Shown here: positions 1 to 64,000 of the stretch, one piece after another
Numbering within the stretch: position 1 is the stretch's first letter
Layout: each line of letters begins with the position of its first letter
NCBI RefSeq assembly: GCF_000714435.1
Contig: NZ_JJMW01000021.1
Location: 1-64,000, forward strand
Direction of reading: 5' to 3'
DNA from: Exiguobacterium alkaliphilum 12/1
GTDB lineage: Bacteria > Bacillota > Bacilli > Exiguobacteriales > Exiguobacteriaceae
Length of the DNA stretch: 64,000 bases
Made by a program: the position numbers and the translations under genes
Notes under the pieces: model-generated
The model's database searches: none
Told to the model about the DNA's origin: nothing
Seen by the model: the letters and a program-made list of their open reading frames with translations, nothing else

Positions 1-28
1 ACTCGGGAGCCGCGGCTTCCGAGTTTTT
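1..28 (+). terminator. Rho-independent terminator of an upstream gene
   Basis: ACTCGG pairs with CCGAGT around an inner GC-rich part, followed by seven T on the plus strand. It ends a gene lying left of the window and faces the convergent PspC gene. Confidence 0.7.
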
Positions 29-211
29 TTATAGATAGCGTGGGGCGTCCTTCATCGAGTTGGCGAGAATCATGTAGATGAGGACGTTCCCCGGCACGAT
101 TAAAAAGAGCAGACGAACGCCGAGCGGGGACAAGTCAAAGTATTCAGCGATGCCGCCGCAGACACCAAAGAGTGAGCGGTTCGTGGCAGATTTTCGAAGC
201 GGACGTTGCAT
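29..211 (-). CDS. PspC domain membrane protein
   Basis: A 60-residue protein that is essentially one PspC domain: a basic N-terminus, the motif LFGVCGGIAEYF at residues 14-25, then one hydrophobic helix (about 32-50). PspC proteins sit in the cytoplasmic membrane and in some bacteria take part in envelope-stress signalling; in Bacillota most stand-alone copies are uncharacterised. The length is normal for this short form. It stands alone between a terminator and the siderophore-binding gene on the same strand. The family is clear and the role is not. Confidence 0.85.
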   Translation of the reverse strand: MQRPLRKSATNRSLFGVCGGIAEYFDLSPLGVRLLFLIVPGNVLIYMILANSMKDAPRYL

Positions 212-261
212 AAGCGTGGCTCCTATCTCAACTATGATATGAAAATTTTACCATATGACGA

Positions 262-292
262 CAACAAAAAGCGCGCCGATTTGGCGCGCTTT
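262..292 (-). terminator. Terminator of the siderophore-binding lipoprotein gene
   Basis: Perfect stem AAAGCGCGCC / GGCGCGCTTT with a five-base loop. On the minus strand it runs into TTTTTGTTGT just after the stop codon of the binding-protein gene. Confidence 0.8.
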
Positions 293-295
293 CGC

Positions 296-1231
296 TTATT
301 TCAAGATGGTGACGAGTTCGTCGAGCACTTCGTTGGCTGACAAGACGCCGCCTGATGTGTTCCACGTGTCGTCGCTCACTTCGGTCACTTCGCCTGCCTT
401 GACGGCGGCGAGGTCTTTCCAAAGTTGGTTCGACTGCCACTCTTCGGCTGTCTTCGATCCATCTGCTCCACCGTATGTGAAGTAGACGATATGGTCGCCG
501 TCCATCTCTGGGATGCGTTCCATCGTGATCTCTTCAGCGAACTCGGTGCGGTCTTGTGACGCTGGGCGTTTGACGCCGACATCGCCCAAGATGACACCTG
601 AGAAGCTGTCTGTGAAGTAGATGCGTGACGCGCCAGGAAGGAAGCGCACGACCGAGAGTTCTTTGTTCACGGCGTCGCCGAGCTCGGCTTTCGTGTCTTC
701 GACGTGCTGCGCGTAGTCAGCCAAGACGTCGTTCCCTTTGTCCTCAAGGTTGAGGGCGTTCGCATAGAGTGCGAAGTTTTCTTGCCAGTCGCCTTTGAGC
801 GTCTCCGACATGACCGTCGGTGCGATGGCGTTCAACTTGTCGTAGATGTTCTCTTGGCGGAGCTTCGTCCCGATGATGAGGTCCGGCTCGAGTTTCGCGA
901 TCGCTTCGAGGTTGACCTCGCTCTCCGTCCCGACTTCGGTCACATCCGTCATCTCTGTCTCGATGTGTGGATACCATGGGTCACCGTTCCATGATTTGAC
1001 GGCACCGACTTGTTTGACGCCGAGGGCGATGAGCGCCTCGGTCCCTTCGTTCGTCAAGACGACGACACGTTTCGGTTCGACCGGTACCTCAGCCGTGCCC
1101 ATGGCGTGCTCAATCGTGCGCGTCTCTGTTTCTGCTGACTCGTTCGAGTTATTCGTCTCTTCCGACCCGCCGCATGCAGCGAGGACGACCGTGAGGCAGA
1201 GCGTGAGTAATGCTAACGCAAACTTTTTCAT
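296..1231 (-). CDS. Iron-siderophore ABC transporter substrate-binding lipoprotein
   Basis: A 311-residue extracytoplasmic binding protein of the FecB/FhuD (TroA-like) class. It captures a ferric siderophore outside the membrane and hands it to the FecCD permeases. A signal peptide ends in a lipobox (VLAAC, Cys20), followed by an acidic Ser/Asn linker and the periplasmic-binding fold (RVVVLTNEGTEALIALGVKQVGAV at the start, LEPDLIIGTKL near 113). It is divergent from the permease-ATPase operon, and a Fur box lies in its own promoter. The binding specificity, hydroxamate as in Bacillus YfiY/FhuD or other, cannot be read from the sequence. Confidence 0.9.
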   Translation of the reverse strand: MKKFALALLTLCLTVVLAACGGSEETNNSNESAETETRTIEHAMGTAEVPVEPKRVVVLTNEGTEALIALGVKQVGAVKSWNGDPWYPHIETEMTDVTEVGTESEVNLEAIAKLEPDLIIGTKLRQENIYDKLNAIAPTVMSETLKGDWQENFALYANALNLEDKGNDVLADYAQHVEDTKAELGDAVNKELSVVRFLPGASRIYFTDSFSGVILGDVGVKRPASQDRTEFAEEITMERIPEMDGDHIVYFTYGGADGSKTAEEWQSNQLWKDLAAVKAGEVTEVSDDTWNTSGGVLSANEVLDELVTILK

Positions 1232-1272
1232 ATGTATAAAGTCTCCTCTGTCTAGTAAGATTTCCTCTCCGA

Positions 1273-1301
1273 CTATAAGTGATAATGATTCTCAATGTCA
1301 A
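1273..1301 (-). promoter_or_regulatory. SigA-type promoter with embedded Fur box
   Basis: On the minus strand TTGACA (1296-1301) and TTATAG (1273-1278) are separated by 17 bases and drive the binding-lipoprotein gene. The spacer holds TGATAATGATTCTCA, close to the Bacillus Fur box (TGATAATnATTATCA). A repressor bound here would block this promoter and could also affect the divergent permease operon 60 bases away. Iron repression is inferred from the box and from gene function. Confidence 0.75.
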
Positions 1302-1359
1302 CCCCTTTTTCTGACAACGAGATTTTGCTATGGTAGTAAAGGAAAGAAGTGAGGAAATT

Positions 1360-2337
1360 ATGAGACCATGGATCAAACTATTTATCTTGATCGTGCTATT
1401 GCCTATATTGGGTTACATCAGCTTACGTGTCGGCGTCATCTCGGTCAGTCATCAGGATGTCGTCGCGCTCGGGAGTGACACGTCCTCGCAAGCACGGATT
1501 GCGCTCGAGGATAACCGTATTCCGCGCACTGTCGTCGCACTGCTCGTTGGAAGCGTCCTCGGGCTCGCGGGCTTGATCTTTCAGCTCGTCACGCGCAATC
1601 CGCTCGCATCACCCGACATCTTGGCCGTCAACGCCGGCGCAAGCTTTGCGATCGTCCTCGCGACACTGTTCGGCTTCAGTAGCATCGCCTCGTTCACATC
1701 GGCCGCGCTCGTTGGAGCCTTGATCGCCGGTGTCATCGTCTATCTGCTCAGCGCGAATGGGGGCAACGTCATGTACATGACACTCGCCGGGGCGTCACTT
1801 GCGGCGCTGTTCAGCTCGTTCACACAGTCGATTATTGCGTACGAGGAAGGGGCGCTCGATGAAGTGTTGTTTTGGTTGACCGGTTCGGTCGCAGGACGCT
1901 CGCTCGAACTCGTCACGACGTTATTGCCATGGGTGGTTGTCGCGAGCCTTTGTGTCCTCCTCATCAGTAAAGAGCTTGAGACGCTGTCGCTCGGTGACCA
2001 GGTTGCCCGCTCGCTCGGTCAAAACGTCGGGGTCATCAAGTTCGTCGCCGTCACGCTCGCCGTCGTCTTGTCGGCGTTCGGGGTCGCGCTCGCGGGGCCG
2101 ATCGCGTTCGTCGGTTTGCTCGCGCCGCATCTCGCACGCTATCTATTCGGGACGGCGTTCTTCGCACGACTCGCTGGTAGCGCCGTCATTGGTAGCGTGC
2201 TGCTCCTCAGTGCGGACATCCTCGGGCGCATCATTCTATTCCCACGCGAAGTGACGGTCGGTGTCGTCCTTGCCGTCATCGGAGGCGCCTTCTTCATCTA
2301 TCTCGTCAGCGCCAGACAAGGAGTCTTTAAATCATGA
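1360..2337 (+). CDS. FecCD-family iron-siderophore ABC permease
   Basis: A polytopic permease of the FecCD/BtuC type, about 325 residues and 8-10 membrane helices, forming half of the transmembrane channel. Family hallmarks are RIPRTVVALLVGSVLGLAGLIFQ near the N-terminus and GPIAFVGLLAPHLAR, the coupling-helix region that contacts the ATPase. The ATG at 1360 is preferred over an in-frame ATG at 1330 because GTGAGG lies correctly spaced before it. It overlaps the next permease by 4 bases (ATGA), so the two are translationally coupled and presumably form a heterodimer. Confidence 0.9.
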   Translation: MRPWIKLFILIVLLPILGYISLRVGVISVSHQDVVALGSDTSSQARIALEDNRIPRTVVALLVGSVLGLAGLIFQLVTRNPLASPDILAVNAGASFAIVLATLFGFSSIASFTSAALVGALIAGVIVYLLSANGGNVMYMTLAGASLAALFSSFTQSIIAYEEGALDEVLFWLTGSVAGRSLELVTTLLPWVVVASLCVLLISKELETLSLGDQVARSLGQNVGVIKFVAVTLAVVLSAFGVALAGPIAFVGLLAPHLARYLFGTAFFARLAGSAVIGSVLLLSADILGRIILFPREVTVGVVLAVIGGAFFIYLVSARQGVFKS

Positions 2338-3380
2338 AATCATACAGTTTTCGAAAAGGCCCGTTCTCGTTCACGCTCCGGAGACGGGAAATCGTGCTAG
2401 CGGTCGCGCTCCTTACCGGCCTGTTCATCGCCTTCTATTTGGGACTCGCCATCGGGGACACTTTTTTGACCCCATGGTCGCTCGGGTCACTCTTTCTCGG
2501 TTCGGGTGACGCGTTCGCCGAGCTCGTCGTATTCGAGTTCCGGATGCCACGCGTCCTGATGGCCATCACGGCTGGAGCGTGTCTCGCGGTCAGTGGACAC
2601 TTGTTGCAGCTCACGATTAAAAACGAGCTCGCGTCGCCGGAGATTTTCGGCATCGTCGGCGGGGCCGGGGTGGCGACGGCGACGTTTTTCACTGTCTTCA
2701 CCGATGAGCGGACGAACCAATTGTCCGTCCCGCTCGCCTATATCCCGTTTGCCTCGTTCGCAGGGGCGTTGACGGTCGGTGCATTCTTGTTTTATCTATT
2801 GAAACGGGGCGTCCCGCCGGTCCGACTCGCGTTAATTGGAATCGGGATCAGCATCTTCTCGCAAGGGATTGTCCAGTTCATGATGCTCGCCTCGAATGTG
2901 TATCGGAAGAACGACATCCAACAATGGCTCACCGGCACCGTCTATGCGGCGACATGGAATCAATTGAAAATCCTGGTGCCGCTCGCGATTCTGTTTCTAC
3001 TCGCTGCCTTTTTGATTGAACGACATGTCCGGCCGCTCCATATTAGCGAGGCGGTCGCGACGAGCATCGGCGTCCCGGTCCGGGGCACGCAGCGCGGTAC
3101 GCTGTTGTTGTCGTGTCTGCTTGCCGGGATTGGGGTCGCGTTCGTCGGAGCGATTGGCTTCGTCGGACTGATGGCACCGCACATCGCCCGTCAAGGCTTG
3201 AAGCTGCCTTACGTTTGGGCGACGCTTCTCGTTGGTGCCATCATCGTCGTCTTGGCCGATGTGATCGCCCGGACGATCTTTTATCCGTATGAGCTCCGGA
3301 CCGGTGTCATGACGGCCGTGATTGGCGCGCCGTACTTCTTCTATTTACTTCGCCGCATGATGAAAGGAAGCATGAGATGA
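2334..3380 (+). CDS. FecCD-family iron-siderophore ABC permease, second subunit
   Basis: A 348-residue FecCD permease paralogous to the preceding one. Shared motifs are FRMPRVLMAITAGACLAVSG at the N-terminus and GAIGFVGLMAPHIARQ about two thirds along. With its neighbour it should form the transmembrane heterodimer of the ferric-siderophore importer. It starts inside the previous stop codon and overlaps the ATPase start by 4 bases, the usual permease-permease-ATPase order of FeuBC/YfiZ-YfhA type systems. Confidence 0.9.
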   Translation: MKSYSFRKGPFSFTLRRREIVLAVALLTGLFIAFYLGLAIGDTFLTPWSLGSLFLGSGDAFAELVVFEFRMPRVLMAITAGACLAVSGHLLQLTIKNELASPEIFGIVGGAGVATATFFTVFTDERTNQLSVPLAYIPFASFAGALTVGAFLFYLLKRGVPPVRLALIGIGISIFSQGIVQFMMLASNVYRKNDIQQWLTGTVYAATWNQLKILVPLAILFLLAAFLIERHVRPLHISEAVATSIGVPVRGTQRGTLLLSCLLAGIGVAFVGAIGFVGLMAPHIARQGLKLPYVWATLLVGAIIVVLADVIARTIFYPYELRTGVMTAVIGAPYFFYLLRRMMKGSMR

Positions 3381-4189
3381 ATACATTCGATTTACAACAA
3401 GTCGCCATCGGCTACGAACAGAAGACGGTGCTCGACGGGCTGACGTTCTCGATTCCACACGGGAAAATCACGGTGCTGCTCGGTGCGAACGGATGTGGCA
3501 AGTCGACGCTCCTCTCGACGCTCGCGAGGCAACGGGACGCGTTAGGTGGGACGATTTCGTTCCGTGACAAGCCACTCGTTGCGTATCGGGCGAAAGAGGC
3601 GGCCCGGCTCATGGCGTTCATGCCACAGGTGAACGTCGCACCGGACGGATTGACCGTCGAACAGCTTGTCCGCTTCGGCCGCTATCCGTATCAGACGTTC
3701 TTCAAGCGTTACTCCGAAGACGACGAACGCGCTGTCGAGCGGGCACTTGCCTTCACGGACACGGTCTCGCTTCGGGATACGCTCGTCAGCAATTTATCGG
3801 GCGGACAAAAGCAACGCGTCTGGATCGCACTCGCCTTAGCCCAAGAGTCGGAGACGATTCTACTCGATGAACCGACGACATACCTCGACATGTCGCATCA
3901 AATCGAGATTCTCGACTCGATGTACCGACTGAACCGGTTAGAGGGCAAGACAATCGTCATGGTGCTCCACGACTTGCATCTCGCCTGTCGTTACGCCGAC
4001 CACGTCATCGCGCTCGCAGACGGGAACGTCTATCGGGAAGGGAGCCCGAACGATGTTGTCGACGAAATGTTCATGCAGGACGTCTTCGGGTTGAAGGTCG
4101 TCGTGACGGAAGACCCGCTCTACGGCACACCGCTCTGTATCCCATATTCGCATTACGAGCTGAATGAGAAGCGACCGCCCACGACCTAG
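3377..4189 (+). CDS. Iron-siderophore ABC transporter ATP-binding protein
   Basis: A 270-residue FecE/FhuC-type ATPase that powers siderophore import. Visible motifs are Walker A GANGCGKST (near residue 36), signature LSGGQKQR (near 140), Walker B ILLDEPTTYLD and the switch histidine in MVLHDLH. It is the last gene of the operon, coupled by an ATGA overlap and closed by a strong terminator. In Bacillus one such ATPase (YusV) serves several siderophore permeases, so this one may also energise permeases elsewhere. Confidence 0.92.
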   Translation: MNTFDLQQVAIGYEQKTVLDGLTFSIPHGKITVLLGANGCGKSTLLSTLARQRDALGGTISFRDKPLVAYRAKEAARLMAFMPQVNVAPDGLTVEQLVRFGRYPYQTFFKRYSEDDERAVERALAFTDTVSLRDTLVSNLSGGQKQRVWIALALAQESETILLDEPTTYLDMSHQIEILDSMYRLNRLEGKTIVMVLHDLHLACRYADHVIALADGNVYREGSPNDVVDEMFMQDVFGLKVVVTEDPLYGTPLCIPYSHYELNEKRPPTT

Positions 4190-4209
4190 TCTTTGGACTA
4201 GGTTTTTTT
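4185..4209 (+). terminator. Terminator of the siderophore transporter operon
   Basis: CCTAGTC / GACTAGG stem with a short T-rich loop, followed by seven T. It begins inside the ATPase stop codon. Confidence 0.85.
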
Positions 4210-4275
4210 CGTCGGAAGCCGGGGAAGGGTAAGAGAAAGTATGTGTCACCTGGTCCTGTCAAAGGAGGAGCCGAT

Positions 4276-4749
4276 ATGGCGAAGAAGGAAAAGCAGTCGT
4301 ACCACATCGTCACGTTCACGTTTCCAGAGGAGTCGGTCTCGTATCAAGCGTTCAGTAAGTTGAAGAAGTATCACGCCGAAGGGCTGATCGGGTTCGAACA
4401 GCTCGTCGTCATCAAGCGTGAGGACAATGGGGCGTTCTCGTTCGAGGACGCCGTCCAACTGACACCGACGAACAAGTCCACGAAAGGTGCCTTGATCGGG
4501 ATGGCGGTCGGGATTCTCGGAGGACCGTTCGGAATCTTGTTCGGGACGCTCACGGGCGGACTCATTGGCGGGACGAAAGATTTGAAGCACGTCCAAAGCA
4601 TTCAAGAGACGTTCAAACGGACGGTCGGCAACATCGAGCCGGGACAGACGGGTGTGATGGGTATCGGGGAGGAGTTTGATCATTCGGTGCTCGATGGGCT
4701 CGCCGCCGAACTCGGTGGCACGGTGACACGGACAGACGAAGAACTGTGA
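4276..4749 (+). CDS. DUF1269 domain protein
   Basis: A 157-residue protein of the DUF1269 family. An N-terminal alpha/beta part resembles the family start (FPEESVSYQAFSKLKKYHAEGLIGFEQ split over 15-40), and a glycine-rich hydrophobic stretch (about 80-110, with GILGGPFGILFGTLTGGLIGG-like spacing) could form a membrane hairpin. Function is unknown; family members are often induced by stress. The ATG at 4276 follows AAAGGAGG with ideal spacing. It probably forms a two-gene unit with the NAD(P)-binding protein 13 bases downstream. Confidence 0.75.
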   Translation: MAKKEKQSYHIVTFTFPEESVSYQAFSKLKKYHAEGLIGFEQLVVIKREDNGAFSFEDAVQLTPTNKSTKGALIGMAVGILGGPFGILFGTLTGGLIGGTKDLKHVQSIQETFKRTVGNIEPGQTGVMGIGEEFDHSVLDGLAAELGGTVTRTDEEL

Positions 4750-4762
4750 AGGGGAGTTGTAT

Positions 4763-5347
4763 ATGAAGATTGGGATATTAGGAGCCGGTAAAGTCGGTCG
4801 GACGCTCGGACGCAAGTTCGAGGACGTCGGATATGAAGTGTTGTATGGGACGCGCTCGGAGCGCGAGGGGACGATGTCGCTCCAAGACGTGGCGTCGAAT
4901 GCGCAGGTTTTATTGTTGACGACGCCGTTCGCGGCCGCGGTCGACTTGATTCAATCGCTACGAGACTTGGACGACAAAATCGTCATCGACGTGACGAATC
5001 CAATCGCTAAAGAGTTTGACGCCATCGAGCGGCCGGAAGGGAAATCTGGGGCCGAGCATCTGCAAGAACTCGCCCCGCACGTCCGTATCGTCAAGGCGTT
5101 CAACCAGACGGGCGTCGAGAATCTCGAGAATCCGAACAAGTCGATGATGTTCATCGCCGGCGACGAGCAGGAGTCGGTCCGGGCCGTGCAAGACCTCGCT
5201 GCGAAAATCGGTTTTGACGCCCATACGCTCAGACACTTGAAGCTCGCGCGTGAGCTCGAGTCGCTCGCGTGGCTATGGATTCATTACGCGACGAAGGAAC
5301 GGAAGCATCGGAACTTTGCATTCTACTTGAAAGAGAATAGTTTTTAA
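4763..5347 (+). CDS. NAD(P)-binding protein, F420-dependent NADP oxidoreductase-like
   Basis: A 194-residue Rossmann-fold protein. It opens with the dinucleotide motif GILGAGKVGRTLG, and a GTRS loop after the second strand suggests NADP preference. The overall shape resembles the NADP oxidoreductase/ProC-like family (YP_F420-type proteins). Later motifs are VTNPIAKEF (where a substrate often packs) and VRIVKAFNQTG, both typical of this group. Coenzyme F420 itself is not expected in this lineage, so the true substrate is unknown. The ATG at 4763 is preferred over TTG 4757 because of SD AAGGGGAG. It follows the DUF1269 gene and ends at a terminator. Confidence 0.8.
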   Translation: MKIGILGAGKVGRTLGRKFEDVGYEVLYGTRSEREGTMSLQDVASNAQVLLLTTPFAAAVDLIQSLRDLDDKIVIDVTNPIAKEFDAIERPEGKSGAEHLQELAPHVRIVKAFNQTGVENLENPNKSMMFIAGDEQESVRAVQDLAAKIGFDAHTLRHLKLARELESLAWLWIHYATKERKHRNFAFYLKENSF

Positions 5348-5352
5348 CCAAA

Positions 5353-5389
5353 AGCGACCAGGACGAATCTTCGTCCCGGTCGTTTTAAA
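5353..5389. terminator. Shared terminator between convergent genes
   Basis: CGACCaGGACGA / TCGTCCcGGTCG stem with TTTT on the plus side and A-rich DNA on the other side. It can serve the NAD(P)-binding gene (+) and the TM2 gene (-). Confidence 0.75.
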
Positions 5390-5720
5390 AGCCCGTATAA
5401 CGGTCGTTTCGCGTTTGCAGGAGTTCAATCGTTTCCCGTTCGATGCGGTCGATGTCAGTCCGTTGCCAACCCGGCATGAGGAACGCATCGACGAGTGCCC
5501 AGATACCTGAGATGATTGCACCGAGCCCGAGCGTCAAGACGACGATGAGGAGCATGGCGACGCCTGAGCCAATTTTCCCAAAATAAAAACGGTGGGCACC
5601 GAACGCCCCGAGGAAGAACCAGAGCAAGTAGGCGACGACGAGGTTGCGTTTGCGTTTCTCGACCTCGCTGTTGACGAGTTGCATCTCTTGGGTGGTCAAA
5701 TCCATTCGAGAATAATTCAA
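5385..5720 (-). CDS. TM2 domain membrane protein
   Basis: A TM2-domain protein of about 111 residues. The first helix carries YLLWFFLGAFGAHRFYFGK, the diagnostic TM2 motif (GxxGxHRFY), and a second helix follows (GLGAIISGIWALVDAF). TM2 proteins are small membrane proteins with a DRF-like helical-hairpin element; their bacterial role is unknown. The start is TTG at 5720, chosen because AGAAGGGA lies seven bases before it. An in-frame ATG at 5705 has no SD. Confidence 0.8.
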   Translation of the reverse strand: MNYSRMDLTTQEMQLVNSEVEKRKRNLVVAYLLWFFLGAFGAHRFYFGKIGSGVAMLLIVVLTLGLGAIISGIWALVDAFLMPGWQRTDIDRIERETIELLQTRNDRYTGF

Positions 5721-5837
5721 GATAAGTCCCTTCTTTCGCATGAAGTTTGATAAAATGAGTTCGTGCTTCATTATAAATTGAAACAGTATCTTTTTCCATG
5801 ATTTTCTAAAAATGATGGGTCAGAGAAGGAGACAGCT

Positions 5838-5996
5838 ATGGGCTTTGCCATTTTGACGTTCATCGTCGCGTTCATCCACGTCATCGCGGGAGCGGTCGTC
5901 TTACATAAGTACCCGCAGTATAAAACGATCGCCATCAGCGTCATCGTGCTCGGTTTCATGTACGGCCTACTGACGGTCGGGTTCATCGTGTTATAG
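5838..5996 (+). CDS. Small hydrophobic membrane protein (52 aa)
   Basis: A 52-codon ORF with a good site AAGGAGA seven bases before the ATG. Two hydrophobic helices (GFAILTFIVAFIHVIAGAVV and IAISVIVLGFMYGLLTVGFIVL) flank a short basic loop HKYPQYKT. The protein fits a two-helix membrane protein with both ends outside or both inside. No family is recognised. It lies alone between two minus-strand genes, and its stop touches the terminator of the lipoprotein gene. Codon use (GTC, ATC, GCG rich) matches the surrounding genes, supporting real coding. Confidence 0.6.
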   Translation: MGFAILTFIVAFIHVIAGAVVLHKYPQYKTIAISVIVLGFMYGLLTVGFIVL

Positions 5997-6020
5997 AAAA
6001 ATCCCCATACACGGGGGACT
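5997..6020 (-). terminator. Terminator of small lipoprotein gene
   Basis: Minus-strand AGTCCCCC / GGGGAT stem followed by TTTTTCTA, just after the lipoprotein stop codon. Confidence 0.6.
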
Positions 6021-6302
6021 CTAGAGAGAATCGTTATAGAGCATCGCCTCGTCATTCGTAGAGATGACTTTTAGGTGGCGCTCTTTTTTGACATACACGC
6101 TCTTATAAACAGGGCGCTCACCTTCATAGAACAAAATGACGCGGTTGCCATCGTTGTCCGTCTCGACTTTCGGTTCATAGTTCGCGATTTCGATCGTCTC
6201 CGCGAGCACGCCATACTCTTCGTATGTGGCCAACGTGTCGGCGTCCGAACAGGCGACGAGAAAGACGGAGGCGAGGATGGCGAATATAGACTTCTTCATC
6301 AT
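6021..6302 (-). CDS. Small lipoprotein of unknown function
   Basis: A 93-residue predicted lipoprotein with a short signal peptide ending in lipobox FLVAC (Cys18), then a soluble domain of about 75 residues rich in Glu, Tyr and Val, with RVILFYEGERPVYKS in the middle. No family is recognised. The first of two adjacent ATG codons is taken; AAAAGGGG lies just upstream. The single-gene unit has its own terminator. Function unknown. Confidence 0.7.
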   Translation of the reverse strand: MMKKSIFAILASVFLVACSDADTLATYEEYGVLAETIEIANYEPKVETDNDGNRVILFYEGERPVYKSVYVKKERHLKVISTNDEAMLYNDSL

Positions 6303-6410
6303 AATACCCCTTTTTTTGATAGTTTATCTATCAACTATAACGTATGGTGATTTTGTTTTCAAAGCGAATGAAACTTGTCGACGGCTTCTTCGTATAGAGG
6401 GTGAGAGGGG

Positions 6411-6785
6411 GTGGGGCAAGTGAATGGACGGAAGTTGGCCTTTGCGATTGGAATCGGGTTAGTGATGGCGGGCACTGTTTTCGGTGTGTCCGCGGGTCTA
6501 TTGTTTCTCATCGCGAGTGTGTTGTTTTATCGTCGGCAACGCCTAAAAACGGGAGAGTATGCGACCTCGGTAAAGAATCGTCTACTTTGGCGCTCGAGTG
6601 AGAAGACGTGGCTCGTCGCTATCCTCGTATTCGTGGTAATGTATTTGATTGGATTTGGTGCGACGCTAGTGACGATCCCGACTCAGGACCTTGCCTTGAC
6701 CGCACTGACCTATTTGTTTGCGACAAAAGGACTGTTTTTGATGAATGAGCTCCATGCGTACGAGCGGGAGGCGAAAGATGAATAA
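6411..6785 (+). CDS. Membrane protein of unknown function
   Basis: About 124 residues with four hydrophobic segments: 14-30, 30-43 (a short hairpin), 65-85 and 95-112. The start is taken as GTG 6411 (Met-Gly-Gln) after a purine-rich GAGGGTGAGAGGGG; GTG 6420 is an alternative. The same unusual GTGGGGCAA start context recurs in the membrane-protein gene at 58551. It overlaps the next membrane gene by 8 bases, so the two are probably coupled partners. No family recognised. Confidence 0.6.
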   Translation: MGQVNGRKLAFAIGIGLVMAGTVFGVSAGLLFLIASVLFYRRQRLKTGEYATSVKNRLLWRSSEKTWLVAILVFVVMYLIGFGATLVTIPTQDLALTALTYLFATKGLFLMNELHAYEREAKDE

Positions 6786-7167
6786 GAACGTATTCAAAGG
6801 GTTACTCGTGATGTGGCTGGTGCTGATTGGCCTCGACTTTTGGCTCGAACAATACGCGCTCGTCGCGGTCACGGGTCTCGGGATCACCGTCTATTCCTAT
6901 TACAGTCAACAAGTGAAGCGACTTTCGGACGAGTCGAAAACGAGCATCATGAACGAACTGAACGAGAAGACGGTGTCGTTCGTCGTCTTGTCTTTCCTGC
7001 TCGTCTTGATTGTCGGGCTTTTATTCGACCTGCGAATCCTTCCGACTGCTGAAACCGTGTTCGTCGCACTCGGTGGTTTATTCGTGTATCGGGGCTTGAC
7101 GATTGGTGGCTTACTCATGCGAGACGTCTATCGAAACGACCTGATGAATCCATCCAAGGAAATATGA
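6778..7167 (+). CDS. Membrane protein of unknown function
   Basis: A 129-residue protein with four predicted membrane helices (7-22, 26-42, 68-86, 93-115) and a short charged loop between helices 2 and 3 (QQVKRLSDESKTS). The ATG 6778 has GGGAGG before it, lying inside the end of the previous gene. It is coupled to the preceding gene and followed by a terminator, so the two form one transcription unit. Both may be subunits of one complex; that is inference from overlap only. Confidence 0.65.
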   Translation: MNKNVFKGLLVMWLVLIGLDFWLEQYALVAVTGLGITVYSYYSQQVKRLSDESKTSIMNELNEKTVSFVVLSFLLVLIVGLLFDLRILPTAETVFVALGGLFVYRGLTIGGLLMRDVYRNDLMNPSKEI

Positions 7168-7176
7168 CTATAGAAA

Positions 7177-7209
7177 ATCCCAAGCGACACCGTCGCTTGG
7201 GATGTTTTT
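7177..7209. terminator. Shared terminator
   Basis: Perfect 12-base stem ATCCCAAGCGAC / GTCGCTTGGGAT with a three-base loop, GTTTTT on the plus side and TTTTCT on the minus side, between convergent membrane genes. Confidence 0.85.
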
Positions 7210-7417
7210 ATGCCGATTTATCGGTCTTTTCTTTTTTCGCTTTTCGGGCGAGCGTCAAGATTTGATACACCTTGAAGAAGTCATACGCGGCTACGGCGAT
7301 GATGAAGTACGTCCAGAAGCTGAAACCGTACTCTTGTACCGAGTAGTAGGCGAGGACCGTGAACAAGATCCCGAAAGATAAGCTGAACGTCAGCATGATT
7401 TTTAAGTGTCGCGGCAT
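7208..7417 (-). CDS. Small membrane protein (69 aa)
   Basis: Two hydrophobic helices (about 8-27 and 33-53) and a lysine/arginine-rich tail (LARKAKKEKTDKSA) that should be cytoplasmic. The ATG 7417 is chosen because GAGGTGG lies seven bases upstream; an in-frame GTG 7426 overlaps that site. It lies 16 bases after the CPBP protease gene on the same strand, so cotranscription is likely. No family is recognised. Confidence 0.6.
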   Translation of the reverse strand: MPRHLKIMLTFSLSFGILFTVLAYYSVQEYGFSFWTYFIIAVAAYDFFKVYQILTLARKAKKEKTDKSA

Positions 7418-7433
7418 ACGTGCCACCTCATTT

Positions 7434-8129
7434 CTACATCAATAATAGGGCGACCATGACGAGCGCGTTGTTGAACGCATGAATCGCAATCGGAACGATT
7501 AAGCGACGCGTCTTCGCATAGGCGACCGTGAAGGCGAAGCTCATCGCGACGTACACGAGGAAACGGTTGTCATCATGGATGAGTGCGAACAAGACAGAGC
7601 TGACACCGAAGGCGATCCAGAAGCCGAACCGGGCGCTCAAGTTGCCGAACAAGATATGACGGAAGAGAATCTCTTCGATAATCGGTCCGAGCAAGACGAC
7701 CGATAATGTCATGACAGGAACGAGTCGGACAATATCCGCGATCCGTTCTGTATTCTCCGAGGCGACCATTTCACCGGTGATGGCCGTCTCAATCAAGTTG
7801 GCGACGATGACGAGCCCGTACTGCATGAGAATCCCGAGCCCGATCCATTTGACCGTGTCGTTCAGGTTCGACTGGATGCCTTGCTGTTTATATAGCTTCA
7901 AGTCTGGCCAGAGCAGGAAGAACGAGATGACGATCGTCAAGCTGAAGCCGATGGCGAACCAGAGGCCCGTCGACGTCGGCGTGATCCATTCCGGCCGGAC
8001 TTCGTTGATGAGCACAGGGAAAAACTGCACGAAGGCGTATAAGAGAATCGGGATGATGTGCCGAATCCGAATGTTAGGCGCCATCGAAAAACGGGTATTT
8101 ATCGATTGGTTTGAGTTTAGTGTGGCCAA
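7434..8129 (-). CDS. CPBP family intramembrane metalloprotease
   Basis: A 231-residue polytopic membrane protein with the three CPBP (CAAX protease / bacteriocin-processing, formerly Abi) motifs: EEILFRHILFG (EExxxR), ALIHDDNR with its histidine, and HAFNNA near the C-terminus. Bacterial members act as intramembrane proteases, some in bacteriocin self-immunity. There are about six or seven helices. The start is TTG 8129 with AAGGACG eight bases before it; ATG 8084 is an alternative. The substrate is unknown. Confidence 0.8.
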   Translation of the reverse strand: MATLNSNQSINTRFSMAPNIRIRHIIPILLYAFVQFFPVLINEVRPEWITPTSTGLWFAIGFSLTIVISFFLLWPDLKLYKQQGIQSNLNDTVKWIGLGILMQYGLVIVANLIETAITGEMVASENTERIADIVRLVPVMTLSVVLLGPIIEEILFRHILFGNLSARFGFWIAFGVSSVLFALIHDDNRFLVYVAMSFAFTVAYAKTRRLIVPIAIHAFNNALVMVALLLM

Positions 8130-8230
8130 TTCAACACGTCCTTAATCACAAGAGTAAGCGTTCCTTTTGACCATTGTATCAAATAAGGTCTCTTGACCGC
8201 GAGTGAGAGCAATTTTCCGATGTTCCCCTC

Positions 8231-8259
8231 TTGCAATTTTAGGCGTCTCATACTACACT
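8231..8259 (+). promoter_or_regulatory. SigA promoter of groES-groL
   Basis: TTGCAA (8231-8236) and TACACT (8254-8259) with a 17-base spacer. Transcription would start near 8266, so the CIRCE operator lies at the very start of the transcript, as in Bacillus. Confidence 0.8.
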
Positions 8260-8267
8260 AATCAATG

Positions 8268-8294
8268 TTAGCACTCCTTTTTACTGAGTGCTAA
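8268..8294 (+). promoter_or_regulatory. CIRCE operator (HrcA binding site)
   Basis: A perfect consensus TTAGCACTC-N9-GAGTGCTAA inverted repeat upstream of groES. HrcA represses class I heat-shock genes by binding this element, so heat induction of groES-groL through HrcA is expected. Confidence 0.97.
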
Positions 8295-8344
8295 TAACTT
8301 ACGATTCAACGATACATCATTCATATTCGGAGGAGGTTTTTTCT

Positions 8345-8629
8345 ATGTTAAAACCACTAGGCGATCGCGTCATCATCGAAGTCGTGGAGAAAGAAGAAAA
8401 GACGATCGGAGGCATCGTCCTTCCTGACACGGCGAAAGAGAAGCCGCAACAAGGACGTGTCCTCGCAGTCGGCACTGGCCGCGTCACGGACCAAGGGGAG
8501 CGAATCGCGCTCGACGTCAAAGAAAATGATTTGGTCATCTACTCGAAATATGCGGGTACCGAAGTGAAGCATGAAGGTAAAGAATACTTAATCGTTCGCG
8601 AGAGCGACATTCTAGCAATCGTAGGCTAA
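8345..8629 (+). CDS. groES: Co-chaperonin GroES
   Basis: The 94-residue Hsp10 lid of the GroEL chaperonin. [20 protein letters not shown] is the conserved start; the mobile loop is [13 protein letters not shown]; the C-terminus [11 protein letters not shown] is typical. It acts in the cytosol as a heptameric cap on GroEL. The ATG at 8345 follows CGGAGGAGG. It is the first gene of the CIRCE-controlled operon, 39 bases ahead of groL. Confidence 0.97.
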
Positions 8630-8665
8630 GCACCATTCTTCAAAAACTTGTTTAGGGGGAAATGA

Positions 8666-10310
<1,645 letters not shown>

Positions 10311-10330
10311 GTCTGTTCTTAATAGTTGAA

Positions 10331-10366
10331 GGGAGAAGCTTGAAATATAAAGCTTCTCCCTTTTTT
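10331..10366 (+). terminator. Terminator of groES-groL
   Basis: GGGAGAAGCTT / AAGCTTCTCCC perfect stem with an eight-base loop, then six T. It marks the border of the AT-rich insert that follows. Confidence 0.9.
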
Positions 10367-10536
10367 GTGTTGTTTTTTATTCACAAGTTTTTTAAGTTAT
10401 AATATGTATATTATTATAAAATCACTTCTTTATTAACCAATTATTTATCATAATAAGAAATTAAAGTTATATAATAGTATTGTAATGTACTGTAATTAAA
10501 ATTGAGAAAGTAAATTATCATTTAGGAGAATTTGGT

Positions 10537-11463
10537 ATGAAGAATATTTTCATAATTACAAACAGTATTGATTTGACAGTAGATTATCTAATCAATAAAT
10601 ACAGTAGTCATGAAATCAATTTTTTTAGATTTAATACGGACTATTTTCAAGACTATAAAATTATTATTACTGCAGAAGGTACAATTATAGAGTACAAAGA
10701 TCAATCTTCCCGCATCAATTTATCTAAGTGTGGCTCGTTGTACTATAGAAAAATATCTATGCCTTCTTTAAGTGAGTATGCACCTCGTTATATACCTTTA
10801 ATGCATAGAGAAATGCTTACTGTAATAGAAGGTATTGCAGAAACCACAGGAAAATATGCTATTACACGTCCTTCGATTTTAAGAAAAGCAGATAATAAAA
10901 TTGTACAAATGAAACTGGCTGGTGAATTAGGATTCAGGCTACCTCGTTCGTTAATTACTAATTCAAATATATCTGCAATGTCATTTTGTAGCGACGATCA
11001 AACAATAGTTAAGCCTATTTCTTTTGGCAAAATTATTGGAGAGGACACGATTGGATTTATTCAGACGAATCTAGTAGATAGAGAAACTTCGTTCTGCGAT
11101 TTAGACTATTCCCCTGCATATTTTCAATCGTATATTAGTAAAGACTACGAAGTTAGATTAACTATTGTCGGGGATAAACTATTTGGTGTAAGAATAGATT
11201 CTACAGACAAGGTTGATTGGAGAAAAGAAAGTTCAATACTACAATATAGTACTTTACGAGTACCAGCTGATATTAGTGATAAATGTATAAAAATGATGAA
11301 GCTTTTGAAACTAAATTTTGCGGCGTTCGATTTCATTGTCCACGAAGGTGAGTATATCTTTCTCGAGTTGAATGCAAATGGACAATGGCTATGGTTAGAA
11401 GAAGAATTGAATTTAAAAATTTCTGACGCCTTAATAGATAATTTGTTGGGTAAAAAAACATGA
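10537..11463 (+). CDS. ATP-grasp ligase of the graspetide (omega-ester peptide) synthetase type
   Basis: A 308-residue MvdD/MdnC-like ATP-grasp enzyme. It should activate Asp/Glu side chains of the precursor as acyl phosphates and join them to Thr/Ser hydroxyls (ester macrocycles). The N-terminal pre-ATP-grasp domain contains the typical LYYRKIS; TIVKPISFG is the first ATP-binding lysine; DYEVRLTIVGDKLFGVRID is the central strand pair with arginine; the metal-binding end is FLELNANGQWLWLE, highly characteristic of this family. SD TTAGGAG precedes ATG 10537. It overlaps the next gene by 4 bases. The DNA is far more AT-rich than groL before it, which points to horizontal transfer. Confidence 0.88.
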   Translation: MKNIFIITNSIDLTVDYLINKYSSHEINFFRFNTDYFQDYKIIITAEGTIIEYKDQSSRINLSKCGSLYYRKISMPSLSEYAPRYIPLMHREMLTVIEGIAETTGKYAITRPSILRKADNKIVQMKLAGELGFRLPRSLITNSNISAMSFCSDDQTIVKPISFGKIIGEDTIGFIQTNLVDRETSFCDLDYSPAYFQSYISKDYEVRLTIVGDKLFGVRIDSTDKVDWRKESSILQYSTLRVPADISDKCIKMMKLLKLNFAAFDFIVHEGEYIFLELNANGQWLWLEEELNLKISDALIDNLLGKKT

Positions 11464-12512
11464 AAAAATTACAGTATAGTTTATTTAAAATTTTGTCTTT
11501 TAGCCCTGTTATTAGAATCACGGACGACTCAAAATTTAACAAAATAACTAAAGAACCTAAAAAAATTCGATATTCATTATTGAGTTTTAATCTAGGAACT
11601 AAAAGTTTTTATTTATTCACCTATACCGATAAGGAAGGGTTTAAATTTTTATATATTCTTGATCTTTATGAGGTACAAAAATACCATGAAATCATAGAAA
11701 AAAATGGGGATGAGTACGATGAATATTTAAGAGAATTGTATTTAAAGTCGCCTGAGAGGCGAATAGTTGAAAAGGAATTCATATTATTCAAAATCACAGA
11801 AGAAGTAAACATAAAAAACAAGACATTTAATAAGTTTTTAGCCTATATTGCTATAATTGCTTTTATTCTTCCTTTATATTCACCAAAGATAACCGAATTG
11901 TCCTCATACTTGGAATCTTATAAACTATTTTTTACAATTGGTATATTCTATTTATTTGTAAATATAATTTGTTTAAGTTATTCCTATATTAAAATAAAAG
12001 GATATAATCGTACCTTGCTAAGTAGCTTACGTAAAAACGAAAATCCAGGAATTTTACTAGTTGCATTACTTTTTTACGAATGGAAAAACACAGTTAATGA
12101 ATCCGTTATGGGTATAAGTATTATAAAAAATATTGAAAAATATATGTTTATGTTAATTATCCTTAGTGGGGTCATTATAATTTCGTCTAACATTGATACT
12201 TGGAAAATGAGTAAGGACCCAAAAAATACTATTATCGAGGAATCTGCTGTGGAATCGGCATTCTTTAATCTAAAATCTGAACCAAATATAAATCTCTTTT
12301 TAAAAAGAAATGAAGAGCAAGTTGAGAGGATAAACAATGCGTTATTATCCGAAGAATACAAAACGCTTCTTATGATTTCAGATGAAAGTAGTAAAATCAT
12401 TAATGAATATAAAAAGCTACTTGATTTTTACAAAAGTCAAAAAGTACGTATAATTAAAATTAAGAATGATGAACTATCTGAAAATATAGAAATCATATTG
12501 TTGAAGGAGTGA
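11460..12512 (+). CDS. Membrane protein of unknown function in the graspetide cluster
   Basis: A 350-residue protein that matches no family I recognise. The soluble N-terminal part (1-125, rich in Tyr/Phe/Lys) is followed by two membrane helices (about 126-143 and 155-178), a loop with ENPGILLVALLFYEWK, a third helix (about 228-247) and a C-terminal cytoplasmic or extracytoplasmic domain of 100 residues with helical, charged character. It lacks ABC, peptidase or MFS motifs. Its start overlaps the ligase stop (ATGA), and the precursor gene follows after 9 bases. It could export, process or confer immunity to the modified peptide; none of these is shown by the sequence. Confidence 0.7.
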   Translation: MKKLQYSLFKILSFSPVIRITDDSKFNKITKEPKKIRYSLLSFNLGTKSFYLFTYTDKEGFKFLYILDLYEVQKYHEIIEKNGDEYDEYLRELYLKSPERRIVEKEFILFKITEEVNIKNKTFNKFLAYIAIIAFILPLYSPKITELSSYLESYKLFFTIGIFYLFVNIICLSYSYIKIKGYNRTLLSSLRKNENPGILLVALLFYEWKNTVNESVMGISIIKNIEKYMFMLIILSGVIIISSNIDTWKMSKDPKNTIIEESAVESAFFNLKSEPNINLFLKRNEEQVERINNALLSEEYKTLLMISDESSKIINEYKKLLDFYKSQKVRIIKIKNDELSENIEIILLKE

Positions 12513-12521
12513 ATAATTCTT

Positions 12522-12959
12522 ATGAAATCGCCTTATATTGCAGCCTATATTGAGGAGTCAGTAATACAAAAATCCACTCACTTATTTTATGACAGTAAAA
12601 CACAAATTAATTATCTTGATAAAAACTTGAACATCAAGGCTATTACTTTTAGAGGTCCTGATACAACAATTGTGACAGAGACTGTTGAAAATTCGGATGT
12701 TAATTATATGGGACCTGAAACTACAAGAATTACAAAAACAAATGAAGCTAGTGATGTCGAATCTTTGACTTTGGGCCCCGAAACAACTCTAGAAACTAAC
12801 ACGGTTGAAAACTCAGATTTCGATGTCTTATTATTTGGGCCTCAAACGACTAGAAGAACTTTTGAAATTGAGATAGATGACGAATCGAATATACAATTGT
12901 TTTACGGACCTGATACAACCATTGTAACGAGAACACTTGAAAATAATGACACTCACTAA
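12522..12959 (+). CDS. Graspetide precursor with five TxxTxxxExxD core repeats (thuringinin-like)
   Basis: A 145-residue precursor with a leader of about 44 residues (containing HLFYDSKTQINYLDKNL) and five cores starting at residues 45, 64, 85, 106 and 129. Each core begins GP[DEQ]TT and fits TxxTxxxExxD, for example GPDTTIVTETVENSD. The spacers (VNYM, VESLTL, FDVLLF, ESNIQLFY) are variable and hydrophobic. The two Thr, Glu and Asp positions are invariant across all five cores, as expected if they become ester donors and acceptors. This is the consensus described for group 2 (thuringinin-like) graspetides. The gene sits last in the cluster; precursors more often precede the ligase. Confidence 0.85.
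   Translation: MKSPYIAAYIEESVIQKSTHLFYDSKTQINYLDKNLNIKAITFRGPDTTIVTETVENSDVNYMGPETTRITKTNEASDVESLTLGPETTLETNTVENSDFDVLLFGPQTTRRTFEIEIDDESNIQLFYGPDTTIVTRTLENNDTH
12654..12950 (+). repeat. Five tandem core-peptide repeats within the precursor gene
   Basis: Core units begin at nucleotides 12654, 12711, 12774, 12837 and 12906, a spacing of 57, 63, 63 and 69 bases. Protein conservation (GPxTTxxTxxxExxD) exceeds the DNA conservation between units, which indicates selection on the ring-forming residues and not recent duplication. Confidence 0.85.
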
Positions 12960-13217
12960 AGAGAAATAAATAAGACTAAATTTAAAATAGATGTCTTTTC
13001 CAAACAAATCTAAGACGAAAACCTAACGGAAGAAACTAGAGACAAACTCAATGATCGGATTGAGAGAATGGTGGATAAGTCATTTCAAAAAGATTCGGAG
13101 TTCAAGAGATGGATGGGTGCATCGATTTTGGCCAGGGTCATTGGTGCCGCATTGGCATTAGCTAAAAATCCAGAGGCGAGAAAAACACTGATTAATTTGC
13201 TGACGAAGAAGAGTTGA
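12960..13217 (+). pseudogene. Decayed small gene after the graspetide precursor
   Basis: No open gene, but one frame reads INKTKFKIDVFSKQI, a TAA at 13011, then DENLTEETRDKLNDRIERM and onward to a TGA at 13215. The second part looks like a real protein: an amphipathic helix, then WMGASILARVIGAALALAKN as a hydrophobic helix, then a basic end. No start codon with an SD is seen before the TAA; the first ATG after it (13069) would give 49 residues. It is either a broken gene or a remnant at the insert border. Base composition rises back toward host values along it. Confidence 0.4.
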
Positions 13218-13260
13218 ATGTAGCAAATAGGATAGTTGTACTAACTGTTTAAAAATAGCA

Positions 13261-13289
13261 GGAGCGACAATTCAATTCGTCGCTCCTTT
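13261..13289. terminator. Shared terminator at the right border of the AT-rich insert
   Basis: GGAGCGAC / GTCGCTCC perfect stem with a ten-base loop, followed by TTTCTT on the plus strand. It also lies directly after the minus-strand ABC permease gene. Confidence 0.65.
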
Positions 13290-13294
13290 CTTAT

Positions 13295-14002
13295 TTAATC
13301 CGTCTGTTTTCGGTTATACATCACAACACTTCCAACGAACACAACAAGCGCCCAGGAAGACAAAATCACGAGCTCCAACCATGTAGTACCGAGTCCAGCA
13401 CCGGCCTCGATTTGATGCGCGAGGTCGATCAAGACGATGTTCGGCAAATACTCGAGTAAACCGATGATAGAGAAACGGTCCTCGTATACCAATAGCATCG
13501 GCGAGAATGAGAAGAAGAAAAACGCTGGCATGACGATGAGTGAAGCTTCCATGACCGTCTTTGTAATCAGTCCGAGAATCGTCCCAATCCCGATATAAAA
13601 GAACGTCGAGACGATGAGTGCGAGTGAGATGACGAGCAGGTTTGCAGGGCTGTATCCCATGATAAAGGCGCACGCTGCAATCAAAACGAGTGTCGTTACG
13701 AACGTGAGCGCACTTTTCCCGAGCAAGATGTCGAGCGTGCTCGCTGGCGACAACATCAGTCCACGGAGCGTGTTCTTTTCTTTCTCTTCGGCAATCAAAG
13801 CACACTGGACGAACGTCGCGACGAGGCTGAACGTGATGTTGATGACAAAGTATGTCACGTCGATACCTCCGCCGCCGAGCTGTGAATAGAAGACGGCGAA
13901 GAACAGCGGCATGATCAACGTCGAGGAGACGAATAAGTTCCGCGACAAGTCTTTGTAGTCTTTCTGGAAAATAGCGAGTGCCCGTTTCATTGAAAATGTC
14001 AT
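13295..14002 (-). CDS. ABC-2 type exporter permease
   Basis: A 235-residue permease with six membrane helices of the ABC-2/NatB type: an N-terminal amphipathic part KRALAIFQKDYKDLSRN before helix 1, and a long cytoplasmic loop with EEKEKNTLRGLMLSPAS between helices 2 and 3, typical of drug and antibiotic exporters. It starts inside the ATPase stop codon (ATGA) with GGGGAGG upstream. With the ATPase it should export a small molecule, lipid or peptide. The substrate is unknown. Confidence 0.85.
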   Translation of the reverse strand: MTFSMKRALAIFQKDYKDLSRNLFVSSTLIMPLFFAVFYSQLGGGGIDVTYFVINITFSLVATFVQCALIAEEKEKNTLRGLMLSPASTLDILLGKSALTFVTTLVLIAACAFIMGYSPANLLVISLALIVSTFFYIGIGTILGLITKTVMEASLIVMPAFFFFSFSPMLLVYEDRFSIIGLLEYLPNIVLIDLAHQIEAGAGLGTTWLELVILSSWALVVFVGSVVMYNRKQTD

Positions 14003-14847
14003 GATAATTTCCTCCCCGTCACTTCGATAAAGATATCCCCGAGCGTTGGCTCGTTCGAATGGATGGCCGCGATATTTTGGTCGCGCATCTGTGCATGGAG
14101 CCAGTCGGCCCCGTCTTTTCCTTGCTTCAATTCAACCGTTTCCCCGTCATGCAGTTCGACGCGCATGGAGCCATTCGCATATTTCCGGCGCAATCGTTTT
14201 GGGGCGTCGAGGAGTTGAATTTCCCCTTGATGCAAGAACGCGACGCGATCGCACAGTTCTTCTGCCTCGTTCATGTCATGCGTCGTCAAGAAGATGGTCG
14301 TCCCTTTTGCCTTCAACCGTTCGATTCCTTTATAGATGTGGCGCGAGTTGACCGGATCGAGTGCGGACGTCGGCTCATCTAAAAACAACAGCTCCGGTTC
14401 ATGTAATAACGCCCGGGCCAGTGTCACCCGTTGCAGCATCCCGCGCGATAAAGCGGAGATGCGTTTTTTGCGTTCTCCGGCCAAGTTCACCATCTGAACT
14501 ACGTCATCGATTCGTGAACGTGGCTCGTCATACAGGTCGCAATAGAGTTGCAAGTTTTCTTCGATGGAGAGGCGCGTGTATAGGCCGCTGTTGTCGGTCA
14601 ATACACCGATTCGTTTCCGATACTGTTCTTGTTTCAACTCCGAGACCGGGACGCCGAAAACAATCGCATCACCTGACGTCTGCGCGAGTTGCGACGTCAA
14701 GATTTTGATGGTCGTCGTCTTCCCAGATCCACTCGGTCCAAGAAAGCCGAACACTTCTCCCTTGCCGACAGAAAACGTCACGTCTCGCAACGCCTCTTCA
14801 TTGCCGAATAGCTTTTTTAATCCGTTCACTTGAATGATTGAGTCCAT
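13999..14847 (-). CDS. ABC exporter ATP-binding protein
   Basis: A 282-residue ATPase of the CcmA/drug-exporter class. Walker A is GPSGSGKTTT (near 35), the signature LSRGMLQRV replaces the usual LSGGQ-type, Walker B is LLFLDEPTSALD and the H-loop is LTTHD. A C-terminal extension of about 70 residues (MRVELHDGETVELK...) is typical of exporter ATPases. It pairs with the coupled permease. The ATG 14847 follows AGGAGGA. An ABC/LytTR-type regulator gene lies 130 bases upstream on the same strand and presumably controls it. Confidence 0.9.
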   Translation of the reverse strand: MDSIIQVNGLKKLFGNEEALRDVTFSVGKGEVFGFLGPSGSGKTTTIKILTSQLAQTSGDAIVFGVPVSELKQEQYRKRIGVLTDNSGLYTRLSIEENLQLYCDLYDEPRSRIDDVVQMVNLAGERKKRISALSRGMLQRVTLARALLHEPELLFLDEPTSALDPVNSRHIYKGIERLKAKGTTIFLTTHDMNEAEELCDRVAFLHQGEIQLLDAPKRLRRKYANGSMRVELHDGETVELKQGKDGADWLHAQMRDQNIAAIHSNEPTLGDIFIEVTGRKLS

Positions 14848-14977
14848 TCTCGTTCCTCCTCGTCGATATCGTCTTGCTTGTTTTCATCATATCGAGAGGA
14901 AGAGGAAAGCGCATTAGAATGGCCATAAATGGCGCTTTTTGAGGAGTGAGTGGAGCGAATCGGACGGTGAATGGAGC

Positions 14978-15964
14978 CTATTTCAGCCCGATCATCGTCT
15001 TCAATTCGGCCATTTTTGTCTTCGAGAGCGGGATGGTCGTCTTCGCCGCATCATCGAGCACGAGACTGAAACTGTTCTTCGTATAGGTGATGACTTCCCG
15101 CACGCGTTGAAGGTTGACGATGTACGACCGATGACAGCGGAAGAAGCCGTACGGGGTCAGACGAGTTTCGAGCTCGTTCATCGTGAAGACGCTCGGGAAC
15201 TGCTCGGACTGACTGTGTAATACGGATTGTCCGTCTTGACTTTCGATGTAGTCGATTTCAGGCGGGTCGAGCAAGACGATTTTCTCGTTCACTTTCGTCG
15301 GAATCTTCTCGAAGCGGACGTGCATCACGTCAGGGGTGACGTCTTCGTTCGCATCCGGTTCATCCGGTTCCACGTCGAGTAGGCGCAAATGCCGATGATC
15401 GATACGATAGACGGTCGACGTGACGAACAGGGCACTCTCCATGTTGCTCGTCAGAAGCAGGATGGCTTTTTGTTGTTGCTTCAGTTGCAGCAAGACGGTC
15501 GCGAACAAGTGCCGTGTCTCTTGGTCGACGTTTTGATCCGGTTCTTCCAGAACGTAAATGTCTCGATTATGTAAGAGCAGCGCCGCATATTGGACGCGCC
15601 GGACGAGCGACAGACTGAGCCGATTCAATCGTTTGTTCCGGTATGGGGTGAGTTGAACGGTTTGGAGGACGGCATCCAGCGATTCCGTTGATTCATAGAG
15701 CGTGTGCGTGAAACGCAAATATTCCTCGACCGTCAGCCGGTCGTATAAGCCATCACGGATGGAGAAGACCGAAAGCGTGCGATTCGTTGTATCGATGGTC
15801 CCCGAGTAGTTCGCGTGCGAGTCCGTCAATAATGCGAACAATATTTCCCGGGAAGTGACGCCGCAATGGATGGCAGCGACTTCACCCGGATTGATGGTGA
15901 ACGAGATATTTTCAAGGATGAGCGTGTCTTGTTGGCGAACAGAGACGTTGTTGAACGTAAGCAC
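14978..15964 (-). CDS. Transcriptional regulator: degenerate ABC ATPase domain fused to LytTR DNA-binding domain
   Basis: A 328-residue fusion. Residues 1-200 follow an ABC ATPase fold (LTFNNVSVRQQDTLILENIS..., LYDRLTVEEYLRFTHTLYES), but the motifs are altered. The Walker A position reads HCGVTSREI with no GKS/T, the signature LSLSLVRRV replaces LSGGQ, and Walker B reads IYVLEEPDQNVD. Residues about 230-328 are a normal LytTR domain (FFRCHRSYIVNLQRVREV). It is probably a DNA-binding regulator that uses the dead ATPase as a sensing or partner-binding module for the ABC exporter next door. The start is GTG 15964 with GGGAGG seven bases upstream. Confidence 0.8.
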   Translation of the reverse strand: MLTFNNVSVRQQDTLILENISFTINPGEVAAIHCGVTSREILFALLTDSHANYSGTIDTTNRTLSVFSIRDGLYDRLTVEEYLRFTHTLYESTESLDAVLQTVQLTPYRNKRLNRLSLSLVRRVQYAALLLHNRDIYVLEEPDQNVDQETRHLFATVLLQLKQQQKAILLLTSNMESALFVTSTVYRIDHRHLRLLDVEPDEPDANEDVTPDVMHVRFEKIPTKVNEKIVLLDPPEIDYIESQDGQSVLHSQSEQFPSVFTMNELETRLTPYGFFRCHRSYIVNLQRVREVITYTKNSFSLVLDDAAKTTIPLSKTKMAELKTMIGLK

Positions 15965-16080
15965 CGAATCCCTCCCTTTTTAGTGGGATTATACCATTGA
16001 TTCGTAGAAGACTTGAGTAACGAATTGGAATAAGATTATGCTAAACTGGAGATAATTTGAAATTAGATAAGGGTGTGTCG

Positions 16081-17736
16081 GTGAAGATGATTGAGGTCAT
16101 TCCGTTAGAATTTGATAAAACGAGTATAGATGAGATTGATCGGACAGCCGATTATTTGAACTATCCGGTGATTTATATTTTGAACGGACAGAAGGAAGCG
16201 TATATCGGGGAGACGGTACACTTTCAAAAACGGATGAAACAACATCTGAAGCTGAAACAAGCAGATCGGAAGAATGTGGACCAAATCAATCTCGTGAAGC
16301 ATGAGACGTTCAATCGATCGGCGACGTTCCATCTTGAGACGAAGTTGATTAACTACTTTTTAGGCGACGAGAAGTACACTTTACAAAACAAAAGCAAGAC
16401 GGCAAGCGACTTCACACACAATTATTACAATAAATCGTTCTATGATAATGAACTGTTTCCTGAGCTATGGGGTGTGCTACATAAGGAAGGGCTCGTCAAA
16501 AACGACCTGCACGCCATCGAGAACAAAGACATCTTTAAATTGTCACCGTTCAAAGAGTTATCCGTTGAACAGATGGGCTTGAAAGAGCGTGTACTCGAGT
16601 TCTGTGAGAAACGGATTATGGAGTCGAAGCCCGATGACACGTATGGAGACTTGTACGTCATTGAAGGAGAGGCCGGTGTCGGCAAGAGTGTCGTCCTCAG
16701 TTCTATCTTCAATACCATTCAAGCGCGGACGAACGAGGCGGGTTCGAATCTGCATCAGACGGAGAACTACCTGGTCGTCAATCACGAGGAGATGCTGAAG
16801 ACGTATAAAGGGATTGCCAAACAAGTCAAACACTTGAAGGCTGTCAACTTCGTCAAACCGACGCCGCTCCTGAACAAGTTAAAAGATAAGAAGGTTGATA
16901 TCATCTTGGTCGACGAGGCGCATCTCCTGTTGACGAAGTCGGATGCGTACAACAATTTCCGGGCGGAGAATCATCTCGAGGAGTTGATGAAACGTGCGAA
17001 GATTGTGATTGTCATCTTCGATCAACATCAAGTATTAAAAATGAAAAGTCGATGGAATCAGGGATTGCTCGAATCATTCAAACAGAAGGCGAAGGTCGCA
17101 CAGACGTATCAGCTGACAAACCAGTTCCGGATGCAGGCAGGTAAGGATGTCATCGATTGGATTGATGCCTTTAAAACCAAACAAATCAAAACGTTTCCGC
17201 AATCGAGTGAGTATGAGTTACGAATCTTTGAGACGTTAGAAGAGATGCACCAAGTGATTATGAAACAAGACAAGCTGCATGGATTGAGCCGTGTTGTCTC
17301 AACATTTGATTATATTCATAAGAAAGACGGCGAAACGTACTACGTCTATGAATCGAACGGGAACTATAAGTTGCCGTGGAATACGACGGGCGGTAAGACG
17401 ACGTGGGCCGAGAAGTCAGAGACAATTGCCGAGGCCGGGTCAATCTATACAATTCAAGGCTTTGATTTGAATTACGTTGGCGTCGTGTTAGGTCCTTCGG
17501 TGACGTACGATGAGACGAAGGATTGCTTGGTGATCGACACAAATCTTTATAAAGATACGGGTGCGTATGCAGGAATTGACGGTGTCAAAGATGTCGAGTT
17601 AGCGAAAGAACAGATCGTATTGAACTCCATCAATGTGTTGATGAAACGGGGCGTCCGAGGACTTTATTTGTATGCGAGCAATCAAGCGTTGCGAGATGAG
17701 CTGTTACACATTCAAAGAGAGAAGGTACAGACATGA
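16081..17736 (+). CDS. GIY-YIG nuclease / DUF2075 P-loop ATPase fusion
   Basis: A 551-residue two-domain protein. The N-terminal GIY-YIG nuclease is seen in VIYILNGQKEAYIGETVHF and KRMKQHL (residues 30-60). From about 180 it is a DUF2075 helicase-like ATPase: Walker A EGEAGVGKSVV, Walker B ILVDEAHLLL (DEAH), a later NQFRMQ motif, and IYTIQGFDLNYVGVVLG like superfamily 1 motif V. It likely acts on DNA. It overlaps a MazG-like gene by 4 bases. Nuclease plus helicase plus nucleotide hydrolase in an accessory block suggests phage defence; that is inference. GTG 16081 has AAGGG upstream. Confidence 0.82.
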   Translation: MKMIEVIPLEFDKTSIDEIDRTADYLNYPVIYILNGQKEAYIGETVHFQKRMKQHLKLKQADRKNVDQINLVKHETFNRSATFHLETKLINYFLGDEKYTLQNKSKTASDFTHNYYNKSFYDNELFPELWGVLHKEGLVKNDLHAIENKDIFKLSPFKELSVEQMGLKERVLEFCEKRIMESKPDDTYGDLYVIEGEAGVGKSVVLSSIFNTIQARTNEAGSNLHQTENYLVVNHEEMLKTYKGIAKQVKHLKAVNFVKPTPLLNKLKDKKVDIILVDEAHLLLTKSDAYNNFRAENHLEELMKRAKIVIVIFDQHQVLKMKSRWNQGLLESFKQKAKVAQTYQLTNQFRMQAGKDVIDWIDAFKTKQIKTFPQSSEYELRIFETLEEMHQVIMKQDKLHGLSRVVSTFDYIHKKDGETYYVYESNGNYKLPWNTTGGKTTWAEKSETIAEAGSIYTIQGFDLNYVGVVLGPSVTYDETKDCLVIDTNLYKDTGAYAGIDGVKDVELAKEQIVLNSINVLMKRGVRGLYLYASNQALRDELLHIQREKVQT

Positions 17737-18041
17737 ACGAAATACAACGACTGATGGACAAAGTGATTGAATTCCGTGACGAGCGCGATTGGGCGTTCCA
17801 CCATAACCCGAAAGACTTGGCGTTATCGTTATCACTCGAGGCGAGTGAACTGCTGGAGTTGTTCCAATGGGTGTCGAGCGAAGAAGCGCTCGAGACGAAA
17901 CAAGTCGAGATGAAAGAAGAACTCGCGGATGTCCTCATTTACGCGCTCACGTTCGCCCATGCGGCAGGGATCGATGTGTCTCAGGCGATTGAAGAGAAGC
18001 TCCAGAAGAATGCGGTGAAGTATCCGAGTCCGAACGGCTAA
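17733..18041 (+). CDS. MazG-like nucleotide pyrophosphohydrolase
   Basis: A 102-residue all-alpha NTP pyrophosphohydrolase (MazG/RS21-C6 type). It hydrolyses nucleoside triphosphates to monophosphates plus pyrophosphate. The Mg-binding pattern EASELLELF...EEALETK...EELADVLIYAL (ExxE then ExxD) is complete, and the length suits the single-domain, dCTPase-like form. Translation is coupled to the GIY-YIG/DUF2075 gene (ATGA). The constant pairing suggests it conditions the nucleotide pool for, or is controlled by, the helicase-nuclease. Confidence 0.88.
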   Translation: MNEIQRLMDKVIEFRDERDWAFHHNPKDLALSLSLEASELLELFQWVSSEEALETKQVEMKEELADVLIYALTFAHAAGIDVSQAIEEKLQKNAVKYPSPNG

Positions 18042-18135
18042 GTTGCAATCGACCGATTAACCCTGACCATTATTTTCACTACTTTTTGATATGAAATCGG
18101 ATAAAGTGGTGAAAGAATAAGTTTGGAGAAGGTTA

Positions 18136-18777
18136 ATGAATATGAGCATCTATTATACGTATCAGCATGAAGACGCTTGGAAAGTAGCATTGGAGCGAGG
18201 GTATTTACAAGGTGACCCTCGCTATGCCATGTTCAATGAAGAGGGAATCGAATTTTTCAAACCGGCCTATGACTGGATGGTTGAACAGTACGAGCAGCGA
18301 ATTGGGATTTCACTGAACGGAAACTATCCGGTTTGGTGTTAGGATAAGTTTCCTAATCTAAGCAGCGGTGGCCATATTGGACAAGGGAACAAAGGTGTTG
18401 TGTTGACAGTTGAATTACCAGATGATCAAGTATTGGCTTCAGAAATTTCATTTTGGGAGTTTGTTCCGTACAACTCTACTTTTTGCGATACAGCCGAGGC
18501 CTTTGATCATAGGGAAAATATTGATCCGGTCCATACTCGAAAGTCATGGGAAAAAATCTTTGATAAAAAATGGTGTGAGGAGATGGCGATTCATAGGTCC
18601 ATCGAAGCACCGAACTATCAATACGTGATTCATCGAGTCGAGCTACATCAAGTTCAAGCCGTCATGCCGTTCCGAGACTTGAGTGATAGTTGGTTGGATC
18701 GGATCCGAGGACTTGGGTGGCGTCTCGGCTATCGATTGGGCTTGAAGAAGTCAATTCCATTCCGGTGGCAAAGGTAG
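18136..18777 (+). pseudogene. DUF3841 family gene with an in-frame stop
   Basis: The frame reads as one DUF3841 protein of about 213 residues, except for TAG at 18340-18342 after GNYPVW-Cys. Before it: IYYTYQHEDAWKVALERGYL and YDWMVEQYEQR. After it: GVVLTVELPDDQVLASEISFWEF and HTRKSWEKIFDKKWCE, all family features. The intact paralogue at 23164 aligns throughout and has VWLSD at the stop position. It has a good SD (GGAGAAGG) and is probably a real nonsense mutant or pseudogene. DUF3841 function is unknown. Confidence 0.85.
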
Positions 18778-18792
18778 GCTTGTTACACGACA

Positions 18793-20814
18793 TCATTTTC
18801 TCCACAAAGTCTTCCATCGAGAAGGCTTTTTCTTATTCTCCAGTAAAGGTGCAAGTTGTTTCGCCATCGCATCTGCTATCTGTTTACCTGTTCTAGAAGC
18901 CGATTGATTTTCCCAAACCGTCTGAATCGAAAAACCGACAAACTGTTCAAGGAGCTCGCTATTCAACGTTAAACTGTTACCACCGCTTTGAACGAGTACA
19001 CCGCCAGGTAAAAATGTCTTGGCCTCAGTACGGTCATGGTGTGTTTTAAATGCAGACTCGTAAACAATGATTTCTTTTTCGTTTTTGGGGTTCACACAGA
19101 TGTGGTCGGCTTTTGACATGAGGGTCATTGCCCATAAGGTTTTCCCACGATGATTGACGATATCGTAATTTGAAAGGAACCCATTTTCATTCGCGTAAGT
19201 CTCTAGTTCGGGAGATAATTTAAATAGGACTTCTTTAGATAACGATAAATAGTCTTCTTTCAATCGCTCAATATCTTTTGGGGTCATTGAGTCTAGGCGT
19301 TTAGATAATTCGTTTAAAAAGAATAGTGGGAGGAGAGGATCTAGATTACTGACGAGTTGATATACGTCAAACGGTTGGTCTTTAGATTCTCGATACTTGG
19401 AATCAATCGGAATCATTAAAATGCGACGGAGAAGTTGAGGTTTTGCGAGAGCACCTGAAATATTTGACGTCGTAATTAAAATGGGGAAGATGCCGGTGCG
19501 ATCATTGGACCAAGATTTTACGTTATTCTCACCGTGTGTTGTTGTGAAGAAATTATTTGGGACTTCATCAATGATGAGCGGATTGACCCAATCAGAATGA
19601 AGGTACCCATCAATATAATCATTCGCAATTCGGGCGCTCGCTTTTTTACCTTTAGGTGGAATTTTTAACATAGAGTACGTAGGGATTGAAGCGTAGTCCA
19701 GTAACGTCGAAAAGTATTCACGGACAAGCGTCGTCTTACCAGTCTGTCCATCACCGACGATATTCATGACGACAGGAACATCTTCTTTCGGCAAGTGATT
19801 CTCTGTATAGATTTCGCGAATTCTCCAAATAAGAGGTGAGGTCAGCAAATAGAGAATCCCTGTAAACACTTGATGCCGTTCATCTCTAAATTTATTCTGT
19901 TCATAGCTTTCAATCACATCGATCATCCCGTTAGCGGAAGGTGCTACTTTTTCTCGCAGGAAATCATGCAGGTAGTCTTCGCCGATAATGAAGTCGTGCG
20001 CCTCAAAATCGAATTGCCACATGATTTGCTTATCCAGGTCATAACTGGATAACCTTTCATCGACGGCCAGGCGAACTTGTTTTCGAATTTCTTCAGGTTT
20101 CGGCTTTCTTCGTCGTCCTGTTTTTGTCAGAACGAGCGGCAAAAATGAAGGTGCTACTTTTTCTTCAAATACAGTATCGACTTTACGGGTGTGAAGTTTT
20201 TCGATTTCTGGTTTTGCTTCTTGAACGAGCGTCTCTGGCACATCGACATCGGCTAGAAAAGACTCTATTACTTCTTCAGGCCTTTCTTTGACGGAATTGA
20301 GCGAAGAAAGGTCGATATAGTCGATTGTGTCTCGTTTAATTTCGCTCCACATTTCATGCATTTGAATATAAAAAGCATCATGTTTAGAGCCTGTCCGGAT
20401 GAATAATAGCTCATGATTTCTTCCTTGTAGGGCAGATGTCGTTAGATTGGCGCTACCGGACAAAATTTTATAATGGTTATCTTTCTCCAAGATGTAAGTC
20501 TTGTGATGAATGGGGACAGCATGAGCAAGATGAATTTCAAGTCTTTCATCGAGTAGTGCATTGAACGTTTCAGATTCCAGCAATCGAACGTTTTCGACCC
20601 GATTCGTAATATCAAGGAGTTGAGTAATGAGTTGAAAAGATGTTCCGGTGAAACCGTGAATGATTTCCAGCTTTTCAAATAGTGGCATCAATTCATTGAT
20701 GAGCTGAAAAGAACTGACATACGTGATTGCGCGCAACGAAGTGAAACCTTGCATCTCTTCTTTAAAAATTGTGTCGATAAACTGATCGTTGTTCCAATCA
20801 TAATAACGAATCAA
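18793..20814 (-). CDS. Phospholipase D-like nuclease / P-loop ATPase fusion
   Basis: A 673-residue protein. An N-terminal PLD-like domain carries IHHKTYILEKD (residues 102-112) and SGSANLTTSALQGRNHE (117-133), the HKD-type nuclease pattern, present once. After a basic linker (LTKTGRRRKPKPEE), a P-loop ATPase domain has Walker A VGDGQTGKTTLV (near 350), Walker B NPLIIDEVPNNF (near 413) and a sensor-like ITTSNISGALAKPQLLRRI, resembling D5/SF3 or AAA-type plasmid and phage helicases. It starts at TTG 20814 with GGAGGTG seven bases upstream. AT-rich for this window. Probably a mobile-element or defence protein; the role is unknown. Confidence 0.72.
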   Translation of the reverse strand: MIRYYDWNNDQFIDTIFKEEMQGFTSLRAITYVSSFQLINELMPLFEKLEIIHGFTGTSFQLITQLLDITNRVENVRLLESETFNALLDERLEIHLAHAVPIHHKTYILEKDNHYKILSGSANLTTSALQGRNHELLFIRTGSKHDAFYIQMHEMWSEIKRDTIDYIDLSSLNSVKERPEEVIESFLADVDVPETLVQEAKPEIEKLHTRKVDTVFEEKVAPSFLPLVLTKTGRRRKPKPEEIRKQVRLAVDERLSSYDLDKQIMWQFDFEAHDFIIGEDYLHDFLREKVAPSANGMIDVIESYEQNKFRDERHQVFTGILYLLTSPLIWRIREIYTENHLPKEDVPVVMNIVGDGQTGKTTLVREYFSTLLDYASIPTYSMLKIPPKGKKASARIANDYIDGYLHSDWVNPLIIDEVPNNFFTTTHGENNVKSWSNDRTGIFPILITTSNISGALAKPQLLRRILMIPIDSKYRESKDQPFDVYQLVSNLDPLLPLFFLNELSKRLDSMTPKDIERLKEDYLSLSKEVLFKLSPELETYANENGFLSNYDIVNHRGKTLWAMTLMSKADHICVNPKNEKEIIVYESAFKTHHDRTEAKTFLPGGVLVQSGGNSLTLNSELLEQFVGFSIQTVWENQSASRTGKQIADAMAKQLAPLLENKKKPSRWKTLWRK

Positions 20815-20946
20815 TTTTTATCACCTCCAATCAAAGTATTCCCGAATCGATTGATTGGCATTCTAATGACTTACCGAAAACAATAAGTATGAAGACGAGA
20901 CGATTGAAAAATAGGATAATGAAGAAAAGCATGGAGAGGATGAAGG

Positions 20947-21525
20947 ATGAGCGTCATGGAAATCAATCACATCGTACGGTTTGAAGATCGCCAAGCCTTT
21001 CGAGAATGGCTTCATGAACATGCAGACGACACGGCTTATTGTTGGGTAATCCTCAGGCGCAAAACGAGCGGGGACGGTTTGTTGTATCTCGATGCCGTTG
21101 AAGAAGCGCTCTGCTTTGGTTGGATTGACGGGATTGCGAAGAAGACCGAGGCAGGTGAGTTCGCCCAACGCTTTTCGCCGAGGCGAAAGAATAGCAACTG
21201 GACCGAGCTGAACAAAGAACGCGTTCGTCGCCTTATCCGACTAGGGATGATGCAAGAGCGCGGTCTAACTGTCCTCCCTGACATGAGCGACACGTCCTTC
21301 GTCATCGACGAAGCGATTGTGAGACGCTTGAAAAGCGAGCCCGATGTATACCGTAACTTTCAAGCGTTCCCCGAACTGTATCGTCGCATTCGCATCGACA
21401 CGATTCAAAGTGTGCGCAAAGACCAGGCCTTATATGAGAAACGACTGGACAAATTGATTGAACAGACACGTGCCAATCGGTTATACGGGCAATGGAATGA
21501 CGACGGTCGTTTGCTGGAACGATAA
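20947..21525 (+). CDS. YdeI/OmpD-associated family protein
   Basis: A 192-residue cytoplasmic protein of the YdeI family. The hallmark parts are CFGWIDGIAKKT followed by FAQRFSPRRKNSNWTELNKERV (split over residues 57-98), and a helical C-terminal half with LIEQTRANRLYG. Family members have been linked to bacteriocin or peptide resistance, but the biochemical action is not known. Single gene with its own terminator; SD GGAGAGG upstream of ATG 20947. Confidence 0.85.
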   Translation: MSVMEINHIVRFEDRQAFREWLHEHADDTAYCWVILRRKTSGDGLLYLDAVEEALCFGWIDGIAKKTEAGEFAQRFSPRRKNSNWTELNKERVRRLIRLGMMQERGLTVLPDMSDTSFVIDEAIVRRLKSEPDVYRNFQAFPELYRRIRIDTIQSVRKDQALYEKRLDKLIEQTRANRLYGQWNDDGRLLER

Positions 21526-21554
21526 AAGTCACCTAGAGCTGAGGTGACTTTTTT
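21525..21554 (+). terminator. Terminator of the YdeI-family gene
   Basis: AAAGTCACCT / AGGTGACTTT perfect ten-base stem with a seven-base loop and following T-run. Confidence 0.88.
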
Positions 21555-21564
21555 AGTCCGTTAT

Positions 21565-22005
21565 TCAGTCTTTAAAGTTGGGGTCCTCTTCATACGGGTT
21601 CGCATATAAATCGATGTCGAACTCGGCACGAATCCGATGGGCGAATTGAATCGTCTCCAAATCAAACACAAGCGACGGTGTTTGACCGCCTTCCATCACA
21701 ATCACGATGATAAACCGTGCTTGCATGTCATCATACGTGTCATAGATGTCGTCTAAAATGGTTTCTCTGCCGCGAAGTTGCGCAATGATGTGTTGCAACT
21801 GATTGTTCACATCAACTGACGGCTGATAGCCTGTACTAAGTGACCATGACGTATATTCACGACGACGGGACGGGTATTTACTTTTGTCCCCGTGCTTGAA
21901 GGTTTCTGTAGGCGTGAGTCCGAGACGGTGCGTCACGTCTTCAATTGAAAAATCATCGGCGAGCAGTCGGAAAGTCACTAGGACTTCGGTTTGGGCTTGA
22001 TTCAT
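21565..22005 (-). CDS. DUF4279 domain protein
   Basis: A 146-residue protein fitting DUF4279: an N-terminal strand EVLVTFRLLADDFSIEDVTHRLGLTPTETF (split), then the characteristic GDKSKYPSRRREYTSWSLSTGY, and a C-terminal regular alpha/beta half ending with a predicted acid-rich tail. Function is unknown; relatives often occur near immunity-type proteins such as SUKH. The ATG at 22005 is preferred (GAGGG five bases upstream) over ATG 22017. Confidence 0.78.
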   Translation of the reverse strand: MNQAQTEVLVTFRLLADDFSIEDVTHRLGLTPTETFKHGDKSKYPSRRREYTSWSLSTGYQPSVDVNNQLQHIIAQLRGRETILDDIYDTYDDMQARFIIVIVMEGGQTPSLVFDLETIQFAHRIRAEFDIDLYANPYEEDPNFKD

Positions 22006-22077
22006 GTGCACCCTCATTTCTTTATATGGCAATTTGTTTGAAAATAAACGATACGATTCACGGAAAGGAAGACTGAT

Positions 22078-22548
22078 ATGACCCAACGCGAACGGTTTGA
22101 TCACTTATACGAGGCGGGGAAACGTTCCACCCGCCAAGCCCTTCTTCTTGGATTGTTCATCATCCTACTCGGCGCCATCTTTTGGTTCACGGGTGAGCGT
22201 CGACTCGCCGAACTGGTTTGGTTCGTCCTCTTCATCCCAGCCATCGGGTTCGTTAAGATATGGGCGCGGACGAAGACGTTGCTCACGTTCAACGATGCGC
22301 CTGACTATCGGCGGTTTGTCTGGTATGAATATTGGAGCGGGATGGCGGTCATCGTAATCTTTTGTCTGTTGATTGTATCGTTGCTGCTCCGTCCAGAACA
22401 AGCGAATGTTTTGCTACTCGTGGTCGCATTCAATCTGTTCGCATGGATCGCGTCTTCGAAACTTGATCACAAGCTTGCGAAGATCGACCCGGAACATGTG
22501 ACGCATAAAGCCTATGAACGTGGGAAAGTCGGCTTCTTTCCAAAATAA
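22078..22548 (+). CDS. Small four-helix membrane protein, LLTFN/IDPEHVT family
   Basis: A 156-residue member of a paralogous family that recurs throughout this window. It has a charged N-terminus (QRERFDHLYEAGKRS), two helices (about 20-40 and 44-60), the family motif ARTKTLLTFNDAPDYRRFVWYEY (split over 62-85), two more helices (about 86-103 and 108-125) and the C-terminal signature DHKLAKIDPEHVT. Both ends are predicted to be cytoplasmic. Function unknown. It stands alone, unlike the tandem copies at 27-34 kb. Confidence 0.75.
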   Translation: MTQRERFDHLYEAGKRSTRQALLLGLFIILLGAIFWFTGERRLAELVWFVLFIPAIGFVKIWARTKTLLTFNDAPDYRRFVWYEYWSGMAVIVIFCLLIVSLLLRPEQANVLLLVVAFNLFAWIASSKLDHKLAKIDPEHVTHKAYERGKVGFFPK

Positions 22549-22556
22549 AGTCGACC

Positions 22557-22586
22557 AAAAGGGAGTAGCGCGCGCTACTCCCTTTT
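22557..22586. terminator. Shared terminator
   Basis: AAAAGGGAGTAGC / GCTACTCCCTTTT stem between convergent membrane genes, with T-runs on both strands. Confidence 0.85.
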
Positions 22587-22589
22587 AGT

Positions 22590-22805
22590 TTAGTCGTGAA
22601 CGATTGTGAAGCTGTAAGCGTTCGTGAGCGGGTTGTGGATGATTAACTCATAGCTGAGTTGTTGTTCATCGGCCTTATCGACTAGTAGATTGATCTCAGA
22701 CATATGGAAGGCGCGTTGCGTGGCGAAAGTCGCGACGAGTAGCACACCGCCGAGAATCGTTGTGAGGACGAGACGTTTCGTCCAAATCGTGAGTGGTTTC
22801 GACAT
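22590..22805 (-). CDS. Small membrane protein (71 aa)
   Basis: A basic N-terminus (MSKPLTIWTKRL), one transmembrane helix (about 12-30) and an extracytoplasmic tail of 40 residues with NLLVDKADEQQLSYELIIHNP. The ATG 22805 overlaps the stop of the preceding 75-residue gene by one base (TAATG), so the pair is translationally coupled. No family recognised. Confidence 0.62.
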   Translation of the reverse strand: MSKPLTIWTKRLVLTTILGGVLLVATFATQRAFHMSEINLLVDKADEQQLSYELIIHNPLTNAYSFTIVHD

Positions 22806-23032
22806 TAAGAACGCAACTCCATCTTCTCTTCGATGCGGTCGAGACGCTCCACTAACACATCGAACTGTTGTTGCTGATGGGCCGCAGTTTGGCGCTCTAG
22901 CTCGAGTCGCGCGTCGGCCCGCTTCTCATAACGACCGATAAAGCGAACGATCAATACGATGATCGCGATGATTAACGCGAGTGGGATAATCATTGCCAAT
23001 AGACTGAATAGTAACGTGAATAGTACATTCAT
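22805..23032 (-). CDS. Small membrane protein with C-terminal coiled coil (75 aa)
   Basis: A transmembrane helix (residues 4-34, strongly Ile/Leu-rich) is followed by a charged helix with heptad spacing (RADARLELERQTAAHQQQQF and DVLVERLDRIEEKMELR), a likely coiled coil in the cytoplasm. The ATG 23032 follows AGGAGGAAAAAGA. It is coupled to the downstream 71-residue membrane protein. The architecture resembles small membrane scaffolds of the YvlB/PspB type, but no homology is claimed. Confidence 0.65.
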   Translation of the reverse strand: MNVLFTLLFSLLAMIIPLALIIAIIVLIVRFIGRYEKRADARLELERQTAAHQQQQFDVLVERLDRIEEKMELRS

Positions 23033-23163
23033 TCTTTTTCCTCCTAGTAGAAGCATTCCTCAATTAGTATACTTCCAAATTCATACAAAAAGGAAGGCGG
23101 AGAATAGATGCATCGCCTGTAATTTGGTTATGATTGATTCATTCACTAGAAAGGGGCTGACTT

Positions 23164-23697
23164 ATGGCAATCTACTATACATACCAACACGCAAGCGCTT
23201 GGAAAGCAGCGAACGAAAGAGGCTATTTATTCGGCGACCCGAACTTTGGCATCTTTCAAGACGAAAACTACGCGTATCATCGGCCCGCCTACGACTGGCT
23301 CGCGGGGCAGTATGAACAGCGAACTGGAATTTCCCTTCATGGGAATTATCCTGTCTGGTTGAGTGATGCACGGCCGGATGTAGGACGAAGCGGTTACTTG
23401 GAGCCCGGAGAGCCGGGTGTTGTGCTGACGGTTGAGTTGCCCGATGCACATGTACTTGAACTCGAGGCAGGTTATTGGAACTTTGCAATGAATCGTTGGT
23501 TTCTGACGTTTGAAGACCGAGAAGCGAAAGACGAGAAAGAGTTGAAGGAATCGTGGGAGAAGATGTTCGACCGCGACTGGTGCGAGTCGATCGTCGAGGC
23601 GTATCCGGGGACGAACACGAAGTATCACTATCTCGTCGACCGGATTGATGTCGGGCACGTGCTCGATGTAGTGACGTTTACTGAGGCTATAGGTTAA
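23164..23697 (+). CDS. DUF3841 domain protein
   Basis: A 177-residue intact DUF3841 protein, paralogue of the broken copy at 18136. Shared landmarks are IYYTYQHASAWKAANERGYL, YDWLAGQYEQRTGISLHGNYPVW, GVVLTVELPDAHVLE, and KESWEKMFDRDWCES. Function unknown; the family is cytoplasmic and occurs in Bacillota as single genes. SD AAAGGGG upstream of ATG 23164. Confidence 0.82.
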   Translation: MAIYYTYQHASAWKAANERGYLFGDPNFGIFQDENYAYHRPAYDWLAGQYEQRTGISLHGNYPVWLSDARPDVGRSGYLEPGEPGVVLTVELPDAHVLELEAGYWNFAMNRWFLTFEDREAKDEKELKESWEKMFDRDWCESIVEAYPGTNTKYHYLVDRIDVGHVLDVVTFTEAIG

Positions 23698-23782
23698 AAG
23701 CAGGGAAACCATTCATTGCAATCAAGGGGGTTCTCGTTCGGGCTATCTCATCCTCGATATAAAATTCGACATATCTAAATAG

Positions 23783-24052
23783 TCATCGCTCATTGCGTAA
23801 GATGTAGCCTGGCTTTTTGATATCCGATTCGAAATAAAACATCGGAGCAAACAATCCTGCCAATAGGTAAAGTGCACTGATAATCTCTAAGAAGAGCGAT
23901 TCTGAAATGCCATATCCAATGATGAGAATATGGACAGGGACGAAGCACAGTAAAAAGACATTGGACATGGCAGCTTCCGTTTTAATAAATCGAGATAACC
24001 CTCGCATGAACAAGATGTATGGGAATAAAAGATAATAGAAAATTCGTTTCAT
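23783..24052 (-). CDS. Small membrane protein (89 aa)
   Basis: Predicted helices at about residues 3-18, 30-47 and 53-71, then a short polar tail (ESDIKKPGYILRNER). The ATG 24052 is chosen because AAAGGACG lies eight bases upstream. More AT-rich than its neighbours. No family recognised; single gene. Confidence 0.6.
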   Translation of the reverse strand: MKRIFYYLLFPYILFMRGLSRFIKTEAAMSNVFLLCFVPVHILIIGYGISESLFLEIISALYLLAGLFAPMFYFESDIKKPGYILRNER

Positions 24053-24147
24053 GTCGTAACGTCCTTTCGCGAGCGATTCGCTCAACTCATGTATATGTAC
24101 CGTTTTCAGTATAATGGGGACACCACGTATATAAAAGGAGTATGTAC

Positions 24148-25188
24148 ATGACACAATCCATCGCCATCATCGGAGCCGGCGTGAGCGGCTTGTATGCCGC
24201 GTCGCTCCTCATCGATAAAGGCTATGACGTTACCGTTTTCGAGGCACGCGACCGCATCGGGGGACGGGTGTTAAGCCATGACGGCTTCGACCTCGGTCCG
24301 ACTTGGTATTGGCCGGATACGGAAAAGACGATGGTGCGGCTAGTCGACCAGCTCGACTTACAAGTGTTCCCCCAACATGCAACCGGCGACTTGATGCTCG
24401 AGCGTCAGTTCGGTGTCATCGAACGCCATACGCTTCCACCAGGACACGTGGTCCCATCGATGCGACTCGTCGGTGGCATGGCCAGCTTGACGACCGCGCT
24501 CGCGGCAACCTTACCGCCTCATACGATTCAACTTCAGTCGACGGTCACCTCGATGAGACAGGTCGAGCGTGGAGTCGTCATCGAGCTCGAACGAGGAGGG
24601 ACCGAAACGTTCACGCACGTCATCTTGGCCATCCCGCCTCGGCTCGTCTCACGCATCGCGTTTCAGCCGGAACTGTCTGAGACGATGAAGGCGAAGCTAG
24701 CGTCTATCCCGACTTGGATGGCCGGTCAAGCGAAAGTGCTCGCCGTCTACGATCGTCCGTTTTGGCGAGAGAATGGGCTATCCGGTCAAGGGATGAGCTG
24801 GGCCGGCGTGTTACAGGAGGTGCATGACGCCTCGCAACCGGATGGACTTGCGGCGTTATTCGGTTTTTTCCGCTTATCCGCTACCGAGCGCGCGTTGCTT
24901 GAACGGGACGAGCTGAATCGTCGCGTCATTGATCAACTCGTACGACTATTTGGGGAAGAGGCGCGCCATCCGCGAGATGTCTTATCCGTCGATTGGGCGA
25001 GTGACCGGTATACGGCAGCGGTTGAAGATACGGCACCGCTGACCGATTTTCCTATCTATGGACCGATTCCAGTAGACGCCGGTTGGGCCAAGTATTTGTC
25101 TTTCGCCGGGACGGAAACGGACTCCTTCTTCGGCGGTCATGTCGAAGGGGCGCTTCGGTCAGCCATCCGTGTCGTCGAGCCATTCTAA
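24148..25188 (+). CDS. FAD-dependent amine-oxidase-family protein
   Basis: A 346-residue flavoprotein. The N-terminus shows the FAD-binding Rossmann motif IAIIGAGVSGLYAA and EARDRIGGRVLSHDGFDLGPTW, typical of flavin amine oxidases and protoporphyrinogen or carotenoid-type oxidases. The substrate-domain motif FAGTETDSFFGGHVEGALRSA at the C-terminus is the second FAD contact of monoamine oxidase-like proteins (usually AGTE-type). The substrate is unknown. Start ATG 24148, seven bases after AAGGAG; ATG 24142 lies too close. Single gene with its own terminator. Confidence 0.85.
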   Translation: MTQSIAIIGAGVSGLYAASLLIDKGYDVTVFEARDRIGGRVLSHDGFDLGPTWYWPDTEKTMVRLVDQLDLQVFPQHATGDLMLERQFGVIERHTLPPGHVVPSMRLVGGMASLTTALAATLPPHTIQLQSTVTSMRQVERGVVIELERGGTETFTHVILAIPPRLVSRIAFQPELSETMKAKLASIPTWMAGQAKVLAVYDRPFWRENGLSGQGMSWAGVLQEVHDASQPDGLAALFGFFRLSATERALLERDELNRRVIDQLVRLFGEEARHPRDVLSVDWASDRYTAAVEDTAPLTDFPIYGPIPVDAGWAKYLSFAGTETDSFFGGHVEGALRSAIRVVEPF

Positions 25189-25191
25189 CCA

Positions 25192-25233
25192 AAAATGCGC
25201 ATCCTCCCACACGTGGGACGATACGCATTTTTT
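25192..25233. terminator. Shared terminator
   Basis: An imperfect long stem (AAATGCGcATC...CCCAC / GTGGG...GATaCGCATTT) followed by TTTT on the plus strand, between convergent flavoprotein and MarR genes. Confidence 0.75.
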
Positions 25234-25663
25234 ATTTGAACCGTTGAATCATCAACGCGAGCGAACGGTTGATCATTTTCATCTCCTCGTCCTCAAGAAC
25301 AGAGAACATCTCTTCGGCGAGCCGTTCCTCGATGGCATCGATTTGCTTCGAGTATGCATGGCCGAGCGGTCCGAGTCGGATAAAACTCTCACGCAAGTTG
25401 TCCGGATTTTTTTCCTTTTGGACGAACTCACGCTGTTCGAGTACCTTCAGCACTTGGCTGACGGCGCTTTTCGAGATGTTCATCTTCGTCGCGATCTCCG
25501 TCGTCGTCCATGTCTCTTGTCGTTTAAAAAGGAGTAGCATCTGTTCTTGCTGATAGCTGAGTTGGAACTCGTTCAAATCGGTGAAGTATTTGGTGAACAA
25601 TAAGTCGAGCTCGTCGATTTGACGATACATCTCGATGACTTGTTGTTTGCGTGTCTCGTTCAA
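25232..25663 (-). CDS. MarR family transcriptional regulator
   Basis: A 143-residue winged-helix regulator. The recognition region WTTTEIATKMNISKSAVSQVLKVLEQREFVQ and the wing DNLRESFIRLGPLG match MarR proteins. It forms an operon with the MFS gene directly upstream (15 bases between), and so likely represses that pump and itself. The start is TTG 25663, seven bases after AAAGGAG; an in-frame ATG (25681) overlaps the MFS stop and lacks an SD. A palindrome overlaps the operon promoter and is the probable operator. Confidence 0.88.
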   Translation of the reverse strand: MNETRKQQVIEMYRQIDELDLLFTKYFTDLNEFQLSYQQEQMLLLFKRQETWTTTEIATKMNISKSAVSQVLKVLEQREFVQKEKNPDNLRESFIRLGPLGHAYSKQIDAIEERLAEEMFSVLEDEEMKMINRSLALMIQRFK

Positions 25664-25677
25664 AGGTCGTTCTCCTT

Positions 25678-26883
25678 TCATCGTGTGTGACGGAACGTCT
25701 GGCTCCGTACAAATAAGAGGGCACTAAGCGCCAACCCGATTATACCAAACGTGATGAGTAACGTTTGAATCGGCACGGCGAGCGCGACGAGTACGGACAA
25801 GACGGCGAAGGCGACCGGTTCAAGACCGGACGCGGCGAGCGCCATGATGCTCATGACACGACCGATCTTGTCTTGGTCGCTATGTTCCTGCATGAGTGTG
25901 ACCGCCGGCAAGTAAACGAGCATCAACATGAAGCCGCTCAGCGCCGCCGTCAACGCGAGCATCGGAATCGATTGGGCTTGCGTATACAAGAGGAACGCGG
26001 CAATCGTCAGCAACAAGGCGCGGAAGACGAACCGACCGCGATGGACCGAACGCATCAGTAAGACGAGGAAGCTCGCGACGAACGTCCCGACGGCAAGCCC
26101 GCCCTCGATGACGCTCAAGTCAAACGCCGTACCGCCACGCTCCCCGACGAGGATTGGGATACTCATGATGAGTGGTCCCATGACGAACAGGTTGACGATG
26201 GCGATGGAGAGCGTCCCGCTCCGTAAAATCGGGGTATGAGAGACGTAGCGAATCCCTTCTTTTAAGTCGACGATGACGTGAGCCAAGGACATGACATGCG
26301 CCGCCGGGATTCGGTCTTGAATCAGGCGCGGCATGATCAACAAAGCGGCAAGGAAGATGAGTCCGGCCGCCGTCCCGAAACTGAGCCCGAACCCGCCCCA
26401 TGTCAACAAGAGTCCTGCTAAGAAGGGACCGATGACAAACATGAGCTCGAGCGAGCCTTGGAACAAGGAGTTGGCCCGTTGCAACTCGTGCTGTTTGACG
26501 AGGGACGGGATGAGGGACGAGAGGGCCGGATACGACATGCCGTCCAAAATCCCAAAGATGACGGAAATCCCGATAAGTGCCGCGACCGAGTACAGGTCGA
26601 GTAGATGGAGGCTCAAGACAGCCAACATGAGTGCGGCCTGGCCGAGGTTCGTCAAAAATAAGAGCCGACTCTTTTGGAAGCGGTCGGCGAAGACACCGCC
26701 GAACACCATCAGCACGACACGCGGAAGCGAGACGGCGGTCAAAATGATTCCGAGCAAAGCCGGTTGTTGTAACACATCGATTGTGAGCCACGACACGCTC
26801 AAGAAGAAGATGGAGAAGCCGAGCGTCAACGTCATCCCGGACAGCCAAGTGAAGACGAATCGTGGATTGTGAAGCAAATTCAT
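25678..26883 (-). CDS. MFS transporter, drug-efflux-like
   Basis: A 401-residue major facilitator with 12 predicted helices and the motif-A region GGVFADRFQKSRLLFLTNLG in the loop after helix 2. It resembles the MdtG/YfmI-type efflux group (enterobactin-exporter-like fold). The substrate is unknown. It is the first gene of the MFS-marR operon, with GAGG before ATG 26883 and a strong promoter upstream. Confidence 0.88.
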   Translation of the reverse strand: MNLLHNPRFVFTWLSGMTLTLGFSIFFLSVSWLTIDVLQQPALLGIILTAVSLPRVVLMVFGGVFADRFQKSRLLFLTNLGQAALMLAVLSLHLLDLYSVAALIGISVIFGILDGMSYPALSSLIPSLVKQHELQRANSLFQGSLELMFVIGPFLAGLLLTWGGFGLSFGTAAGLIFLAALLIMPRLIQDRIPAAHVMSLAHVIVDLKEGIRYVSHTPILRSGTLSIAIVNLFVMGPLIMSIPILVGERGGTAFDLSVIEGGLAVGTFVASFLVLLMRSVHRGRFVFRALLLTIAAFLLYTQAQSIPMLALTAALSGFMLMLVYLPAVTLMQEHSDQDKIGRVMSIMALAASGLEPVAFAVLSVLVALAVPIQTLLITFGIIGLALSALLFVRSQTFRHTR

Positions 26884-26910
26884 AATAAAACCTCATGCTT
26901 TCTTTATTAA

Positions 26911-26954
26911 AGTTAAGTTAACTAAACTATAAAACGAGATTCAACTTTAGTCAA
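26911..26954 (-). promoter_or_regulatory. Promoter of MFS-marR operon with palindromic operator
   Basis: TTGACT (26949-26954) and TATAGT (26926-26931) with a 17-base spacer on the minus strand. AGTTAAGTTAACTAAACT (26911-26928) is a near-perfect palindrome overlapping the -10 and the start point, the expected site for the co-encoded MarR regulator. Confidence 0.7.
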
Positions 26955-27064
26955 TCAACTTGCCCGGATTATAAAATTGTAAAATAACGGAACTTTTATA
27001 ACGATTCTCACGTATAGGTTGATAAAGAGGGAAACACTCGCCCAGATGAAATGAGGAATGAGAT

Positions 27065-27514
27065 ATGGATAGGCAACAACGACTGACAAAAATGAAGCAA
27101 GGGAATCGGAAGTGGTTCTTTCTGCGGATGCTATTTGCTATTCCGTTCGGTGTGATAGTTTTTTTACTGTTACAGACAAACACGCAAGAGCTACTTTACG
27201 GTAGCTTGCTCGTCCTAACGACATTGCTATACGGATACGCCTTACGACAAGAGTATCGATTCATGAGCAGTTTCACAGAACGCACTCGTACAAAGCGTTT
27301 CATTTCACTTCAATATACGTTTGATTATGTGTTGATTCTCTTCATCGGACTCGTGTTTCCATGGCTCATGAAATCAGAGACGGCCACTTGGTTGCCATTC
27401 ATCGGCTTTACAGTCGGTATTTTCATCCTCTCGGTTTCAGAACGGGCGATAGATGAGAAAGTGAAACAAAGCGATTCCGAGCAACCGATGCGACGTGAAG
27501 TGAGGGGATGGTGA
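27065..27514 (+). CDS. Small four-helix membrane protein, divergent LLTFN/IDPEHVT family member
   Basis: A 149-residue protein: a charged start DRQQRLTKMKQGNRK, helices at about 17-37, 41-58, 83-101 and 105-122, and a C-terminus with KQSDSEQPMRREVRGW in the place of the IDPEHVT signature. The central motif is reduced (RQEYRFMSSFTERTRTKRF). It starts a run of five paralogues in one operon. SD GAGGA before ATG 27065. Function unknown. Confidence 0.7.
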   Translation: MDRQQRLTKMKQGNRKWFFLRMLFAIPFGVIVFLLLQTNTQELLYGSLLVLTTLLYGYALRQEYRFMSSFTERTRTKRFISLQYTFDYVLILFIGLVFPWLMKSETATWLPFIGFTVGIFILSVSERAIDEKVKQSDSEQPMRREVRGW

Positions 27515-27523
27515 GCTAAGGAG

Positions 27524-27985
27524 ATGACAAAACAAGAACGCATCAATGCCATCTATAAATCGAACATGAAGATGGCAGTCCTACAAGGGCTCATCACGTT
27601 TCCGATGACATTTTTTACGGTCGGCTTGATTCGTTCAAATTCATGGAATGGATGGTATGTGCTCGGTATCGCTGTCTGCTTGTTGTTACTTGGTGCTTCC
27701 TTCTTTAAAGCGAATCGCATCGAGATGCATATGACTGAGCACGAATCGGCCAAGCGAATCATCACACGGCGAAACGGATTCCTATTCGGAGTATTCGTCA
27801 TGTCTATTCTCTCGATCGCATTGACGCTCAAACTCGGATGGACCTACGCATGGATTCTGATTGTGACCGGTGGCGCTCTATACATTGGGTACCGATGGAT
27901 TCGACGACAAGACGAGCGATTGTCTTCTATCGACCCGGAGCATCCATTGTTTCGTGAGATGCGACTCGATTACGTGAGAGATTAG
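27524..27985 (+). CDS. Small four-helix membrane protein, LLTFN/IDPEHVT family
   Basis: A 153-residue family member: N-terminus TKQERINAIYKSNMK, helices at about 18-34, 42-58, 88-106 and 110-126, and C-terminal DERLSSIDPEHPLFREM. It lies 9 bases after the previous paralogue; AAGGAG touches the ATG. The central motif is altered (KANRIEMHMTEHESAKR). Second of five tandem copies. Confidence 0.72.
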   Translation: MTKQERINAIYKSNMKMAVLQGLITFPMTFFTVGLIRSNSWNGWYVLGIAVCLLLLGASFFKANRIEMHMTEHESAKRIITRRNGFLFGVFVMSILSIALTLKLGWTYAWILIVTGGALYIGYRWIRRQDERLSSIDPEHPLFREMRLDYVRD

Positions 27986-27995
27986 GAGGGATATG

Positions 27996-28478
27996 ATGGA
28001 ACGGGAAGCCAGACTATCTAAATTAGTGAACATCAAGAAGCGATATCATCGCATCGTCATCGCGAGCACGCTCTTCATTTGGGGGGCATCATTATACTTC
28101 ATGATGGACCTTGTGTATTCCGGTGCGCTCGCGGTCATCAGTCTCGTTCCGATGATATGGCTCGAGTGGAGGCAGACACGCACTTATCTCACGTTCAATC
28201 GCGACCGTTCATATCGGCGTCTCATTCAGCTGAATTTCTTGTTTCTCAGTTTTACGTTCGTCTTGCTGTTTAGCCTAGTCGCTTTGCTTTTGACCGGAAA
28301 CATTCACCGAGACGCTCTTATGTGGGTGATCATCCTCGGGGGTCCACCGTCAGTCTTATGGCCGTTTTGGCTGGACCGGAAGTTGCTCGAAATCGATTCG
28401 GAGCACGTGACGTCTGGCATGTTGGCGAAAGCGAACCGTGCGAAGTCGAAGCATCAACTTGATGAAATACAAGAATAA
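27996..28478 (+). CDS. Small four-helix membrane protein, LLTFN/IDPEHVT family
   Basis: A 160-residue family member: EREARLSKLVNIKKRYH, helices at about 20-38, 41-55, 84-103 and 110-126, the motif WRQTRTYLTFNRDRSYRRL and the signature DRKLLEIDSEHVTSGML. The ATG at 27996 is taken instead of 27993 because of its distance from TAGGAGGG. Third of five tandem copies. Confidence 0.74.
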   Translation: MEREARLSKLVNIKKRYHRIVIASTLFIWGASLYFMMDLVYSGALAVISLVPMIWLEWRQTRTYLTFNRDRSYRRLIQLNFLFLSFTFVLLFSLVALLLTGNIHRDALMWVIILGGPPSVLWPFWLDRKLLEIDSEHVTSGMLAKANRAKSKHQLDEIQE

Positions 28479-28487
28479 AAGGACGAC

Positions 28488-28982
28488 ATGACTATGACGA
28501 AACAAGAACGGATTCAAGCGTTAGGCCAATATCGAGAAAAACATCAACGCAGTAGTTTTTGGCTGACAATGGCACTCATCTTCTTCAACTCGTTCACGTT
28601 AGGGTTTGAGGACTTCTGGTGGGTATGGGGGATTGGGTCCCTACTCGTATCAATCGGTCTAGTGCGTATCATGTTCCGTGAAGGAAAGAAAGCGATGACG
28701 CTTACGACCGGACGTGGCGAATTGCTTACAAAGCGCTTGTATGGCATGTATCCTCTTTGGATGGTGTGGGTCACAGCGGCGGTGATTTTCAGTCGTTTGG
28801 GCGTCCCGATTATCGGATGGATGGTTTACGGTGTCTGTTCGGTGATGTTAGGGTGGCATCATTACACGACACGTCGACAGCTCGAGCGCGTTGACCCAAA
28901 TCAACCGACTCGAACCGACATCTCGCGGTTCTACCGCTCGTACGAGAGGAGTACATATGGTAACGAAAGAAACACGAATTAA
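28488..28982 (+). CDS. Small four-helix membrane protein, divergent LLTFN/IDPEHVT family member
   Basis: A 164-residue family member: TKQERIQALGQYREKHQRS, helices at about 22-37, 41-58, 88-104 and 108-124, and a C-terminus RRQLERVDPNQPTRTDISRF. The central motif differs (REGKKAMTLTTGRGELLTKRL). The start may be ATG 28488 or 28494. Its last 26 bases overlap the next gene. Fourth of five tandem copies. Confidence 0.72.
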   Translation: MTMTKQERIQALGQYREKHQRSSFWLTMALIFFNSFTLGFEDFWWVWGIGSLLVSIGLVRIMFREGKKAMTLTTGRGELLTKRLYGMYPLWMVWVTAAVIFSRLGVPIIGWMVYGVCSVMLGWHHYTTRRQLERVDPNQPTRTDISRFYRSYERSTYGNERNTN

Positions 28983-29439
28983 ACAGTTGTTGGAGCAAGA
29001 CGACGTCCATTGGCGCTGGCGCTGGGGCGTTTGGTTTGTCGGGATTGTCGTGACCATTTTTGTGAGCAGCGCCTCCCCGAAATGGGTGCCATTCAGTACG
29101 CTCGTCCTCTTTTTCCCGTACCTCTGCTTGGAGTGGCGGAAGACGAAGCTATTACTGACGTTCAATGAGGAGCGACGATACAGTCGGCTCATCTATTTCG
29201 AATTTGCCTCTCTCTGGCTTCAGTTTGTTGTGTACCTCGGTCTTGTGATTGGCTACCTCGCGGAAAGCCTGTCACTGCCATGGCTGCTTGGCATCATCGG
29301 TGGGATCTCGACGTTGACGTTCGGGGTCTCGCGCTTCTTGCAGCGACGCATCCGTCAGATTGACCCGGCACACGTCACGAATAAGCAGCTGTCGGTCGCG
29401 AAAGAAGAGCGATTGGAAGCATATCGCGCAGGTCTATGA
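28957..29439 (+). CDS. Small four-helix membrane protein, LLTFN/IDPEHVT family
   Basis: A 160-residue family member: TKETRIKQLLEQDD, helices at about 20-38, 42-55, 84-102 and 110-126, the motif WRKTKLLLTFNEERRYSRL and the signature QRRIRQIDPAHVTNKQL. Start ATG 28957 inside the preceding gene, with GAGGAG upstream. Fifth of the tandem set; the DMT gene follows after 93 bases. Confidence 0.75.
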   Translation: MVTKETRIKQLLEQDDVHWRWRWGVWFVGIVVTIFVSSASPKWVPFSTLVLFFPYLCLEWRKTKLLLTFNEERRYSRLIYFEFASLWLQFVVYLGLVIGYLAESLSLPWLLGIIGGISTLTFGVSRFLQRRIRQIDPAHVTNKQLSVAKEERLEAYRAGL

Positions 29440-29532
29440 TTCGTCATGGCCTTTTTTTCATGGTTCAGGACATCTGTCCTTTATCCAACCTGTCCGTTAT
29501 TGTTAACTAAAGAAAAAAAGGGGGAGATGGAG

Positions 29533-29958
29533 ATGCGCGGAGTCTTGTTCGCCATCAGCGGCGGTTTCTTTTTGACCTTACAAAGTGTGGCCAATGCCAA
29601 TATCAGTTCTGCGATCGGTACATGGCAGGCGGCGACGCTCACCCAGCTGACCGGTTTTATCGTGGCGCTCCTCATCATGCTCCTCGTCCGCGACCGGACG
29701 TATCGCGAGATGCGACATGTGAAGCCGCTCTATCTGTCAGGCGGAGCCTTCGCGGCGCTCATCTTGTTCAGCAACATGACGGCCGTGCATACGCTCGGCG
29801 TCACGCTCACGATTTCGTTGTTTTTAATCGCCCAGCTTGCCCTCGCCCTCGTCATTGACGTACGAGGCTGGTTCGGGATGGTGCGGCGTCGCTTGAACGT
29901 CACGCAACTTGTCGGTGTGGCGATGATGGTTGCCGGGGTGGTGTTGTTGAAATGGTAG
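29533..29958 (+). CDS. DMT family transporter subunit (YdcZ/DUF606)
   Basis: A 141-residue membrane protein with four or five helices of the DUF606/YdcZ family, half-size members of the drug/metabolite transporter superfamily. Motifs are GGFFLTLQSVANANISSAIGTWQAATL and AVHTLGVTLTISLFLIAQLALALVIDVRGWFG. A second half-transporter follows two genes later. The pair may act as a heterodimer; substrates are unknown. ATG 29533 has GGGGAG upstream. It overlaps the Crp-type regulator by 7 bases. Confidence 0.83.
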   Translation: MRGVLFAISGGFFLTLQSVANANISSAIGTWQAATLTQLTGFIVALLIMLLVRDRTYREMRHVKPLYLSGGAFAALILFSNMTAVHTLGVTLTISLFLIAQLALALVIDVRGWFGMVRRRLNVTQLVGVAMMVAGVVLLKW

Positions 29959-30629
29959 GGAACGAGCAAGTGGAACACTACATGAGCCAAGTCGGGCTCG
30001 ACGAGGTGTTGCCGCGTGCGGCATGGCCCGATTTGACGATCGTCCGTTACGCACCGGGGGCGACGATTTGTACGCAAGGTGACGCAGCCCATGCACTCCG
30101 TTTTCTCGTCAACGGGAAGATACGCGTCTCTCACACGTCGGCTGCGGGGAAGCGGCTCGTCTTGTCGTTCAAGCAACCGCTCGACTTGATCGGGGACATC
30201 GAATACGTGCAGCGGACTCCTTATTTGAACACGGTCGAGGCGGTGACGACCGTCGAGATGCTTGTCATTTCGTTCGAGGCGTTGGCGCGTCACGCGACCG
30301 AGGACGTCATTTGGCTCAACTACTTATTGACGGAGATTACCCGCAAGTTCGAGATGAAGTCGCAATCGATGAGCTTTAATTTGTTTTATCCGGTCGAGGT
30401 CCGGCTCGCGAGTTATTTGCTGTCGATGACGCCCGAGACGACGACGCTTGGCTCGACGGTCGATGAGTTGACCGACATCGCCGATTTGATTGGGACGAGC
30501 TATCGGCACGTCAATCGGACGCTCAAACGCTTTGTTGAACAAGGACTCATTGAGCGGGACAGACGTTCGATCACGGTCGTCGATCGGAATCGTCTCATTG
30601 ATGTGGCGGGAGAGAGTATTTATGAGTGA
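29952..30629 (+). CDS. Crp/Fnr family transcriptional regulator
   Basis: A 225-residue regulator with a cyclic-nucleotide-binding-fold sensor (GATICTQGDAAHALRFLVNGKIRVSH) and a C-terminal HTH_Crp domain with DLIGTSYRHVNRTLKRFVEQGLIERDRRSITVVD. No cysteine cluster for an Fe-S centre as in Fnr is seen, and the exact cAMP-binding arginine pattern is not evident, so the ligand is unknown. It sits between two YdcZ half-transporters and presumably controls them in response to their substrate, YeiL-like in arrangement. Confidence 0.87.
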   Translation: MVGNEQVEHYMSQVGLDEVLPRAAWPDLTIVRYAPGATICTQGDAAHALRFLVNGKIRVSHTSAAGKRLVLSFKQPLDLIGDIEYVQRTPYLNTVEAVTTVEMLVISFEALARHATEDVIWLNYLLTEITRKFEMKSQSMSFNLFYPVEVRLASYLLSMTPETTTLGSTVDELTDIADLIGTSYRHVNRTLKRFVEQGLIERDRRSITVVDRNRLIDVAGESIYE

Positions 30630-30641
30630 GGAGGGAAACGT

Positions 30642-31115
30642 ATGGCCATCGGGATGATGCTTGCCGTGTTCGGCGGGATGCTCGTTTGTATCCAAAACAC
30701 GTTCAATGCGAACGTGAAGCGACGCGTCGGCGCGTGGGCTACGACGACGCTCGTCCTCGGGCTTGGCTTCTTCGCATCGCTCGTCGCGGGACTAATCAGT
30801 GATGGGACGGCCTTGTTTGCCGTCACCGGAATGGAGACGTGGTATTGGTTCAGTGGCATCATCGGGGTCGGTGTCGTCATGAGCGTGACACAAAGTGTCG
30901 AACGGCTCGGCCCGAGTTACGCCATCTCCATCGTCATGGTGTCACAAATCTTGTTCGCGCTCCTCTGGGACACGCTTGGCTGGTTCGGGCTCGAGGCGAT
31001 TCCGTTCACGTGGAAGACGGTCGTCGGCATCATCTTGATTGTCGGCGGAGTATTGCTGTTTCAATTGAGCGGGAAAGAAAAAGTATTGAACGAGCGTGTC
31101 CGACGCGTCGGATGA
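30642..31115 (+). CDS. DMT family transporter subunit (YdcZ/DUF606)
   Basis: A 157-residue YdcZ-family half-transporter, paralogue of the gene at 29533: GGMLVCIQNTFNANVKRRVGAWATTTLVLG at the start, RLGPSYAISIVMVSQILFALLWDTLGWFG later, five helices. SD GAGGAGGG before ATG 30642, 12 bases after the regulator. It likely functions as one half of a heterodimeric exporter or importer. Confidence 0.85.
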   Translation: MAIGMMLAVFGGMLVCIQNTFNANVKRRVGAWATTTLVLGLGFFASLVAGLISDGTALFAVTGMETWYWFSGIIGVGVVMSVTQSVERLGPSYAISIVMVSQILFALLWDTLGWFGLEAIPFTWKTVVGIILIVGGVLLFQLSGKEKVLNERVRRVG

Positions 31116-31117
31116 CG

Positions 31118-31321
31118 TTAAAATGACTTACCGCAACTATGACAAGTCTGCCCGTGTTCCTGCCTTCTGACAGAGGTTTGGCAATGCGGGCATGTTGTCG
31201 TTTGCGACTCTCTCGGATAAAACGTCGAACGATGCTCGAAAGGGGAACGGTGATGCGGTTTCCAGCTGAAGAGGATGAACACGACGGCACCGAGTAATGC
31301 GATTAAGATGAGGATATCCAT
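31118..31321 (-). CDS. Membrane-anchored zinc-ribbon protein (67 aa)
   Basis: One N-terminal helix (residues 2-19), then a basic linker, then a zinc ribbon with CPHC (44-47) and CHSC (60-63). Such short TM plus ribbon proteins are common in Bacillota with unknown roles. AGGAGG precedes ATG 31321. The gene converges on the YdcZ gene with 2 bases between. Confidence 0.72.
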   Translation of the reverse strand: MDILILIALLGAVVFILFSWKPHHRSPFEHRSTFYPRESQTTTCPHCQTSVRRQEHGQTCHSCGKSF

Positions 31322-31400
31322 ATGAAAGCCTCCTAATTATTGGTATGCTATTCTTATGTACGCAACTCGTAAGCATTTGGTTTCAAGGGGGAATGAAAAG

Positions 31401-31889
31401 ATGACACGTGAAGAACGAGTCGAACAGTTATATTCACGAAACCGAACCGGGATTGTGATGTTGCTCGCTACATTTTTAAGTGGCCTCGCGGGCGGCCTTT
31501 GGTTTTTTTCAGGAGGCGCTTATGAACAGATCGCCGCATTCGTTTTCTTTTTCATCGTCGTATTGCCGCTCGGCTTCGTCGCATGGCGTAAGACGCGGAC
31601 GCTGTTGACGTTCAATGAGGATAAACGGTATCGGCGCTGGATTCGCTTCAAAGGGCTTTTGAATCTCGTCTTACTGTTTGGCATGATGGGGATGATGTCG
31701 CTCTTTGCATCAGGGTTCGTCCCATTATCGCTGTTTACGGGAACGGTGGTCAGTTTGGCAATCGGTTATTTGTTCATCGAGATGGTGGTGGATCGACGCC
31801 TGCTTCAAATCGATGACGAGCACGTCGTCGATAGCCTGCTCGGATTGACGAAACGGGAGCGGATGAAACGGAATTGGGAGGAAGAATGA
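31401..31889 (+). CDS. Small four-helix membrane protein, LLTFN/IDPEHVT family
   Basis: A 162-residue family member: TREERVEQLYSRNRTG, helices at about 15-37, 40-57, 86-103 and 108-125, the motif WRKTRTLLTFNEDKRYRRW and the signature DRRLLQIDDEHVVDSLL. ATG 31401 lies nine bases after AAGGGGG. It overlaps the next paralogue (ATGA). Confidence 0.75.
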   Translation: MTREERVEQLYSRNRTGIVMLLATFLSGLAGGLWFFSGGAYEQIAAFVFFFIVVLPLGFVAWRKTRTLLTFNEDKRYRRWIRFKGLLNLVLLFGMMGMMSLFASGFVPLSLFTGTVVSLAIGYLFIEMVVDRRLLQIDDEHVVDSLLGLTKRERMKRNWEEE

Positions 31890-32371
31890 AGGTCTCACAC
31901 CAAGCTCGCATGGAGAAGATGACGAGGTTAGAGAACGTTGCAATTTGTTCAGGCCTGCTTATCTTCATTCTTGTCTTAATCACAGGGTATCTTTTATATG
32001 CGATCGAAATGTGGACGAACGTTTTGTTGTTCACAATCTTTTTAATGATTCACGCAGGACTGTTGTTTTGGGGTTGGATACGGATGAGACTGTTGCTTCG
32101 TTTCAATTCGAATGAAGCGTATCGACGTTATGTTCAAATCGAAGGAGGAGGAGTGCTGCTCACAGTCGTTGCACTCTCTCTATTTGTTTGGGGCGGTGTC
32201 ATGCAAGTAAATCAGAACATCGCCTATCCTTGGCTCGGTACGTTAATTATTTTGCCATTCGTATATATGTCAGCGTGGGTGGATCGTCGTTTAAAAGAAA
32301 TCGACTCAGAGCATGTCACACATCAAGAGCTACGGAAGCAGAGAAGACTAATGAAAGTAGGGAAACGATGA
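31886..32371 (+). CDS. Small four-helix membrane protein, LLTFN/IDPEHVT family
   Basis: A 161-residue family member: SHQARMEKMTRLENV, helices at about 18-38, 43-60, 88-108 and 113-130, the motif WIRMRLLLRFNSNEAYRRYV and the signature DRRLKEIDSEHVTHQEL. Start ATG 31886 (GGGAGG upstream) in a 4-base overlap with the previous paralogue. More AT-rich than its neighbours. Confidence 0.75.
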   Translation: MKVSHQARMEKMTRLENVAICSGLLIFILVLITGYLLYAIEMWTNVLLFTIFLMIHAGLLFWGWIRMRLLLRFNSNEAYRRYVQIEGGGVLLTVVALSLFVWGGVMQVNQNIAYPWLGTLIILPFVYMSAWVDRRLKEIDSEHVTHQELRKQRRLMKVGKR

Positions 32372-33162
32372 ATATATGGAGACAGGACCCGGACGATTCG
32401 AATCGGTTGCCCGAATTGACAGACGAAGTATTGGTAGCAGTCGAGGCGCACCTCGGGGTGAAGCTCCCGGACGACTATCTTGAAGCGATTCGTATCCAAA
32501 ACGGTGGTGGCGTCGAGCCACGTGACTTGCCGATTGTGTGGAACGGACAAGACGACATTGCGCTCGTCGACTCGATTGCCGGCGTCGGTCTATCAGACGG
32601 CTTGATTCAATCGAAGACGCTATTGACTGAGTGGGGCGTCGCGGATGACCGGTTGGTCGCCTTCGCAGGTGATGGACACTTCTTCCTCGCGTTCGACTAT
32701 CGCGAGAGCGCGACGCCAAAGATTGCGTATATCGACACGGACAGCGAACAGATTGATGTCCTATTCGACTCGTTCCGCGCATTCACCGAAGCACTCACGA
32801 CGGTCGAGTTCGAGCCGTTCACTGGACTCGCCGAGGGGGAGGCGTTGATCGATTATGCGCGGCGTCAACTATACAGCACCGATAAGCGTGAGAAGGCGAA
32901 GGGAGCGAACACGTGGTTGAACGGAGTCGACATGCTTGGCACAGACGAGCTCGTCACGGAATTACTGACGTGGATGAACGACGAGACGCTCCGAGACGAA
33001 GCGATCTATACGATGCAACATTTGATTGTGGCGCGGAGGCTTCAAGAAGAATCATCGATCGAAGCATTCTTTGAAGGGCTTCGACAGCACGACGACCCGT
33101 ACAGTAAGCAAGCTTATGAAGAGACGAAATATATCCTCGAGCATGACATTCCGTACGAGTGA
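32368..33162 (+). CDS. SMI1/KNR4 (SUKH) family protein
   Basis: A 264-residue cytoplasmic protein. The N-terminal SUKH domain opens ELTDEVLVAVEAHLGVKLPDDYLEAIRIQNGGG and contains LVAFAGDGHFFLAFDYRE; a C-terminal helical part (about 190-264, with AIYTMQHLIVARRLQE) may form a HEAT-like region. SUKH proteins often act as immunity proteins against nuclease toxins, but stand-alone copies also occur. No toxin gene is adjacent; the flanking genes are LLTFN/IDPEHVT paralogues. ATG 32368 overlaps the previous gene by 4 bases. Confidence 0.82.
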   Translation: MNIWRQDPDDSNRLPELTDEVLVAVEAHLGVKLPDDYLEAIRIQNGGGVEPRDLPIVWNGQDDIALVDSIAGVGLSDGLIQSKTLLTEWGVADDRLVAFAGDGHFFLAFDYRESATPKIAYIDTDSEQIDVLFDSFRAFTEALTTVEFEPFTGLAEGEALIDYARRQLYSTDKREKAKGANTWLNGVDMLGTDELVTELLTWMNDETLRDEAIYTMQHLIVARRLQEESSIEAFFEGLRQHDDPYSKQAYEETKYILEHDIPYE

Positions 33163-33220
33163 AACCTTTTGTGCGATCGATTCGTAAAAGAAGGAAATGA
33201 GATTTAGCTAGGAGGATTGG

Positions 33221-33700
33221 ATGATTGACCATACGGTAAGACTAGAACGCATGATTGAGAACGACCGCAAACGACAAAAGCAGACGCTGTATCCGACATT
33301 CGGTTTCATCGCGCTGTTCATCATCTATTTTATGACTACAGATGTGCTGCTCCTATTGCCCATCATCTTGGTCGGGCAGTTCCCGATGCTTTATAAGAGT
33401 TGGCATCGGATGAAACTGTTGCTCACGTTCAATGACGATGCCCGCTATCAAGAAAAAGTACGGTCCGAGTTCGGATTGGCTGTCGGGAACCTCGTCTTCC
33501 TCTTGTTGTTGATTACGAGCTCGATTCTCGGTTGGATTACGCTATTGACGTTCATCATCGTCGTGCTCGTCGGCTTAATCACGTTCATCGTGCTCGGCTA
33601 TCGCATCGACCGTGAGTTGAAAGCGATTGACCCGGAGCATGTGACTGGGCCAGAGCTCAGCAAAGCGCAAGTCGAGCGTCAAAAACGAAAGACATCATGA
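33221..33700 (+). CDS. Small four-helix membrane protein, LLTFN/IDPEHVT family
   Basis: A 159-residue family member: HTVRLERMIENDRKRQKQ, helices at about 23-38, 40-56, 84-103 and 105-126, the motif WHRMKLLLTFNDDARYQEKVRSEFG (split) and the signature DRELKAIDPEHVTGPEL. SD AGGAGG before ATG 33221. Most similar to the next gene, so this pair is the youngest duplication. Confidence 0.77.
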   Translation: MIDHTVRLERMIENDRKRQKQTLYPTFGFIALFIIYFMTTDVLLLLPIILVGQFPMLYKSWHRMKLLLTFNDDARYQEKVRSEFGLAVGNLVFLLLLITSSILGWITLLTFIIVVLVGLITFIVLGYRIDRELKAIDPEHVTGPELSKAQVERQKRKTS

Positions 33701-33715
33701 TGGGGGACATTCAAT

Positions 33716-34201
33716 ATGGTTGAAAAAGAACAACGCGTCAAACAAATGGTCGAGAACGACCGCAACGTGAACAAGACGGCGCTCTTGCTCACGTTCATGA
33801 TTTTAGGGATTGCCTTTTACTTCATCTTCACGCAAGAAATCTCGCTCGCGACGTTCGCCGTCATCATCATGGCGACGCAGTTGCCGAGCTTGTACCGTGC
33901 GTGGCACCGGATGAAGTTGCTGCTCACGTTCAACGACGAGGCGCGCTATCAGAAGTTCGTCCGTCTCGAGTTCGGTATCGTGCTCGCGAACGTCGTCTTG
34001 CTCGGTCTCTTCATCGCCATCGCCTGGTCGATTGAAGGCTCGCTCGTCGTGTTTGCGGTCATGTTGCTCGCACTGTTCATCCCGTTCATTTTCTTGTCGG
34101 TGTGGGTGAACCGGAAGCTCGAACTGATCGATCCGAACCATGTGAACAATCACGAACTCCGGATGGCACATCGGGAAGCAGCGAAAAATCGGCTCAGCTG
34201 A
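33716..34201 (+). CDS. Small four-helix membrane protein, LLTFN/IDPEHVT family
   Basis: A 161-residue family member: KEQRVKQMVENDRNVNK, helices at about 21-36, 40-55, 84-103 and 107-126, the motif WHRMKLLLTFNDEARYQKF and the signature NRKLELIDPNHVNNHEL. SD GGGGGA before ATG 33716. It shares over half its residues with the preceding paralogue by eye. Confidence 0.77.
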   Translation: MVEKEQRVKQMVENDRNVNKTALLLTFMILGIAFYFIFTQEISLATFAVIIMATQLPSLYRAWHRMKLLLTFNDEARYQKFVRLEFGIVLANVVLLGLFIAIAWSIEGSLVVFAVMLLALFIPFIFLSVWVNRKLELIDPNHVNNHELRMAHREAAKNRLS

Positions 34202-34216
34202 TAAGGAGGAAGATGG

Positions 34217-34606
34217 ATGAAACGAACACTGCTCGCCTGCTTACTCGCTCCGCTCCTCCTGCTCGCCGCATGTGGCGAACAAGGGTGAGAGCTCGTCGTC
34301 GGCACGTACAAAAATGAAGAGACGGTCGTCTTCTCAGAGACATCGGTTCAAGACGAAGCCGACATTAACCGCTTCATCGAGATTGTGGAAGCGAGTCCTG
34401 CGATTGAGGTTGAGATGGAAGGGTTACCCGACTACGTCGTGACAATCAACAACCCGGCGGAGTCGACGATGGAATTGATGGTGAACATTTGGGAGGACGA
34501 AGCGGGAACGATGCAGTTCACGAGAGGGCTCGCTGGAGAAGACGTGTTTGAGATGAATCCAACCGATGCCGAAGAAGTCCGTGACCTCCTTCAGTTAGAA
34601 GAATGA
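34217..34606 (+). pseudogene. Small lipoprotein gene with an in-frame stop
   Basis: The frame starts at ATG 34217 (AAGGAGG upstream) with a clear signal peptide and lipobox LLAAC, then Gly-Glu-Gln-Gly and TGA (34286-34288). It continues ELVVGTYKNEETVVFSETSV and on to QFTRGLAGEDVFEMNPTDAEE, ending at 34606. Without the TGA it would be a lipoprotein of about 129 residues. The TGA is a single substitution away from CGA or GGA. It is either a recent nonsense mutation or an error. Function unknown. Confidence 0.75.
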
Positions 34607-34631
34607 GTAAGACGAAAGTAGATGCGAAGCG

Positions 34632-34733
34632 ATGCAATTAACAGATAGTATGTGGCAACTGATCAATTTCGTCCTACCGTTTTGTGCGGCATGGATTGGC
34701 TTCATGGTCGTCTACCGTTGGATGGAAAAATAG
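34632..34733 (+). CDS. Possible 33-residue membrane protein
   Basis: ATG 34632 opens a short frame, MQLTDSMWQLINFVLPFCAA then WIGFMVVYRWMEK, with one good transmembrane helix and a basic end. The ribosome binding site is weak (GCGAAG). It lies just before a strong terminator. Plausible but unproven. Confidence 0.35.
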   Translation: MQLTDSMWQLINFVLPFCAAWIGFMVVYRWMEK

Positions 34734-34769
34734 AACCCAGCCTCTGATTCGTCAGAGGCTGGGTTTCTT
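34734..34769. terminator. Strong terminator, serves both strands
   Basis: A 14-base perfect stem AACCCAGCCTCTGA / TCAGAGGCTGGGTT with a TTCG loop, then TTCTTA on plus and TTCTAT on minus. Confidence 0.85.
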
Positions 34770-34857
34770 ATGAAAACATACCAATCAAACAGCCGCAGAT
34801 GACCATGCCGGCAGTATAAAACTTGAAGCGATGCCGTTCCCAAAATGATTCGGTCAT
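34768..34857 (-). CDS. Possible 29-residue membrane protein coupled to the ABC ATPase
   Basis: The ATG (34855-34857) overlaps the ATPase stop as ATGA. The frame reads MTESFWERHRFKFYTAGMVI then CGCLIGMFS and ends at the terminator. One hydrophobic helix follows a charged start. Coupling and position inside the operon before the terminator support it; length is the reason for doubt. It could be a small accessory subunit of the transporter. Confidence 0.45.
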   Translation of the reverse strand: MTESFWERHRFKFYTAGMVICGCLIGMFS

Positions 34858-35582
34858 CGTGTCACCGCCACTTCCGTGAGGTCACCCTCGACCATTTGAA
34901 GAAACGCCTCGTCCGGGTCAGTCGTCCCGGACGCCGCGAGCCAGTCGTCGTAGCTGCCCTCATAAAGAACGCGCCCTTCATGTAAGAAAATGACGTTGGC
35001 ATCGAGCTGGGCGAGGTCATGCAACTGATGGGTCGAGATGAGACACGTCCGACCGTCTTCGACGAGCCGCTGAATCCGGCGCATGATGTGGATGCGTGAC
35101 GCCGGATCGACCCCGCTCGTCGGTTCGTCGAACAAGTAAAGCGCACGTTTCACCGACGAGAGGAGTGTGACGAACAGCCATTTGCGTTCGCCGACCGACA
35201 TCTTTCCGAGCTTCATCTTCCACAAATGTTCGAACCGTTCTTGTTCCCGGGCGCTCGAAAGCCCATTCATGTATGTCTCAAGACGTTTGAAATCGGGACG
35301 TTTCGTGAGGCGGCCGATGAAATACGTCAAGTCTTTTCCGGTCAACTCATTGTGATACATCATATGTTGCGTCAAATAGAGCATGTCCTGTGACGGGACG
35401 AGCTGAAGCGTGCCCGCTTCGATTGGGAGCGTCCCGGTCATGCAGTCGAAGAGTGTCGTCTTCCCGGCTCCGTTCAGCCCGATTAAGACGTTTAATTTAT
35501 GCGGGTGGAGCGTGAACGAGACGCCGTCGAGCACGGGACATGGCGCTTTCGGATACGTATAGCGTAACTGTTGAATATGCAT
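34854..35582 (-). CDS. ABC transporter ATP-binding protein
   Basis: A 242-residue ATPase: Walker A IGLNGAGKTTLFD, signature MSVGERKWLF (variant of LSGGQ), Walker B ALYLFDEPTSGVD and the H-loop STHQLHD. It pairs with the ABC-2 type permease nine bases upstream. Such small exporter pairs in Bacillota export peptides or lipids; the substrate is unknown here. Confidence 0.88.
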   Translation of the reverse strand: MHIQQLRYTYPKAPCPVLDGVSFTLHPHKLNVLIGLNGAGKTTLFDCMTGTLPIEAGTLQLVPSQDMLYLTQHMMYHNELTGKDLTYFIGRLTKRPDFKRLETYMNGLSSAREQERFEHLWKMKLGKMSVGERKWLFVTLLSSVKRALYLFDEPTSGVDPASRIHIMRRIQRLVEDGRTCLISTHQLHDLAQLDANVIFLHEGRVLYEGSYDDWLAASGTTDPDEAFLQMVEGDLTEVAVTR

Positions 35583-35591
35583 GACTTCCTC

Positions 35592-36317
35592 CTAACGTGT
35601 GACCGAAGAGATCAAATTGAAGCGCTGGATGGCAAATAGGCCGACGAAGACGTATCCGGCAAGAGCGAACAGCGTCATCATGAGATTAAACGACACATCC
35701 ACTTGGACGACGATATGAACGATGGCGAGCGATAATTGGAGTAGCGCGTAAAACGGGTTCGCATAGCCGAACCAGACGTCCGGCTGCTTAATCGCCAAAT
35801 AAAACAACGGAAAGGCGAGCAGGTTCGCGAATCGCATCAAGCTTGATACTTTGACGGGGAGAAGTGTAAGCGCGACGCTACCGAGCGCGAACGGGATGCT
35901 CCCGAGTAGGAGCAGGAGCGGCGTGACGAGATAGCTAAACGTGAACTGGCCGTGGACGAGCGTGACGACGATTGTGAAGAGCGACAGGCTTATGGCGGCG
36001 AAAACGAGCTGGGCCGATAAGATGGCGAGTATGTACGTATACTTGTTGCCTGAGATCATGACGTACGTCTTCATGAGACCATACTCTCGCATCCGGGCGA
36101 GCTCGAGGCCGATTCCGTTCAAGTAAGTCGCGAGTAGGATGTATACCCAAAAGGAAGACAAGTACATGGTGTAATCCGACGCGACCATCGTTTGAACATC
36201 CGGCGGGCTATACAAGAGGGCGATGCCAAGCGGGATGCCCATCGTCATCACGAACGGAATTTTATCTGTGAGGACGATTTTGATGTACAGAAAGAAATAA
36301 CTTGAAATTTGATGCAT
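35592..36317 (-). CDS. ABC-2 type permease
   Basis: A 241-residue protein with six helices, without clear domain landmarks besides the ABC-2 pattern: an N-terminal amphipathic start HQISSYFFLYIKIVL, a first loop ELARMREYGLMKTYVMISGNKY and a conserved late part. It begins the permease-ATPase-(29 aa) operon. ATG 36317 is preferred since GAGGTG lies five bases upstream; an earlier in-frame ATG (36335) has no SD. Confidence 0.8.
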   Translation of the reverse strand: MHQISSYFFLYIKIVLTDKIPFVMTMGIPLGIALLYSPPDVQTMVASDYTMYLSSFWVYILLATYLNGIGLELARMREYGLMKTYVMISGNKYTYILAILSAQLVFAAISLSLFTIVVTLVHGQFTFSYLVTPLLLLLGSIPFALGSVALTLLPVKVSSLMRFANLLAFPLFYLAIKQPDVWFGYANPFYALLQLSLAIVHIVVQVDVSFNLMMTLFALAGYVFVGLFAIQRFNLISSVTR

Positions 36318-36381
36318 GGGACACCTCATTGTCATTACAAGATTTTACCAAGGTATACGCTGTATACATGAAAAGGTTTCA

Positions 36382-36424
36382 AAAAAAACCCTTTGGAACA
36401 GCAACACGCTGCTCCAAAGGGTTA
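36382..36424 (-). terminator. Terminator of crtP
   Basis: AACCCTTTGGAgCAGC / GCTGtTCCAAAGGGTT stem on the minus strand followed by TTTTTTGAA. Confidence 0.85.
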
Positions 36425-36432
36425 TGGCTCGA

Positions 36433-37935
36433 TTATCGTGTCATCACACCGTCGCGCTTCGCGATCTTATCGCTCACTTGTTGGCCGCTGAGCGTGACCA
36501 TCGGCATCCCGCTGCCCGGATTGACCGTGCCGCCGACGAAGTACAGATTCTCATACAGTTCACTTTTCTTCTTATGCTTGAATCCGCCGTTCTGGTTTTT
36601 GTCCGACACGGTCCCGTAAATCGCACCACGGTCTGACCCGTACATGCGCTCGATGTCGTGCGGCGTCCAGACGTTTCGCGTGACGATGTTGTCCCGAAGA
36701 CCATCCATCCCCATCCGTTCGAGCTTATCGAGCACCCGTTCCTCAAACGCCGCGTAATCGGCCTCGGTGAACGGGTCTTCTTGAATGTACGGGATGTGCG
36801 GCAAGATTTTAATGTTCTCATGTCCCGCCGGTGCTTGGGTCGGGTCGGTCTTGTTGACGTTCACCAAATAGATTGTCGGGTCGTCAGGCAACTCGTGTTT
36901 GTCGAAAATCTTCTCCATCTGTTCCTGCAAGTTTTCTGAGAAGAAGAAGTTGTGGTGTGCGAGTGCCGGGAATTCTTTTTTGACGCCGAGATGGAGTACG
37001 AAGCCGGAGCTGGCCGGTTCGTATTTATCGACGAGTTTGTCGACGAACGCCTCTTCGACATCGACCATCTTTTGATAGAACGGGATGACTTCCATGTTCG
37101 AAACGTAGTAATCGGCAGAGCGGAGTCGTCCGTCCTCGAGCTCGATCGCCGAGATGTTCCCGTTGAGCGTATGCGCCCGAACGACGCCTTGTCCGGTGTT
37201 TAGCTTCACGCCAATCTCTTCGGCGAGTGTTGTCAAACCTTCGGCGAGCTTATGTGTGCCACCTTCGACGTACCAACATCCTTGCGCGTGCTGCATGTAA
37301 ATCATCATATTGAGAACGGCCGGGGCGCTATATGGCGATGACCCGACGTATTTGACATAATACGACAGCATCGTCCGGAGGTGCGGGTTGCTGATTCGTT
37401 TCGAGATGGCGCTGTACATCGTCGACGCCAAATCAAAGCCCATGAGCGTCGCAATCGGACCGATTTGCGTGACCGCCTCGAACGGCGACTCAAACCCATC
37501 CTTTAAGTAACTGCGCTCTGTCGTGTTATAGATGCGCTCGGCATAGTTCAATAGCTTGCGATATTCTTTCATGTCTTTCTTCGACAGCGACGGGTTCGCG
37601 TTCGCCATCACGTCGAGATCGTGATACAAGTCGAGCACCGTTCCGTCCGGGAAGAACGAACGCCACTCCAAGTCTAACCGCTTAATCGGCACGTAGTCTT
37701 CCATCCGTTTGCCGCTCCCGGTGAACAACTTCTCAAAAATTTGCGGCATCGTCAAAATCGACGGGCCGAGGTCGAACCCGAACCCGTCTTGTTCGAGACG
37801 GTTCACTTTCCCGCCGATATGGTCGTTCTTTTCATATAAAGCCACGTCATAGCCTTTTTGTTTAAGCGAGATGGCTGCCGAAATCCCGCCTAGCCCCCCA
37901 CCGATGACAATCACTGACTTGTTCACGCTCTGCAT
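36433..37935 (-). CDS. crtP: 4,4'-diaponeurosporene / diapolycopene oxygenase (CrtP/CrtNb)
   Basis: A 500-residue FAD-dependent carotenoid enzyme acting on C30 chains, oxidising a terminal methyl to an aldehyde. The FAD site is VIVIGGGLGGISAAIS and NDHIGGKVNRLEQDGFGFDLG; ILTMPQIFEKLF, KRISNPHLRTMLSYYVKYVGSS, WYVEGGTHKLAEGL and the C-terminal NLYFVGGTVNPGSGMPMVTL follow the staphylococcal CrtP sequence very closely, more than CrtN desaturases. The product helps make orange membrane carotenoids. The start is ATG 37935 (AGAGGCGG upstream); another ATG lies at 37959. No other crt gene is adjacent, so the rest of the pathway is elsewhere. Confidence 0.88.
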   Translation of the reverse strand: MQSVNKSVIVIGGGLGGISAAISLKQKGYDVALYEKNDHIGGKVNRLEQDGFGFDLGPSILTMPQIFEKLFTGSGKRMEDYVPIKRLDLEWRSFFPDGTVLDLYHDLDVMANANPSLSKKDMKEYRKLLNYAERIYNTTERSYLKDGFESPFEAVTQIGPIATLMGFDLASTMYSAISKRISNPHLRTMLSYYVKYVGSSPYSAPAVLNMMIYMQHAQGCWYVEGGTHKLAEGLTTLAEEIGVKLNTGQGVVRAHTLNGNISAIELEDGRLRSADYYVSNMEVIPFYQKMVDVEEAFVDKLVDKYEPASSGFVLHLGVKKEFPALAHHNFFFSENLQEQMEKIFDKHELPDDPTIYLVNVNKTDPTQAPAGHENIKILPHIPYIQEDPFTEADYAAFEERVLDKLERMGMDGLRDNIVTRNVWTPHDIERMYGSDRGAIYGTVSDKNQNGGFKHKKKSELYENLYFVGGTVNPGSGMPMVTLSGQQVSDKIAKRDGVMTR

Positions 37936-38125
37936 ACACGTACCGCCTCTTTCCGACATGATTTATGAAACGCTTATTGATTCATTTGCCACTATTGCCT
38001 CTATTCCCTGCACGCACACTTCTGAACATTCAATTTCAGCACATTGGAAAGACGGATGTGCTGTTTAAACTTTGTTTAAATTTGCTGTTTATTCTAAGGC
38101 TATAACCAAAAGGAGGAGCAACAGA

Positions 38126-38385
38126 ATGAAAAAAACATGGAAATGGATCGTCGGGGCGGCGCATCGGCGAGCTATGCGATAGACGTTGATTTGACGTAAA
38201 CAGACGGCTTACGCAACGGGATGACACCGGACCAAATGAATCGCATTTTTGAACGGTTCTATCAAGCAGACCCTTCAAGGCATCAAGGTGAATCGGGGTT
38301 TGGCATGGCCATCGTTCAGAAAATCGTAGCGTTACGACTCATCCCGCTCGATCTCATCCCGTATGGACTCGGCAATTTGAGTTAG
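38126..38385 (+). pseudogene. Remnant of a histidine kinase C-terminus behind a displaced signal-peptide start
   Basis: AAAAGGAGG and ATG 38126 begin MKKTWKWIVGAAHRRAMR and stop. The neighbouring frame reads GASASYAIDVDLT, a TAA, then TDGLRNGMTPDQMNRIFERF and YQADPSRHQGESGFGMAIVQ KIV, the G-box end of a histidine kinase ATPase domain. It then continues into unrelated residues and stops at 38385. No sensor or phosphoacceptor remains, so it is a decayed gene fragment. Confidence 0.6.
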
Positions 38386-38546
38386 GTCATGCCGATTTTT
38401 TTTACGGGGCGACCGCCATCAAGGAAGTGATAGTGTACGGGAGCGGTTTCTTCGGGGTTTGGCCGTATTTACTTGGACTCGTCATCTATGCGACCGTACT
38501 CTACTTATTGAATATGCGTGCGCTCGGAAAGTATCGGGGGCATTAA
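38372..38546 (+). pseudogene. Remnant of an ABC-2 type permease C-terminus
   Basis: Frame ELGHADFFYGATAIKEVIVY then GSGFFGVWPYLLGLVIYATV then LYLLNMRALGKYRGH, ending at TAA 38546. The two-helix end with LN-Met-Arg-Ala-Leu-x-Lys-Tyr-Arg is typical for ABC-2 exporter permeases (YhgE/Pip-like). It has no start codon and abuts the kinase remnant, so an upstream deletion joined the two. Confidence 0.55.
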
Positions 38547-38590
38547 TAAAAATAAGCCGAATCACATGTCGCGTGATTCGGCCCGTTTTT
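38546..38590. terminator. Terminator after the methyltransferase gene
   Basis: GCCGAATCAC / GTGATTCGGC stem with a seven-base loop. The minus-strand run TTATTTTTATT follows, and on the plus side CCGTTTTT. The methyltransferase stop lies inside the hairpin. Confidence 0.75.
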
Positions 38591-39173
38591 GCCCGACATA
38601 TTGAATGACAGCGGACGGTCCTTGGTGCAGCCGTCCTTCTTGTCGTTCCACGATTCCGTCGAAGAAGTGACGAGTCTCGAGCGAGTCGGAAAGGACAGAG
38701 AAGGCGTCCGTCGTGTAAAGAAGTGCCTTGTCTTTCGGTCCGCCCGTTCCAAACTCGAGTTGCGCCTCGCTATACACCTCGATCATGAAGAATCCTCCTG
38801 GTCTCAACGCGCGCGTCACGCCTTTTAACACGGCGGTTTGCACGTCTTTCGGGAAGTGCCCGAAAATACAGACGATGACGTCAAACGATTCAGCCGGCCA
38901 ATCCGCTATCGCTAAATCGACAAGGTGTGTCGTGAGCGATACGCCGCGACGCAATGCTAAACGTTCCGCTTTCTCGAGACCGACACGTGAATAGTCCCAC
39001 ATCTCGACGTCGAGCCCTTGTTCAGCAAGCCAGACGGCGTTTCGGCCTTCTCCTTCGGCAATGGCGAGCGCCTGCATCCCATCGCTTAAAAGATGTCGTT
39101 GACTTCGCAAAAACTCGTTCGGTTGTTCCCCGTACACGTATTCTTCTGTATCGAACCGCTCATCCCATAACAT
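38562..39173 (-). CDS. SAM-dependent class I methyltransferase
   Basis: A 203-residue methyltransferase, TehB/UbiE-like. The SAM motif I equivalent is ALAIAEGEGRNAVWLAEQGLDVEMWDYS, motif II/III FDVIVCIFGHFP, and after RALRPGGFFMIEV the fold ends with a substrate-specific part. Start ATG 39173 after AAGGAGG (eight bases). The substrate is unknown. Single gene. Confidence 0.85.
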   Translation of the reverse strand: MLWDERFDTEEYVYGEQPNEFLRSQRHLLSDGMQALAIAEGEGRNAVWLAEQGLDVEMWDYSRVGLEKAERLALRRGVSLTTHLVDLAIADWPAESFDVIVCIFGHFPKDVQTAVLKGVTRALRPGGFFMIEVYSEAQLEFGTGGPKDKALLYTTDAFSVLSDSLETRHFFDGIVERQEGRLHQGPSAVIQYVGQKRAESRDM

Positions 39174-39233
39174 GGTGATGACCTCCTTATGCAACAGCTT
39201 TCTTTCATCATATCTGAAGTGAATACGCAGAAC

Positions 39234-39256
39234 AAAAAAAGCATCTGAGCAGATGC
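39234..39256 (-). terminator. Terminator of the 25-residue ORF
   Basis: GCATC...GATGC stem on the minus strand followed by seven T. Confidence 0.7.
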
Positions 39257-39264
39257 CCGGATGC

Positions 39265-39342
39265 TTAACGTTTGAGAAGTAAAGCGACGCCCGCCACGAG
39301 AAGCGCGAGTCCGCTAAACAATCGTACTTGATTGCAAGTCAC
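39265..39342 (-). CDS. Putative 25-residue membrane peptide
   Basis: GTG start with AGGGGTG seven bases upstream. The peptide reads (M)TCNQVRLFSGLALLVAGVAL then LLKR: a single helix with a positively charged end. It is closed by its own terminator. A small stand-alone unit of this kind is convincing as a gene even though no family is known. Confidence 0.45.
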   Translation of the reverse strand: MTCNQVRLFSGLALLVAGVALLLKR

Positions 39343-39366
39343 TATCTTTCACCCCTATATGTCCTG

Positions 39367-39987
39367 TCATTTTTTGGCGACGCGAAGCTGTGTCCGTTCC
39401 ATCTCCCGATAGATGGATAAGATTTCGGTGCCATAGTTGCCTTTTGGCTGCATCGCCCATTTACGATGGAGCGCCGGCCACGTCGTCGCCGATCCTCGTT
39501 TCACATAATGGAAGCGTGGGTCGACACGTGTCATGTTCAAGTCGTCCTTGGAGGCGTACGCCTTCAGATGTTGAATTTGGGCCGTCACCCCTTGGTGTGG
39601 AGACCGGAAGAAATGGCCTTTCACCCCTTTGCCGACCGTGCCGATGCCTGAGTAGTTATGTTGTCTCGGCAGAACATCGCCCTTATAGCTGAAGTAGCCA
39701 GTCTCTTTCAACGCTTGCGCGAACGCGACATCACCGCGGACACCTTCTTTCGCCCCGATGATGATGAATAGCTTCGCCAGCTCCTCGACCGTCACCCCTT
39801 CGAGTCGAACGTTATGCGGATTCTTTCGTTTCACGAAGTCGGCCATCTGTTGAGGCGTCACAGTGGAAGAACCCATGATTGAACGATTCTCTTTCTTTGA
39901 TGAGGCTTCTGCTGATGATAGTGGTACGAAAGGCGAGAGTAACAGTAACGCGACAGTCAAACACGTGACGAGCCAGTTTTTCATCAT
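39367..39987 (-). CDS. Secreted glucosaminidase-domain protein
   Basis: A 206-residue exported protein: signal peptide (1-27, cut near SSAEA), a linker, then a glucosaminidase (GH73-like) domain with a catalytic Glu in AFAQALKETGYFSYKGDV and NYSGIGTVGKG, HFFRSPHQGVTAQIQHLKAYA. Such enzymes cleave the GlcNAc-MurNAc bond of peptidoglycan. It carries no extra cell-wall-binding domain and is shorter than typical LytG-type proteins. AGGAGGA before the start; ATG 39984 is an alternative. Confidence 0.82.
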   Translation of the reverse strand: MMKNWLVTCLTVALLLLSPFVPLSSAEASSKKENRSIMGSSTVTPQQMADFVKRKNPHNVRLEGVTVEELAKLFIIIGAKEGVRGDVAFAQALKETGYFSYKGDVLPRQHNYSGIGTVGKGVKGHFFRSPHQGVTAQIQHLKAYASKDDLNMTRVDPRFHYVKRGSATTWPALHRKWAMQPKGNYGTEILSIYREMERTQLRVAKK

Positions 39988-40115
39988 CCATTCCTCCTAA
40001 ACGATTGAACAAACTATGAAAATAATACCATATAATTTGTAGTCAGAATATTAAATTTAAATAAAAAGGGAACTAAATCCAATAAATCATCGTACAAAGT
40101 AGCGAGGTGGTGGGA

Positions 40116-40213
40116 ATGGAAAAACAGCAACGCATGCGAGAAATTGTAGCTTACCAGAAAAAATGGATGCCGAACAGCCGAGCCGTGAGGATATGCGGTT
40201 TTTGAATCCATAA
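40116..40213 (+). pseudogene. Internally deleted LLTFN/IDPEHVT family gene
   Basis: AGGTGG precedes ATG 40116. The start EKQQRMREIVAYQKKW is a family N-terminus; then a different frame reads MDAEQPSREDMRFLNP and stops at 40213, a family C-terminus (compare RVDPNQPTRTD and SDSEQPMRREV). The two halves meet with all four helices missing. It is a deletion remnant of another paralogue. Confidence 0.6.
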
Positions 40214-40214
40214 G

Positions 40215-40243
40215 AAAAGCCGTCCTAATGGGCGGCTTTTCAT
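40215..40243. terminator. Shared terminator
   Basis: AAAAGCCG.CC / GG.CGGCTTTT stem with a four-base loop, T-runs on both strands. Confidence 0.75.
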
Positions 40244-40247
40244 TGCA

Positions 40248-41741
40248 TTAATTCGCTTTTTTAAGTTGTTGATCTTCTTCTTTGAAATCAAGGTTTCGAA
40301 CATCGACCCGCTTCACGAAGAAGGCGAGGACGAGCGCCAAAATGTTCATGCCGAGGGCGACATAAAACGAGACTTGAATCCCTGAGAGGAGTGCTTGCTG
40401 CGTCAACGCGCCCATCGCACTCTCGGTGAGTGTCGCCGGGTCGACGCCGGTCATGAGCGATTCGGCTTCTGTCCGTGTAACTGAGTTCATGATGGTGACG
40501 AGGACGGCCGTCCCGATCGCACCCGAAACTTGTTGGGCAGTGTTGTTGATGGCCGTCCCGTGCGGGTTAAGATGCGTCGGCAATTGATTGAGACCATTAG
40601 TCATGACGGGCATCATGACCATCGACATCCCGAACATGCGGAGCGTATATGTCATGACGATATACGTGTACGTCGAATCGAGTTGGACGTGAGCGAGCAT
40701 ATACGTCGAAACGGCTGTAATCGTGAGACCGATAATCGACAGCAACTTCGGTCCGAACTTATCGAACAGTTTCCCGGTGATTGGCGACATGATACCCATG
40801 ATGATGGCCCCTGGGAGGAGCATGAGTCCGGAGTCGAGCGGCGAGATGCCACGGACGCTTTGAACGTAGGCCGGTGTCAAAATCATTCCGGAGAACATGG
40901 CGACGGCGTTGACAATCGCAATAATCGATGCGAGTGCGAACATCGGGTATTTATATGCCCGTAGGTCAAGGAGTGGTTTTTCCATGTTGAGTTGACGGAT
41001 GACAAACGCGATTAAAGCTGCCAATCCGACAATGATGGTCGTCAAGACGATCGGGTTGTCCCAACCGTCAGAACTTGCCGAACTGACACCATACAAGACG
41101 CCACCAAAACCGATTGTGGATAAGACGAGTGACAAATAGTCGAGCGATTGTTCTTTGTTTTGCACCATGACGTTCTCTGCTTTCCAAATCGCGAGGGCGA
41201 GACCGATGATGGCGAGTGGGAGAATCATTTCGAACAAGACGCGCCAGTCATAGTACTCGACGATGTAACCCGACAGTGTCGGACCAATCGTTGGCGCTGA
41301 AATCATGACAAGCCCGAAGATTCCCATCGCCGTCCCACGTTTTTCACGCGGGAAACTGACGAGCATGACGTTCATGAGGAGCGGCCCCATCGTCGAGGCG
41401 CCGACCGCTTGAATCATTCGTCCTGTGAGCAACCAGCCGAACGTCGGCGAGAATGCAGCGATGGCTGTACCGGCCGCGAAGATGGCCATCGAAGTGATAA
41501 AGAGCGTCCGGTTCGAGAAACGCGTGATCAGATAAGCAGACGCCGGGACGAGGACACCCGTCACGAGCATAAAGCCGGTCGCGAGCCATTGCACGGTCGA
41601 ATAGTCAGCAATCTCTAAGTCGACCATGATGGACGGGAGCGCGACGTTAAGTAATGAGTTGTTTAAGAAGGCGATGAACGCCCCTGCGAACAGAACCGCG
41701 AGCATAAGATATGGCGGTTTCTTTTGGAATTCTGGTTTCAT
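40248..41741 (-). CDS. DHA2-family MFS multidrug efflux transporter (EmrB/QacA type)
   Basis: A 497-residue MFS protein with 14 predicted helices. The motifs are LDLEIADYSTVQWLATGFML, GRMIQAVGASTMGPLLMNV and later SGIGPLxG-like regions (GVLYGVSSASSDGWD). The drug/proton antiporter consensus in the second half supports EmrB/LmrB membership. The divergent TetR gene should repress it. ATG 41741 (AAAGGAGC upstream) is chosen over an in-frame GTG or ATG farther out. Confidence 0.9.
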   Translation of the reverse strand: MKPEFQKKPPYLMLAVLFAGAFIAFLNNSLLNVALPSIMVDLEIADYSTVQWLATGFMLVTGVLVPASAYLITRFSNRTLFITSMAIFAAGTAIAAFSPTFGWLLTGRMIQAVGASTMGPLLMNVMLVSFPREKRGTAMGIFGLVMISAPTIGPTLSGYIVEYYDWRVLFEMILPLAIIGLALAIWKAENVMVQNKEQSLDYLSLVLSTIGFGGVLYGVSSASSDGWDNPIVLTTIIVGLAALIAFVIRQLNMEKPLLDLRAYKYPMFALASIIAIVNAVAMFSGMILTPAYVQSVRGISPLDSGLMLLPGAIIMGIMSPITGKLFDKFGPKLLSIIGLTITAVSTYMLAHVQLDSTYTYIVMTYTLRMFGMSMVMMPVMTNGLNQLPTHLNPHGTAINNTAQQVSGAIGTAVLVTIMNSVTRTEAESLMTGVDPATLTESAMGALTQQALLSGIQVSFYVALGMNILALVLAFFVKRVDVRNLDFKEEDQQLKKAN

Positions 41742-41797
41742 ACGAGTTGCTCCTTTATGTTCTGAATAGTTATATACTAGTAAGTGTCGATGTGATG

Positions 41798-41859
41798 ATT
41801 TTATACCCATTGTACAAATAAATCAACCATTTTGAACCGTTAGTTCAAAATGGTATACT
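41798..41859. promoter_or_regulatory. Divergent promoters of the MFS pump and TetR regulator
   Basis: Plus strand: TTGAAC (41832-41837) and TATACT (41854-41859), 16-base spacer, for the TetR gene. Minus strand: TTGATT (41821-41826) and TAAAAT (41798-41803), 17-base spacer, for the MFS gene. The palindromic operator lies across the plus promoter and abuts the minus -35. Confidence 0.75.
41826..41854. promoter_or_regulatory. Perfect palindromic operator (TetR regulator)
   Basis: ACCATTTTGAAC-CGTTA-GTTCAAAATGGT, 12-base arms with no mismatch and a 5-base centre, overlapping both divergent promoters. It is the predicted binding site for the TetR protein at 41896, giving autorepression and control of the pump. 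Confidence 0.85.
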
Positions 41860-41895
41860 TAAGCTACAAACTAAGCAGAACGGAGCCCGTAAAAT

Positions 41896-42768
41896 ATGAA
41901 AGATAAGAAACGAAAAGTGGCTGACGTCGCGATGAACTTATTCATTGAGAATGGTGTCCAGCAAACGTCGGTACAGGAAATCATTGAGCGAGCTAATATC
42001 TCAAAAGGAACGTTTTATAATTATTTCGCCTCGAAGACAGACTGTGTCGCAAACATCCTTGAAAACTTGCGCTATGACGCGGGGCAACGCCGGATTGAAA
42101 TGCAGATGGGCCGAGATAAACGTGACAAGGATGTCTTTATCGAACAAATCTCGATCCTCATCCAATTAAATGAAGAACGTAATCTTCATGCCTTGTTCGA
42201 GTCAATCATGTCCGCAAATGAACCGGAGTTAAAGAAACTCGTCTTACAGCATCGTGTGTATGAGATTGAATGGCTCGCAATGCGCTTGACCGAAATCATC
42301 GGGGAAGAGATTCGGCCGTACTCTGTCGAATTGACGGTACTTTTTAACGGGATGTTGCAGCACATCTTATTCACCCTCCGGATTACGAACACGGCCTATT
42401 CGATTCAAAAGCTCGTCCGAAACTTATACACCTATGTGGAGTTAATGGCAGCCCGTATGATTGAGACGAACGAACACATATTGAATCCGGTAACCGTCGA
42501 ACAGATGCGCGGGACGACGGACAAAAACCTCGTCACGAAAGATGAACTCATTGAAATGGCCGAACGGATTCGCACGCACGTGAAGATGAACGAGGAGCAG
42601 GCGGATCTGTTCGACGCGATCACGTACGAGTTGCATCACGAAAGGATCCGTAAGATTGTCCTCGAGCAGTTGTTGAAGCCGTTCCAACGACTCTTTAAAG
42701 GCGTGACGGGCGAAACGGAAGTCCAAAAATTCACGAACCTCGTCTGGTTATATACGCGTACGCACTAA
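41896..42768 (+). CDS. TetR/AcrR family transcriptional regulator
   Basis: A 290-residue repressor with an N-terminal TetR HTH (VADVAMNLFIENGVQQTSVQEIIERANISKGTFYNYF, split) and a long all-helical ligand domain of about 230 residues, larger than usual for the family, including the tail LLKPFQRLFKGVTGETEV. It is divergent from the DHA2 pump and very likely derepresses it when a drug binds. Terminator at 42794. Confidence 0.88.
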   Translation: MKDKKRKVADVAMNLFIENGVQQTSVQEIIERANISKGTFYNYFASKTDCVANILENLRYDAGQRRIEMQMGRDKRDKDVFIEQISILIQLNEERNLHALFESIMSANEPELKKLVLQHRVYEIEWLAMRLTEIIGEEIRPYSVELTVLFNGMLQHILFTLRITNTAYSIQKLVRNLYTYVELMAARMIETNEHILNPVTVEQMRGTTDKNLVTKDELIEMAERIRTHVKMNEEQADLFDAITYELHHERIRKIVLEQLLKPFQRLFKGVTGETEVQKFTNLVWLYTRTH

Positions 42769-42793
42769 CATTAAACTGCAGAAATGAAATAAG

Positions 42794-42830
42794 GAATCAC
42801 TCAAATTGATTTGAGTGATTCTTTATTTTT
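42794..42830 (+). terminator. Terminator of the TetR gene
   Basis: GAATCACTCAAA / TTTGAGTGATTC perfect stem, TTGA loop, then a T-rich run. Confidence 0.88.
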
Positions 42831-42930
42831 AATGATGAAAATTAGAACAACAGTAGAACTATATGGGAAAAATGGGTAAGTGAATATAAAGAGATTAAGC
42901 GTCTTCAACTTAAGATAGGAGGGTCTAACT

Positions 42931-44028
42931 ATGGTAATGGATATCCTTGCATTAGTCAGCCTAGGTTTAATGATAGGTGGAATTATTTATGGTGTTATCT
43001 CCATTTATCGTTACTTTATCAAAAAAAATATTACACTCTTCCCAATGATACTTGGCGGTTCAATTTTTCTAGTAGGAGTTTGGCTGACTTTTATTGTAGG
43101 CCTTCTTGAAAATAATCAGCAAGATACCGCATCAGATTCTGGGCAAGGAAGTATTGTCGTAAATACGGAAGAAATAGAAAATGTAGAAGAAGATGAATCA
43201 TTGAGTGAAAATGAAGAGTCAGATAATGATGAAAATAATATAGAGCCGACACTCGAAGAATTCATGCGAGAGGTAAAGGCAAAGGACCCGTTGTCAAATT
43301 ACAAAGATTATATGGATTCTTATGAATTAGAAATTAATCGTGGATACAGCGTGTATAATCAAAAAATTGATGAAGTTACGATTGATGGACAGAACATAGT
43401 TGTCGTGTACAATAATAATTCGGTTATCGAAGTCACAACAAATAAAAATATAGAGCAAGTAAGAGATGAATACGTGAGTAAAAACCAAGAGGAGCTAACC
43501 ACTACAATCAGTGGATCGACAGATATGGGGACAGATGCGATTTCACTTGAAGAGGGATTCGCTGTTATCGAGAGTACGTATAATGGTTCAGGTAACTTTT
43601 CTGTTGTTCTTCAAGACTCGCAAGGCCAAATGTTAGATTTACTTGTCAATGAAATCGGGAGTTACAAGGGAAAGAGCTTTGTTTGGGTTGAAGAAACAGG
43701 AGACTACTATTTAAACATAAATGGGAACCAAGGTGATTGGAACATTAAAATTATGCAATACCGTCCTTTAGATGTAGAAAACTTACCTGGTAACTTAAAG
43801 GGTAATGGGGATGATGTCATCTTTTTTGAAATCAATCAAGGGAGCTATCAAATAGCTTTAACGCATAATGGAAGCTCAAATTTTGCGGTGACAGTTAATG
43901 CAGCAAATTTATTAGTAAATGAAATTGGTAACTATGAGGGGTCACAACGATTTTCTTTTGAGAATTCTAGTACGTATGTTTTCGTTGTAAAAGCAGACGG
44001 GGACTGGACGATCACTGTTAAAGAATAG
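42931..44028 (+). CDS. Membrane-anchored protein with acidic linker and two beta-repeat domains
   Basis: A 365-residue protein in AT-rich DNA. Two membrane helices (about 5-27 and 37-60) are followed by an acidic low-complexity linker (63-106, many Glu/Asp/Asn) and an extracytoplasmic part. This contains two related units of 75 residues at about 200-275 and 290-365, each with GSGNFSVVL or GSSNFAVTV, then LLVNEIGSYKG or LLVNEIGNYEG, and ending GDWNIKI or GDWTITV. The fold looks like beta-sandwich repeats. AGGAGGG upstream of the start. Function unknown; no family is recognised with confidence. Confidence 0.7.
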   Translation: MVMDILALVSLGLMIGGIIYGVISIYRYFIKKNITLFPMILGGSIFLVGVWLTFIVGLLENNQQDTASDSGQGSIVVNTEEIENVEEDESLSENEESDNDENNIEPTLEEFMREVKAKDPLSNYKDYMDSYELEINRGYSVYNQKIDEVTIDGQNIVVVYNNNSVIEVTTNKNIEQVRDEYVSKNQEELTTTISGSTDMGTDAISLEEGFAVIESTYNGSGNFSVVLQDSQGQMLDLLVNEIGSYKGKSFVWVEETGDYYLNINGNQGDWNIKIMQYRPLDVENLPGNLKGNGDDVIFFEINQGSYQIALTHNGSSNFAVTVNAANLLVNEIGNYEGSQRFSFENSSTYVFVVKADGDWTITVKE

Positions 44029-44153
44029 AGCGAAAAAGAACAAATCTTAAATTGTTTCTAGGTGTACGCACTAACGACAAAAAGTTTCCAAATGCAGTAA
44101 TATAGAAGAAAGACGTCATAAAAATGAATCGCAAAATATTCCACGAAAAAGAA

Positions 44154-44204
44154 TTGATTCCTACAAATTCATGCGCTACAATCAAAGTACCGAAAGCGCT
44201 TTCG
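44154..44204 (+). promoter_or_regulatory. Promoter and operator of the lacI-type gene
   Basis: TTGATT (44154-44159) and TACAAT (44177-44182) with a 17-base spacer. The perfect palindrome CGAAAGCGCTTTCG (44191-44204) sits at the predicted start point, so the regulator should repress its own gene. Confidence 0.82.
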
Positions 44205-44220
44205 GGAAGAGGAGACTGAC

Positions 44221-45240
44221 ATGGGTACGATTTATGATTTAGCTAAGAAAACGGGCTTCTCCATCACGACCGTCTCTAAAGCGTTGAACAATTATAAAGA
44301 CGTAAGTGATAAAACGAGGGCCAAGATTTTACAGGCTGCGGCTGAGATGGACTACTTACCGAACGCACACGCCCAATCGTTATCGACGAAGAAGTCGTGG
44401 GCCATCGGCGTCATGTTCTCAGAAGCGAACGAAGTCGGGATGAAACATCCGTTCTTCAACGGCATCATCGAAAGTTTTCGTCACGCGACAGAAGAGCAAG
44501 GCTACGATTTAATCTTCGCCTCGCGAAACCTGCGCAACCGTGACATGAGTTACTTGGAACACTTCAAACATCGGGCCGTCGACGGCATCGTCGTCATCTG
44601 TTCGGACCGGATGGACGAACAAGTTCAAGAGCTCATGCAAAGCGATATCCCAATCGTCGTCGTCGACATGGACAGCGCCAACTGTAGCGTCGTCTATTCC
44701 GACAACATCGAAGGGGCACGCCTCGCGGTGAACTACTTGCACGACCTCGGACACGTTCGAATTGCGCACATCGCTGGGGACCAGACGATTGATGCGGGAG
44801 CCGCTCGTGTGAAAGGGTATGAACTTGCCATGGAGGCGATCGGTCTTCCGATTGAACCCGGGTACTTGGTCAACGCCGGTTTCTTCTCGGTTGGAGAAGG
44901 CAAACAGGCGATGGAAAAGTTGCTCGACCTCGAGTCACGTCCGACCGCGGTATTCGTCGCCGGCGACCAGATGGCCATCGGTGCGATTGAAGCCATCCAT
45001 GAACGGGGGCTACGCGTGCCGGAAGACATTTCCGTCATCGGATACGACGATATCGAAATGGTTCAATACATTACGCCGAAGCTGACGACGATTCGCCAAG
45101 ATACGGACGAAATCGGCGAAGCGGCAGCGGAACTGTTGATTGAACAAATGACCGCCAAGGAACGACGGACCGAGCGTCGCGTCATTCCGGTCAAATTGAT
45201 GGAACGGGCGTCATGCGCGCCATTACAAGTGAAGAACTGA
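44221..45240 (+). CDS. LacI family transcriptional regulator (beta-glucoside operon)
   Basis: A 339-residue repressor: HTH TIYDLAKKTGFSITTVSKALNNYKDVS, the hinge and DNA minor-groove helix AAEMDYLPNAHAQSL, then a sugar-binding type I periplasmic fold (AIGVMFSEANEVGMKHPFF..., FVAGDQMAIGAIEAIHERGLRVPEDISVIGYDDIEM). It lies upstream of the ABC/GH1 beta-glucoside operon, where two copies of the same operator occur, so derepression by a beta-glucoside is likely. SD GAGGAG near ATG 44221. Confidence 0.9.
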   Translation: MGTIYDLAKKTGFSITTVSKALNNYKDVSDKTRAKILQAAAEMDYLPNAHAQSLSTKKSWAIGVMFSEANEVGMKHPFFNGIIESFRHATEEQGYDLIFASRNLRNRDMSYLEHFKHRAVDGIVVICSDRMDEQVQELMQSDIPIVVVDMDSANCSVVYSDNIEGARLAVNYLHDLGHVRIAHIAGDQTIDAGAARVKGYELAMEAIGLPIEPGYLVNAGFFSVGEGKQAMEKLLDLESRPTAVFVAGDQMAIGAIEAIHERGLRVPEDISVIGYDDIEMVQYITPKLTTIRQDTDEIGEAAAELLIEQMTAKERRTERRVIPVKLMERASCAPLQVKN

Positions 45241-45249
45241 CGATGATCT

Positions 45250-45303
45250 TTCGAAGTCGCTCTGTTCCCTTCAGCGGGATGGAGAGAAGAGAGCGATTTC
45301 GAA
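45250..45303 (+). repeat. Long hairpin between the lacI-type gene and the binding-protein gene
   Basis: TTCGAAGTCGCTCT (45250-45263) pairs with AGAGCGATTTCGAA (45290-45303), 14 bases with one G-U, around an inner CCC/GGG stem. No T-run follows, so it is not a standard terminator; it may protect the mRNA end or slow readthrough. Confidence 0.55.
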
Positions 45304-45320
45304 GCATCATTCACTAAAAA

Positions 45321-45369
45321 TCGAAACCGCTTTCGATTATTTATTTCAACCAAACCGAAAGCGCTTTCG
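45321..45369 (+). promoter_or_regulatory. LacI-family operators upstream of the beta-glucoside operon
   Basis: Two boxes: TCGAAACCGCTTTCGA (45321-45336) and CGAAAGCGCTTTCG (45356-45369), the latter identical to the operator at 44191-44204. A third weaker one, TGCAAACGCTTTCT, lies at 45389. They control the binding-protein gene at 45432; DNA looping between this pair and the 44191 site is possible. They also resemble cre sites for CcpA. Confidence 0.8.
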
Positions 45370-45431
45370 ACAATTATTTACCTCTTCTTGCAAACGCTTT
45401 CTAAAAACCTTAAAAAGGATGGGACTTACAC

Positions 45432-46745
45432 ATGCGTAAAAAATTAGTCAGCTTACTTTCAATCGGTGCACTTTCAGTCGGCGTCTTGGGCGCATGCTCA
45501 AACGACGAAGGAACTTCAGGTTCTACTTCAGGCTCGAAAGACGACGTCCTCAAAGTTTGGTCGTTCACAGATGAGTTGAAAGAACCAATCAAAACATACG
45601 AAGAGCGTAACGGTGTCAAAGTTGAATTGACAATCGTGCCAATCGCCGACTATCCGACAAAATTGAAGCCAGCACTCGAGAGCGGCGTCGGAGCACCTGA
45701 CGTATTCACAGGTGAAATCGCCTTCCTCAAGCAATGGGTAGATGCAGGCTATTGGGAAAACCTCTCGGACGAGCCATACAACGTCAACGAAATCGCTGAC
45801 GACTACATCCCTTACGTCTTCGACCTCGGGAAAGACTCAGAAGGCAATGTGCGCGCTCTTTCATGGCAAACGACACCAGGTGGCGTCTACTACAAACGTA
45901 GCTTAGCGAAAGAAGTGCTCGGCACGGACGATCCGGCTGAAATCGGAAACATGATGAGCTCGATGGACGGCGTCTTCGAAGTCGCTGAGAAGATGAAAGA
46001 AAAAGGCTACAAAATGTTCCCAGACGAAGGCGCGATCCGTTGGTTCTCACAAGGCGCGAACCCAGAAGCATGGGTAAACGAAAACAACGAACTCGTGTTG
46101 ACAGAAGACAAGATCAACTACATGGACTACGCGAAAGAGCTTCGTGACAAGCAGTACACGGCACTCGCTCCTGAATGGTCACCATCTTGGTTCGAAGGTA
46201 TGTCGAAACCAATCAAAGTGAAAGAAGGCGGCACAGAGACAGAAACACAAGTCTTCTCATACGTCCTTCCGACATGGGGCCTTCACAGCGTCTTGAAAGA
46301 CAGCGCGAAAGACACAGCCGGCGACTGGGCAGTCACAAACGGCCCAAGCCCGTACTTCTGGGGCGGCACATGGCTCGGTGTGTACGAAGGATCGAAAAAC
46401 AAAGAAGCCGCTTACGACTTCGTCAAACTCATGACACAAGACGAAGAGTTCTTGACGGACTGGGCTGAAGAGACAGGCGACGTTCTTGCCTTCAAACCAG
46501 TAACAGACAAAATCAAAGACGACTTCAGCGATGAGTTCCTCGGCGGACAGAACAACTACGAGTTCTTCCTTGGCCAAGCGGATGAAATCACACCAGGTAT
46601 CGTCACGAAGTACGATCAACAGCTCGACACGCTTTACGGCGCTTCGGTCCTCCAATACGTGGAAGGCAAGAAGACGAAAGAAGAAGCGATTGCCGAATTC
46701 AAGAAACAAGCGAAAAACGCTTACCCAGATATCCAAGTTGACTGA
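45432..46745 (+). CDS. Sugar (beta-glucoside) ABC transporter substrate-binding lipoprotein
   Basis: A 437-residue extracellular solute-binding protein, MalE-like (family 1). The signal peptide ends in lipobox LGAC (Cys21) after SVGVLG; the mature part starts SNDEGTSGSTSGS; later motifs are KVWSFTDELKEPIKTYEE and VTNGPSPYFWGGTWLGV, typical of oligosaccharide binders. First structural gene of the operon. Binding of cellobiose or other beta-glucosides is inferred from the GH1 gene. Confidence 0.88.
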   Translation: MRKKLVSLLSIGALSVGVLGACSNDEGTSGSTSGSKDDVLKVWSFTDELKEPIKTYEERNGVKVELTIVPIADYPTKLKPALESGVGAPDVFTGEIAFLKQWVDAGYWENLSDEPYNVNEIADDYIPYVFDLGKDSEGNVRALSWQTTPGGVYYKRSLAKEVLGTDDPAEIGNMMSSMDGVFEVAEKMKEKGYKMFPDEGAIRWFSQGANPEAWVNENNELVLTEDKINYMDYAKELRDKQYTALAPEWSPSWFEGMSKPIKVKEGGTETETQVFSYVLPTWGLHSVLKDSAKDTAGDWAVTNGPSPYFWGGTWLGVYEGSKNKEAAYDFVKLMTQDEEFLTDWAEETGDVLAFKPVTDKIKDDFSDEFLGGQNNYEFFLGQADEITPGIVTKYDQQLDTLYGASVLQYVEGKKTKEEAIAEFKKQAKNAYPDIQVD

Positions 46746-46756
46746 AGCCAGCTAAT

Positions 46757-46785
46757 CCTTGGGGGGACGACCCTCCCCCCTAAGG
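46757..46785 (+). terminator. Intercistronic stem-loop after the binding-protein gene
   Basis: CCTTGGGGGG / CCCCCC-t-AAGG, very GC-rich, no T-run. In sugar ABC operons such loops follow the binding-protein gene and raise its mRNA level relative to the permeases. Confidence 0.6.
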
Positions 46786-46810
46786 GTTGCTATGGAAGGA
46801 GTAACACGAC

Positions 46811-47710
46811 GTGAAAAAACTAGACCGCTATGGCTATGCCTTTATTGCCCCGTTTTGGGTCGTCTTTTTGACATTCAGTATCTACCCGGTCTTCTTGACC
46901 CTGTATTACAGTTTCACCAACTATACCGGCAGCCCAGGAGAAGAAATCGTCGGCTTCGCGAACTACGCGCGTTTGTTGACGGATACGTTCTTCATCGAGG
47001 CGTTCGTCAATACGATCAAGATTTGGGGAGTAAACTTCGCCTTACAGATCGGTCTTGCATTGGCACTGGCACTCTTGTTCTCTGACCTTCGATTGAAGCT
47101 CAAAGGACTCGCGTTCTTCCGCTCGTTCTTTTATCTGCCTAACTTGATCACAATCAGTTCGGTCGCGCTCTTGTTCGGAATCTTGCTCGACTGGCAGCAC
47201 GGTTCACTCAACATGATTCTTCTCAAAATCGGAATCATCTCAGACCCAATCAACTGGCTATCGCAACCGGTGACGGCACAACTGTCCGTCTCGCTCATCT
47301 TGACATGGATGTGGTTCGGTCACTCGTTCATCATCGTCATGGCCGGCGTATCGGGTATCTCAAAAGACTTCTTCGAAGCCGCCCATATCGATGGCGCGAA
47401 CCGTTGGCAAATGTTCACGTATGTCACGTTACCATTACTCAAACCAATTCTCTTGTACATCATGATCACGTCGCTCATCGGCGGCCTTCAATTGTTCGAT
47501 CTTCCGCTCCTCTTGACGGACGGAATCGGTGCACCGGACGGCTCACTTAACACGATGGTCCTTTACCTGTACAACCAAGCGTTCAAGTATAACAACTATG
47601 GCTATGCGGCAGCGGTCGCTTACGGCTTGTTCTTGATCACGCTCGTCTTCTCGGCGGTCGTCTTCAAAGGCATGTTCCGTAAAGAGCGCGCTGCGCAGAA
47701 GGGAGCATAA
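46811..47710 (+). CDS. Sugar ABC transporter permease (MalF-like)
   Basis: A 299-residue integral membrane subunit with six helices. The EAA loop reads EAAHIDGANRWQMFTYVTLPLLKP, binding the ATPase. It starts at GTG 46811, nine bases after AAGGAG. It partners with the next gene. No ATPase gene lies in the operon, so a shared MsmX-type ATPase is expected to power it. Confidence 0.9.
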   Translation: MKKLDRYGYAFIAPFWVVFLTFSIYPVFLTLYYSFTNYTGSPGEEIVGFANYARLLTDTFFIEAFVNTIKIWGVNFALQIGLALALALLFSDLRLKLKGLAFFRSFFYLPNLITISSVALLFGILLDWQHGSLNMILLKIGIISDPINWLSQPVTAQLSVSLILTWMWFGHSFIIVMAGVSGISKDFFEAAHIDGANRWQMFTYVTLPLLKPILLYIMITSLIGGLQLFDLPLLLTDGIGAPDGSLNTMVLYLYNQAFKYNNYGYAAAVAYGLFLITLVFSAVVFKGMFRKERAAQKGA

Positions 47711-47713
47711 GCA

Positions 47714-48640
47714 ATGGAACAGAATGCAGAAACACGGCGTATGCTCGCCGACAGCGAAGTACAGCCGCCGCGTGAAGAGAAACCGCTTCGCGTGGAGCCA
47801 CCGAAACAAAAGCAAAAGAAAAAAATCTTTAGCCGCGGTGTCATTTACACCGGGTTGATCGTCTTGACGATCGTCTGTTTCATCCCGTTCCTCATGATGC
47901 TCGTCAACGCGACGCGGACGAACGGAGAAATCATGTCTGGTTTCTCCCTCATCCCGGGTACGGCGCTTATCGACAACTATGCGATTTTAAGCGACTACAT
48001 CAACATTTGGACCGGCTTCAAAAACAGTTTGATTATCGCCGTGCTCGTCACGTTGCTCTCCGGTTACTTCTCGGCGATGACCGCGTTCGGCTTCGCGTTC
48101 TATGAGTTCAAAGGCAAAAACGCGATGTTCATCTTCATGCTCGTCATGATGATGGTACCAGGACAGCTCGGTTTGATCGGATTCTACGAGATTTCGAAGA
48201 CACTCGGAATTCTCGACTCGTTCATCCCGCTCATCATCCCGTCGATCGCGAGTCCGTTCGTCGTCTTCTTCATCCGCCAGTACACGCAGGCGACGCTTCA
48301 CGTCAGTATGATTGAAGCGGCCCGGATTGACGGCGCGAGTGAGCTTCGCATCTTCCATACGATCGCACTCCCGATGATGATGCCGGCCGTCGCCACGATG
48401 TCGATCTTCACGTTCATCGGCTCATGGAACAACTACTTGATGCCGCTCGTACTCTTGTTCTCACCAGAGAAGTACACGCTCCCGGTCCTCATGGGCTTCT
48501 TGAAAGGTTCACAAGTCGCCGAGAACCTCGGTGCCTTGTATCTCGGTATCGCCATCTCGGTCGTGCCGATTATGATCGCCTTCTTGTTCATGTCGAAGTA
48601 TATCGTCAGCAGTATTTCGGCTGGCGCGGTCAAAGAATAA
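47714..48640 (+). CDS. Sugar ABC transporter permease (MalG-like)
   Basis: A 308-residue permease with six helices and a long charged N-terminal extension of 45 residues (PPREEKPLRVEPPKQKQKKK) that is unusual for the family. The EAA loop is EAARIDGASELRIFHTIALPMMMP. With the MalF-like subunit it forms the channel for beta-glucoside uptake. It follows its partner after 3 bases. Confidence 0.9.
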   Translation: MEQNAETRRMLADSEVQPPREEKPLRVEPPKQKQKKKIFSRGVIYTGLIVLTIVCFIPFLMMLVNATRTNGEIMSGFSLIPGTALIDNYAILSDYINIWTGFKNSLIIAVLVTLLSGYFSAMTAFGFAFYEFKGKNAMFIFMLVMMMVPGQLGLIGFYEISKTLGILDSFIPLIIPSIASPFVVFFIRQYTQATLHVSMIEAARIDGASELRIFHTIALPMMMPAVATMSIFTFIGSWNNYLMPLVLLFSPEKYTLPVLMGFLKGSQVAENLGALYLGIAISVVPIMIAFLFMSKYIVSSISAGAVKE

Positions 48641-48661
48641 TAGAGAAAAGAGGAAAACACT

Positions 48662-50014
48662 ATGCAATTTAATAAAGACTTCGTCTTCGGAACGGCGACA
48701 TCTTCGTATCAAATCGAAGGTGCGCACAACGAAGACGGACGGACGCCGTCGATTTGGGACATGTTCTGTGACATCGACGGACGCGTGTTCGAGAAGCATA
48801 ACGGGGACGTCGCTTGCGATCATTACCACCGCTTCGAAGAAGACATCCAGCACATCAAACAGCTCGGTGTCGACACGTACCGTTTCTCGATCGCTTGGCC
48901 GCGCATCTTCCCGGCGAAGGGGGAGTTCAACCCGGCTGGGATGGCGTTCTACAAGACGCTCGCGACACGTCTCCGTGAGGAAGGCATCAAACCGGCCGTC
49001 ACGCTCTACCATTGGGACCTCCCGATGTGGGCACATGAAGAAGGCGGCTGGGTGAATCGCGACTCGGTCGACTGGTTCCTCGACTACGCCAAAGTGTGCT
49101 TCGATGAGCTCGACGATGTCGTCGACTCATGGATCACACACAACGAGCCGTGGTGTGCCGGCTTCCTCGGCTACCACCTCGGCGTCCACGCGCCGGGTCA
49201 CCGCGACTTGAACGAAGCGGTCCGCGCCGTTCATCATATGCTGCTTTCACACGGGAAAGCGGTCGAACTGTTGAAACAGGAGTTGAAGTCGACGACGCCG
49301 ATCGGTATCACGCTCAACTTGTCGCCGGTCTATGCGAAGACGGACTCGGTGAACGACCGTCTCGCGCAAAACAACTCGGACGGCTACTCGAATCGCTGGT
49401 TCCTCGACCCGGTGTTCAAAGGCCAGTATCCGGTCGATATGATGAACTTGTTCGCGAAGTACGTGCACACGTACGACTTCATCAAACCGGGCGACATGGA
49501 GACAATCTCGACAGAGTGCGACTTCTTCGGTATCAACTTCTATAGCCGCGGACTCGTCGAGTTCAGCGCGGCGAATGACTTCATGACAGTGGCTGCGTAC
49601 TCCGATTACGAGAAGACGGGCATGGGCTGGGATATCGCCCCGAACGAGTTCAAAGACCTGATCCGTCGCCTACGTAACGAGTACACAGACCTTCCAATCA
49701 TCATCACAGAGAACGGCGCGGCGTATGACGACGTGCTCGAGAACGGCGAAGTCCATGACGTGAAACGCATCGACTACGTCCAAAAGCACCTCACTGCCGT
49801 GTCTGACTTGAACGACGAAGGCATGAACATCTCAGGGTACTATCTCTGGTCGCTCATGGACAACTTCGAATGGAGCTTCGGTTACGAGAAACGCTTCGGC
49901 ATTCTCTACATCGACTTCGAGACGCAAGACCGTGTGTGGAAAGACAGCGCGAAATGGTACGCCGACGTCATCGCCGACCATAAAGCGAAATACGCAGACA
50001 GCGTCGAAGCATAA
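48662..50014 (+). CDS. GH1 beta-glucosidase (non-phosphorylated substrates)
   Basis: A 450-residue GH1 enzyme. N-terminal FVFGTATSSYQIEGAHNEDG; acid/base Glu in THNEPWC; nucleophile Glu in IIITENGA; the C-terminal loop MDNFEWSFGYEKRFG with Glu in the position that is Ser in 6-phospho enzymes. It should hydrolyse cellobiose and related beta-glucosides in the cytoplasm after ABC import, in line with its operon. Terminator at 50021. Confidence 0.93.
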   Translation: MQFNKDFVFGTATSSYQIEGAHNEDGRTPSIWDMFCDIDGRVFEKHNGDVACDHYHRFEEDIQHIKQLGVDTYRFSIAWPRIFPAKGEFNPAGMAFYKTLATRLREEGIKPAVTLYHWDLPMWAHEEGGWVNRDSVDWFLDYAKVCFDELDDVVDSWITHNEPWCAGFLGYHLGVHAPGHRDLNEAVRAVHHMLLSHGKAVELLKQELKSTTPIGITLNLSPVYAKTDSVNDRLAQNNSDGYSNRWFLDPVFKGQYPVDMMNLFAKYVHTYDFIKPGDMETISTECDFFGINFYSRGLVEFSAANDFMTVAAYSDYEKTGMGWDIAPNEFKDLIRRLRNEYTDLPIIITENGAAYDDVLENGEVHDVKRIDYVQKHLTAVSDLNDEGMNISGYYLWSLMDNFEWSFGYEKRFGILYIDFETQDRVWKDSAKWYADVIADHKAKYADSVEA

Positions 50015-50020
50015 TAACTT

Positions 50021-50061
50021 AAACAGCCAGTTCCTGCCGCTACAGGGATTGGCTGTTTTTG
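50021..50061 (+). terminator. Terminator of the ABC/GH1 operon
   Basis: AAACAGCCAgttCCTG / CAGGgatTGGCTGTTT stem followed by a T-rich run. Confidence 0.85.
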
Positions 50062-50114
50062 TGTGGAACCAACTCGGGCAGGGAACGTAAGAAGTAGGGA
50101 GAGGAGGACGGATG

Positions 50115-50165
50115 ATGGCGTTAGACCATAGAACGAATCACAGGAAAAGACGACGTCGCTCATGA
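50115..50165 (+). CDS. Possible 16-residue leader peptide
   Basis: ATG 50115 after a strong AGGAGGAC opens MALDHRTNHRKRRRRS; its TGA overlaps the ATG at 50162 (ATGA). The basic peptide could couple translation of the downstream membrane protein, which has no SD of its own. It may equally be the true N-terminus before a frameshift. Low confidence. Confidence 0.3.
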   Translation: MALDHRTNHRKRRRRS

Positions 50166-50605
50166 TGATGTCATTGTTGTGCTGGTTCCTATACGGGTTG
50201 CTCTATGGGTTCGTCCATTTTGACGTCCTCGTTATCGTATTTGTCTTGTTCTCCTCGTTTCTCGGGGTGAAAGGACTGATTGCACGTGATAAACAAATCG
50301 AGCGAGAACGGGACGTTCGTCGTCTCGATGTGGAAATCGATTCAGAAGAAGGAGAGATGTTAATGAAACGCGAGTATGCGACATACGAAGTGACAGGCTA
50401 TGACGACAAAGGAAAAATCAAGTTCGTCCATTTGAAGGAAGGCGAGTTCGTCTTACCGGTCGAGATTAAAGGGGACGACTTGACGAAAATCAGGAAGATG
50501 ATGCAACTCAATCCAGGGGTGACGGTCATCGTCCATGCGGCCGTCGACCAGAAACGGATGCGCCTATTAGAGATTGACGGCTATTCGCTCCGGAAGGACG
50601 GTTGA
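50162..50605 (+). CDS. Membrane protein of unknown function (147 aa)
   Basis: The N-terminal hydrophobic part with two helices (about 4-18 and 20-36) is followed by a soluble cytoplasmic domain of about 105 residues (DKQIERERDVRRLDVEID, then a beta-rich part ATYEVTGYDDKGKIKFVHLK and LLEIDGYSLRKDG). Three ATG codons in a row; the first overlaps the stop of a small upstream ORF. No family recognised. The next gene starts 2 bases after its stop. Confidence 0.65.
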   Translation: MMMSLLCWFLYGLLYGFVHFDVLVIVFVLFSSFLGVKGLIARDKQIERERDVRRLDVEIDSEEGEMLMKREYATYEVTGYDDKGKIKFVHLKEGEFVLPVEIKGDDLTKIRKMMQLNPGVTVIVHAAVDQKRMRLLEIDGYSLRKDG

Positions 50606-50607
50606 CG

Positions 50608-51063
50608 ATGGCCCTTACAAAACTGGCGTCGCGTGACGGAGTGACCGATCTTTCAATCGAGAGTTATGCGTACGCGTATGAAGAAGCCGACAACATCCAT
50701 GACGCGGCGTGGCATCGGAATTGGGTCGGCTTCCACGCGCCGGAGCACCGCATCACATTCGATGACATCATGCTCGACAGTCTACTCGTCGCGCACTGTA
50801 TACCGACGTTCGAATCGTTTGTGGCCGGTGACGTGCGACAAGTTGAGTTTACGCCGACAGAACCGTTTGTCAGCTTGACGTTGACGCGACGGGACTTGAG
50901 TGGAGATGAAGTGGACGTTCGAGGTCATCTTGAACATTCGCTTGGTGACGAGACTGAAGCGCTCGACTTTGCATTTGAGACGTCTGTCTTAGAAGTGGAG
51001 CAGTTCTTACAAGGGTTACGAGAAATCGCAAGTGAGTTCCCAATACGGGGTTCCCTCACATAA
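50608..51063 (+). CDS. Cytoplasmic protein of unknown function (151 aa)
   Basis: An acidic soluble protein without recognisable domains (IESYAYAYEEADNIHDAAWHRNW, GDVRQVEFTPTEPFVSLTLTRRD). The pattern suggests a beta-rich fold with a first helix. ATG 50608 eight bases after AAGGACG. Probably in an operon with the upstream membrane protein; closed by a terminator. Confidence 0.65.
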   Translation: MALTKLASRDGVTDLSIESYAYAYEEADNIHDAAWHRNWVGFHAPEHRITFDDIMLDSLLVAHCIPTFESFVAGDVRQVEFTPTEPFVSLTLTRRDLSGDEVDVRGHLEHSLGDETEALDFAFETSVLEVEQFLQGLREIASEFPIRGSLT

Positions 51064-51100
51064 AACACCCATCTGTCGAAACATGACAGATGGGTGTTTT
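51064..51100. terminator. Shared terminator
   Basis: AACACCCATCTGTC / GACAGATGGGTGTT stem followed by TTTCAT, between convergent genes. Confidence 0.88.
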
Positions 51101-51630
51101 CATGCGTTTGTTTTATGGCTTGAAATTAAAAATTGATAGTCGGTTGCTTCATCCGATGACGCTTCGGGCTCGTAGTTGTGAATCACGTGTCTAATTTGTC
51201 GATTTAACTCTTTCCATTGCGCATGTGTCAGTGTTTTCGTTGCGTAGCCGATTTCGGCCGTTCCTTCGTCTTGTTCAATAACATCTCGCTTCAAGGCTTG
51301 TGCGGTTTGATGAACTTGGACGAAATACCATTGAAGCACATGATTCAAGTTAGATGTTAAGAAATCACCTTCAATGGCAAGTTTATCGTCGGTGTATAAG
51401 TGGCGGCTTGAATAGTAATTTTCGAGGATATTTTTTACTTGTTCTTGTCGTTCGATACGCAATGCATCAATCTCGATTAATTTTTTGATTGGATAATATA
51501 AGTTCGCCGTTGGTTGTTTCATTAACTTGGCGATTTCTTTCGTATTTCGTGGCTCTTGCTTAGTATGCTCAAGAATCTGAAACGTCTTCTCGTCAAACAA
51601 AAGCTTGCCGATTTCTTGGATTTCTTTCAT
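51100..51630 (-). CDS. ArsR-like winged-helix regulator
   Basis: A 176-residue regulator. The N-terminal winged helix (LFDEKTFQILEHTKQEPRNTKEIAKLMKQPTANLYYPIKKLIEIDALRIERQEQV, split) resembles ArsR/MarR-like DNA-binding domains that lack metal sites; the C-terminal half (TDDKLAIEGDFLTSNLNHVLQ...) is a helical ligand or dimer domain. It follows the MFS gene on the same strand after 30 bases (AGGAGG), so it likely autoregulates the pair. An inverted repeat at 52873 may be its operator. Confidence 0.75.
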   Translation of the reverse strand: MKEIQEIGKLLFDEKTFQILEHTKQEPRNTKEIAKLMKQPTANLYYPIKKLIEIDALRIERQEQVKNILENYYSSRHLYTDDKLAIEGDFLTSNLNHVLQWYFVQVHQTAQALKRDVIEQDEGTAEIGYATKTLTHAQWKELNRQIRHVIHNYEPEASSDEATDYQFLISSHKTNA

Positions 51631-51660
51631 ACGAAACCTCCTGACCAGTTATCAGTTTTA

Positions 51661-52860
51661 TTATACGCTGATTTCTTCGATTGTAGGCAGGTCACGATTT
51701 TCTTTATTCATAGCAAAGTAAAACGAGATCGCGGTCAGTCCAAGCGCGCTACTAAACATCGTCCACTCTACACCAACTATTTGGGGTAACATCCCACCGA
51801 GGAGTGCACCGAGCGGGAGTGCTGCCACTAAAAAACTGTCTAACGTCGAGGATACACGGGCGAGCAAATGCTCGGCGATTGAGACCTGGAGAAACGTGAT
51901 GAGCAAAATACTCATCATACCGAACGGGATGAATGCCAGCCCAAGAACGAGGATAGAGGCGAGGGGAGAAAGTAAAAAAACGGAGCTCATCCACAAACAA
52001 CTTGAAAGAAACGGTAAGACAATGAGCAGACGACCAAGTGGATAATGCATAATGCGTAATACAAATATCGTCCCAATCAAGTTTCCAATCGTAATGGCCA
52101 TAAGCATGAGCGCATAATACTCGCCACCGCCTTTACTTGCTGCATAAGCGGGCAAGACGGCTTGTGTGATTCCAAAACAAAAATTGGCAAGTAAGAACGG
52201 TGCGCAGATGACGACGATTTTGGTCGTGAAGAAATAATGAAGCCCTTCGTTTAATTCTTTACGATAGGAGGAGCCTTGTAAATTTGTGCTTGGGGTTACT
52301 GTGAACGGAACGCGAATCAAACTAAATAAAAGGGCGGCAAGGAGATAAGTGAAAGCATTGAATAAATAGATGTGTTCGATACCAAAGAAAAGAATGGCTG
52401 TTGCAAAGAGTCCTTTCATCGATAAATCGATGAGTTGGAGTCCGACACCGATTCTCGAGTTGAATTTCCCGCGATGTTCACGCGCGACAACGGTTGGCAT
52501 GAGTGCGATCTCAGCTGTCCCTTCGATATTTTCTAAAAAAGAAACAAGGAACATGATGGTGATTACGAGATATACCGATTCATAACCAAGATATAGAGCA
52601 AGTGGAATCATCAACATGAGTACGAACTGAATGAACTGTGAATGGACGAGTACGCGTGATTTGTTCATTCGTTCAATCACAGGACCGAACAATACATTTA
52701 AAATTTTGGGGATCATCACCACGGCTGTTGCGACACCTGTGTAAAATGTGTTTTCGGTCAATGTGAAGATATACCAAATGACTGCGACTTGATACAAACT
52801 ATCTCCGATGTTGGATAACAATCGTCCGCCAAACAACAAGGCACTATTTCGATTCCACAT
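51661..52860 (-). CDS. MFS transporter, drug-efflux-like
   Basis: A 399-residue MFS protein with 12 helices, resembling the macrolide-efflux/enterobactin-exporter (MefA-like) group: LLFGGRLLSNIGDSLYQVAVIWYIF at the start, GPVIERMNKSRVLV after helix 2. First gene of the operon with the ArsR-like regulator. AGGAGG lies before the ATG. Substrate unknown. Confidence 0.85.
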   Translation of the reverse strand: MWNRNSALLFGGRLLSNIGDSLYQVAVIWYIFTLTENTFYTGVATAVVMIPKILNVLFGPVIERMNKSRVLVHSQFIQFVLMLMIPLALYLGYESVYLVITIMFLVSFLENIEGTAEIALMPTVVAREHRGKFNSRIGVGLQLIDLSMKGLFATAILFFGIEHIYLFNAFTYLLAALLFSLIRVPFTVTPSTNLQGSSYRKELNEGLHYFFTTKIVVICAPFLLANFCFGITQAVLPAYAASKGGGEYYALMLMAITIGNLIGTIFVLRIMHYPLGRLLIVLPFLSSCLWMSSVFLLSPLASILVLGLAFIPFGMMSILLITFLQVSIAEHLLARVSSTLDSFLVAALPLGALLGGMLPQIVGVEWTMFSSALGLTAISFYFAMNKENRDLPTIEEISV

Positions 52861-52872
52861 AAAAAAACCTCC

Positions 52873-52902
52873 TTTATCGTTAAAATAAATTTAAACGATA
52901 AA
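52873..52902. repeat. Inverted repeat upstream of the MFS-regulator operon
   Basis: TTTATCGTT / AACGATAAA with a 12-base AT-rich centre, just upstream of the MFS start. Candidate operator for the ArsR-like regulator of this operon. Confidence 0.6.
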
Positions 52903-52955
52903 ATTAAGTTTGTAAATAGTGGATTGGAAATGATTTTATCCCTCATGCGAACAGC

Positions 52956-53507
52956 TTACTCGGTTTGACGGTTAAGACGACGAATCCGATGTAAAATCTC
53001 GAGTTTCGGTACATCTGGATGCTGTCGTTGAACAATCTTGACACAGTCGGGAAAAGTTGTGGTCCGTAATAACTGAATAATTTGATCATCGAGTGCATCG
53101 TTTGGCGAAGTTTTCGTTTCGTCCGCCGAATCGCTTCGAAGCCAAAGTTGTGCCCCGAGCCAATGTACGACGACAATCGTACTTATCGTGAGCGGCGATA
53201 ATACGAAATCCGGGAATACCCACGTCACACCGTATAAACTCCCTGCACTCGTCACAAGATGGGCGACGGCACGCCAGAACGGGTAGACCGTGTGCACGGA
53301 AGAAAAGACAGCGACGAGACCGTCGACGAGAAAGCCGAAGGCGAATGACATCCCGTAAAAGCAACTCAAGGCGAGAAACAGTGTGAGCGATGCGGGCATT
53401 TGATCTTGCAACAACCAAATGAGTCCGATATCTAATACAAACAAAGGAAGGACGAGCAGGGCGAGGAGCCCTCCAACAATCCCTCCTGACTGTAAAAATG
53501 ATTTCAT
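52956..53507 (-). CDS. Membrane protein of unknown function (183 aa)
   Basis: Helices at about 9-31, 37-57, 58-73, 80-97 and 105-123, then a soluble helical tail (DDQIIQLLRTTTFPDCVKIVQRQHPDVPKLEILHRIRRLN, split). No family is recognised. Last gene of an operon of four overlapping small membrane genes; its ATG overlaps the preceding stop (ATGA). Confidence 0.65.
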   Translation of the reverse strand: MKSFLQSGGIVGGLLALLVLPLFVLDIGLIWLLQDQMPASLTLFLALSCFYGMSFAFGFLVDGLVAVFSSVHTVYPFWRAVAHLVTSAGSLYGVTWVFPDFVLSPLTISTIVVVHWLGAQLWLRSDSADETKTSPNDALDDQIIQLLRTTTFPDCVKIVQRQHPDVPKLEILHRIRRLNRQTE

Positions 53508-53671
53508 GATTGCGCCCGATAACGTCCCAGTGCGATGAACGCACTTACGAGAAAGACCATATGTAATGCAACGCCGATCAACATCGCATACGGGATGATT
53601 GATTGGAAGCCAAACCCGAAAGCAAGAGCAGCGCTCGATAAGATTATGAAGCTAGGGGTGTAGTTTTTCAA
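53504..53671 (-). CDS. Small membrane protein (55 aa)
   Basis: TTG 53671 is chosen since AAAGGAG lies nine bases upstream. Sequence MKNYTPSFIILSSAALAFGF then GFQSIIPYAMLIGVALHMVF then LVSAFIALGRYRAQS, two helices with a basic end. Overlaps the start of the next gene by 4 bases and follows the stop of the preceding one after one base. No family recognised. Confidence 0.55.
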   Translation of the reverse strand: MKNYTPSFIILSSAALAFGFGFQSIIPYAMLIGVALHMVFLVSAFIALGRYRAQS

Positions 53672-53672
53672 A

Positions 53673-53846
53673 TCAATTGTCTCCTTTACTAGGGTGTATA
53701 GGTTGATGTTGTTTTCCAAACTGATAGCCGGTGAGTAAAAGGAATGCCATGCTTAAAAACAACGGATAGACAGATTGGATCGCAAGACCGACAAAGTCGG
53801 ATATGCTTGATAAGAAACAGAAGCGCGAAGTGTTGTTCAGTTTCAT
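53673..53846 (-). CDS. Small membrane protein (57 aa)
   Basis: ATG 53846 overlaps the previous stop (ATGA) and has AGGAAA upstream. Residues KLNNTSRFCFLSSISDFVGL then AIQSVYPLFLSMAFLLLTGY form one or two helices; the polar tail QFGKQHQPIHPSKGDN carries the SD of the next gene. Function unknown. Confidence 0.5.
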   Translation of the reverse strand: MKLNNTSRFCFLSSISDFVGLAIQSVYPLFLSMAFLLLTGYQFGKQHQPIHPSKGDN

Positions 53847-53998
53847 TGTTTCCTAACTTTCTTAAGTAAGACAAAAGAAATCAAGAGTATAACAATCGAA
53901 ATGACATAAAAGATGAGCAAGAAATCGCGATAGCGAACGTGATCCATTGCCATATCTTTCTCGTTATGTGCTTCCTCTCGGACTTCACCAATGTCCAC
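53843..53998 (-). CDS. Small membrane protein, first gene of the operon (about 51 aa)
   Basis: The start is uncertain: GTG 53998 gives 51 residues with an acidic N-terminus (VDIGEVREEAHNEKDMAMDH), ATG 53953 gives 36. Either has a single helix (FLLIFYVISIVILLISFVLL) and ends KKVRKQ, a cytoplasmic basic end. The stop overlaps the next start (ATGA). Cluster function unknown. Confidence 0.45.
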   Translation of the reverse strand: MDIGEVREEAHNEKDMAMDHVRYRDFLLIFYVISIVILLISFVLLKKVRKQ

Positions 53999-54024
53999 CT
54001 TTTTACTCGTTTCCCTAAATATAA

Positions 54025-54060
54025 CAGCCCTTCTCTGCGATGAGAAGGGCTGTCGTTATT
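54025..54060 (-). terminator. Terminator after the PTS operon
   Basis: CAGCCCTTCTC / GAGAAGGGCTG perfect stem with a six-base loop, directly after the EIIC stop codon; the minus-strand T-run is weak (TTATATTT). Confidence 0.65.
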
Positions 54061-54063
54061 TGC

Positions 54064-55392
54064 TTAGGCTGACGCTTTGTCTGCTTCTTCTTGTGCTTTT
54101 ACTTCTTCACCGTATGACACGCGGTCTTGCATGCGGACGAACGGGAGGTAGACAGCGACGGCCATGGCAATCGTTGCAATCTGCAAGAGCGCTGCACGCC
54201 ATCCGCCAATCAAGAAGCCAGAGATGATCGGTGGTGTCGTCCACGGCACTTGAAGTGCGTTGAACGGTTCGACCCAGCCCCAAAGGATTGAGAAGTACAC
54301 CATGAACGATGCGATCGCTGGTACGATCACGAACGGGATGAACATGATCGGGTTGAACACGATCGGCATCCCGAAGATGACCGGCTCGTTAATGTTGAAC
54401 ACACTTGGTGCGAGCGAGAGTTTACCGAGCTGCTTCAAGTGAGCAGAACGGGCAACCATGAGCGTCGCGATGATGAAACCGATTGTGATTCCTGATCCGC
54501 CGAGCTTCGTGAAGACGTCGAGGAACTGGATTGTGACGATTTTTGCGTTCTCACCGACGACGAGTGCTTCACCCGAGTCGAGGATCGCTTGGTTTTGAAG
54601 CGCATTCGCTGTAAGGAGTGGCCCCATGATACCCATGATGATCGCCGCTCCGTGAATTCCACACCACCACATGACAGACATGAGCACCATGATGATGACC
54701 GCTCCTGCGAGCGTGTCCGTCAAGTTTTGAAGCGGTGCTTGAAGGACGTCATAGACGACTTCTGTGAACGTACGATCGGCAACCGCTTGGAACGTCGCAA
54801 AAGTCGCGACCGCGAGTGAGACGATGGCGAGACCTGGGATCAACGCCGAGAATGAGTTCGAGACACCTGGTGGAACACCGTCAGGCATTTTGATGCTGAT
54901 GCCACGTTTGATGAACTGCGAATAAATAAATCCTACCGCTAAACCGACGACGATAGCAGCGAGGACACCTTGTCCACCTGTCCATACTTTCGGAATAACT
55001 CCGCCGACTGTTTCTCCACCTTCAGAGAGGACAGACGCCTGCGTGATGATCAAGAACGAGATAATCCCGAGGATACCGGCTGGTACGCCTTCGATTTTCT
55101 CGTTTTTGACGTACGAGTAAGCGATTCCAAAAACACCGATTAACGCAAGGATGTCAAACGTGGCACCGACGACTTGCGTGAGCGGGAGCGTCCAATCGGC
55201 TCCGAACAGGCCTGACATGAATTCGGCCCAGCCTGGAATCGGGAGCGCGAGGATGAGCAAGAACAAGGACCCGATGATCGTCATCGGCATCGTCAGGATG
55301 AACCCGTCCTTAATTGCAAGGACGGGTTTGGCGTTCGCGAAACGAACGAACCCTGGCGTGAATTTTTCAAATACGGTTTCTAAGCGGCTCAT
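54064..55392 (-). CDS. PTS cellobiose/lichenan-type EIIC
   Basis: A 442-residue EIIC of the lactose/cellobiose PTS family with about 10 helices. Typical pieces are FAKFTPGF at the start, PLGALIPGLAIVSLAV-like segments, NINEPVIFGMPIVFNPIMFIPF (the conserved NEPVIFG substrate site) and PPIISGFLIGGW. It carries beta-glucosides across the membrane as phosphates together with the IIB and IIA genes upstream. The GH1 gene lies directly before it. Confidence 0.92.
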   Translation of the reverse strand: MSRLETVFEKFTPGFVRFANAKPVLAIKDGFILTMPMTIIGSLFLLILALPIPGWAEFMSGLFGADWTLPLTQVVGATFDILALIGVFGIAYSYVKNEKIEGVPAGILGIISFLIITQASVLSEGGETVGGVIPKVWTGGQGVLAAIVVGLAVGFIYSQFIKRGISIKMPDGVPPGVSNSFSALIPGLAIVSLAVATFATFQAVADRTFTEVVYDVLQAPLQNLTDTLAGAVIIMVLMSVMWWCGIHGAAIIMGIMGPLLTANALQNQAILDSGEALVVGENAKIVTIQFLDVFTKLGGSGITIGFIIATLMVARSAHLKQLGKLSLAPSVFNINEPVIFGMPIVFNPIMFIPFVIVPAIASFMVYFSILWGWVEPFNALQVPWTTPPIISGFLIGGWRAALLQIATIAMAVAVYLPFVRMQDRVSYGEEVKAQEEADKASA

Positions 55393-55403
55393 GGGGAACC
55401 TCC

Positions 55404-56810
55404 TTATAGGTTTTCAGCGCGTGTCGCGATAATGTCTTTGTACCAGTAGAACGACTTCTTCTTCTTCCGTTCGAGGCCGTTGGCGTGGTCGACGTAGATG
55501 AAGCCATATTGTTTCTTGTAACCGTTGAGCCAGCTGAGAAGGTCAATCGCTGACCAAGCGTAATAGCCTGCGACGTTGATGCCTTGTTCAACCGCGTGCT
55601 TGACGGCACGGATGTGTCCTTCGATATATTCGATGCGTGGGTCGTCGAGGATTTCGCCGTCAACGATCGGGTCGACGTCACCGAGACCGTTCTCTGTGAT
55701 ATAGATTTTCACGTCGCCGTAACGATCCTTGAGCATGTGCATGCCGTCGAGGAACGCTTCCGGTGAGATTTCCCAAGACCATTTCGTATAGACTTTGTCG
55801 TCCATCATGACCGTCTTGTAGACGCCGTCGAATGACGGGTTACCTGGACGTCCTGTCGAGTTCTCGCGGCCGCCGGCCATGACGAGCGCCGAGTCATTTT
55901 TCATGACACGTTGCGGGCTGTAATAGTTGAGACCGATGAAGTCGTTCATTGAAGCCGTACGCTTCAAGAGATCGAGTTCTTCGTCTGTCATCTCCGGGAG
56001 AAGACCTTGTTCGTCGAGTCCTTTGACGACGTATTCCGGATACGTTCCTTTAAGAACCGGGTCATAGAACCAGTGCGTCGCGTACGCGTTCGCGTGCATT
56101 TCAGCGAACTTGTTCTCTTCAGCGTCATCGATGCTGAAGGCCGGGTTGAACACGTGTGTGATTCCGATCTCCCCTTCGTATCCGTTTTGTTTGAACAATT
56201 CGACGGAACGCGCGTGGGCGATATTAACATGGTGCGTCGTTTGGAAGTAACCTTTGACGTCGCCTTCGATGCCCGGTGGGTGTGCCCCAGTCAAGTAGCC
56301 GAGCGAGCAGAAGATAACCGCTTCATTGAACGTGATCCAGTGACGGACACGGTCGCCGAACGATTGGAAACAAGTATCGGCGAAACGGACGAATGCGTCA
56401 ACCGTCTCTTTGTTCTTCCAGCCGCCTTTTTCTTCGAGCGCTTGTGGGAGGTCCCAGTGGTAGAGTGTGACGAACGGGACGATGTTGTGCTTCAAGCACT
56501 CGTCAATCAAGTTGTTGTAAAACTCGAGCCCTTTTTCGTTCACTTCGCCCGTGCCGTTCGGGAAGACACGCGGCCATGAGATCGAGAAGCGATAGGATTC
56601 AAGTCCCATCTCCGCCATGAGCGCGATATCTTCTTTATAACGGTGGTAATGGTCGACGGCGACGTCGCCGTTCGTATCTTCAAATGTTTTTCCAGGGATT
56701 TTCGAGAAGACGTCCCAGTTCGAGAGTCCTTTCCCGTCCTCGTTCCATGCGCCTTCGACTTGGTAAGAAGCCGATGCCGCGCCGAACAAGAAATCTTTAG
56801 GCATTTTCAA
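55404..56810 (-). CDS. GH1 6-phospho-beta-glucosidase
   Basis: A 468-residue GH1 enzyme. PKDFLFGAASASYQVEGAWNEDG at the start, acid/base Glu in TFNEAVIFC, nucleophile Glu in YITENGLGD, and the phosphate-binding loop LLSWLNGYKKQYGFIYVD with Ser, Lys and Tyr as in 6-phospho-glucosidases. It cleaves the phosphorylated sugar delivered by the PTS. Start TTG 56810 (GAGGTG six bases before) is preferred over ATG 56804. Operon IIA-IIB-GH1-IIC. Confidence 0.93.
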   Translation of the reverse strand: MKMPKDFLFGAASASYQVEGAWNEDGKGLSNWDVFSKIPGKTFEDTNGDVAVDHYHRYKEDIALMAEMGLESYRFSISWPRVFPNGTGEVNEKGLEFYNNLIDECLKHNIVPFVTLYHWDLPQALEEKGGWKNKETVDAFVRFADTCFQSFGDRVRHWITFNEAVIFCSLGYLTGAHPPGIEGDVKGYFQTTHHVNIAHARSVELFKQNGYEGEIGITHVFNPAFSIDDAEENKFAEMHANAYATHWFYDPVLKGTYPEYVVKGLDEQGLLPEMTDEELDLLKRTASMNDFIGLNYYSPQRVMKNDSALVMAGGRENSTGRPGNPSFDGVYKTVMMDDKVYTKWSWEISPEAFLDGMHMLKDRYGDVKIYITENGLGDVDPIVDGEILDDPRIEYIEGHIRAVKHAVEQGINVAGYYAWSAIDLLSWLNGYKKQYGFIYVDHANGLERKKKKSFYWYKDIIATRAENL

Positions 56811-56829
56811 AGTGGTCACCTCAGTTGAA

Positions 56830-57138
56830 TTATTTGTTCGCAAGTTTCATTGCGTGGTCGAATACTTTTGCGCCGTTCATCATGCCGTAGTCGATCGTGT
56901 TGATGACGTCGATTGGCACGCCTTTTGGCTCACAGATTTGTTTGCCTTTTGAGAGCAAGTACTTCACTTGTGGTCCGAGAAGGGCGACGTCGAGGTTGTC
57001 GACATACGTTTCCATCTCTGATTCTGGATAAGCTGCGATTTCTGCCTCAATCCCGCGTTCAGCTGCGACCGCTTTCATTTTTTCCACTAACATACTTGTT
57101 GACATACCTGCTGCGCAGAAGAGTCCGATTTTCATCAT
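56830..57138 (-). CDS. PTS cellobiose-type EIIB
   Basis: A 102-residue EIIB with phosphorylated Cys in MKIGLFCAAGMSTSMLVEKM (Cys8 of MMKIGLFC). It takes phosphate from IIA and gives it to the sugar in IIC. VDNLDVALLGPQVKYLLSKGK is typical of the lactose/cellobiose class. ATGs at 57138 and 57135; overlaps the IIA stop. Confidence 0.92.
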   Translation of the reverse strand: MMKIGLFCAAGMSTSMLVEKMKAVAAERGIEAEIAAYPESEMETYVDNLDVALLGPQVKYLLSKGKQICEPKGVPIDVINTIDYGMMNGAKVFDHAMKLANK

Positions 57139-57482
57139 TTTTGATCCATTCCTTTCAATTGGTTGATTTCGTTTTGCATGTTCATCATATAGCCGAGCAT
57201 CTCTTTGACGAGGATCGTGTTCATTAAGTGGTCTTGCGCGTGCACCATGAGGACGCCGACCGTAGCCGTTTTTCCTTGTGCTTCGAGTGTGACGAATTTC
57301 GTTTGGATGGCGTGTGCTTCTTTCAATGTCGCATCACCGGTTTTCACTGCTTCAGCCGCTTCCTCCGCCTTGCCTTCTTGCATGAGGAGCATCGCGTGAT
57401 GGTAGCTCGCTTTGGCGTCACCCGAGAGGGCGATTAAACCGAAGATGTCTTCGGGAGTAATTTCGATTGTTTCAGAAACCAT
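57135..57482 (-). CDS. PTS cellobiose-type EIIA
   Basis: A 115-residue all-helical EIIA of the lactose/cellobiose family. The active-site histidine lies in VLMVHAQDHLMNT, and the N-terminus begins with EDIFGLIALSGDAKASYHHAM. It passes phosphate from HPr to EIIB. First gene of the operon, overlapping IIB. Confidence 0.92.
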   Translation of the reverse strand: MVSETIEITPEDIFGLIALSGDAKASYHHAMLLMQEGKAEEAAEAVKTGDATLKEAHAIQTKFVTLEAQGKTATVGVLMVHAQDHLMNTILVKEMLGYMMNMQNEINQLKGMDQK

Positions 57483-57540
57483 AATATCTCTCCTTTTTGT
57501 ATGGATAACCTGAATTCATAGGTACAAATTCTACAAACTG

Positions 57541-57569
57541 ATAGTAGCACGATACCGCTTACATGTAAA
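57541..57569 (-). promoter_or_regulatory. Promoter of the beta-glucoside PTS operon with palindromic site
   Basis: On the minus strand TTTACA (57564-57569) and TACTAT (57541-57546), 17-base spacer. The palindrome TTACATGTAA (57559-57568) overlaps the -35 and is a likely site for the divergent-lying GntR regulator. A second box, TTGTAC, lies at 57581. Confidence 0.75.
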
Positions 57570-57597
57570 CCCTTACTTTTTGTACAAGATGTGAACG

Positions 57598-57632
57598 AAA
57601 AAAAAAGCACGCGAGAATGGGCTCTCGCATGC
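57598..57632 (-). terminator. Terminator of the GntR regulator gene
   Basis: GCATGCGAGA / TCTCGCGTGC stem on the minus strand with eight T behind. Confidence 0.8.
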
Positions 57633-57634
57633 GT

Positions 57635-58345
57635 TTAAGATTTAATGTTTGAGACTTTGAGCATCTTCACATGACGGAAATGATGAGTCGAGCGTGAGAC
57701 GTCAAAGATTTGCCCGTTCGTCAAATAGACGGTGTTGTCGACGAGGAGGGCCGGATCGTTCTCGTTCAGCTCCAGCAGTTTCGCATCTTCCGCGTTTAAG
57801 AAGTCGGCATAGATGACGCGGTCGGCGAAGCCGATGGCGAGCTTCTGGTCGTTCCGGAAGTAGTTGTAAATCGACTGTTCCGTGATGTTTCGGTCGAGAT
57901 AGACGACGAGGTCTTTACGGAAATACGAGTCCTCAATCGAGAACGGGTGGTCGTCGACGAGACGAAGACGTTTCACGTAATAGACGGGAATCCCGACTTT
58001 ACACCGCATTCGTTCTGCGACTTCTTCGTTCGCTGTCGTCAATTCAAAATCGAGCACGCGTGTCTCGACTTTTCGGCCACTGAAGTCGCTCGTGAGACCT
58101 TGTAATTTCTCTAAGTTCACGTAATCGCTCATATAGTGATCGCGGACGAAGACACCGCTTCCCTGCACTTGATAGACGTAACCTTTATTGACGAGGATTT
58201 CAATCGCTTTTCGAACGGTGTTCCGGCTGACGCCGTATTTCGTCGCGTATTCGTCCTCGGTGAGGAGTTTATTCGTATGTTGATAGACGTGATTCATAAT
58301 ATCAGTCTCAATCCGGGAGGCAACTTGTTTGTACTTAGGACCCAT
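57635..58345 (-). CDS. GntR family regulator with UTRA domain
   Basis: A 236-residue regulator: HTH KYGVSRNTVRKAIEILVNKGYVYQVQGSGVFV, then a UTRA effector domain (SDFSGRKVETRVLDFEL..., VYYVKRLRLVDDHPFSIEDSYFRKDLV). Such proteins bind sugar phosphates, here probably a 6-phospho-beta-glucoside, and control the adjacent PTS operon. ATG 58345 after AAAGGTG. It precedes the PTS genes on the same strand but has its own terminator. Confidence 0.9.
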   Translation of the reverse strand: MGPKYKQVASRIETDIMNHVYQHTNKLLTEDEYATKYGVSRNTVRKAIEILVNKGYVYQVQGSGVFVRDHYMSDYVNLEKLQGLTSDFSGRKVETRVLDFELTTANEEVAERMRCKVGIPVYYVKRLRLVDDHPFSIEDSYFRKDLVVYLDRNITEQSIYNYFRNDQKLAIGFADRVIYADFLNAEDAKLLELNENDPALLVDNTVYLTNGQIFDVSRSTHHFRHVKMLKVSNIKS

Positions 58346-58550
58346 AACTGTCTGCACCTTTCACATTAAAAAATTGTAGGCATGAATACGCTATCAGTAT
58401 ATCAGAAAATGGGTTCGGATGGCGGATAATCCTTCGCCATTTGTTGAAAATCGTCGAACGATTATTGAAGGAATATTTAGTAAATTTGAAACGGGAGCGA
58501 ATTTGTTTTCGTATACTAAGGAAGAGATGGAAAAAGAAAGGGGTGAGGGA

Positions 58551-58991
58551 GTGGGGCAAATCCAACACGACGTTAGGCAAGTGATCAAGATACGACGATA
58601 CGGGTTCCCGGCATCGATGTTTTATGTTGTTGTTTTTCTGTATGCGTTGTTCGTCGAACGGATGTGGATGATTCCGTTAATGTGGCTACTCGCCATCTTT
58701 CTCATCTTCATGGGAGGGAACGAATATCGCATCATGCGTCACGTCGCAGCGAATCCCTTGGCCATCAAGTGGCTCCGCATCCAATATGCGATGACATGGC
58801 TAGAGGCGCTCTTGTTGGCGGCATCGATGACGGCGTTAGTCCTCGACCATAGCATCGGATTGTTGATCGGTGTCCTCTTCGCTGTCATGCGATTCACGGA
58901 CTCGTACCGCGACCGCCTCCTTACAAAGAAACTACAGGCGGTAGAACCGGATCTCCCGACTTATGAACAACTGATTGAAAGGATGAGTTAG
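58551..58991 (+). CDS. Small membrane protein, distant LLTFN/IDPEHVT relative
   Basis: About 146 residues: MGQIQHDVRQVIKIRRYG, helices at about 18-36, 40-55, 75-93 and 96-112, then the C-terminus LLTKKLQAVEPDLPTYEQL, a weak form of the family end. Start GTG 58551 (AAAGGGGTGAGGGA upstream) is chosen; ATG 58527 is an alternative. Abuts the next gene (stop TAG, then ATG). Confidence 0.6.
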   Translation: MGQIQHDVRQVIKIRRYGFPASMFYVVVFLYALFVERMWMIPLMWLLAIFLIFMGGNEYRIMRHVAANPLAIKWLRIQYAMTWLEALLLAASMTALVLDHSIGLLIGVLFAVMRFTDSYRDRLLTKKLQAVEPDLPTYEQLIERMS

Positions 58992-59486
58992 ATGGAATTA
59001 TCCCCGCATTCAAAACGACAAATCGATACGCTGCTCCGCTTTCAGACGTTCACGGGCTGGACGATTGGCATTCTCGCTGTGACGGTCATCATCGGGATGT
59101 TGACATTTGCCTCTTACCGAGACCTGTCAACAGGCGCAATCATGGCAACGATTTTCGGTTTTTGCTTCCTATTGATTGGCATCGAAGTCGCCAAGTTTAA
59201 CTTGTGGCTACGGTTCGTTAAGAACAAAAAGGCGCGCAGGCTGTTGTCATTACGTTATACGGCGATGTTCATCGGTTTTGCCGCCATCGGCTATTTCGGC
59301 TACGTCGTCTTCAATCAGACGCCGCAACCGCAATCATTCCAGGCCTTCCTGTTGTCGCAAGCCTTCTTCTGGGGCGCCTCGTTCATCGGCAAGTGGCTCG
59401 ACCGCATCATCCAAACGCATGACGATCGCTATTTGACGGACAAGGACTTGAAGTTGATTCGGGAAGCGCGTGAGTATCATGAATAA
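58992..59486 (+). CDS. Small membrane protein, distant LLTFN/IDPEHVT relative
   Basis: A 164-residue protein: HSKRQIDTLLRFQTF, helices at about 18-38, 45-65, 87-107 and 115-130, FVKNKKARRLLSLRY in the place of the LLTFN motif, then DRIIQTHDDRYLTDKDL in the place of the IDPEHVT end. No clear SD except GATGAG within the previous gene. Overlaps the next gene by 8 bases. Confidence 0.65.
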   Translation: MELSPHSKRQIDTLLRFQTFTGWTIGILAVTVIIGMLTFASYRDLSTGAIMATIFGFCFLLIGIEVAKFNLWLRFVKNKKARRLLSLRYTAMFIGFAAIGYFGYVVFNQTPQPQSFQAFLLSQAFFWGASFIGKWLDRIIQTHDDRYLTDKDLKLIREAREYHE

Positions 59487-59949
59487 GCGGAGCCAGATGC
59501 GTGAACTGATGGCGTTCGACAGCGCGAAAAAGACATCCGTTGTTCTCTTGTCTTTTGTCGGTGTCATGACCTTGTTTTTTCTGGTCGAGTATGACTGGCT
59601 CTCCACGGTGACGGTCTTCTTCATCGGCGCGGTGGCGGGCCTGCCTGATTTCTATAAAGCCTGGCGACGTGAGACGATTAAAAAGAAGTACCTGGTCTCT
59701 CGCGAGGCAAGACGTCTCATCCACTTCTATTCGTTGAGCGGACTATTGATGTACCCACTCGTTTTACTGTGGGTCTACGCTGCGCTCACGAAGCTCATGT
59801 CACTCCAAACGTTCTTCCTGATTGGGGTGGTCTCGTTCCTCTTTGCGGTTTCGATTGGGAAGTGGTACGAGCGCTATATGGCTAGTCTCGATGACAACTA
59901 CGTCTCTGAAGCTGAATTGAATGAAGAACGAAAATGGGGGAGCGCCTGA
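59479..59949 (+). CDS. Small membrane protein, distant LLTFN/IDPEHVT relative
   Basis: A 156-residue protein: KRSQMRELMAFDSAKK, helices at about 19-36, 39-55, 85-104 and 110-130, the motif WRRETIKKKYLVSREARRL and the end ERYMASLDDNYVSEAELNEE, matching the family layout. ATG 59479 lies inside the previous gene. Ends at a shared terminator. Confidence 0.66.
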   Translation: MNKRSQMRELMAFDSAKKTSVVLLSFVGVMTLFFLVEYDWLSTVTVFFIGAVAGLPDFYKAWRRETIKKKYLVSREARRLIHFYSLSGLLMYPLVLLWVYAALTKLMSLQTFFLIGVVSFLFAVSIGKWYERYMASLDDNYVSEAELNEERKWGSA

Positions 59950-59964
59950 GCGCTGCCCCATTTT
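59931..59964. terminator. Shared terminator
   Basis: AAAATGGGGgAGCGC / GCGCTgCCCCATTTT stem, symmetrical, between convergent membrane genes. Confidence 0.8.
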
Positions 59965-60298
59965 ATTTGAACGTCCGGATGATGAAGTATACACAAGCAA
60001 AGAATGGGAGCAAGAACAGTGCGCCGAGCCACTCACCTTGACCGAAGACGAGCCAGGCGAACAGTTGGAACGATAAAATTCCTGCGGCGACGAGGCTTGC
60101 GAATCGGAGGGCTCTCGGACGGCTGGACGGTTCGCGCCACCAGTCTTTGAAGAATGGAAAGCTCGTCACAAGTGCCAAACCGAGGAAGAAGGCGGCCGGG
60201 AACACGAGCAAATCCCCGAGCTCGTCATTCCCTTGAACTTGCAACCATTTCGAGAGCGTCGATAAGATGATGCCGATGACGAGAAAACCGATATTCAT
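59963..60298 (-). CDS. Small membrane protein (111 aa)
   Basis: Helices at about 4-20, 30-48, 62-80 and 88-107; the middle loop FKDWWREPSSRPRALRFA is basic. ATG 60298 lies six bases after GGAGGA; ATG 60304 is closer. No family recognised. Confidence 0.62.
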   Translation of the reverse strand: MNIGFLVIGIILSTLSKWLQVQGNDELGDLLVFPAAFFLGLALVTSFPFFKDWWREPSSRPRALRFASLVAAGILSFQLFAWLVFGQGEWLGALFLLPFFACVYFIIRTFK

Positions 60299-60514
60299 AG
60301 CCATTCCTCCACTCCATCTAATAGATACTTCCATCATGCCCGAACGAGCCCGCCGGGACAAGCCTGTTCAAAAAAAGTCGCTTTTTAGTGAAAGTGGTGA
60401 CTTTTACATGAACGATAAAAAAGTATCGGAGGACGGTGTGAGAAAAATGCTATTCGTGTCGAGGGAGAACCGTTAGCATGTAAGGGTATCTGGAGAAACG
60501 GCTGGATCGGATTG

Positions 60515-60662
60515 AAAAGCGCCAGAACTCTGCGGAGTTGACGAGGACGAAGGTGATCGAGATTTTCGGCGGATGCCTTCTAGTCGCCTGTCACGACTAA
60601 GAGTCTTTCAGTAAAGCGTTCGGGTGACCGGGCGGACAAAGTGAAAGACGATGACAGCTCTT
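60515..60662 (+). ncRNA. glmS ribozyme (glucosamine-6-phosphate riboswitch)
   Basis: The sequence follows the glmS ribozyme closely: AGCGCCAGAACT (self-cleavage between A60518 and G60519), GAGTTGACGAGGA, GGTGATCGAGATTTTCGGCG then GATGCCTTC, later AGAGTCTTTC, GGGTGACC, GGCGGACAAAGTGAAAGACG and the end GACAGCTCTT that pairs with AAGAGTC. On binding glucosamine-6-phosphate it cleaves its own mRNA, whose downstream part is then degraded, lowering GlmS. It lies 50 bases before the glmS start, in the standard place. Confidence 0.93.
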
Positions 60663-60714
60663 AGAAAAAGCCCGTTTCCTTTTTCGAGAAATCGAATATA
60701 GAGGAGAATTGTTT

Positions 60715-62511
60715 ATGTGTGGAATTGTAGGAATGATTGGTCAAGTCGGGACGAAAGAGATTTTGTTGAAAGGGCTCGAGAAACTCGAGTACCGGGGCTA
60801 TGACTCGGCTGGAATCGCGCTCGTCGGAGAAAGCGTGAACGTATTTAAGGAAGTCGGCCGCATCGCCGCACTTCGTGACATCGTGCCGGTCGAAGCAGAA
60901 GGGACGGTCGGGATCGGCCACACACGTTGGGCGACGCACGGCGTGCCGAGCGTCCCGAACGCCCACCCGCACCAGAGCACGACGGCGCGCTTCACGCTCG
61001 TCCACAACGGCGTCATCGAAAACGACGAGCAGCTCAAGGCGACGCTCGACGTCCCGTTCAAGTCGGAGACGGACACGGAAGTCATCGTCCAGCTCATGGA
61101 GAAGAACTTCGTCGCGCTCGGCGACGTCGAATCGGCGTTCCGCAAGACGCTCGCTGAGCTCCACGGCTCGTACGCGATCGCGATGATCGACTCGGAGGAC
61201 CAAGAGCGCCTCTACATCGGCAAGAACAAGTCACCGCTCCTCGTCGGTCTCGGCGACGGCACGTTCAACGTCGTGGCGTCTGACGCGATGGCGATGCTCC
61301 AGGTGACGGACCAGTACCTCGAGCTCCACGACGGCGAGATCGTCATCTTGACCCGCGAGTCGGCGACGATCAAGACGCTCGACGGCGACGTCCTCGAGCG
61401 CGAGCCGTACATCGCGGAGATTGACGCGTCGGACATCGAGAAGGGCACGTACGCGCACTACATGTTGAAGGAGATGGACGAGCAGCCGGCCGTCATCCGC
61501 AACATCATCCAGCACTACCAGAGCGACGCCGGTGACATCGAGCTCACGGAAGGTGTGCGCTCGCTCGTCTCGGAGGCGGACCGCATCTATATCGTCGCAT
61601 GCGGTACGAGCTATAACGCCGGGCTCGTCGGAAAAGACATTTTAGAACGGATTGCCGGCATTCCGACCGAGGTGCATATCTCGTCAGAGTTCGGCTACAA
61701 CATGCCCCTCTTAAGTTCACGTCCGCTCTTTGTCTTCTTGTCACAGTCTGGTGAGACGGCCGACAGCCGCGCCGTCCTCGTCGAAGTGAAGAAACGTGGC
61801 CATAAGGCACTCACGATGACGAACGTGCCAGGGTCGACGCTCTCGCGTGAGGCGAACGAGACGATGCTCCTCCACGCCGGCCCGGAGATCGCGGTCGCGT
61901 CGACGAAGGCGTACACGGCCCAAATCGCCGTCCTCGCCATCCTCGCCTACGACATCGCTCGTGCGAACGGAAAAGAGCTACCGTTCGAATTGATGCCAGA
62001 ACTCGCGCGTGTCGCGACGATCATGGACTCAATCATGTCACAAAAAGAGCTGTTTGAAGAGTTGGCAGAACGTTACTTGAAGACGACACCGAACACGTTC
62101 TTCATCGGACGCGGCCTTGACGCGTCGGTCTGTCTCGAAGGCGCGCTCAAAGTGAAGGAGATCTCATATATCCAAGCGGAAGGTTACCCAGGTGGTGAGC
62201 TCAAGCACGGATCGATCGCCTTGATCGAGGACGGGACGCCGGTCATCGCGCTCATCTCGCAACCGAAGACGAACTTGAACATCCGCAGCAACGTCAAGGA
62301 AGTCGTCGCCCGTGGCGCGAACGCCTGCATCATCTCGATGCAAGGCGTCGAACACGAGGACGATGAGTTCATCTTGCCGCACGTCGAACCACTCCTTGCA
62401 CCGCTCGTTACGGTATTACCGGTTCAACTCATGGCGTATTACGCCGCACTTGGCCGGGGTTGCGACGTCGACAAGCCGCGCAACTTGGCGAAATCGGTGA
62501 CGGTGGAATAA
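60715..62511 (+). CDS. glmS: Glutamine-fructose-6-phosphate aminotransferase
   Basis: A 598-residue enzyme making glucosamine-6-phosphate from fructose-6-phosphate and glutamine, first step to peptidoglycan precursors. An N-terminal glutaminase with catalytic Cys after Met (MCGIVGMIG) and HTRWATHG; two SIS sugar-isomerase domains ([44 protein letters not shown]); and the conserved end [16 protein letters not shown]. Start ATG 60715 after GAGGAGA. Regulated by the glmS ribozyme upstream. Part of the gene (60.9-61.6 kb) is unusually GC-rich in codon choice. Confidence 0.97.
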
Positions 62512-62525
62512 CACTATACACACCT

Positions 62526-62556
62526 AAGCACTTCTCGAAACAGAGAGGTGCTTTTT
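62526..62556 (+). terminator. Terminator of glmS
   Basis: AAGCACtTCTC / GAGAgGTGCTT stem with a six-base loop and T-run. Confidence 0.8.
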
Positions 62557-62655
62557 ACTGCTTGCCGATATCTTTGCCAACAGGCAAAATAGTAGGATAA
62601 GTAAGCGGTTCCATCGTATGGTTATATAAAGATAAGCGATGAAAGAAGGTCTGAC

Positions 62656-62925
62656 ATGAACGTATACATTGTCTGTCCATGCGGGTTCGTCACGAGCGCC
62701 ATGGCAGCGAAGCTGTTTGCTGAAGCGTGTTCGGGGAAATTGTCGTGTGTGATTCACCACGGCACTAATCGTGATATCCCGAAAGACGTCGACTTGATCG
62801 TCTATCAAATCGGGACAGCGGCGATTGACCATCCGACCGCGCACGTCCGCTCGGTCAGACAAATCTTGTCGCTCGAGGAATATCGACAAATCGTCGAGGA
62901 ATGGGTGAAGCGATATGAAGCATGA
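62656..62925 (+). CDS. Stand-alone PTS EIIB-like protein (mannitol-type)
   Basis: An 89-residue protein shaped like the MtlA-type EIIB: N-terminal strand VYIVCPCGFVTSAMAAKLF with Cys7 or Cys9 as the likely phosphocysteine (loop CxxGxxxSAM), then IPKDVDLIVYQIG and SVRQILSLEEY. It overlaps a PRD-type regulator by 11 bases and might relay phosphate to it or to a separate EIIC. Full PTS genes should lie beyond the window. Confidence 0.65.
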   Translation: MNVYIVCPCGFVTSAMAAKLFAEACSGKLSCVIHHGTNRDIPKDVDLIVYQIGTAAIDHPTAHVRSVRQILSLEEYRQIVEEWVKRYEA

Positions 62926-64000
62926 ATGGAGTGCGCGGGAGCGCTCGATTTTACTACACTTATTAGGCACGGAGACATCGACACCGCTCGCGGAGATCGC
63001 GCAGGCGGTCAATTTGTCTGAGCGGACGATTCAACGGGAACGTCAACTGCTCGAAGGGATTTTGAGAGAGTTCGAACTAGAGCTGTCTTGGCAGCGCGGG
63101 CGCGGACTCAGCCTCGTCGGAGCGACGGCTGCGAAACAACAGCTCCGTGAGGATTTGATTTTGTCGGCCGAGGCCATCCCGACAGCCGAGGATCGCATCT
63201 TTGAACTGGCTTGGCGGCTCTTGTTCGAGAAAGACATGTTGAAGCTGCAGGCTGTCGCCAAGCAGATGCACGTCTCGCCAAGCACACTGACACAGGACCT
63301 GGAGAAACTTGACCGCTGGTTCGACGAATATCACCTTGAAGTCGAGCGGAAGAAAGGGGTCGGTGCGCAAGTACTTGGCTTGGAAGCGGAAAAACGCAAG
63401 CTCATGATTAATGCGCTCATGGCGCATTGGGACACGCTCGCGTTTTATCGCTTCGTCCGCGGCGAAGATGAGTACATTCCCGCCTTTTTGAAGACGGTCT
63501 CATGTGACGCCATGCTTGAGGCGCTCCGGGACGGATACGACTATTTAAAGAGTCATGCGTTCGAGCGGATGGATGACCGAACGATTATGCGTGTCACGTT
63601 CGCCTATGGCGTGCAACAAGCGCGACTCGACGCCGGTTTCTTTTTGGAGATGTACACGAAAGGACGTTCGGACGACTATTTGAAAGTCGCTCGGGACATG
63701 GAAGTGGCACTCGGTACGACGTTCTCGATGGCCGAACGGGTTTGGCTCGCGGAAGAGGCGAACCGGCTCCGTTCCTTGAAAGAACAGATGCAAGAAGATG
63801 AGGAAGAACGCTGGGTCATGCAAATCCGTGTCCATAAACTGATTCATCACGTCTCACTCATCCACGGCTTCGCCTTCACAGATGACGCGGCGCTCGAGAA
63901 AGGGTTGCTCGCCCATATCTTATCGAGTCTGAACACGCAGGCGCTTCCGGATACGGATACGGTCCGTCCGCACATCGACCGGGACTATCCGAACTTGCGG
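62915..64000 (+). CDS. PRD-domain transcriptional regulator (MtlR/BglG-like), partial
   Basis: Runs off the window end; 362 residues visible. The N-terminal DNA-binding region has STPLAEIAQAVNLSERTIQRERQLL and a second HTH KDMLKLQAVAKQMHVSPSTLTQDLEKLDRWF (split). From about residue 180 a PRD follows, with RIHK-like VMQIRVHKLIHHVSLIHGFAF near 310. This is the layout of PTS-controlled activators such as MtlR, which are phosphorylated by HPr and EII proteins. It starts inside the EIIB-like gene. The identity of the sugar system is open. Confidence 0.82.
   Translation, partial: MKHEWSARERSILLHLLGTETSTPLAEIAQAVNLSERTIQRERQLLEGILREFELELSWQRGRGLSLVGATAAKQQLREDLILSAEAIPTAEDRIFELAWRLLFEKDMLKLQAVAKQMHVSPSTLTQDLEKLDRWFDEYHLEVERKKGVGAQVLGLEAEKRKLMINALMAHWDTLAFYRFVRGEDEYIPAFLKTVSCDAMLEALRDGYDYLKSHAFERMDDRTIMRVTFAYGVQQARLDAGFFLEMYTKGRSDDYLKVARDMEVALGTTFSMAERVWLAEEANRLRSLKEQMQEDEEERWVMQIRVHKLIHHVSLIHGFAFTDDAALEKGLLAHILSSLNTQALPDTDTVRPHIDRDYPNLR

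Follow-up and report, generated by a model that had tools for sequence, protein, structure and literature searches.

Three genes stand head to tail between positions 10537 and 12959 of the window (the whole 64-kb stretch of DNA that was analysed), in the order ATP-grasp ligase, membrane protein and precursor peptide (Table 1). All three reading frames are intact, the ligase and membrane-protein genes share 4 bases, and the GC content of the block is 25–33% vs. ~45–58% in its flanks. A weak promoter candidate precedes the ligase gene, its 9 out of 12 consensus matches being not above chance.

Table 1. Features of the locus, with positions in the window
Feature	Position	Strand	Basis
groL intrinsic terminator, 14-pair stem and T tail	10328..10363	+	Terminator scan
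Sigma-70-like promoter candidate, weak, 5' of the ligase gene	10502..10531	+	Consensus scan alone
Predicted ATP-grasp graspetide synthetase, MvdC/MvdD/TIGR04187 family, 308 aa	10537..11463	+	Profile and PDB matches
Membrane protein, 350 aa, candidate exporter or partner	11460..12512	+	Hydropathy; orthologues at the same place in Kurthia and G264
Predicted graspetide precursor, 145 aa, leader ~aa 1-44 (MKSPYIAAYIEE...) followed by five cores	12522..12959	+	Translation, motif scan
Core 1, GPDTTIVTETVENSD	12654..12698	+	Motif match
Core 2, GPETTRITKTNEASD	12711..12755	+	Motif match
Core 3, GPETTLETNTVENSD	12774..12818	+	Motif match
Core 4, GPQTTRRTFEIEIDD	12837..12881	+	Motif match
Core 5, GPDTTIVTRTLENND	12906..12950	+	Motif match
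Right border: remnant (3' part, 5'-truncated) of a gene for 141 aa	12987..13217	+	DNA and protein identity to L056/L057

Among the NCBIfam models, the ligase matched TIGR04187 (6e-55), MvdC (1e-46) and MvdD (1e-43) and, far more weakly, RimK (5e-14), but did not reach the curated cut-off of any NCBIfam graspetide model; the Pfam MvdD pre-ATP-grasp domain was recognized above the Pfam cut-off. Against the PDB, the best matches were CdnC (1.8e-30) and AMdnB (1.7e-29), followed by 5ig8 and 5ig9 (both entitled just “ATP grasp ligase”), with RimK at E-values of 0.71–0.8, and the catalytic-type segments DWRK and FDFIV...FLELNANG align with CdnC and AMdnB. The enzyme thus groups with peptide-modifying rather than non-peptide ATP-grasp ligases, which bears out the MvdD-type assignment of the initial annotation. 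More distant relatives were found in two phage records (27–34% identity) and on plasmids (up to about 31% identity among the matches listed), and none among the viral contigs searched. In one of the phage records, from a Leptospira phage (KF114876.1, L027), the ATP-grasp relative (positions 2501–3469, 34% identity) lies near helix-turn-helix genes.

The hydropathy profile of the membrane protein includes three hydrophobic segments (aa 126–144, 156–174 and 229–247). Its family search gave no usable match, a profile search against the PDB returned chance-level matches only, and structure prediction from three sequences yielded a poor model (mean pLDDT 48, pTM 0.28). Plasmid searches with this protein and with the precursor produced no matches.

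The five cores and the relatives of the cluster

The initial annotation had described five cores fitting GPxTT and TxxTxxxExxD, with Thr, Thr, Glu and Asp invariant throughout, and both statements hold: the combined motif GPxTTxxTxxxExxD is matched exactly in 5/5 cores. When the precursor was shuffled 200,000 times and matches to TxxTxxxExxD were counted, 194,717 of the shuffled sequences had no match, 5,235 had one, 48 had two and none had three or more. Nor did the motif occur a single time in the other frames of at least 40 codons within the 64-kb window. The invariant residues are written with different synonymous codons from one core to the next (Gly as GGT, GGA, GGC or GGG; Thr as ACA, ACT, ACG or ACC), showing that selection has preserved the protein residues rather than the DNA.

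The same three genes, in identical order and with the precursor last, were found in Kurthia zopfii ATCC 33403 (L003, NZ_QFVS01000047.1), at 59% identity for the ligase, 41% for the membrane protein and 52% for the precursor. The Kurthia cluster is alike in leader type (MKKPYIANYLEE) and in its GPxTT cores, but differs in core count (four intact cores and one degenerate stretch) and in its neighbours, as it adjoins sucA/sucB-type housekeeping genes. A very AT-rich genome from the window's phylum (G264) has the same gene order with lower identities (ligase 51%, membrane protein 26%, precursor 35%), and its cores are nearer to TxxTxxxExxDxD, with position 4 not conserved as Thr. A leader of the KKPYIAxYI type is common to all three loci, as KSPYIAAYI in the window and as PYIANYL or PYIANYI in Kurthia and G264. 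The window leader fits the Phhx(1,2)h motif published, together with multiple core repeats, for the thuringinin family, numbered precursor cluster 13 by Makarova et al. (PMC8939145).

The membrane protein is conserved across the three loci and is a candidate member of the cluster-18 family of Makarova et al.; an uncharacterized family of membrane proteins, found specifically in thuringinin loci and suspected of transport, has been reported (PMC8939145). Conservation of the three-gene unit of ligase, membrane protein and precursor in three lineages argues for the membrane protein being a member of the pathway. The initial annotation had presented the terminal position of the precursor and the intervening membrane gene as new, but both recur in Kurthia and G264, and a membrane protein typical of thuringinin loci was already on record (PMC8939145). 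Its claim of a new host lineage appears to stand, the ligase being present in one of the 38 genomes searched from the window's order and absent from the 37 others. Among 398 genomes drawn from the phylum, the membrane protein was found in the window genome and in G264 only. The three-gene unit is rare and patchily distributed, the pattern to be expected of clusters that move horizontally. A different graspetide-like cluster was seen in a separate genome (G825, L059:804-3356), where three small precursors with (S/T)(S/T)DESTDR at or close to their C termini accompany an ATP-grasp ligase, directly followed by a membrane gene without recognizable homology to that of the window.

How many cross-links each core would carry depends on which residues take part. 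Two acids are invariant per core (Glu12 and Asp15), and position 3 varies between Asp, Glu and Gln, which points to two esters per core rather than three. The initial annotation had instead proposed three, hence a loss of fifteen waters for the whole precursor. A third link through Thr4, or through the variable Asp/Glu, would be consistent with Thr4, Thr5 and Thr8 all being invariant in the five window cores and the four Kurthia cores. However, it would have to draw on the variable acid at position 3, Thr is not kept at position 4 in G264, and thuringinin itself has two esters in each of its three repeats (PMC12291112). We thus regard a product with three cross-links per core as very unlikely, and the number of waters expected to be lost is revised from fifteen to about ten.

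The slot between groL and the permease gene

DNA homology with relatives ends at position 10313, right after the groL stop codon, and the left border of the block lies at the groL terminator or just 5' of it. At the other end, DNA identity to two relatives (L056 and L057) is 80–82% from position 12987 on, and the remnant encoded there shares 84% protein identity over 49 aa with the 141-aa product of a gene that both relatives have in intact form. The interval from groL to an ABC permease gene (10313–13294) is a slot of variable content in relatives, and this variability, together with the truncated gene at the right border, supports an insertion behind groL. With the GC contrast and the terminator added, the initial description of an AT-rich block inserted at this point is upheld.

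The groL gene itself is frameshifted at 9485–9510 by one extra base (GCACACAGG vs. GCACCAGG in relatives, where the gene is intact and encodes 546 aa), a change that, in an essential gene, is most likely an error of sequencing or assembly. The contamination rating of the window genome is 7.6%.

Slot content was compared across ten further genomes of the genus that allowed both flanks to be located, and known or candidate defence genes occupy the slot in six of them: a DRT4 reverse transcriptase (L050), SIR2-HerA (L054), a type I restriction-modification system with a PIN-domain protein (L048, the groL at its far end lying in L060), an LmuB-like ATPase with partners, hence Lamassu-like (L049), and a trio with a PD-T4-6-like kinase (L051 and L053). 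The remaining four hold an ArsR/MFS-like pair, judged by eye (L047), an OmdA-type gene (L046), a gene without family match (L055) and almost nothing (L052). Going by this gene content, the groL-to-permease slot is a defence hotspot in the genus, and the graspetide cluster is probably horizontally acquired cargo there, an acquisition suggested by its presence in 1/38 genomes of the order, its AT-richness and the variable content of the slot.

The defence systems found in the slot are AT-rich. The kinase trio (L051:5290-7979 and L053:2847-5536) is a conserved AT-rich set made of a 217-aa protein, a Ser/Thr kinase like PD-T4-6 and a 400-aa protein, the first and third without Pfam or PADLOC match, and represents a candidate defence system. 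A few kb 3' of the graspetide cluster, an AT-richer gene (16057–17736) encodes a GIY-YIG nuclease domain fused to a Schlafen group 3 helicase domain, with weak PADLOC matches to PDC-S14.

It is tempting to speculate that the cluster is itself a defence cassette, in which the peptide (e.g., as a protease inhibitor) or the membrane protein (e.g., as a membrane effector) acts against phage. Beyond the six occupied slots, a PIN-domain gene near the G264 cluster belongs to the same Pfam family (PIN_12) as that of the L048 hotspot occupant. Such a role, if true, would explain why the cluster is found in a slot used by DRT4, SIR2-HerA, type I restriction-modification, Lamassu-like and kinase systems. 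However, the slot also takes non-defence cargo (an MFS-type transporter, an OmdA-type protein), PADLOC gives no match for the ligase or the membrane protein, the Kurthia copy sits beside housekeeping genes, and our literature search turned up no graspetide shown to act against phage. We therefore consider a defence cassette very unlikely, and would give as little credence to the broader idea that three-gene graspetide clusters travel with, and work within, the anti-phage repertoire, the peptide or its membrane partner blocking a phage protease or another step of infection. A hotspot address alone does not show the peptide to be a defence agent; the address does make such a possible role cheap to test.

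A decayed, non-functional remnant left after transfer might be suspected from the truncated gene at the right border and the degenerate core of the Kurthia relative, but is highly improbable for a cluster with three intact frames in which every invariant residue is kept in all five cores despite synonymous codon variation.

Predicted pathway and comparison with known graspetides

The block is very probably a thuringinin-like graspetide cluster of compact size that was acquired by horizontal transfer; its product, as read from the sequence, would comprise five bicyclic units closed by about ten esters. The thuringinin-like reading is supported by the ligase family, the five exact cores, the conserved three-gene order, the leader motif and the presence of a membrane protein in the locus, as published for thuringinin.

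By analogy with its family, the ligase would bind the PYIAAYIEE segment of the precursor leader and activate the Glu12 and Asp15 side chains of each core through ATP-dependent phosphorylation, the activated acids being joined to two Thr side chains per core, probably those of Thr5 and Thr8. The predicted outcome is a single polypeptide with five bicyclic units and about ten ester bonds, formed with the loss of ten waters. Removal of the leader would fall to a host protease, since the cluster encodes none, and the membrane protein would most likely, at a guess, export the product or anchor the process at the membrane. As to function, graspetides characterized up to 2022 have been described as protease inhibitors (PMC8939145), and our best guess by analogy is that the product would act as a multivalent inhibitor of proteases or as a competition peptide.

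The cluster resembles that of thuringinin (TgnA/TgnB of Bacillus thuringiensis, group 3 of Lee et al.) in its repeated TxxTxxxExxD-type cores, its single ATP-grasp ligase, its N-terminal leader with a Pro-hydrophobic motif and the uncharacterized membrane protein in the locus, a likeness drawn from published descriptions and the motif. It differs in having five cores instead of three, in the GP-x-T-T that opens each core and in its host. The thuringinin core motif is TxxTxxxExxDxD, with a last Asp, and this trailing xD is found in one of the five window cores (core 3, as DFD) and is common in those of G264. Its absence from most window cores weakens a strict group-3 assignment but leaves the likeness to thuringinin unaffected.

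Plesiocin is likewise a multivalent graspetide, with two esters per repeat and a single ATP-grasp ligase for its synthesis. The plesiocin-type core is TTxxxxEE, however, and none of the five window cores has an adjacent EE at that spacing. The initial label “group 2 (thuringinin-like)” was thus right about the thuringinin type and wrong about the group, as group 2 is that of plesiocin (PMC9576775), and thuringinin belongs to group 3, also matching group 4, with a precursor cluster shared with groups 3, 5 and 6 according to Makarova et al. (PMC8939145).

Five repeated motifs within one large precursor are also a feature of corallotide (PMC13097080), such that five cores as such, which had been put forward as a novelty, are not new among graspetides. 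Corallotide differs in its rings, which are oxygenase-hydroxylated Lys isopeptides, and in being found in Corallococcus only. As far as we can tell, both the host lineage and the presence of five repeats within the thuringinin-like subtype are new, the window precursor having, to our knowledge, the most repeats in that subtype, and the cluster would add a new bacterial order to the range of thuringinin-like graspetides.

What the first reader, a model, noticed from the sequence alone, without database searches (positions are those of the whole stretch)
11460..12512. Unknown three-helix membrane protein coupled to a graspetide ligase
It overlaps the ligase by four bases and is nine bases from the precursor, so it belongs to the cluster. 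Yet it has no ABC, MFS, or peptidase motif. A dedicated exporter, a maturation helper or an immunity protein would each be new for this peptide class.
Basis: inference. Interest (0 to 1): 0.7.

Follow-up and report, generated by a model that had tools for sequence, protein, structure and literature searches.

The report
Membrane partner of a graspetide operon
The gene encodes a three-helix membrane protein that travels with a peptide-crosslinking enzyme and its repeat peptide in many unrelated bacteria; a 2022 survey had already noted a membrane protein of this kind, but its job (export, anchoring, or a pore-like weapon) is still unknown.

Summary
Confirmed. Window 11460-12512 encodes a 350-residue protein with three hydrophobic helices. 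It overlaps an MvdD-type ATP-grasp ligase by 4 bp and lies 9 bp before a precursor with five TxxTxxxExxD repeats. No Pfam or NCBIfam family covers it. It is not a one-off: 66 of the 80 nearest ligase loci (70 after profile iteration) carry a homologue, almost always directly downstream of the ligase, from Bacillota, Vibrionaceae, Bacteroidota, Alphaproteobacteria, Nitrospirae and Chloroflexi. One Chitinophaga locus has ligase and membrane protein in one reading frame. Membrane-first searches of about 1,140 genomes gave strong hits only in such operons. Makarova et al. 2022 (PMC8939145) had already reported an uncharacterized membrane protein specific to thuringinin loci ('cluster 18') and proposed peptide transport, so 'new for this peptide class' is overstated. 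Best reading: a dedicated membrane partner that binds the ligase at the inner leaflet and anchors or exports the crosslinked peptide. A rival has independent but weak support: the three-helix core resembles PycTM, the pore-forming Pycsar effector, and several of the nearest operons lie beside anti-phage systems. Function needs a knock-out and localisation.

The parts
10537..11463 (+). ATP-grasp graspetide ligase, MvdC/MvdD family, 308 aa
   Evidence: PF21068 MvdD pre-ATP-grasp 28.4 bits (cut-off 27); TIGR04187 E 6.3e-55, below its curated cut-off; solved relatives CdnC 7mgv and AMdnB 7m4s
11460..12512 (+). Three-helix membrane protein, 350 aa: the finding
   Evidence: family; models
11565..11663 (+). 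N-terminal beta meander of the long form (residues 36-68), predicted cytoplasmic
   Evidence: AlphaFold2 model, pLDDT about 90
11835..11891 (+). TM1 (residues 126-144), preceded by K125, 98% conserved in the family
11925..11981 (+). TM2 (residues 156-174)
12144..12200 (+). TM3 (residues 229-247); family signature N....N.K lies about ten residues before it
12240..12509 (+). C-terminal alpha/beta domain (residues 261-350), predicted outside the membrane, low confidence
   Evidence: pLDDT 59-77; nearest solved fold CagT Z 9.3, then OmpA-like domains Z 6-7
12522..12959 (+). Repeat precursor, 145 aa, leader MKSPYIAAY and five core repeats
12666..12698 (+). core motif 1 TIVTETVENSD
12723..12755 (+). 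core motif 2 TRITKTNEASD
12786..12818 (+). core motif 3 TLETNTVENSD
12849..12881 (+). core motif 4 TRRTFEIEIDD
12918..12950 (+). core motif 5 TIVTRTLENND

Best explanation
It is the dedicated inner-membrane partner of a thuringinin-like graspetide ligase. Shown: three-gene operon layout, family-wide co-inheritance with the ligase, three predicted helices, conserved charged and Asn residues at the predicted cytoplasmic ends of TM1 and TM3. Inferred: topology N-in, C-out; direct contact with the ligase (one natural fusion), so that the precursor is crosslinked at the membrane; and that the protein then anchors or passes out the crosslinked peptide, standing in for the ABC/C39 exporter that these loci lack.
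For: Homologue in 66 of 80 ligase loci, usually overlapping the ligase by 1-29 bp, 70 of 80 after iteration; one match per genome in 21 source genomes, always the operon copy; membrane-first searches give strong hits only in ligase-precursor operons. Ligase and membrane protein in one 534-aa ORF in Chitinophaga rupis L081. No ABC-exporter-like ORF in 64 of the 66 loci by motif scan. K/R density 0.22 before TM1 and 0.16 in loop 2-3 against 0.10 in loop 1-2. Same proposal for cluster 18 in PMC8939145.
Against: Three helices with no ATPase and no known transporter fold are unusual for an exporter. The core resembles PycTM, a pore-forming effector, rather than a transporter. The single fusion could come from a sequencing indel, as the two frames normally overlap. 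Contact with the ligase and export are not tested.
Confidence: 0.45

Rival explanations
1. Membrane effector of a conflict or anti-phage system: a PycTM-like pore former held in check or triggered by the crosslinked repeat peptide, for example through a protease that the peptide senses.
For: A5 profile search of 247 Bacteroidia genomes: after the operon copies the two next hits are HD-PycTM proteins (E 8e-7, 8e-6); hhalign with Flavobacterium PycTM proteins prob 61%, reversed control 1%; PycTM proteins score mean 27.6 against 13.9 for 61 other membrane ORFs. PycTM disrupts membranes by forming pores (PMC11224242). Operons beside Hachiman and Cas8/5f (L042), PglZ (L043), retron RT (L041), type IV restriction (L040), Gabija (L034), TIR and caspase (L033).
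Against: No member hits PycTM in Pfam; hhalign with a wider but poorer PycTM alignment fell to 2%; weak hits also include an unrelated membrane protein (L241). Enrichment of defence neighbours is not significant in this sample (7/16 against 1/12, p 0.09), and genomic islands would explain it too.
Confidence: 0.27
2. Membrane scaffold or assembly factor for the ligase only, with no role in moving the peptide.
For: Overlap and fusion; title precedent of a membrane protein scaffold for microviridin (reference list of PMC8939145); partner-dependent graspetide synthetases are known (PMC13097080).
Against: Thuringinin is reported to need a single ATP-grasp enzyme for all its linkages (PMC8939145).
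Confidence: 0.15
3. Immunity protein that protects the producer from its own graspetide.
For: Strict co-inheritance, a single membrane gene per operon.
Against: [quoted passage not shown] The ligase overlap and fusion point to biosynthesis.
Confidence: 0.13

Closest known systems
Makarova et al. 2022 cluster 18, uncharacterized membrane protein of thuringinin loci (PMC8939145)
   Same: Membrane protein in the same directon as a thuringinin-type ATP-grasp ligase, in loci lacking known transporters.
   Different: Sequence identity with cluster 18 could not be checked (supplement not available). The family here reaches loci beyond thuringinin type, with long (about 350 aa) and short (about 200-290 aa) forms.
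Thuringinin and related repeat graspetides (Lee et al. groups 3-6, as cited in PMC8939145)
   Same: Single ligase, several Thr/Glu/Asp core repeats, leader with a P-h-h motif.
   Different: Four of five repeats here lack the last Asp of the TxxTxxxExxDxD form seen in relatives.
PycTM, membrane effector of Pycsar (PF18967)
   Same: Charged KA motif before TM1, two-helix hairpin, cytoplasmic stretch, third helix.
   Different: No Pfam-level match; no cyclase neighbour seen; the partner is a peptide ligase.

Membership tests
Graspetide gene cluster (thuringinin-like) | MvdC/MvdD-type ATP-grasp ligase | tested here: met
   PF21068 above cut-off; TIGR04187 E 6e-55 but below its curated cut-off
Graspetide gene cluster (thuringinin-like) | Precursor with repeated Thr/Glu/Asp core motif and P-h-h leader | tested here: met
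   Five T..T...E..D, leader PYIAAY
Graspetide gene cluster (thuringinin-like) | Final Asp of TxxTxxxExxDxD in each repeat | tested here: inconclusive
   Present in one of five repeats (sequence)
Graspetide gene cluster (thuringinin-like) | Ester crosslinks in the product | not testable with these tools
   Needs mass spectrometry
Makarova cluster 18 membrane protein | Membrane protein in a thuringinin-type directon without known transporter | tested here: met
   no ABC signature in the operon
Makarova cluster 18 membrane protein | Sequence membership in that cluster | not testable with these tools
   Cluster sequences are in supplements that could not be read
PycTM (PF18967) | Pfam profile above gathering score | tested here: not met
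   None in 22 and 50 members scanned
PycTM (PF18967) | Remote homology by profile comparison | tested here: inconclusive
ABC or MFS exporter | Walker A and ABC signature, or 12-helix MFS fold | tested here: not met
   No family hit, three helices
OmpA-like peptidoglycan-binding domain (C-terminal part) | OmpA-like fold | tested here: inconclusive
   CagT Z 9.3, OmpA/SiiA Z 6-7 on a low-confidence domain

The most novel reading that the evidence does not exclude
The ligase, three-helix protein and repeat peptide form a stand-alone conflict system in which a PycTM-like membrane pore is controlled by an ester-crosslinked peptide acting as protease bait or inhibitor: a peptide-gated abortive-infection system.
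Probability: 0.15. Interest if true: 0.85.

Novelty: new member of a known kind. Interest (0 to 1): 0.5.

Why it matters
Repeat graspetides of this type have, to my knowledge, no known route out of the cell and no known biological role. A single conserved membrane partner, present across many phyla and perhaps related to a pore-forming defence effector, makes that question directly testable: delete it and see whether the peptide stays in, the ligase fails, or the cell survives phage differently. The profile, signature and fusion found here extend the 2022 note from thuringinin loci to most ligases of this branch.

Tried and rejected
Single-protein searches of genome contigs, plasmids, phages and 60 relatives found no homologue: the family is too divergent, and only the ligase-first route worked. 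Pfam, NCBIfam, PADLOC and PHROGs on the protein itself: no usable hit. Foldseek on both models gave no match at E 0.001 or better, and high Z values of the short-form model (NINJ1 11.0, FAT domains) are at the level expected for helical bundles, so no family is claimed from them. Colicin E1 at E 0.14 in the PDB sequence search is chance level. Weak membrane-first hits G836 (MtgA-like) and G1039 (CBS-domain transporter-like) are false positives. A wider PycTM alignment lost the signal, so PycTM kinship stays a lead. Defence-neighbour enrichment was tested against 10-kb control regions and is not significant.

Full report
Observation. The ORF 11460-12512 exists as described. It shares ATGA with the ligase stop and ends nine bases before the precursor ATG. 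Hydropathy shows three helices near residues 126-144, 156-174 and 229-247. The operon has 26-34% G+C against 49% for the window. The ligase hits the MvdD pre-ATP-grasp model and is aligned nearly end to end with solved graspetide ligases CdnC and AMdnB. The precursor has five T..T...E..D motifs; 20,000 shuffles of its core gave at most two, and no other ORF in the window has one.

Setting. No homologue was found in 60 related genomes. In relatives the interval after groEL is variable: G012 and G010 have about 0.5-0.75 kb of other genes between groEL and the same ABC permease, and G006 has a pair resembling AbiEi/AbiEii. The operon is therefore most simply a horizontally acquired insertion in a variable site (inference).

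Family. Direct searches with the protein failed, so the search went through the ligase. A three-ligase alignment fetched the 80 best ligase loci of genome contigs. The nearest ones (Paenibacillus, Photobacterium, Aliivibrio, Marinomonas, Shewanella, Clostridiaceae, Lachnospiraceae, Brenneria, Sulfurospirillum) repeat the order ligase, three-helix protein of about 280-375 aa, precursor with Thr/Glu/Asp repeats. A profile of 22 members (A4) finds the protein directly downstream of the ligase in 66 of 80 loci, mostly with overlapping ends; iteration gives 70 of 80, including one upstream copy (L093). Twenty-one of the 22 profile rows come from these loci, so the count is not blind; but apart from L093 and the L081 fusion no other ORF of these loci matched, which argues against the profile picking up any membrane protein. 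Long forms carry an N-terminal beta meander and mostly a C-terminal alpha/beta domain; short forms (Bacteroidota, Proteobacteria, Chloroflexi, Nitrospirae) are essentially the helical core.

Test of the stated refutation. A4 over the 21 source genomes gives exactly one match each, the operon copy. Membrane-first searches, blind to the ligase: 295 genomes of the family of G121, two strong hits, both ligase-membrane-precursor; 296 genomes of the Photobacterium family, three known plus two new, both precursor-ligase-membrane, plus one false positive; 299 genomes of the family of the Lachnospiraceae locus, the known one plus one false positive; 247 Bacteroidia genomes with the 50-row profile A5, two strong hits, the new one (L234) again precursor-ligase-membrane. 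Homologues without a ligase were not found at strong scores.

Fusion. In Chitinophaga rupis (L081) one 534-aa frame holds the whole ligase and then the three-helix protein. One indel could produce this where frames overlap, and no second example was found, so it supports but does not prove contact.

Anatomy. Across 50 members the conserved positions are E..R....E.K just before TM1 (K 98%, R 90%), N....N.K before TM3 and a basic pair at the start of TM3. K/R density is higher before TM1 and in loop 2-3 than in loop 1-2, which fits N-in topology. The window protein keeps K125 but not the preceding E and R. AlphaFold2: long form pLDDT 77, pTM 0.57; short form pLDDT 92, pTM 0.82, an extended helical bundle. 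No significant fold match; the C-terminal domain is nearest CagT (Z 9.3, 3.1 A over 81 residues) and OmpA-like domains, on a low-confidence part of the model.

Function. Makarova et al. 2022 list cluster 18, an uncharacterized membrane protein specific to thuringinin loci with 198 occurrences, and suggest peptide transport because the loci lack known transporters. The loci here agree: a motif scan found an ABC-like ORF in only 2 of 66. A second line points elsewhere. In the A5 search of Bacteroidia the next hits after the operon copies are HD-PycTM proteins (8e-7, 8e-6); hhalign against Flavobacterium PycTM proteins gave 61% over 148 columns through all three helices, 1% when reversed, and single PycTM proteins score above nearly all of 61 other membrane ORFs; the best of these, directly downstream of the L107 ligase, may be a missed family member. 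A broader PycTM alignment lost the signal and Pfam never reports it. PycTM disrupts membranes by forming pores (PMC11224242). Several operons adjoin defence genes: HamA and Cas8/5f-Cas7f (L042), PglZ (L043), retron RT (L041), type IV restriction enzymes (L040), GajA and GajB (L034), ThsB-like TIR and caspase (L033); my count of 7 of 16 against 1 of 12 control regions is not significant.

Verdict. A real, conserved, unnamed membrane partner of thuringinin-like and related graspetide ligases, previously noted in outline. Most likely it works with the ligase at the inner membrane and anchors or exports the peptide; an effector role is the serious rival.

Noticed in passing
window 8669-10310: groEL is split into two overlapping frames near 9,500, whereas 11 relatives have an intact gene of about 544-546 aa; probably an assembly or sequencing indel in an essential gene.
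   Followed up: partly
window 10313-13295 and L214-L224: The interval after groEL is a variable site in relatives: AbiEi/AbiEii-like pair in G006, a YdeI-like ORF in G012, small membrane ORFs in G010, the graspetide operon here.
   Followed up: partly
L033:3680-6980: A graspetide operon directly downstream of a ThsB-like TIR protein and a caspase-domain protein on the same strand, which suggests one combined unit.
   Followed up: no
L042:1975-10867: Graspetide operon between Hachiman HamA and a fused Cas8/5f with Cas7f, as in CRISPR-associated transposons: it may be cargo.
   Followed up: no
L107:5933-6778: Membrane ORF directly downstream of a ligase that the profile missed but that scores like PycTM proteins; perhaps a very divergent member.
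   Followed up: no
window 13068-13217: 49-aa ORF between the precursor and the ABC permease, no family hit; role unknown.
   Followed up: no
window 16057-18041: 559-aa protein resembling GIY-YIG plus helicase (weak PADLOC PDC-S14 match near residues 17-117) followed by a MazG-like 102-aa ORF.
   Followed up: no
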